Source: Candidatus Helarchaeota archaeon (GTDB lineage: Archaea; Asgardarchaeota; Lokiarchaeia; Helarchaeales; HEL-GB-A). Taken from it: a stretch of 19,651 nt of DNA. Position 1 is the stretch's first letter. Each line of letters begins with the position of its first letter. The position numbers were made by a program, and so were the translations under genes. Shown one piece after another: positions 1 through 19,651 of the stretch. Location: the NCBI GenBank assembly GCA_013375405.1, contig JABXJU010000070.1:1-19651 (forward strand), read 5' to 3'. The notes under the pieces are model-generated. The model was not told where the DNA came from. It searched no databases and worked only from the letters and a program-made list of their open reading frames with translations.

Positions 1-2
1 TA

Positions 3-221
3 ACTGAAATAACAGGTCGTGTTGTATTTATGACGCCATTAAAGATGATTCTTGCAGCTAAGGAACTAAAAACCAAATTAAAAATGTCTGATGTAAAAGT
101 TTTATTAGAAGCAGAGCCTATTGAAATAATTGGAGATACTACGGTAGAAAAAGTGAAGGTCCATGACTTAAACGAGGATGAAGAATACGAATTGTTTGCT
201 GATGCTATAATCTTTCCCTAA
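3..221 (+). CDS. C-terminal part of a thioredoxin-reductase-like flavoprotein (5' end outside window)
   Basis: The frame is open from the left edge (codon at position 3) to TAA at 219-221, so this is the 3' end of a longer gene. The visible 72 residues resemble the C-terminal part of the NAD(P)H/FAD pyridine-nucleotide-disulfide reductase (TrxR/AhpF) fold: a strand-rich stretch ending VLLEAEPIEIIGD, then VEKVKVHDL and an acidic loop, then FADAIIFP. In the family the equivalent DGVFxxIGxxPNT segment continues for some 25 more residues. Here translation stops right after FP. The +1 frame reads on as PNFLGNKIILNT before its own stop, which looks faintly like the missing GxxPNT segment, so a frameshift is possible. 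The ATG at 30 is internal. The family assignment is moderate because only the tail is present. Confidence 0.5.
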   Translation, partial: TEITGRVVFMTPLKMILAAKELKTKLKMSDVKVLLEAEPIEIIGDTTVEKVKVHDLNEDEEYELFADAIIFP

Positions 222-285
222 TTTTTTGGGAAATAAAATTATTCTGAATACTTAACGGGTATAAACAAATTCAAAAATTAAGCTT

Positions 286-316
286 AAAAAGAAAAAAAAG
301 GATTAATAATAAAAAA
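286..316 (-). terminator. Poly-T terminator region downstream of the thiolase gene
   Basis: On the minus strand, just past the thiolase stop, there are T runs of 6 (311-316), 8 (292-299) and 5 (286-290). Archaeal RNA polymerase terminates at such oligo-T tracts without needing a hairpin. The call rests only on the T runs and their position. Confidence 0.5.
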
Positions 317-326
317 GGGGAAAAAG

Positions 327-1661
327 TTAATTTTCGCGTTCGATGACGCAAGCGATACCCATACCTAGCCCGACGCAAAGTGATGCAATACCGTACGAGT
401 ATTTTTCACGTTCCATTTCATTCAGCATTGTAATGACAAGCCGTGATCCAGAACAAGCAGTGGGATGTCCAAGCGCAATCGCGCCACCCATACGGTTCAA
501 TCGCCCGCCTTCAGCTGCTTCACCTTCAGGTCCAAAATCGACTTTCATCCCAAATTCATCGGTTAAGATTTTTCCAGCAGCAAGGACAACCGATGAAAAA
601 GCCTCATTTACTTCAATAATTTCCATATCTTTCAGCGTCATATTGACATGTTTCAATGCTTTCACTATAGCATAAGCAGGTCCGGTGAGCATGAGTTCCG
701 GATCGGAGCCCACAATGCCATAACCCAAGATTTTAGCCCGAGGTTTCCAGCCCATAGCTTCAGCTTTGGCGCGGGTGGCCAACAAGGTCATGCTGGCACC
801 ATCATTAATAGGACATGAATTTCCCGGCGTTAGAAGCTTACAACCCGGAACTAAAGGGAGTTTTGACATCTTTTCGTATGTGGTATTCGGCCGGATGATT
901 TCGTCATAGTCATAGTCCCAATCTTTTTTTACTTCGCCAGTTTTCGGATTCTTCCATTTATCTATGTGCACAGGAATTATTTCGTCTTTGAATTTGCCCT
1001 CCTTCATCGCTTTAGCCGCTTTCATTTGGCTAAGATAGCCGAATTGATCCAATTCTTCGCGGGTTAGATTCCATTTTACTCCAATGCGGTCAGCGGCGAT
1101 AATTTGCGTGGCAAATTTTGGATAGTTTTTGAGAACAGGATTGGGTGGAGCGCCCATAGTCACTTTATAGAGTTCCATGCTCTTTTTCGTTTTTTCATAA
1201 AGGCCCGGGTGCTCTTTACTCTCCCTGTATTTAGGAAGTTCTTTTTTGGTATATTCATTTGAATCTGAGCCGATTGCATATTTAGATTGCTGTTCAACTC
1301 CACCAGCCAGATACATTTCTCCATATCCTGCCCATAAGCCTGTAGACGCTATCCACATCGAAGTCTGCCCCGATGCACATTGGCGGTTAATGGCGAGTCC
1401 AGGAACTGTCGTATATCCCAATGCAAGTGCTACAATCCGCCCGATATCTAAGGCCCCGCCTCCGATTTGGGAGTTACAGCCAACAATAACGTCCTCAAGC
1501 TCACTTGTGTGTTCTTCAAACCCTGGAAGTCTTTTATACATTCCTTTAACGAGTTGGTACGGCATTAAAGCAGTGTGAATTTGACTTAAACTGCCTCTTC
1601 TCTTTCCCATAGGGGTACGCACCCCATCGACAAAGACAACATCATTATCTGATTTAGCCAT
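327..1661 (-). CDS. Thiolase (acetyl-CoA C-acyltransferase family)
   Basis: 444-residue thiolase catalysing thiolytic cleavage or Claisen condensation of acyl-CoA, cytoplasmic. The N-terminal half carries the acyl-accepting cysteine in NRQCASGQ (Cys95). The C-terminal half carries NEAF (Asn352), GHP (His399) and the second cysteine in CVGLGMG (Cys429), so the full catalytic set is present. The third motif reads GHPTACSG rather than the common GHPxGxSG. At 444 residues it is longer than typical 390-400 residue biosynthetic thiolases, with extra lysine-rich sequence around residues 138-170. The start ATG is supported by a GGAG Shine-Dalgarno sequence about 8 nt upstream. No HMG-CoA synthase or DUF35 partner is visible, so a mevalonate role is not indicated. 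It is divergent from the methyltransferase gene, with an inverted repeat in the shared upstream region. Family certain, substrate unknown. Confidence 0.92.
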   Translation of the reverse strand: MAKSDNDVVFVDGVRTPMGKRRGSLSQIHTALMPYQLVKGMYKRLPGFEEHTSELEDVIVGCNSQIGGGALDIGRIVALALGYTTVPGLAINRQCASGQTSMWIASTGLWAGYGEMYLAGGVEQQSKYAIGSDSNEYTKKELPKYRESKEHPGLYEKTKKSMELYKVTMGAPPNPVLKNYPKFATQIIAADRIGVKWNLTREELDQFGYLSQMKAAKAMKEGKFKDEIIPVHIDKWKNPKTGEVKKDWDYDYDEIIRPNTTYEKMSKLPLVPGCKLLTPGNSCPINDGASMTLLATRAKAEAMGWKPRAKILGYGIVGSDPELMLTGPAYAIVKALKHVNMTLKDMEIIEVNEAFSSVVLAAGKILTDEFGMKVDFGPEGEAAEGGRLNRMGGAIALGHPTACSGSRLVITMLNEMEREKYSYGIASLCVGLGMGIACVIEREN

Positions 1662-1683
1662 TCAATAATCTCCTTTCAATAAT

Positions 1684-1724
1684 TTGTTAGATTACATAGT
1701 AAGTTACATATTGTAATCAAACAA
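1684..1724. promoter_or_regulatory. 13-bp inverted repeat in a divergent promoter region (possible operator)
   Basis: Between the divergent thiolase and DNA methyltransferase genes, TTGTTAGATTACA (1684-1696) and TGTAATCAAACAA (1712-1724) are inverted repeats with one mismatch and a 15-bp spacer. A second overlapping pair is GTAAGTTA (about 1699-1706) and TAACTTAC (about 1728-1735). The dyad lies about 25-65 bp upstream of the thiolase ATG and about 70-110 bp upstream of the methyltransferase ATG, where a dimeric regulator could act on either. No regulator gene adjoins it. Functional reading is inference. Confidence 0.4.
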
Positions 1725-1791
1725 TTCTAACTTACATATAAGAATTTTATTTATTTAGAAGGAGTTCAAATTTTTATTGAGATAAAAGAAA

Positions 1792-3348
1792 ATGTTCAAG
1801 GACGAACTCATAAATAGAACTAAAGAATTAATCTCTTTTGTAGAAACCCCTCAAGAAATAGCAAATTTAATGGTAGAACTAATTTCTAAACCGAGAAATT
1901 GTGTATTATTAGATACTGGTTGTGGCAGAGGTATTTTTTTAAATAATCTCATAGAAAACGGGTTCAATAATATTGAGGGTATTGAACTAAATAAGGAAAT
2001 GTATGATTTTTGCAAATCGACTTATGATGATGTAACAATATATAACAAAGACTTTTTGATTTGGAACCCTTCCAAGAAATATGATTTGATTATTGGCAAT
2101 CCACCTTATGCACATTTTAACTCTCTACCACCTGAAATACAAGAAGAAGTTTTTAATATTACAAAAACAAGAGAATCTGATATTTATTATGCATTCATAA
2201 TTAAATCTATTGAATTGTTAAAAGAAAATGGTGAGTTAATTTATATTGTTCCTTATGGATTCTTTTATAATACTCATGCAAAAACAGTAAGGAAAAAAAT
2301 ATTAAAAAATGGATATATTAAAACTGTAATTGACCTCGATGAAACACGTTTATTTCATGATGAACACCCAGAAACCATTATTTTTAAATTTCTGAAGGTT
2401 AAACATAAAAAACCAGCGAAAATAGAGATTTTGCGTGTAAAAAATAGAAATGCGCGACCTCCAGAAATATTTCAAAAAGCTTTTGATTCTTTAACTAGAA
2501 AAGAAGAAAATAAGCTTTTCATTTATCACCAAAAGCCGCAATTTACCGATTATGAAGATGTTTGGTCTACATTTCCTCAAATAGCAATTCCAGAATACAT
2601 GAAATTAAAGAATATCGCTTATATTGGAGTTGGATTAGTTTCTGGTTTTGATTTAGCCTTTAGGATCAATGATGATGAAGGTGAAAATTTTAATGAAGAA
2701 GAAAGGAAACTTGTTTTTAAATTTGTAAAAGCATCTAATTGTAAAGGCTTTTGGGTAGATGGCTCTGTAAAATACGTTCTTACAGATGAGAGAATGCAAG
2801 GGGAACATGAAATATCTAAAAAATGGCCAAATATTTATAAAAGAATTATACCACACAAAGAAAAGATGTCCAATAGGTATTTACCAAATAATAAAAAATG
2901 GTTTCATTGGCAGGCATTGAGAAATAAAACAACAATGGAAAAATATATGAAATTCCCGAAAATATTCGTTCCTACGTTGGATAGAAGTGAAAAAAATAGA
3001 TTTAGTTTGAGTACTGAAAGTGTTTATCCATCTGGCGATGTTTTATGTATAATTCCCCTCAAAATAGAACCTTTCTTTTTGCTCGGATATTTGAATAGTA
3101 ATTTCTTTAGGGAATATTATCTATCTTATGGTGCTAGGAGAGGGCATAGAATTGCTTTTACCCAAAGAATATTATCAAATATTAAAATCCCTTCATTTTC
3201 TAGAGAAATAATGAATGAAATTAAAAGAATAACACAAGAAATCCTAGATGCTAAAGACCATTCTAAACGCAAATTGATTGATAAAGAAATTATGATTGCC
3301 TTTGAAAAGAAATCATTTGAGAAAACGGGTTTATTTAAGTTTATTTAA
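1792..3348 (+). CDS. N6-adenine DNA methyltransferase (TaqI-like, gamma class)
   Basis: 518-residue enzyme that transfers methyl from SAM to the N6 of adenine in a specific DNA site. Motifs appear in the order typical of gamma-class enzymes: a motif X-like ETPQEIANLM near residues 18-27, the SAM-binding LLDTGCGRG at 39-47, an acidic GIELN at 63-67, and the catalytic NPPYAHF at 103-109. The C-terminal half, from about residue 250, has the layout of a TaqI-type target-recognition domain (YIGVGLVSGFD near residue 280, and later LGYLNSNFF). Codon use is strongly AT-rich. No endonuclease gene adjoins it: the next gene is on the opposite strand and looks unrelated. It is either an orphan methyltransferase or the remnant of a restriction-modification system. 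The ATG is the only in-frame start after an in-frame TAA at 1783-1785. Confidence 0.9.
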   Translation: MFKDELINRTKELISFVETPQEIANLMVELISKPRNCVLLDTGCGRGIFLNNLIENGFNNIEGIELNKEMYDFCKSTYDDVTIYNKDFLIWNPSKKYDLIIGNPPYAHFNSLPPEIQEEVFNITKTRESDIYYAFIIKSIELLKENGELIYIVPYGFFYNTHAKTVRKKILKNGYIKTVIDLDETRLFHDEHPETIIFKFLKVKHKKPAKIEILRVKNRNARPPEIFQKAFDSLTRKEENKLFIYHQKPQFTDYEDVWSTFPQIAIPEYMKLKNIAYIGVGLVSGFDLAFRINDDEGENFNEEERKLVFKFVKASNCKGFWVDGSVKYVLTDERMQGEHEISKKWPNIYKRIIPHKEKMSNRYLPNNKKWFHWQALRNKTTMEKYMKFPKIFVPTLDRSEKNRFSLSTESVYPSGDVLCIIPLKIEPFFLLGYLNSNFFREYYLSYGARRGHRIAFTQRILSNIKIPSFSREIMNEIKRITQEILDAKDHSKRKLIDKEIMIAFEKKSFEKTGLFKFI

Positions 3349-3403
3349 AGATTACCTAATTCACTTTTTTAAAAACTCAATTCTTTTATACTTACCAAAG
3401 ATT

Positions 3404-4642
3404 TTAGGTTGATTCCTTGCATTCATCCTGATGAGTGCGGATCATAGAAGTGTCTTGAGCAATAAGGAATTGATAGATCTTTTCCATTAATTGTTCGATA
3501 TTTTTACGAGCCATTCTCTCGAGAGCTGGAATAATTAGATCTTCAAATGACTTTAATTGATTGTTCAGAGTAAAATCAGTGAGAATATCCGCATAACGAC
3601 AATTTCCCTTTGGAGTTTTTTCATAGACGGCGAATCCAGTCATACTTTTGATATAATTGCTATTTTCAATCCACCATTCTTCGATATTTCCCTTATAGCG
3701 CCACACAAAATCATATTTGAGAACAATTTTCAAAAGGGGAATTTTTTCAGTGAAAGTATAGCGAAGGCGGTTTGGGCCTAGTTCTTCAATTTTAATATTC
3801 GTGGATGGGTAGTTTTTCATGAGGATTTCAGGATCATGGAAGATTTCCATCAAATATTTAGGAGGACATGGAAATTCTTTAACAAGCTTATAACGATATT
3901 TGCCTGTTTTTACGATATCTAGTGGTCCATCGACTAAAGTTCTAATATGGTAAAGATCTGTAACTTTTGATTTCAGAAATAAGGGAAGTACTTCATCAAT
4001 TGATTTCCAAATATTAGAGACATATTTGTAGAATGGAACGGAAGTTAGTCTGAAACTAGTGAGATAGTCAATTAGTGAGATTCGTTTCCAATCGCCACCC
4101 TTTTTTATTATTCGGTATTTTTTCCTTTCAATTTCAATGTATGAATAGATATATTCGATGAGAAATTTCTTATCGGTAAAAATGCGGCGAAGGAGCTCCT
4201 CACGCGAGTGAATATGGATTTGTATTGATTCAAGTTTTTTAAAAAGAATGAGTAAAAATTTTATTCTCCGGCGAAAGTATCTCCGATTAACATATTTGAA
4301 TTGTTTTAATATGCGTTGAATATATTGTGGAGCAAATAGTGTTTGAAATCGGAGTAATAGGATTGAATAGAGGGGAGTGTGTTTATAATATTTTGGAAAA
4401 TTTCGACGAAGTATTTTTTGTTTGTTTTGTGGATTGAAGTAAATTTTTTTAGCTGTGTCAAATAATATAGAAGATTGGTGCTGTAATTTGCGTCTATAAT
4501 CTGAAATAAAAGGACGGAGAATTGGAAGGACAGGGAAGAGTTTATCTAATGCAATTTGGTAAGCTCTAACTTTCTCATCGATGATCTCCTCCTCTAAACT
4601 CTCTAAAATATAATCTCCTGGAATACACAAGCTTTTCTTCAT
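3404..4642 (-). CDS. Uncharacterised protein with C-terminal START/SRPBCC-like domain
   Basis: 412 residues, not recognised as a named family. The first roughly 235 residues are rich in Lys, Arg, Tyr and Ile and look helical, with a very basic stretch around 105-130 (NRRYFRRRIKF) and no recognisable catalytic motif. Residues from about 245 to 400 resemble a helix-grip SRPBCC/START fold. This part has an opening strand with FPCPPKYLMEIFHDPEILMKNYP, alternating strands with EWWIE, and a long C-terminal amphipathic helix (about 370-398). Such domains bind lipids or other hydrophobic ligands. No signal peptide or clear membrane segment is seen. The ATG is preceded by an AAAGGAAA Shine-Dalgarno. 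It is transcribed towards the methyltransferase and divergently from the helicase. The C-terminal fold is a moderate inference and the N-terminal half is unknown. Confidence 0.6.
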   Translation of the reverse strand: MKKSLCIPGDYILESLEEEIIDEKVRAYQIALDKLFPVLPILRPFISDYRRKLQHQSSILFDTAKKIYFNPQNKQKILRRNFPKYYKHTPLYSILLLRFQTLFAPQYIQRILKQFKYVNRRYFRRRIKFLLILFKKLESIQIHIHSREELLRRIFTDKKFLIEYIYSYIEIERKKYRIIKKGGDWKRISLIDYLTSFRLTSVPFYKYVSNIWKSIDEVLPLFLKSKVTDLYHIRTLVDGPLDIVKTGKYRYKLVKEFPCPPKYLMEIFHDPEILMKNYPSTNIKIEELGPNRLRYTFTEKIPLLKIVLKYDFVWRYKGNIEEWWIENSNYIKSMTGFAVYEKTPKGNCRYADILTDFTLNNQLKSFEDLIIPALERMARKNIEQLMEKIYQFLIAQDTSMIRTHQDECKEST

Positions 4643-4802
4643 GAATTTCCTTTCTTTATGGGTCGATCCATTATATCTATATTAATTAAGGAAATCCCGA
4701 CTAATAATATTTATGATTTTTTCCGGAAGTACCATAAATTCTTTATTGAAGAAGTTTCTAATTACTCATAATAGCAAAAATCATCAGTACGTGGCTTGAT
4801 TC

Positions 4803-6533
4803 ATGAGTGGATTAGAGAGACCTGAACCTCGAATTTATCAAATAAATGCACGGGATAAAGTTGTACAGGTGGTAGATGAGGGGAAAAAGGTTATTTTAGT
4901 CCTTTTACCTACTGGAATGGGGAAAACCTTTATTATCACTTTGTCGATCGAATCCTTAATTGAAAATGGAACCATTAAGAAAGATGATAAAGTTCTCTTT
5001 TTAGTGAATGATCGAAAGTTAAAGCACCAATTATATGACATGTCGCAAACTCTTGGATTGGGAGAATATGGAGATTTATTTCTTTTGCCAGAGGGGCGCC
5101 TCGCTCCAAGAATTACGCGTGAGCATGCACGAATTGCAAAATTTATCTTTGCCACTCCAATCCTCCTATTGAATTCAATCATCGCCAGAAGCCCAAGCCA
5201 AATTAAAGTTGACAGAAGTACCCTTGACCAAGTAAAAATAGTGGTAATTGATGAGATTCTCGACGTTCTAGCCCAAAGCTATGGCAAAAAAAGAACGAAA
5301 GAGGAAACTATTGAGTATATTGAGAGAGCTTGGGACGTAAATTTTGAAGAAGTAACAGAAAGTTTATCACGAAAATATAATCTTCAAAAGGTACGGGTCG
5401 TTCAACGCTTGATCTTTGAATTTTCCGCGAAACATTATCGGTTAAATAAGCGATTCGAACCCGTTTTGAACTTATTAGGGCTCTTAAACGGAGGCGAGAA
5501 ATTAGTATTAGGAATGACCGCCTCATTAACGCAACGAGAGAAACTGGACCTTTTGATAAAAACGTTTGGAGGACCAGAGAAAGTTGCATACGTCTATCCA
5601 ACTGGAGAAGATTTTGAGGATTATACTCCTAATTATATTTTGAAAAAGATTGTAGTTTTTGATGATTGGGTGTCCGATCTCGACAACAAATTTAAAGAAT
5701 TAAAGGGAGGAACTCTGAGAAGCATTAATCAAGCCTATCAAGCCGTAACCGGAAGAGTTAAAGTCCCAAGTGATCGGATTATGCTCTTTATTACCGATAT
5801 CATCGGCAAAAAAGAAATCCAAGAAAAGATAAAACAGAAAAAAGGCGAACAATTCCTGAACCAAGCTATGACCCATGCCAGCGCCTATTTATTACTAACA
5901 GTAGCACGGCAATATTTATTAGAAAACACCCTCAGAGCTTTTACGAAATTTATTGCTCGAGTTAAAAATGCTTATTTAGCCAATAGCCCAACTTTTGGTT
6001 ATATCAAAGAGAAAATATCAGAACGTAAAGAAGAATTGAGCGAAGAAAAATTATATATCTCGAAAAAAGAGGAACGCCTACTATTTTGGTTGAAACGTTT
6101 TTCAGACGAAGAGAAAAAAGTCTTAGTCTTATGCCGGTTTGTGGCAGTAACACGATACTTACACCTAATAATGAAAGATCAGGGCTATCAGACGAGTTTC
6201 GTGCATGGTAAAATGTCGGGGGATCTTCAACATACCCAAATCATGAAATTTAAAAAGGGTGAGAGCAGAATTCTCTTCGCCTCGGAACGCTTGATTGAAA
6301 AGGGAACAGATCTACCAGAAGCCGATGTGGCAGTGTATTATGGAACCACTGTATCCTTGGAGCGCTACGAACAGAGTTTAGGAAGGATAAGAAGCACAAA
6401 AATAAATACGAAGACTGCATATACGCTGTCGTACCACCAAACGGTCGAAGAAGAAAATGCATTCAAACGTGATGCATTATTTCTTGAGTTAATAGGTAAA
6501 AAACATGCAAAATTATTGTCGATACCTGAATGA
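4803..6533 (+). CDS. SF2 DNA helicase, Hef/FANCM-like, without a nuclease domain
   Basis: 576-residue ATP-dependent helicase. The N-terminal RecA domain has Walker A PTGMGKT (36-42) and motif II DEIL (150-153), in place of DEAD or DEAH. A central helical insert, roughly residues 155-390, separates the two RecA domains, as in the Hef/FANCM/RIG-I group. The second RecA domain has VLVLCRF, then FASERLIEKGTDLP and the arginine-finger motif QSLGRIRS (524-531). Archaeal Hef often carries a C-terminal XPF nuclease. This protein ends about 45 residues after motif VI, so that nuclease is absent. Likely roles are remodelling of forks or branched DNA, or RNA unwinding. It is convergent with the DNA glycosylase gene (10 bp between stops). 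No strong Shine-Dalgarno is visible before the ATG. Confidence 0.8.
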   Translation: MSGLERPEPRIYQINARDKVVQVVDEGKKVILVLLPTGMGKTFIITLSIESLIENGTIKKDDKVLFLVNDRKLKHQLYDMSQTLGLGEYGDLFLLPEGRLAPRITREHARIAKFIFATPILLLNSIIARSPSQIKVDRSTLDQVKIVVIDEILDVLAQSYGKKRTKEETIEYIERAWDVNFEEVTESLSRKYNLQKVRVVQRLIFEFSAKHYRLNKRFEPVLNLLGLLNGGEKLVLGMTASLTQREKLDLLIKTFGGPEKVAYVYPTGEDFEDYTPNYILKKIVVFDDWVSDLDNKFKELKGGTLRSINQAYQAVTGRVKVPSDRIMLFITDIIGKKEIQEKIKQKKGEQFLNQAMTHASAYLLLTVARQYLLENTLRAFTKFIARVKNAYLANSPTFGYIKEKISERKEELSEEKLYISKKEERLLFWLKRFSDEEKKVLVLCRFVAVTRYLHLIMKDQGYQTSFVHGKMSGDLQHTQIMKFKKGESRILFASERLIEKGTDLPEADVAVYYGTTVSLERYEQSLGRIRSTKINTKTAYTLSYHQTVEEENAFKRDALFLELIGKKHAKLLSIPE

Positions 6534-6543
6534 AATGTATATT

Positions 6544-7263
6544 TCAATCAGTTGAATTTGATTTCATCCAATACATGATACTATCTTTTTTTGAAATTTT
6601 AGCTTGAAAATATTTACAAATGGAACGCATGGGGCACTTATTACATCGTGGTTTTATTGCAATACATATCATGGCGCCAAAGTCAAGAATGGCTTGATTG
6701 AAGGTCCAGGGATCGGATTTAAGTAAAATTTTTTCAGAAATATCCCAAATAATTCTTTCTAACTTTGCCGGAGAGGTTATTTTATGATTATGAAGGAAAA
6801 TTCGTTTTATAATCCGATCCACATTTGTATCGACAATTGGAAAATCGCGATTGAAGGCAAATGAAAGAATAGCACCAGCGGTATATTTGCCGATTCCTGG
6901 AAGTTCAATAATTTTTTCGTAATTTGAGGGAAATTTACCCTTATATTCTGACACGATGATTTTAGCGATTTTATAGAGATTCTTTGCGCGATTATAATAG
7001 CCCAGCCCTTCCCATGCTTCAACCACATCATCTTCATTTGCCATCGTCAACGCTTGAAAAGAAGGGAATTTCTCTAGAAATTGATGATAGTAATCCTTTT
7101 CAACTCGTACCACTTGCGTTTGCTGCAACATTAACTCTGAAACGAGAATATGATATGGATTACGAGTTTTACGCCAGGGGAGATCCCGTCCATGCTTTTT
7201 GAACCACTTAATGAGAGTTTCTTGGAAAAAATTAAGGTTCTTTGGGTCAATTTGAGTCTGCAT
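6544..7263 (-). CDS. MutY/MIG-type [4Fe-4S] DNA glycosylase
   Basis: 239 residues from the ATG at 7263. A TTG at 7275, directly after the upstream stop, would add four residues. This is a HhH-GPD base-excision repair enzyme with LPWR (28-31), SELMLQQTQV (42-51, with the MutY-type Glu43), the helix-hairpin-helix LPGIGKYTAG (121-130) and the catalytic aspartate in VDTNV (Asp145). The cluster ligands Cys200, 207, 210 and 216 show the C-x6-C-x2-C-x5-C spacing. The hairpin tyrosine (Tyr127) is shared by archaeal MIG T:G glycosylases and by eukaryotic-type MutY, so A:8-oxoG versus T:G specificity cannot be settled. Bacterial MutY has about 350 residues with a NUDIX-like 8-oxoG-reading domain, which is missing here. 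It lies 12 bp behind the upstream small gene and is probably co-transcribed. Confidence 0.88.
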   Translation of the reverse strand: MQTQIDPKNLNFFQETLIKWFKKHGRDLPWRKTRNPYHILVSELMLQQTQVVRVEKDYYHQFLEKFPSFQALTMANEDDVVEAWEGLGYYNRAKNLYKIAKIIVSEYKGKFPSNYEKIIELPGIGKYTAGAILSFAFNRDFPIVDTNVDRIIKRIFLHNHKITSPAKLERIIWDISEKILLKSDPWTFNQAILDFGAMICIAIKPRCNKCPMRSICKYFQAKISKKDSIMYWMKSNSTD

Positions 7264-7275
7264 TAGATATCTCAA

Positions 7276-7620
7276 CTAGGTTTCATAAAATTCATCCTTA
7301 TCTTCTTCATCTTCTTCAATTATTTCCAAAAGCCCCAATATCTGTTCTTCAGATTCATCCAATGTGAAGATGACCATTTTTAAAGAAATGAGATCAATGA
7401 GTTGAAGGATTTCACCGTCTTTTTCTGCGCGATCGGGATTAATAATCACAATGATGCCAGTCTCTGACAACTCTCTGATTATACTACGGAGGATAATTAT
7501 CTCATCATTATAATCAAGTGCAGTGATATAAAGCTCGTCCTTGGAGATCATCCGCTGATGAATTCTTTTCAATTTCTCTTGTTCTAACTCCCAAAGTCGT
7601 TCGATATCTTTCTTGTTCAT
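7276..7620 (-). CDS. Small acidic protein of unknown function, upstream of the DNA glycosylase gene
   Basis: 114 residues from the ATG at 7620, which is chosen because GGTGA lies 4 nt upstream. A TTG at 7650 would add ten residues but has no such signal. The N-terminus is a charged helix (KKDIERLWELEQEKLKRIHQR). It is followed by alternating hydrophobic strands and helices (ELYITAL, EIIILRSIIREL, GIIVIINPDR, MVIFTLDE), giving a compact alpha/beta look. The tail is strongly acidic (EEDEEDKDEF). No metal-binding or catalytic motif is seen and I do not recognise the family. It is probably in an operon with the glycosylase gene, whose start lies 12 bp after this stop, but nothing else links it to DNA repair. 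Confidence 0.7.
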   Translation of the reverse strand: MNKKDIERLWELEQEKLKRIHQRMISKDELYITALDYNDEIIILRSIIRELSETGIIVIINPDRAEKDGEILQLIDLISLKMVIFTLDESEEQILGLLEIIEEDEEDKDEFYET

Positions 7621-7728
7621 GTGTTCACCAAGTTTTAGCAATATATTCAATTTTTATAGTTCATTATTTTTAATGTTACTAAACATCTAGAATAGTCCTG
7701 AAAATCACTTAAGAGAGAGGTTAAAAAG

Positions 7729-7896
7729 ATGCGTAAGACGTCATTTACGTTTGGTTTAATTTTTTTATTAGGGATTGGAATAATTTTTCTAATTCAAGAT
7801 ATTCTTATGGGAGTTACTGCATTTATTTTTATTCTTCCTCAAATTCTTTTTTTGATTTTGCTCTTTTTAGTTCTAAAGGAATTATATAACTCCTAA
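7729..7896 (+). CDS. Small hydrophobic membrane protein (55 aa)
   Basis: The ATG at 7729 follows a GAGAGAGG purine tract 8 nt upstream that fits a Shine-Dalgarno. The 55-residue product starts MRKTSF and has two strongly hydrophobic segments, about residues 8-22 and 30-50, joined by QDILMG. It ends KELYNS, suggesting a two-helix hairpin with a basic N-terminus. No known family is recognised. The gene fills an otherwise empty gap, and its TAA overlaps the stop of the convergent amidohydrolase gene by 4 bp. The hydrophobic pattern, the purine tract and the fit in the gap support a real gene. AT-rich DNA can produce such frames by chance, so confidence is moderate. Confidence 0.5.
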   Translation: MRKTSFTFGLIFLLGIGIIFLIQDILMGVTAFIFILPQILFLILLFLVLKELYNS

Positions 7897-9257
7897 ATCT
7901 CTAAAACTTTCAAAAATTCACCATGCCCTTTGTAATTTGCTAGAATGTCTCCAGGATACCCATTTTCCATTACAACGTTGCCCCGTGAGATAGTTATTTC
8001 AGGTACTCCTTGTACTTCCATTCCTTCATAAAGAGTAAATTCACTTTTCGTATGCAGATCATCAATTCTTATCTTTGATTTTTGTTTGAAATCAATAATA
8101 GTTAGATCTGCATCGCTTCCAGGTTGGATACATCCCTTTTTCGGATATAATCCCATTATCTTTGCAGGATTAATTGACATTAAATTGATGAGATGTTCGA
8201 GTTCTACGTGTTTCTGATGCACTTGTGTGAGCATTAATGGTAATGAGGTTTCCAAGCCTGGAATACCATTATTAGCAAAGAAGATATTGTGGCGTCCCCG
8301 TTCTTTCTCGATTTTAGGATAGGCAACATGATCGGTAGCAATTGTGTCGATTATTCCGCTACGCAGACAATCCCATAACTTAATGACTTCCTCCTTGGGG
8401 CGCATTGGAGGAATGACTCGGGCATATGGTCCTTTCTCCTCGAATACAGTCTCATCGAATATTAAATATTGGGGGCAGGTTTCAGCGTATGCACGTTGTG
8501 TATTTTTTATAGTGGAAATGATCTGGCCCGCAGTTCCCGTGCTCAAATGGACAAAATAAATAGGGCAATCAGCTAGAGCTGCGAGAAAAAGGGATCGAGA
8601 GACGGCTTCAATTTCGGCCATTGGTGGGCGGGATGCGGGAAAATCTTTTGGTTTAATTCTACCCTCTTCTAGTGCCTTTATACGACCTTCTTCTACTGCT
8701 GTGCGATTTTCAGCATGAATTAGGGCCAAACCATTCGCTTTTTTGATGGTATGTAGAAGATTTAGAAATTCATTATCATCAGAAGGACCAGGAAAATCGT
8801 ATGAAACTTCAGGGAGGAAGATTTTAAAAGTTTTTACACCGTTTTGTGCAAGTTTTTCGATTTGTTCGAGATTAATGGGCGTTGCGCCACCATGAAGGCT
8901 AAAATCAACAAGGGCTTCTTTTTGAGCCCGTTTTATTTTTAATGCTAATGCCTCTGGATATAAGGTTGGAGGATCAGAAAATGGCTGTTCAAAAACGGTG
9001 GTTACCCCACCACCTGCTGCGGCACTGGTTCCCGAGAACCAAGTTTCCCGCCCTTCATAAAAATGAACATGCAAATCAATGATACCCGGGACTATTAATC
9101 TATTTGAAGCATCAATAATACGGTCACATGCCTCGGATACTAATTCAGTTGTTAGCTCTCGAATCTTCCCATCCTCAACTACAATATTAATAGGTTTGAA
9201 TCCTGTAGGAGTATAGACCATTTTACTGTTCTTAATAAAAATATCCACAAAAATCAT
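7893..9257 (-). CDS. Dihydroorotase/allantoinase-type cyclic amidohydrolase
   Basis: 454-residue metal-dependent amidohydrolase (urease superfamily) that opens a cyclic amide ring. The N-terminal beta-sandwich is followed by the metal motif DLHVH (His63, His65), the putative carboxylated bridging lysine in TFKIF (Lys145), HAEN (His181), VHLST (His237) and the catalytic aspartate in ATDH (Asp309). The C-terminal part returns to the sandwich (GSDADLTIIDF). The GTSAAAGGGVTT stretch is typical of dihydroorotase type I, allantoinase and hydantoinase. With length 454 and no other pyrimidine or purine-catabolism gene nearby, the exact substrate (dihydroorotate, allantoin or hydantoin) is undecided. 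The start VDIFIKNSKMVYTP matches the usual family start. Confidence 0.88.
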   Translation of the reverse strand: MIFVDIFIKNSKMVYTPTGFKPINIVVEDGKIRELTTELVSEACDRIIDASNRLIVPGIIDLHVHFYEGRETWFSGTSAAAGGGVTTVFEQPFSDPPTLYPEALALKIKRAQKEALVDFSLHGGATPINLEQIEKLAQNGVKTFKIFLPEVSYDFPGPSDDNEFLNLLHTIKKANGLALIHAENRTAVEEGRIKALEEGRIKPKDFPASRPPMAEIEAVSRSLFLAALADCPIYFVHLSTGTAGQIISTIKNTQRAYAETCPQYLIFDETVFEEKGPYARVIPPMRPKEEVIKLWDCLRSGIIDTIATDHVAYPKIEKERGRHNIFFANNGIPGLETSLPLMLTQVHQKHVELEHLINLMSINPAKIMGLYPKKGCIQPGSDADLTIIDFKQKSKIRIDDLHTKSEFTLYEGMEVQGVPEITISRGNVVMENGYPGDILANYKGHGEFLKVLEI

Positions 9258-9315
9258 CTACCACAGAATGAAGTAGAATGGGAGTTTAAATCAGTTTTTT
9301 TCGATTATTAATTTA

Positions 9316-10221
9316 TTATTTTAATGGGAAAAGATTGAATAAAAAGGTCGCTAACTCGAATGCATCTTTCTTATTTTTTATTTTAAGATCGGTGACATAG
9401 ACTTGAAATCCCAAATTTTGGATTTGGTCCTTATATATTTTCTGGGTCTCATCGATTATGATAATATCGGCTAGATTTTCTACACTCTTTGAAAATTCAA
9501 GAGCATTGATCTCATCATATCCTATTTTATTGAGTATGCTAATCTGGTCGTTTGTAAGTAAATTCAAATCAGTAATCGGAAAAATCGCAAAAATTGGACA
9601 GGGAACATCCTGTAATATTTTTTTCACGCCAGGAACTAGAAGCATAGCATGAAACGCAATCAAATCATTAGGTAGTAATAAAATATATTCAGATTTATTG
9701 GAAATTTTCTTCAAATTTTCATTGGGCTTTTTATTTTCAAAGCTATTAAAACTAATATCTTGAATTTTCTTATCTGGATTAGTCGCTTGAAGAAAATCAA
9801 GGATAGGGAAGGATTTTGTAAGGGTTTTTATTGTGATAGGTAAATTACCGTCGGAAACTGGTGTGATTTGAGCATCGATAGAAAAATTTTCGCGTATTTT
9901 ATCTAGTAAATCTGAAAGTTTTTTCCCTTTCGATGTTAGCTCAGTTAAGAAAATGGATATTGCGACATCTAAATCAGTAAATTGGAGATAAGGTTTCGAG
10001 TCAAATTTCTTGAGATGATTATACACCCGATACGTTTTGGGGTATGTGACCCGCATTAATGAATTTAATAACGCTCGTAAACATAAATTCATTTGTATTC
10101 CTGAGAGGTCGATGAGATTACTAGTATCAATCACAAATCCTAACTTTTCTTGAGGTAAATAAGTTACTATACTATACAAAATGTTTGATATCCGCGTGCC
10201 CGAATAAAAAATTAATAACAT
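9316..10221 (-). CDS. Divergent CofD-like (2-phospholactate transferase family) protein
   Basis: 301 residues. The overall order follows CofD, the enzyme that joins the lactyl- or enolpyruvyl-phospho-guanosine donor to Fo in coenzyme F420 synthesis. It has a Rossmann start (LLIFYSGTRISN where CofD has a GGTG loop) and a DLDVAISIFLTEL helix at the place of GDRDLATHIxRT. There is also a SIDAQITPVSDG strand corresponding to the VLPMSDD region. A later stretch, SEYILLLPNDLIAFHAMLLVPGVKKIL, corresponds to the ADxVVIGPSNPxxSIxPIL region. The key glycine loop and PSNP motif are poorly conserved, so it may not be a functional CofD. The ATG follows an AGGAAA ribosome-binding site. No other F420 gene is visible. 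Confidence 0.55.
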   Translation of the reverse strand: MLLIFYSGTRISNILYSIVTYLPQEKLGFVIDTSNLIDLSGIQMNLCLRALLNSLMRVTYPKTYRVYNHLKKFDSKPYLQFTDLDVAISIFLTELTSKGKKLSDLLDKIRENFSIDAQITPVSDGNLPITIKTLTKSFPILDFLQATNPDKKIQDISFNSFENKKPNENLKKISNKSEYILLLPNDLIAFHAMLLVPGVKKILQDVPCPIFAIFPITDLNLLTNDQISILNKIGYDEINALEFSKSVENLADIIIIDETQKIYKDQIQNLGFQVYVTDLKIKNKKDAFELATFLFNLFPLK

Positions 10222-10522
10222 GATTATTTCCTGAATGATTTATAGTTAATTTTTCATACTTGCTCGATCTTTCAATTACTTAGCACGGAGGCTATTGTTT
10301 TACCATTTTTAATTTCTTACTGTCTTTCTCTTTATTATAAAAGGGGCTTTAAAAATTTTTGTTTTTAAAATAGTTAAATTTAAATAGAACTTATAAAATT
10401 TTAACTGAACTTAATTTTTGAGTCCAGTACAAAAGGAATACACCAAAATCACATTAAATTGAGTTTTTTCGCATTTATATTTAAATTTCATAAACTTATT
10501 AAGCGAGGGTTGATGAAATATT
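10222..10522. other. Intergenic gap upstream of the RNase P RNA
   Basis: About 300 bp of AT-rich DNA between the CofD-like gene (leaving leftwards) and the RNase P RNA. I see no convincing ORF. The left end holds the ribosome-binding site of the CofD-like gene and the right end holds the probable rnpB promoter. Confidence 0.5.
10474..10485 (+). promoter_or_regulatory. Probable TATA box of the RNase P RNA gene
   Basis: TTTATATTTAAA lies 38-49 bp upstream of the first P1 pair at 10524. This would place initiation near 10500-10510 if the usual spacing of about 25 bp holds, leaving a short 5' leader. The call rests on motif and position alone. Confidence 0.35.
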
Positions 10523-10915
10523 GTAGTGGTTTGGTGAGAGTAAGGACGGTCGCCGGACGATTTTCGTCTGAGGAAGGTCCCTTCTCCCACCTAGGCAACG
10601 ATGTGGCGTAGCCACAGGACGAGAGTCTTCCTCTGAGAACAGAAATGACCCGTCCATGCATTAGATGATGATGATACGGCTGAGAAATTATTTCGAGAAG
10701 ACCTTTGGCGACGAGGGTTGAGATAAACCGTTGAAGAGATGTATGGAACCGTTGAAACAGCTCATGATCGTGGGAGCAAACCCAAATATATTCCTGATGA
10801 GGAGCCTAGCCGAATAGAATGGGTAGGGTGCACAGACCGATACCGTCAAGGATTCTTCAAGCAATTGAAATTCCTGAACAGAAAAGGGCCTACTCTACTC
10901 ACACCAGACCACCAT
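10523..10915 (+). ncRNA. rnpB: RNase P RNA (archaeal type)
   Basis: Catalytic RNA that removes 5' leaders from pre-tRNAs, about 390 nt long. The ends form helix P1: 10526-10536 (GTGGTTTGGTG) pairs over 11 bp with 10902-10912 (CACCAGACCAC). Conserved region I appears as GAGGAAGGTCC at 10570-10580 (usual form GAGGAAAGUCC), near the 5' end as expected. An ACAGAAA block follows at 10639-10645, and GGCGACGAGGGTTGAGATAA lies near 10706. The 3' part has GCACAGACCGATACC just before the closing strand. The region is clearly richer in G+C than its neighbours, as structured RNA in an AT-rich genome tends to be. A 60-codon frame inside it is an artefact. The roadblock-like gene starts 22 nt after the 3' end with no terminator visible between. 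The exact ends are approximate. Confidence 0.93.
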
Positions 10916-10936
10916 AAATAGTGACAGGGCTAAACC

Positions 10937-11320
10937 ATGCATGAAACGATAGTTCTTGGACGAATCGGATTTGTTGTCGAAAATATTTGTCTGAATGCAA
11001 ATGTCGATCTCCTGGGTTGGGCGCTTTATGATATTGATGGACTCCCATTATATTCGAAAGTTAAGACCCATGAAGACGAATTCGGTGCAATGGCGGCAAA
11101 TGTTGTAGAGATATACAAACGAATGCCGGAATTAACCGGATCATGCTTCTATTTTCCTGATATGAATCTATTTTTACATCGTATCAAAGTTGATATGAAA
11201 TATTTTGTCCTGACAATTGCCATTGAAAAAAATATTCGAAATCATGGTTTAGTTGCATTGCAGATATTGAAGTATGAAGAAAGATTTCGGGAAATTTTAG
11301 TTCAAAAGGGGTTGTATTAA
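10937..11320 (+). CDS. Roadblock/LC7-like domain protein
   Basis: 127 residues, essentially one domain. Features fitting the roadblock/LC7 fold are the strand LLGWALYDIDGLPLYSKVK (about 25-43), the following helix EFGAMAANVVEIYKRM, and a later strand FLHRIKVDMKYFVLTIAIE. A C-terminal helix closes the domain. Roadblock proteins act as dimeric scaffolds or regulators of small GTPases and are numerous in Asgard archaea. No GTPase gene adjoins it here. The first 20 residues are an extra N-terminal helix. It may be transcribed together with the RNase P RNA, which ends about 20 nt upstream. It overlaps the convergent tsr3 gene by 4 bp at the stops. The fold assignment is by pattern and could be another PAS- or longin-like sensor domain. 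Confidence 0.65.
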   Translation: MHETIVLGRIGFVVENICLNANVDLLGWALYDIDGLPLYSKVKTHEDEFGAMAANVVEIYKRMPELTGSCFYFPDMNLFLHRIKVDMKYFVLTIAIEKNIRNHGLVALQILKYEERFREILVQKGLY

Positions 11321-11859
11321 ATATACTCTTTTTGAATTTCAATGATTTCTTTGCTAGTTTTTGCCTGAGCATACTCTTGGAGAGGTTCTGCATTTAATTG
11401 GAGAAAATGTGAGCCCCATTTAAAGATGGAAAGGATAGTTTGTGCATAATCCGGAAATCCAATAATAAAGAGAGAGGCAGCTAAAGCCTCTACGGTACTT
11501 AATTGGGTAGGAATTCCGTAATTTATAGGATTTGTTGCCACTAGATAGGGAATCGATCGATTAATTCCTCTGGATTTAAAAACATCATGCATAGTATCGA
11601 TCTTTTTCCAAGAGCAATCAATACCCACCAATCCTTTCTCCAGAATTTGTTGCCGATCTTCGGAAGAAATAGCACGTAAGGCAAAAGGGTTTAATAAAAC
11701 TGCACCGCGAGAGATTTGATTTAGTTTAACTGATTTAATGAATCCGTGCTTTTCTAATTTTGTAGCAGTACATTTCTTTGGATCACACTGTTTCGCATGA
11801 TACACATACAGTTTTACGGGAGCGGCTTTCCATCGGGGATTAGATTGTTTATAACGCAT
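11317..11859 (-). CDS. tsr3: Tsr3, SSU rRNA aminocarboxypropyltransferase (DUF367)
   Basis: 180 residues, close to the usual archaeal length. The family transfers the 3-amino-3-carboxypropyl group from SAM to the modified uridine in helix 31 of small-subunit rRNA, forming acp3U or acp3-pseudouridine during ribosome maturation. Signature segments are present in order: LYVYHAKQCDPKKCTATKL (17-35), LLNPFALRAISSED (55-68), GIDCSW (79-84), PYLVATNPINYG (104-115), and LSTVEALAASLFIIG (120-134) followed by FKWG. The enzyme is shared by archaea and eukaryotes. The ATG lies about 45 bp from the 3' end of the initiator tRNA gene on the same strand, so the two could share a transcript. Confidence 0.93.
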   Translation of the reverse strand: MRYKQSNPRWKAAPVKLYVYHAKQCDPKKCTATKLEKHGFIKSVKLNQISRGAVLLNPFALRAISSEDRQQILEKGLVGIDCSWKKIDTMHDVFKSRGINRSIPYLVATNPINYGIPTQLSTVEALAASLFIIGFPDYAQTILSIFKWGSHFLQLNAEPLQEYAQAKTSKEIIEIQKEYI

Positions 11860-11905
11860 CTTTATATATCTTCTACTGGAAATTATCTATATCAAAAAGA
11901 ATAGA

Positions 11906-12022
11906 TAGCGGGAGGTGGAATTTCAGAGCATTAGAGCGCATCTAATACAGTTTTGAACCACCGATCTCGGGGTATCTCTAAAATATGAGCCCCGTGGGAT
12001 CTCCTGGCTACCCTATCCCGCT
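11906..12022 (-). tRNA. Initiator tRNA-Met (CAU) with two introns
   Basis: The acceptor strands are AGCGGGA and TCCCGCT with discriminator A. The A1-U72 pair and the D-arm GTAGCCAGGAGATCCC mark an archaeal initiator tRNA. The anticodon arm is CGGGG-CTCATAA-CCCCG after removal of a 10-nt intron at 37/38 (11974-11983). The T arm is GGTGG-TTCAAAT-CCACC after removal of a 32-nt intron at 59/60 (11920-11951). The T-loop intron has a textbook bulge-helix-bulge: central helix TTCA/TGAA, 3-nt bulges AAA and ATT cut after their second base, and an inner stem GTATTAGA/TCTAATGC. The anticodon intron is minimal, with CTC/GAG pairing. The mature length is 75 nt with no encoded CCA. Conserved tRNA bases and the T-arm junction support the call strongly. 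Confidence 0.95.
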
Positions 12023-12040
12023 AGGGTTGACCTATGCTCG

Positions 12041-12050
12041 GTTTATATTG
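12041..12050 (-). promoter_or_regulatory. TATA box of the initiator tRNA gene
   Basis: On the minus strand CAATATAAAC lies 19-28 bp upstream of tRNA base 1 (12022), the expected position for an archaeal TATA element driving a tRNA gene with little or no leader. Confidence 0.5.
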
Positions 12051-12178
12051 AATGATATTTTAATTCGACACAATTTTATTGCAATCTAGTAAAAATAAAA
12101 TAAAAGATTATAAAAACTTTCCTTCTAAAAATAAATCAACTTCTTTAAGTTCCACCAAATTACAAGGATATTTGAGCA

Positions 12179-13141
12179 ATGGATTTTACTTTCTTTATGA
12201 CTTTTGTCCCTCGGCTTAATTTAAGGAATCCAGTGGTTATTGGATATGAAAAATGCACTCCTAGGAATATTGAACTGCTTAAAGCGTATGAAGGGAAGCA
12301 GTTTGTACATAGTGGAAATTGGTGGAATATTGATCCGAAAAAGCGGACGTTGGAAGTTGTATTAGAGAACCAGGAAAAATTTTACTCTGAAAAAACCATA
12401 GGGTTTATGTCGCTTAATACTCCTGCAAGTTTGACAAATTATGATTACTGGAATATACCAAAAGCAATAAGAGAGAAAGCTATTCAGCAATGCCTTGAGA
12501 ATGCGAATTGGGCCGTTGAACATAGAACAGTTAAAGTGCCTATTTATTGTTCGTTAGAAGTTTCAACGTACGAAGAAGCTAGGTATTGGTTTCATGAAGC
12601 TCACGATTTAGGGCATGAATGTTTCTGCCGAGGGGTTGCAGAATTTTTACGAGATCCGAAAATCCGAAAAAAAGGGATCCAAACGATTTTTGAGCTCACT
12701 ATTGGTGCAAGAAGTATGTTAGCGGATTTGCCATTCCATTTATCTGGCCTTTCAAGTTTATACCTCCTTCCTATTATTGTTTATTTGGGGGCGACTTCAG
12801 TGGATGGGAGTACGCCAGTAACATCAGCTTTGGCCCGGGGCACGGTTTATACGTCGGATGGAAAGGGCATAAAAATAAGGGATTTGAAGAAGTGGGACTG
12901 TTCCTGTGAATTTTGTAGAAATTTCGGAGGAGACATAATCGAAGAATTTAATATGAATCGCCTCGCGCGAGTTCACCATAATATTGCAATTTTTAACGAG
13001 AAAATTGAAGCTATCAATGCATGTAAGGATAAAAAAGAATTAGCTGAAACAATTAAAAATGAGATTTCTCAAACTGAATCCAAATACTACCAAAGACGGT
13101 GGGAGCAGGCTTTGGAGTTAGAAAAAAAGTTCTCGAAGTGA
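12179..13141 (+). CDS. TGT-superfamily enzyme, possibly DpdA-like (DNA/tRNA guanine transglycosylase)
   Basis: 320 residues. The C-terminal part of the catalytic barrel has GATSVDGSTPVTSALARGTVYT (205-225 region), matching the nucleophile segment of tRNA-guanine transglycosylases (candidate Asp209). The zinc site CSCEFC (Cys241, 243, 246) has its histidine in VHHN (266/267). The first half lacks the usual TGT start, and the GGLAVGE loop of tRNA enzymes is replaced by HLSGLSSLYLLP. This resembles DpdA, the paralogue that inserts 7-deazaguanine into DNA, more than archaeosine-forming TgtA. No PUA domain is encoded. The stop is TGA at 13139-13141, after which the same frame stays open for 64 more codons. 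Superfamily is fairly sure; substrate (DNA or tRNA) is inference. Confidence 0.75.
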   Translation: MDFTFFMTFVPRLNLRNPVVIGYEKCTPRNIELLKAYEGKQFVHSGNWWNIDPKKRTLEVVLENQEKFYSEKTIGFMSLNTPASLTNYDYWNIPKAIREKAIQQCLENANWAVEHRTVKVPIYCSLEVSTYEEARYWFHEAHDLGHECFCRGVAEFLRDPKIRKKGIQTIFELTIGARSMLADLPFHLSGLSSLYLLPIIVYLGATSVDGSTPVTSALARGTVYTSDGKGIKIRDLKKWDCSCEFCRNFGGDIIEEFNMNRLARVHHNIAIFNEKIEAINACKDKKELAETIKNEISQTESKYYQRRWEQALELEKKFSK

Positions 13142-13336
13142 AGGGTTTTCTTTGAAAGAGCACTACTTTTAAGAAGAGAAAAACATGCTAAAAGAAAAGG
13201 AATTCAGGCTACTATTTCTGGAGTTGCAGAATTATTTGAAAAGGAAGCTTATAAGAAAGCTGAACGAATTTGGGAAAAATTCAAAAAAGAAGGTAAAATT
13301 TTATATTATCTCCCATATGAAATACCGATAATTTAA
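13142..13336 (+). pseudogene. In-frame open extension beyond the TGA of the TGT-like gene
   Basis: Directly after the TGA, in the same frame, 64 codons stay open to TAA at 13334-13336. The translation looks like real protein: RREKHAKRKGIQATISGVAE, then LFEKEAYKKAERIWEKFKKE and GKILYYLP, a charged helical pattern that could be a small DNA-binding (HTH/winged-helix-like) unit. There is no ATG, GTG or TTG near its start and no ribosome-binding site, so it is unlikely to be an independent gene. Options are a C-terminal domain cut off by a nonsense mutation, a sequencing error, or UGA recoding. I cannot tell which. Confidence 0.4.
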
Positions 13337-13343
13337 AGGAATA

Positions 13344-13369
13344 ATGGTCCAGGTGGGATTCGGACCCAC
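13344..13369 (-). repeat. Isolated tRNA 3'-end copy (T arm plus acceptor strand), inverted relative to tRNA-Ile
   Basis: Read on the minus strand this is T stem GTGGG, loop TCCGAAT, CCCAC, acceptor CTGGACC, A, T. It is base-for-base the mature 3' end of the tRNA-Ile(GAU) gene at 15424-15589, including the unusual TCC at T-loop positions 54-56. In the tRNA-Ile gene the GTGG and GTCC parts are separated by a 30-nt intron; here they are contiguous. No matching 5' acceptor strand (GGTCCAG on the minus strand) or D arm is found on either side, so this is not a complete tRNA gene. It may be an attachment-site remnant, a copy derived from spliced tRNA, or the 3' part of a fragmented tRNA. Confidence 0.8.
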
Positions 13370-13638
13370 TTATAAATGTTTTTTGTGGAAATTAAATCAT
13401 TAATTCTTTTAATTTATTAAATTGTTTCAGATCCACAACAGAGAAATTAAGACTAAACTGATATTTAGTCGTAACAAATTTTTTACTTATTATGTAGAGG
13501 ATTGTAGATTCATAAAAAATGTGATAATTTTGGGTAAAGTACTCGGTTAAAAACCGAGAATTTGTGGAGCTTATATATTGAATTTTGAGAAAAATTTGTG
13601 AGAAATAAAATTTGATGTGATAAGGATTTGATTAGAAG
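13370..13638. other. Hairpin-rich non-coding region
   Basis: No ORF is seen. Three perfect stems lie in about 180 bp: TTGTGGA (13383-13389) with TCCACAA (13432-13438), GACTAAA/TTTAGTC (13451-13457 with 13464-13470, 6-nt loop), and CTCGG/CCGAG (13542-13546 with 13554-13558, 7-nt loop). On the minus strand the last reads CTCGG-TTTTTAA-CCGAG. This is the shape of a tRNA anticodon arm with a UUU (Lys) anticodon, and its stem sequence is identical to that of tRNA-Ile. Together with the T arm at 13344-13369 this could be the interrupted 3' half of a tRNA, but no 5' half is present. The right end should hold the promoter of the first zinc-ribbon gene. Confidence 0.4.
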
Positions 13639-14466
13639 ATGAGAGTATTGTGTTTGAATTGTGGATGGAACGGGCCCATATCATTTACCGAAGCTCGAAA
13701 AATAAGGCTATATAAAAAATTTGATTGTTCCAAATGTGGTCAAGGTGAATCAAAGAATTTTAAGTTGGAGGAACCAATTCCCAATAAATTAGAAACAGGA
13801 GTTTTCATGCTAGAGGAAGAATTACGATATGTTTTGTTAAATACAATTTTTGAACAAGGAGTAATTGTTTGGGATTGTCGACCTGAATTCGGCAAATGTC
13901 CTGATCCCGTCGAATTTGAGGGAATCCTTTTTGTCCCTAAAATTGGAGATATTCCCGTATTCCTGAATAAGAGATTTTGGGAGATAGAGTTAAAATTTGC
14001 TAAGTTACGGTGTAATTGGGTAACAAAAGCTCAACAGTTTGGCGCGAATCGGGATGACGTGCGTATAGAAGAAGCACAAAGTAATATGTTTTTAGACGGG
14101 GGAGGAATTTTACTAGTAATGTCAGAACCGCCACCGACAACCGTTGGAATTGACCGTATAATAGCCACTAAGAGAGAAGATTGTGAGGCGCAGCTTGATT
14201 TAAAGTACCGAGAATTAATTAGACAAAATAAAATTTTGTATGAAATAATGATTTTCAATTCTAAATCATTCAAAGAGCTATGGGGTAAAATCTTAAGGGG
14301 AGGACGTGGTGGCAGAAAGCGTCGTGGTGGAGAACTTATTCCATACAAACGGTTCCCGATAGCGCAAGTTCAAAAGACATTCCCTGAGAACACCTTTTAT
14401 TTTACATTAGAGCAAATTATGGAAGGAGAGCTTGCTAAACTTATTATAGGATTCTTGAGGGAATGA
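13639..14466 (+). CDS. Zinc-ribbon protein with nuclease-like D...ExK motif, paralogue 1
   Basis: 275 residues, family not recognised. The N-terminal zinc ribbon is LCLNCGW (Cys5, Cys8) with FDCSKCG (Cys30, Cys33). A conserved core follows: VWDCRPEFGKCPDP (77-90), GDIPVF (103-108), then WEIELKFAKLRC (114-125). Asp104, Glu117 and Lys119 give the D-x12-E-x-K spacing seen in PD-(D/E)xK nucleases, which is the basis for the nuclease suggestion. A later strand GGGILLVMSEPPP is followed by helices and a basic Gly-Arg loop (about 217-232: RGGRGGRKRRGG) that could bind nucleic acid. The next gene is a paralogue starting 1 bp after this stop, so the two surely form one transcript. Catalytic activity is inference. 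Confidence 0.7.
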   Translation: MRVLCLNCGWNGPISFTEARKIRLYKKFDCSKCGQGESKNFKLEEPIPNKLETGVFMLEEELRYVLLNTIFEQGVIVWDCRPEFGKCPDPVEFEGILFVPKIGDIPVFLNKRFWEIELKFAKLRCNWVTKAQQFGANRDDVRIEEAQSNMFLDGGGILLVMSEPPPTTVGIDRIIATKREDCEAQLDLKYRELIRQNKILYEIMIFNSKSFKELWGKILRGGRGGRKRRGGELIPYKRFPIAQVQKTFPENTFYFTLEQIMEGELAKLIIGFLRE

Positions 14467-14467
14467 A

Positions 14468-15340
14468 ATGTATAAAAATGACTTTAAACAAAAATCAAAA
14501 AATATTTCTAGGGCAGAAAGGAATGGTTTAGAAATTTGGTGTACTAATTGTGGGTTCCATCGCCCTGTTAATTACACAAAAATTCGAAAATTACGAAAAA
14601 ATAATGAATTCATATGTGAAAACTGCAAGATGAAAATTTTCCAAGTACAAACAGGTCAACCTTGCGCAATGAGGAGCATTGTTCCAACTTTGGAAAAGGA
14701 ACTTCGTGATTTTTTTCTGATTGGATTCGTTCAAAAAGAAATTGATGTTTGGGATTGTCAAGGTGAATTTGGGAAATCCCCCGACCCTATTATTATCAAT
14801 GGAATCCCGATGCGTATAGTCACTGGAGATATCCCGTTTTATTGGAAGGAAAAATATTATATCATTGAATTAAAATTAGCTAAATTGAATTGTGGTAAAC
14901 AGGGAGGACAAGGCATTTACACTGATAGACGGGAATTAATCTCATTGAGATCGAGTCAATGGAAAATGCTCTTAAGTGGAGTGGGAATTTTGATTATTGT
15001 CGTTGAACCAAAACCTTCCCAAATAGGACTGATTAGAATAGAGGGGAAAACGAAAGAAGATTGTCAGGAGTTAATTGAAAATTTATATCGCCAATGGATA
15101 GCAAATGATCTAATCCCTTATGATGTGTATATTTTAAATGGAGAACTCTTCAAAGAGTACTGGGAAAAATCACTGAGGGATAAGCAAACCAGATCTAGAA
15201 CGGTTTTTGGGCATGATGAGTACTTTAAAACTGTAACATTGAGAGACATAGATAAGTTAATCCCCGCAGCTAAAGTTTGCGTTAAATATTCAGAATTATT
15301 GAATGGAAAAATTATAGATGTTATCTTAGGTAGATTATAA
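14468..15340 (+). CDS. Zinc-ribbon protein with nuclease-like D...ExK motif, paralogue 2
   Basis: 290 residues and clearly a diverged duplicate of the preceding gene. It shares the zinc ribbon (Cys25, Cys28, Cys50, Cys53), the R-K-R helix between the cysteine pairs, and VWDCQGEFGKSPDP (about 94-107). It also shares GDIPFYW (120-126), the IIELKLAKLNC block (132-142) and the downstream GILIIVVEP strand, EDC helix and FKEYWEKSLR. Asp121, Glu134 and Lys136 keep exactly the spacing of paralogue 1, so the putative active site is conserved in both copies. It has about 17 extra basic residues at the N-terminus and lacks the Gly-Arg loop. A heterodimer or functional split between the copies is plausible but unproven. 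The stop lies about 80 bp before tRNA-Ile on the same strand. Confidence 0.7.
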   Translation: MYKNDFKQKSKNISRAERNGLEIWCTNCGFHRPVNYTKIRKLRKNNEFICENCKMKIFQVQTGQPCAMRSIVPTLEKELRDFFLIGFVQKEIDVWDCQGEFGKSPDPIIINGIPMRIVTGDIPFYWKEKYYIIELKLAKLNCGKQGGQGIYTDRRELISLRSSQWKMLLSGVGILIIVVEPKPSQIGLIRIEGKTKEDCQELIENLYRQWIANDLIPYDVYILNGELFKEYWEKSLRDKQTRSRTVFGHDEYFKTVTLRDIDKLIPAAKVCVKYSELLNGKIIDVILGRL

Positions 15341-15423
15341 GTTACCATTTAATGTATCCCACATGATTAGAAAAAGTTTTAAAAAACTTGATATAGCATT
15401 AAATCATAATAATTCAAAGCAGT

Positions 15424-15589
15424 GGTCCAGTGGCTTATGTGCTTTTGGGTTTGTACCCGAGCACGGCGACGCTTGGTTAAAGCGCTCGGCTGATATAGGG
15501 CGATATTTTGTCGCACTTTTGACACCGAGAGATCGTGGAGAGTTTCATATTTCGTGAAACTTGCGAAAGTCCGAATCCCACCTGGACCA
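15424..15589 (+). tRNA. tRNA-Ile (GAU) with three introns
   Basis: Acceptor GGTCCAG pairs with CTGGACC, discriminator A at 15589. Three introns are removed. A 33-nt D-loop intron at 14/15 (15438-15470) leaves D stem GCTT/AAGC and loop AGCTTGGTTA. A 28-nt intron at 37/38 (15496-15523) leaves CTCGG-CTGATAA-CCGAG, anticodon GAT. A 30-nt T-stem intron at 52/53 (15539-15568) leaves GTGGG-TCCGAAT-CCCAC. The T-stem junction is a perfect bulge-helix-bulge: TCGT/GCGA central helix, bulges GGA and AAG cut after the second base, inner stem GAGTTTCA/TGAAACTT. The anticodon junction has 3 of 4 central pairs and the stem AGGGCGA/TCGCACT. The D-loop junction also has 3 of 4 pairs, with a long GTGCT...AGCAC stem. 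The mature length is 75 nt. A T-run follows at 15598-15602. Confidence 0.92.
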
Positions 15590-15698
15590 TCACCTTCTTT
15601 TTAAATCTCTCTATCATTACCAACTATATAACTAAAGATATCCAAATTAAACCATTTCACTAAAAAGAAAATAATCTCATATTTCCTTAAATTAAAGA

Positions 15699-16469
15699 TT
15701 AATAATGCTCATTACTTTTAAAAATAAAATCCAGAATGGTTACGAGAAACAGTGGAAATATATTGATGAAATTAGCACACGAATGATATATGACTTGAGG
15801 TACTAATCTTTCAGAACGATGCATGACCCACATCCAAATAAGTCCACTTGTCCATGTGATTAACATCGTTCCACCCCACCACATAATCCAAGTTTGATCC
15901 CAAGGAAACAAATGTATAACAAAAGCTGTATGCCAAAGTGCAAAAACAATTGGTGCGTATATGAGGCGATTTCTCTCAGAAACTCCCGCTTGTTTCCCAG
16001 CATCTTCTAAACATGCTCTCCAAAAAGTTTCCTCAGAGGGGCCATTTATGATAGATGCAAGAAGAATAACGAGGTACATATTAACTGATAAATTTGTAGC
16101 ATAGTTAATGAAGAACAAAGGAATTGAATAGATAAATGGTCCATAAACAAGTAAATATTGTAACCATAAATGCTCACCTTTTAGTTTTAGAGTTAATTTA
16201 AAGCGTTCTTTGTTAAAAACTCCTCCCCGTTTATATCTATAAAGAAGCGTGAGGCCCCAGATTGTTGTCCAATAAATAACTAGGAGAGGTAACCAGACAA
16301 GATTCGAAGCAGCAGTCAATGGATAAAATAAATATGTCACCAAGGTAACTATAACGGGGACTGTAAATGGAACAATAAAGAAGAATGCTTTAGAAAAAGA
16401 ATCACTGCTTTCCTTCATGTTCGTTGGTTCATTGACCGAATTTTTTTGCGAATTATCCATTTGAATCAT
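15699..16469 (-). CDS. CPBP-family intramembrane protease (CAAX/Abi type)
   Basis: 256 residues with about seven hydrophobic segments (starting near 28, 56, 104, 130, 171, 195 and 233), so it lies in the cytoplasmic membrane. The family's catalytic motifs are all present in order: EETFWR (Glu146, Glu147, Arg151; EExxxR), FALWH (Phe176, His180; FxxxH) and HSCAN (His229, Asn233; HxxxN). These glutamate-type proteases include eukaryotic Rce1, which trims prenylated CAAX proteins, and many prokaryotic members linked to bacteriocin self-immunity or peptide maturation. The substrate cannot be read from context, as neighbours are tRNA genes and valS. The first 25 residues are polar and cytoplasmic. 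Confidence 0.88.
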   Translation of the reverse strand: MIQMDNSQKNSVNEPTNMKESSDSFSKAFFFIVPFTVPVIVTLVTYLFYPLTAASNLVWLPLLVIYWTTIWGLTLLYRYKRGGVFNKERFKLTLKLKGEHLWLQYLLVYGPFIYSIPLFFINYATNLSVNMYLVILLASIINGPSEETFWRACLEDAGKQAGVSERNRLIYAPIVFALWHTAFVIHLFPWDQTWIMWWGGTMLITWTSGLIWMWVMHRSERLVPQVIYHSCANFINIFPLFLVTILDFIFKSNEHY

Positions 16470-16522
16470 TTAAATATTTAATAGATATATTAATTGTGAT
16501 TTTTTTGAGAAATTATTTGTAG

Positions 16523-16595
16523 TGGACCAGGCGGGACTTGGACCCGCGGCCTCCACGATGCGAACGTGGCGATCTTCCAGCTGATCTACTGGCCC
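16523..16595 (-). tRNA. tRNA-Ala (CGC)
   Basis: An intronless 73-nt tRNA. Acceptor GGGCCAG/CTGGTCC contains the G3-U70 wobble pair that identifies alanine tRNAs. D arm GATC-AGCTGGAA-GATC; anticodon arm CCACG-TTCGCAT-CGTGG, anticodon CGC; T arm GCGGG-TCCAAGT-CCCGC; discriminator A and no encoded CCA. Its 5' end lies 3 nt after the valS stop on the same strand, so it is probably released from the valS mRNA by RNase P. T-loop position 55 reads C rather than the near-universal T. Confidence 0.95.
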
Positions 16596-16598
16596 ACA

Positions 16599-19079
16599 CT
16601 ATTCTTCTAGTTCCCAATAAACTTCGAGTTTTAGATCTGGGATTTCAAAGTGATATTTCAGCTTCTCTGTTGGATCCTTATCTGTCAGCACAAGTTCATT
16701 GATTTTAAGGGTCCCTGCAACATCACTTATGATTTGGTCTGATCCCTCTAATTTATCAGAGTACTTAATTATTGCTCTTTTGATGAGTGTATTCAAAGGC
16801 ACACCGACTTGCGATTTTTCGCGCCGAAATTCACCAATGAGTTGGATTATCCAAGTCCCAATATATGAAATCTCCTCTTGAATTGCGTATTTTGGTTCAG
16901 GCCACGAGCATAGATGAATACTAGGGACTTTTTTATCTTTCTTAAAGAGTGCGTGATAAATATCTTCCGTTATAAAGGGTGCAACAGGTGCAAATAGTTT
17001 GATAGAATCCAAGATTACACGATAAATCGTATATTGTCCAGTACCTTTCTGATTACTATCTATATCTTTTGAATAGAGCTTATATTTTACTGCCTCCAGA
17101 TAATTATCGCAGAAATCATGCCAAAAGAATTTCCTAAATTCTAAAAGTCCTGCATGAAAATTGTATTTAGCAAAAGAATCGGTAACGATTTCGATAACGG
17201 TATTAAGTTTGCTGAGAATCCACTCGTCAATGGGATTCAATTGTAATTTTGCTTCATCTACTTGGGAAATATTAAAGTCTGCTAGATGTGCAGACGAAAA
17301 TCTGCAAGCGTTCCAAAATTTCGTTAAGAATCGAAGGCTATAAGTTATTTCTTTATAATTAAACGGGTAATCATCACCTAAAGACCCTATAGCGGCCCAT
17401 TGTCTTAGTGCATCAGCCCCATATTTTTCAAGAGGTTTTTCAGGTTCAATAACATTACCGTAACTTTTACTCATTTTTCTACCATCAGTACCTGCAACCA
17501 TACCATTAATCATTAAATCCCGAAAGCAAGGAAGTCCGGTCAATTGTAAGCACCGAAAAATTGTGTAAAATGCCCAAGTGCGGATAATCTCATAGCCTTG
17601 GGGTCTCATAGAACTCGGATAGGTTTTTTTAAAGAATTCGTCGTCCTCGGACCATTTCGCAATGATGAGGGGAGTAATGCTTGAATCTATCCAACAGTCA
17701 CAAACATCAGTAGTTCCCACTATTGGTCCCCCACATTTAGGACATTTCGCAACGGGTGGGGAATCATGGCGTGGGTCAATAGGTAAATCTTCTTCTTTTG
17801 CAGGGATGATATGATTACAGTTTTCGCAGGTATAGAAGGGGATAGGTGTCCCAAAAACGCGTTGTCGACTTATAACCCAATCCCATTCTAAGGCTTCCAC
17901 CCAATCTTCTAATCGTTTAATCATAGTTGGGGGAAACCAGCTCATTTTGTAAGCTGCCTCTAAAATATCTTCTTTAAAGGGACGAATGGAAATGAACCAC
18001 TGCTTGATAGGTAAATACTCTATTGGGGTCAAACAAGAACTTCTTTCAGTGTGAACAATTATCCTGTGGGAGAATTCTTCTTCTTTCTCAAGCAAATTCA
18101 TATCTTTTAAATCATTCACCATGGCTTCGCGAGCTTCTTCAATATTCATTCCCTGATATTTTCCAGCTTCTTCAGTCATTCTGCCATTTTCATCGATAGA
18201 AATAATAACAGGTAGATCATAGCTTTTTTGCCAAGTTATATCAGTTTCATCACCGAAGGTACAAACATAAACAATTCCCGTTCCGAACTCCATATCAACT
18301 TCCGGATCTTGAATGATAGGAACTTCACGATCAAAGAGTGGGAGTTTAACTTTCTTTTGCGATAGTTCATAATATCTTTTATCATCTGGATGAATTAATA
18401 CAGCGACACAAGAGGGTAATAATTCAGGGCGGGTAGTGGCAATGGTTGCATATCCTGAGTTGTCGGATAACGGAAGTTTAATATACCAAAATTTTCCGGG
18501 TTCATCAATATACCCCACTTCTTGTTTTGCAAGAGCTGTACGACATTGGGTACACCAATGAATGGGGTGATCACCTAGAAATAACCAACCTTTTTCAAAG
18601 AAATACAATAAGGATTTCTGAACCATTCGAAGGTAACGTTTGTCCATTGTTTTATAGGTGTAATCCCAATCTGTGGAATAGCCCATGTTATCAAATTGTA
18701 TAGTCATGGTTGAAATTGCTTCATTTGTCCACTCTATACATCTTTTCAGGAATTCTTCACGGTCATCTTTGGAAATTTTAAATTCTTTTTCTACTTTCAG
18801 CTCAGTTGGTAGTCCATGACAATCAAATCCTTGGGGGAAATAGACATTGTATCCCTGCATCCTCTTGAATCTTGCAGCGACGTCAATCCAAGTGTGATTT
18901 AAAATGTGTCCCATGTGTAATGTGCCAGAAGTGAATGGTGGAGGCGTATCTATAGAATAAATTTCCTTATCTTTGATATTAATATTGAATTTGTATATAT
19001 TATGGTCTTTCCAGTTCTGAATCCATTTTTGTTCAATTTCCTTGAAGGTATATCTTTTGGGAAGTTGAAATTTGGCCAT
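16599..19079 (-). CDS. valS: Valyl-tRNA synthetase
   Basis: 826-residue class I synthetase attaching valine to tRNA-Val, complete in the window. The Rossmann nucleotide motifs are HMGH (55-58, HIGH class, in PPPFTSGTLHMGH) and KMSKS (535-539). The inserted CP1 editing domain, with ATTRPE (214-219), clears mischarged threonine. A zinc knuckle is formed by CENC (418-421) and CPKC (446-449). DWVISRQRVFGTPIP (about 400-414) and DVCDCWIDSS are typical of the ValRS/IleRS group. The C-terminal anticodon-binding helical domain starts around 620. Bacterial ValRS has about 60-70 extra coiled-coil residues at the C-terminus; here they are absent, as in many archaea. tRNA-Ala(CGC) follows directly after the stop. 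Confidence 0.97.
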   Translation of the reverse strand: MAKFQLPKRYTFKEIEQKWIQNWKDHNIYKFNINIKDKEIYSIDTPPPFTSGTLHMGHILNHTWIDVAARFKRMQGYNVYFPQGFDCHGLPTELKVEKEFKISKDDREEFLKRCIEWTNEAISTMTIQFDNMGYSTDWDYTYKTMDKRYLRMVQKSLLYFFEKGWLFLGDHPIHWCTQCRTALAKQEVGYIDEPGKFWYIKLPLSDNSGYATIATTRPELLPSCVAVLIHPDDKRYYELSQKKVKLPLFDREVPIIQDPEVDMEFGTGIVYVCTFGDETDITWQKSYDLPVIISIDENGRMTEEAGKYQGMNIEEAREAMVNDLKDMNLLEKEEEFSHRIIVHTERSSCLTPIEYLPIKQWFISIRPFKEDILEAAYKMSWFPPTMIKRLEDWVEALEWDWVISRQRVFGTPIPFYTCENCNHIIPAKEEDLPIDPRHDSPPVAKCPKCGGPIVGTTDVCDCWIDSSITPLIIAKWSEDDEFFKKTYPSSMRPQGYEIIRTWAFYTIFRCLQLTGLPCFRDLMINGMVAGTDGRKMSKSYGNVIEPEKPLEKYGADALRQWAAIGSLGDDYPFNYKEITYSLRFLTKFWNACRFSSAHLADFNISQVDEAKLQLNPIDEWILSKLNTVIEIVTDSFAKYNFHAGLLEFRKFFWHDFCDNYLEAVKYKLYSKDIDSNQKGTGQYTIYRVILDSIKLFAPVAPFITEDIYHALFKKDKKVPSIHLCSWPEPKYAIQEEISYIGTWIIQLIGEFRREKSQVGVPLNTLIKRAIIKYSDKLEGSDQIISDVAGTLKINELVLTDKDPTEKLKYHFEIPDLKLEVYWELEE

Positions 19080-19651
19080 CTTAGAACCTTCGATTTCTTT
19101 AGAATGATGTCACTTATCAATTGAAATTTTATTTTATTTTATCATTTCATTATGAATTAAAAAATTTTCTTATATCAATAAGTAAAAAAATGGATGTTTT
19201 TAGGTTTCCTTCTACTTAAAAAAGAAATAAAATAAAATTTTACAGGTTATAAGGCAGTATATCAACTTTTCATTTGATTCAAAACAAGGAATTTTGATAA
19301 TAATTCTTAAGTTTTTTAATAGTATAATTTTAATTGAAGATTTTATCGAATATTAGTTGTGCTTCATTGTTTAGCTCCAAATCTCGGAATTCTTTTGAAT
19401 CTTCAGTAATTTAATTCGTTGAATCTTGGATCTCTTTTTAAGAGAGAGATAATTGTAGTTATTCATGTATAACATTGTTAATAGGGGACTAATTTGATTA
19501 AGAATGGGTAGAACGTAAGTACCTGAGCGAGATTCTTTTTCTTTTTCAGTTTATGAAAACCATATATATTAATATATAACTTAAGTTCGACAACTTATAT
19601 TTTTATAACAGATTTTTTAATCCTTTCCTCATAATAAAAGTGAATATTTCC
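19080..19651. other. AT-rich intergenic region upstream of valS
   Basis: About 570 bp, very AT-rich, with no convincing gene on either strand. It should hold the valS promoter. Small dyads are ATATATTAATATAT (about 19563-19576) and ATCTCT...AGAGAT (about 19430-19450). A short protein-like stretch on the minus strand (19330-19410) has no start and is closed by a stop on both sides. Confidence 0.5.

Follow-up and report, generated by a model that had tools for sequence, protein, structure and literature searches.

Can an archaeal tRNA gene that is interrupted at three places be a functional gene, and what kind of splicing endonuclease would be able to process its transcript? The question is raised by positions 15424-15589 (plus strand) of the 19,651-nucleotide stretch of DNA analysed here (hereafter the window), for which the original prediction proposed a tRNA-Ile(GAU) gene with introns in the D loop (14/15), the anticodon loop (37/38) and the T stem (52/53). 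The reading that we favor, and to which we assign a very high probability on the strength of the features described below, is that of a functional Helarchaeota tRNA-Ile(GAU) gene whose three bulge-helix-bulge (BHB) introns would be spliced by a broad-specificity (alpha-beta)2 endonuclease.

Structure of the tRNA-Ile(GAU) gene

The gene starts with GGTCCAG and ends with CTGGACCA, and all its parts are on the plus strand. Exon 1 (15424..15437) covers positions 1-14, that is, the 5' strand of the acceptor stem, positions 8-9, the 5' strand of the D stem and A14, and is followed by a 33-nt intron in the D loop at 14/15 (15438..15470) that is absent from the intron-less orthologue in a related genome (locus L202 of G084, described below). 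Exon 2 (15471..15495; positions 15-37) contains the anticodon GAT at 15492-15494 and borders on a 28-nt intron in the canonical position 37/38 (15496..15523). Exon 3 (15524..15538) comprises positions 38-52 and is separated by a 30-nt intron in the T stem at 52/53 (15539..15568) from exon 4 (15569..15589), which extends from position 53 to the discriminator A73. The 3'-terminal CCA is not encoded, and a T-run is located about 15 nt or less downstream. Removal of the three introns yields, as originally claimed, a perfect tRNA of 75 nt: 21 of the 21 stem pairs are present, all of them Watson-Crick, and ARAGORN identifies the product as tRNA-Ile(gat).

The same structure was obtained with a home-made intron-aware dynamic-programming scanner that aligns a sequence to a manually built profile of archaeal tRNAs, takes the pairing of stems into account, allows introns of 8-110 or 11-115 nt (depending on the version) nearly anywhere except in the acceptor stem, and applies a cost per intron and a bonus for BHB pairing. 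With no intron places supplied, the scanner assigned to the gene a score of 53.5 and the three introns at the positions originally proposed, and a scan of the whole window produced the identical parse. When the whole window was shuffled six times with its dinucleotide composition preserved, the top scores were between 28.3 and 33.9, and the real window, apart from its three tRNA genes, reached at most 33.5.

The unspliced gene is missing from both the Rfam matches (E-value up to 1) and the ARAGORN output. When run without the intron option, ARAGORN recognises tRNA-Ile(gat) only after the removal of all three introns; with this option, it reports nothing in the unspliced gene, recovers tRNA-Ile from each of the three forms without intron 1 in which intron 2, intron 3 or both are retained, and misreads the form that retains only intron 1 as tRNA-Thr. 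Tools without archaeal intron handling miss such genes, so that Asgard tRNA counts produced in this manner will be too low.

Self-splicing or other mobile introns, of group I or group II, would be another source of inserted segments, and nothing beyond the very presence of introns speaks for them. At 28 to 33 nt, the segments are far too short, such that this possibility is excluded by length, and no Rfam match to such introns was detected down to E = 1 across the whole window; we regard the probability of this explanation as negligible and continue with BHB introns.

Exon-intron junctions and the precursor fold

Under the hBHBh' rule, each bulge of the motif has three bases: in the 5' bulge, two come from the exon and one from the intron, and in the 3' bulge, two come from the intron and one from the exon. 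By this rule, the exact BHB that had been predicted is found at the T-stem junction (52/53), which is strict, with 4 of the 4 central pairs (one of these G-U) and an inner helix of 6 out of 6 counted pairs. The other two junctions are relaxed, each with three of the four central pairs; the inner helix has 6 out of 6 counted pairs at the D-loop junction (14/15) and 5 out of 6 at the anticodon-loop junction (37/38). In the predicted fold of the precursor, each of the three introns forms a hairpin. The energy of this fold is -63.7 kcal/mol vs a mean of -46.8 kcal/mol for 200 shuffles (z = -4.4), and the precursor surpasses all 200 of these. Relaxed BHB motifs at the D loop, the T loop and other sites have been described previously (PMC6379350, in the part of the article available). 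Cleavage of the relaxed junctions at 14/15 and 37/38 by strict endonucleases would not be expected.

The relaxed character of the D-loop and 37/38 motifs gives some weight to the possibility that the gene indeed contains three introns but that one of the exon-intron boundaries, for example in the D loop, is located elsewhere, all the more as the D-loop introns of the orthologous genes from two related genomes map to 15/16 (G081) and to about 17/17a (G083). However, the boundary bases do not allow any sliding without an alteration of the mature sequence, and the spliced D arm, GCTTAGCTTGGTTAAAGC, is the same in the window, G081 and G083, and shows a single change in the intron-less gene of G084. 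A misplaced boundary therefore appears unlikely, and we retain the gene structure with introns at 14/15, 37/38 and 52/53.

Host lineage and orthologous genes

The window host appears to be best placed among the Helarchaeota, within the Asgard archaea, judging from the names of the matches of one protein and from the similarity of valyl-tRNA synthetases (ValRS). The CofD-family protein encoded at 9316-10218 (minus strand) has 43 matches, with up to 80% identity; most of the named ones come under 'Candidatus Helarchaeota archaeon' or Promethearchaeota, and two entries bear the name Deferrimicrobium. These named matches narrow down the originally suggested 'Asgard-like' genome to Helarchaeota. 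The window ValRS (16599..19079, minus strand) is 81% identical to that of G081, the closest relative, 65% identical to that of G083 and 61% identical to that of G084; the identity to the ValRS of Lokiarchaeota bin60 (G001) is 60% over the first 578 residues.

With the ValRS gene as the synteny anchor, the order ValRS - tRNA-Ala(CGC) - tRNA-Ile - transglycosylase-like gene is conserved in G081 and G083. The tRNA-Ala(CGC) gene (16523..16595, minus strand) is intron-less in the window, and its syntenic copy contains one intron in G083 and two introns in G081. The CAAX-protease and zinc-ribbon genes that are located between or beside the syntenic genes of the window were not detected in the corresponding regions of G081 and G083.

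The intron-less tRNA-Ile(GAT) of G084 is identical to the spliced window tRNA in 65 of the 75 positions. Seventeen of the 21 stem pairs are unchanged between the two, four are changed on both sides and none is broken; the four compensatory pairs include two in the acceptor stem, one in the anticodon stem and one in the T stem, the last falling in the stem that is interrupted by intron 3. The tRNA-Ile gene of G081 carries a 28-nt intron at 15/16 and a 37-nt intron in the variable loop, and lacks introns at 37/38 and in the T stem; that of G083 carries a 28-nt intron in the D loop near position 17, with a full central helix, and a 23-nt intron at 37/38. Compared with these three genomes, the T-stem intron of tRNA-Ile is present in the window only; a 30-nt intron was likewise parsed at 52/53 in tRNA-Val(GAC) of G081.

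These comparisons are relevant to a different interpretation, under which the locus is a decaying tRNA-Ile pseudogene with three chance insertions that remain unspliced, whereas a second, intact copy is functional. Such an interpretation can draw on the facts that the gene is known from DNA alone and that the window genome might harbor other copies of tRNA-Ile. It is hard to reconcile with the 21 intact pairs, including the four double-sided compensatory changes with respect to G084, with the BHB-like pairing at the ends of every insertion, or with the presence of introns in the gene located in the same place in two relatives, G081 and G083; furthermore, there is only one tRNA-Ile(GAT) among the 34 parsed tRNAs of G081. 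We consider a pseudogene highly unlikely and treat the locus as a functional gene.

The splicing endonuclease in Asgard relatives

Matches to PF01974 were detected in 226 of the 227 Asgard genomes, mostly two per genome, consistent with an (alpha-beta)2 enzyme. G083 and G084 encode one catalytic subunit and one second subunit each; in G081, the search with PF01974 recovered the second subunit and did not find the catalytic one, perhaps due to incomplete assembly. The best structural match for the catalytic subunit of G084 is the Aeropyrum pernix endonuclease 3p1z (5e-48), followed by 3ajv, which is near-identical in sequence, the Sulfolobus tokodaii enzyme 2cv8, and 2zyz. The alignment of the G084 protein with 3p1z is ungapped through the crenarchaea-specific loop, with K44 of A. 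pernix aligned with the lysine of GIRKPK, and the Methanopyrus kandleri enzyme 5x89 shows a deletion at the loop site in the same alignment. In this alignment with the A. pernix (alpha-beta)2 endonuclease (3p1z; PMC6379350, PMC12397907), the catalytic subunit of G084 displays the Lys-Pro-Lys/Arg signature and the Tyr-His-Lys triad. The general pattern of the loop is a conserved Lys (K44 in A. pernix), then Pro or Val, and then Lys or Arg.

We read 50 endonuclease loci, namely, the 30 best-scoring ones of the PF01974 search, in which 226 genomes had a match, and 20 from the search of the relatives, and found the loop with Lys-Pro-Lys/Arg in all 40 Asgard catalytic-subunit loci and in none of the 10 second-subunit loci. 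The loop is also present in 120 of the best 120 among 2141 homologues, several of which are named Helarchaeota. In crenarchaea, the loop and its lysine have been reported to widen the specificity of the endonuclease (PMC6379350, PMC12397907); the words 'Asgard' and 'Lokiarch' are absent from the main texts of these articles. A broad-specificity (alpha-beta)2 endonuclease, as implied by the original prediction, is supported by the presence of two subunits and of the loop with its lysine, read in the relatives rather than in the window genome. Typed by this loop, the Asgard catalytic subunits examined would all be of the broad type, and the closest relative contributes a second subunit only.

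The same loop is present in G084, which has far fewer introns (see below), so the loop can be thought to permit introns without dictating their number; by itself, the loop, which is Asgard-wide among the subunits examined, does not explain the low intron count of G084 compared to G081 and G083. A convergent origin has been suggested for the analogous loop of eukaryotic TSEN2 (PMC12397907, in the part available). The finding of the crenarchaeal-type loop in every Asgard catalytic subunit examined makes inheritance of the TSEN2 loop worth testing.

Predicted processing of the precursor

We infer the following course of transcription, cutting, ligation and intron removal. Transcription of the tRNA-Ile gene would produce a single precursor, about 166 nt long without its leader and trailer. 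In this precursor, the hairpin of each intron would bring the adjoining exon ends into contact to form a BHB. The two-subunit (alpha-beta)2 endonuclease, given its broad specificity, would cut the six junctions, and a ligase would join the four exons to produce the 75-nt tRNA. The BHBs engage exon bases of the D stem, the anticodon loop and the T stem, and hence the folding of the cloverleaf and splicing can be predicted to compete locally; removal of the introns is probably sequential.

tRNA introns in related genomes

To place the gene in context, we surveyed the tRNA introns of related genomes with the same scanner; the survey loci were seeded by Rfam tRNA matches, which creates a bias against the most-split genes, and all counts were made at scanner scores of at least 45. 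In G081, 30 of the 34 parsed tRNAs contain introns (at least two in 18 of them, and three in 2), for 50 introns in total, 9 of these at 37/38. In G083, introns are present in 25 of the 35 parsed tRNAs (at least two in 12 of them, and three or four in 3), and 12 of the 41 introns are at 37/38; this count excludes an array of 20 tRNA genes (L123) and the elongator tRNA-Met with three introns, whose score of 35.7 is below the cut-off. Half of the 32 tRNAs parsed in G084 (16) have introns, 3 of them two or more (two with three, both doubtful), and 12 of the 21 introns are at 37/38. G122 is probably a Lokiarchaeial genome, judging only by the resemblance of its ValRS to that of G001; 23 of its 27 parsed tRNAs (loci L170-L198) carry introns, mostly one each at scattered positions (2 with two or more), and the 26 introns include 4 at 37/38 and 20 that are 26 to 35 nt long.

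Among these parses, the variable-arm positions in class II tRNAs (Leu, Ser) and some two- and three-intron structures with scores of about 45-50 (for example, rows L200 and L164) are doubtful, and one G083 row with the anticodon AGA probably reflects a misplaced intron; eight genes carry at least three introns at scores of at least 45, and of these only the tRNA-Trp of G083 was checked by hand against a relative. The survey places the tRNA-Ile gene of the window in an intron-rich lineage in which it is not out of character.

For the 27 anticodons common to G081 and G083 (with CAT left out, duplicate anticodons represented by the best-scoring gene and neighbouring positions scored as different), 8 intron positions occur in both genomes, 33 in G081 only and 22 in G083 only; the 55 unshared positions include scanner errors, so that the turnover is overstated to an unquantified degree. 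This comparison suggests that the tRNA intron content turns over fast between the two genomes, and, with such apparent turnover between relatives, the group is well suited as a natural experiment for following the gain and loss of tRNA introns.

The possibility that the window introns spread by copying was considered and found no support. In a comparison that covered 143 introns and 5906 pairs with comparable lengths, the most similar window pair reached 0.53, below the shuffled maximum of 0.59; this applies to four of the five window introns, the 10-nt one being too short. A small number of pairs within genomes do show clear similarity, such as the introns at 59/60 of the Trp and Leu tRNAs of G083 and those at 59/60 of two Ala isoacceptors of G081, so that, outside the window introns, intron copying may happen in the group.

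In the array excluded from the G083 count (L123 7508-11784, minus strand, contig 3), 20 tRNA genes were parsed within 4.3 kb, and 8 of their 13 parsed introns are at 37/38. The array adjoins large genes for secreted-looking proteins, one with a fibronectin-type match, and encompasses a 219-aa open reading frame for which only weak DNA-binding or transposase matches were obtained. This array is perhaps a second, foreign or mobile set of tRNAs.

A four-intron tRNA-Trp

The gene checked by hand against a relative, the tRNA-Trp(CCA) of G083 (L130 1684-1904, minus strand), spans 221 nt, of which 147 nt belong to four introns: 30 nt at 15/16, 61 nt at 37/38, 28 nt at 43/44 and 28 nt at 59/60. The D-arm intron was placed by the scanner at 12/13 and reset to 15/16 on the basis of the intron-less D arm of G084; the survey tally and the comparison of positions between G081 and G083 still count it at 12/13. 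The spliced tRNA of 74 nt is read by ARAGORN as tRNA-Trp(cca) and is identical in 61 of the 74 positions to the spliced tRNA-Trp of G084, in which the 37/38 intron is the only one. Between the two tRNAs, six stem pairs are changed on both sides in a compensatory manner, and the only mismatch, T.T at 13-22, is common to both. Three introns are given as the maximum for an archaeal tRNA in the available parts of PMC8450103 and PMC4033280, and our literature search, the coverage of which did not extend to the supplementary intron list of PMC11291895, retrieved no archaeal tRNA with four.

Comparison with known systems

Asgard tRNAs rich in introns, including multiple and non-canonical ones, have been known since 2024: in Atabeyarchaeia and Freyarchaeia, which are also Asgard archaea and belong to different classes, more than half of the tRNA genes contain multiple introns, often at non-canonical positions (Nat Commun 2024, PMC11291895). 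This was the only report on Asgard tRNA introns recognised in our literature search, and the endonuclease is not discussed in the part of it available. The statement in the original prediction that triple-intron tRNAs are known mainly from Thermoproteales is thus out of date.

Thermoproteales resemble the window in that their tRNAs contain short BHB introns, three at most, in both canonical and non-canonical sites, with 71 introns in 46 tRNA genes in the case of Pyrobaculum calidifontis (PMC8450103, in the part available), and resemble the Asgard relatives in possessing a loop-bearing (alpha-beta)2 endonuclease, but represent a distant crenarchaeal lineage. Like the window gene, the tRNA-Ile(UAU) of Cyanidioschyzon merolae contains three introns in the D, anticodon and T arms (PMC9602550, in the part available); this is a red alga and the anticodon is UAU, so the case is presumably independent.

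As far as our literature search reaches, the Helarchaeota case, the loop in all examined Asgard catalytic subunits and the four-intron tRNA are new. Helarchaeota can now be listed with the Asgard lineages whose tRNA genes are heavily split, and a possible cause can be read in the loop of the endonuclease. We tentatively suggest, as a possibility short of an even chance, that the Helarchaeota tRNA sets are among the most intron-fragmented known, with up to four introns per gene, and that, the loop being shared across Asgard archaea, the TSEN2 loop could be inherited.

Other genes in the window

The window encodes a second split tRNA gene, for an initiator-type tRNA-Met(CAT) (11906..12022, minus strand; 117 nt, 75 nt when spliced), with a 10-nt intron at 37/38 (11974-11983) and a 32-nt intron at 59/60 (11920-11951). 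This gene does not figure in the original prediction and was missed by both ARAGORN and Rfam on the unspliced window; it has a scanner score of 55.8, is read by ARAGORN as tRNA-Met once spliced, and, in the spliced form, is identical to the spliced G083 orthologue in 68 of the 75 positions.

The Type II DNA methyltransferase encoded at 1792-3348 (plus strand) is Eco57I/TaqI-like, and no restriction partner was recognised in the neighbours scanned. Between the two intron-split tRNA genes, the plus strand at 12179-13138 encodes a 320-aa protein that, by weak matches, is a remote relative of the tRNA-guanine(15) transglycosylase TgtA, ArcS and DpdA; the gene occupies the same place in G081 (75% identity) and G083 (57%), and tRNA position 15 adjoins the D-loop intron of the window tRNA-Ile. 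Between this gene and tRNA-Ile are two tandem genes for similar-looking zinc-ribbon proteins (13639-14466 and 14468-15340, plus strand), which have no Pfam match. The same tRNA-rich neighbourhood also includes the archaeal RNase P RNA (10534-10904, plus strand; Rfam, 147 bits), which is present in G083 locus L041 as well.
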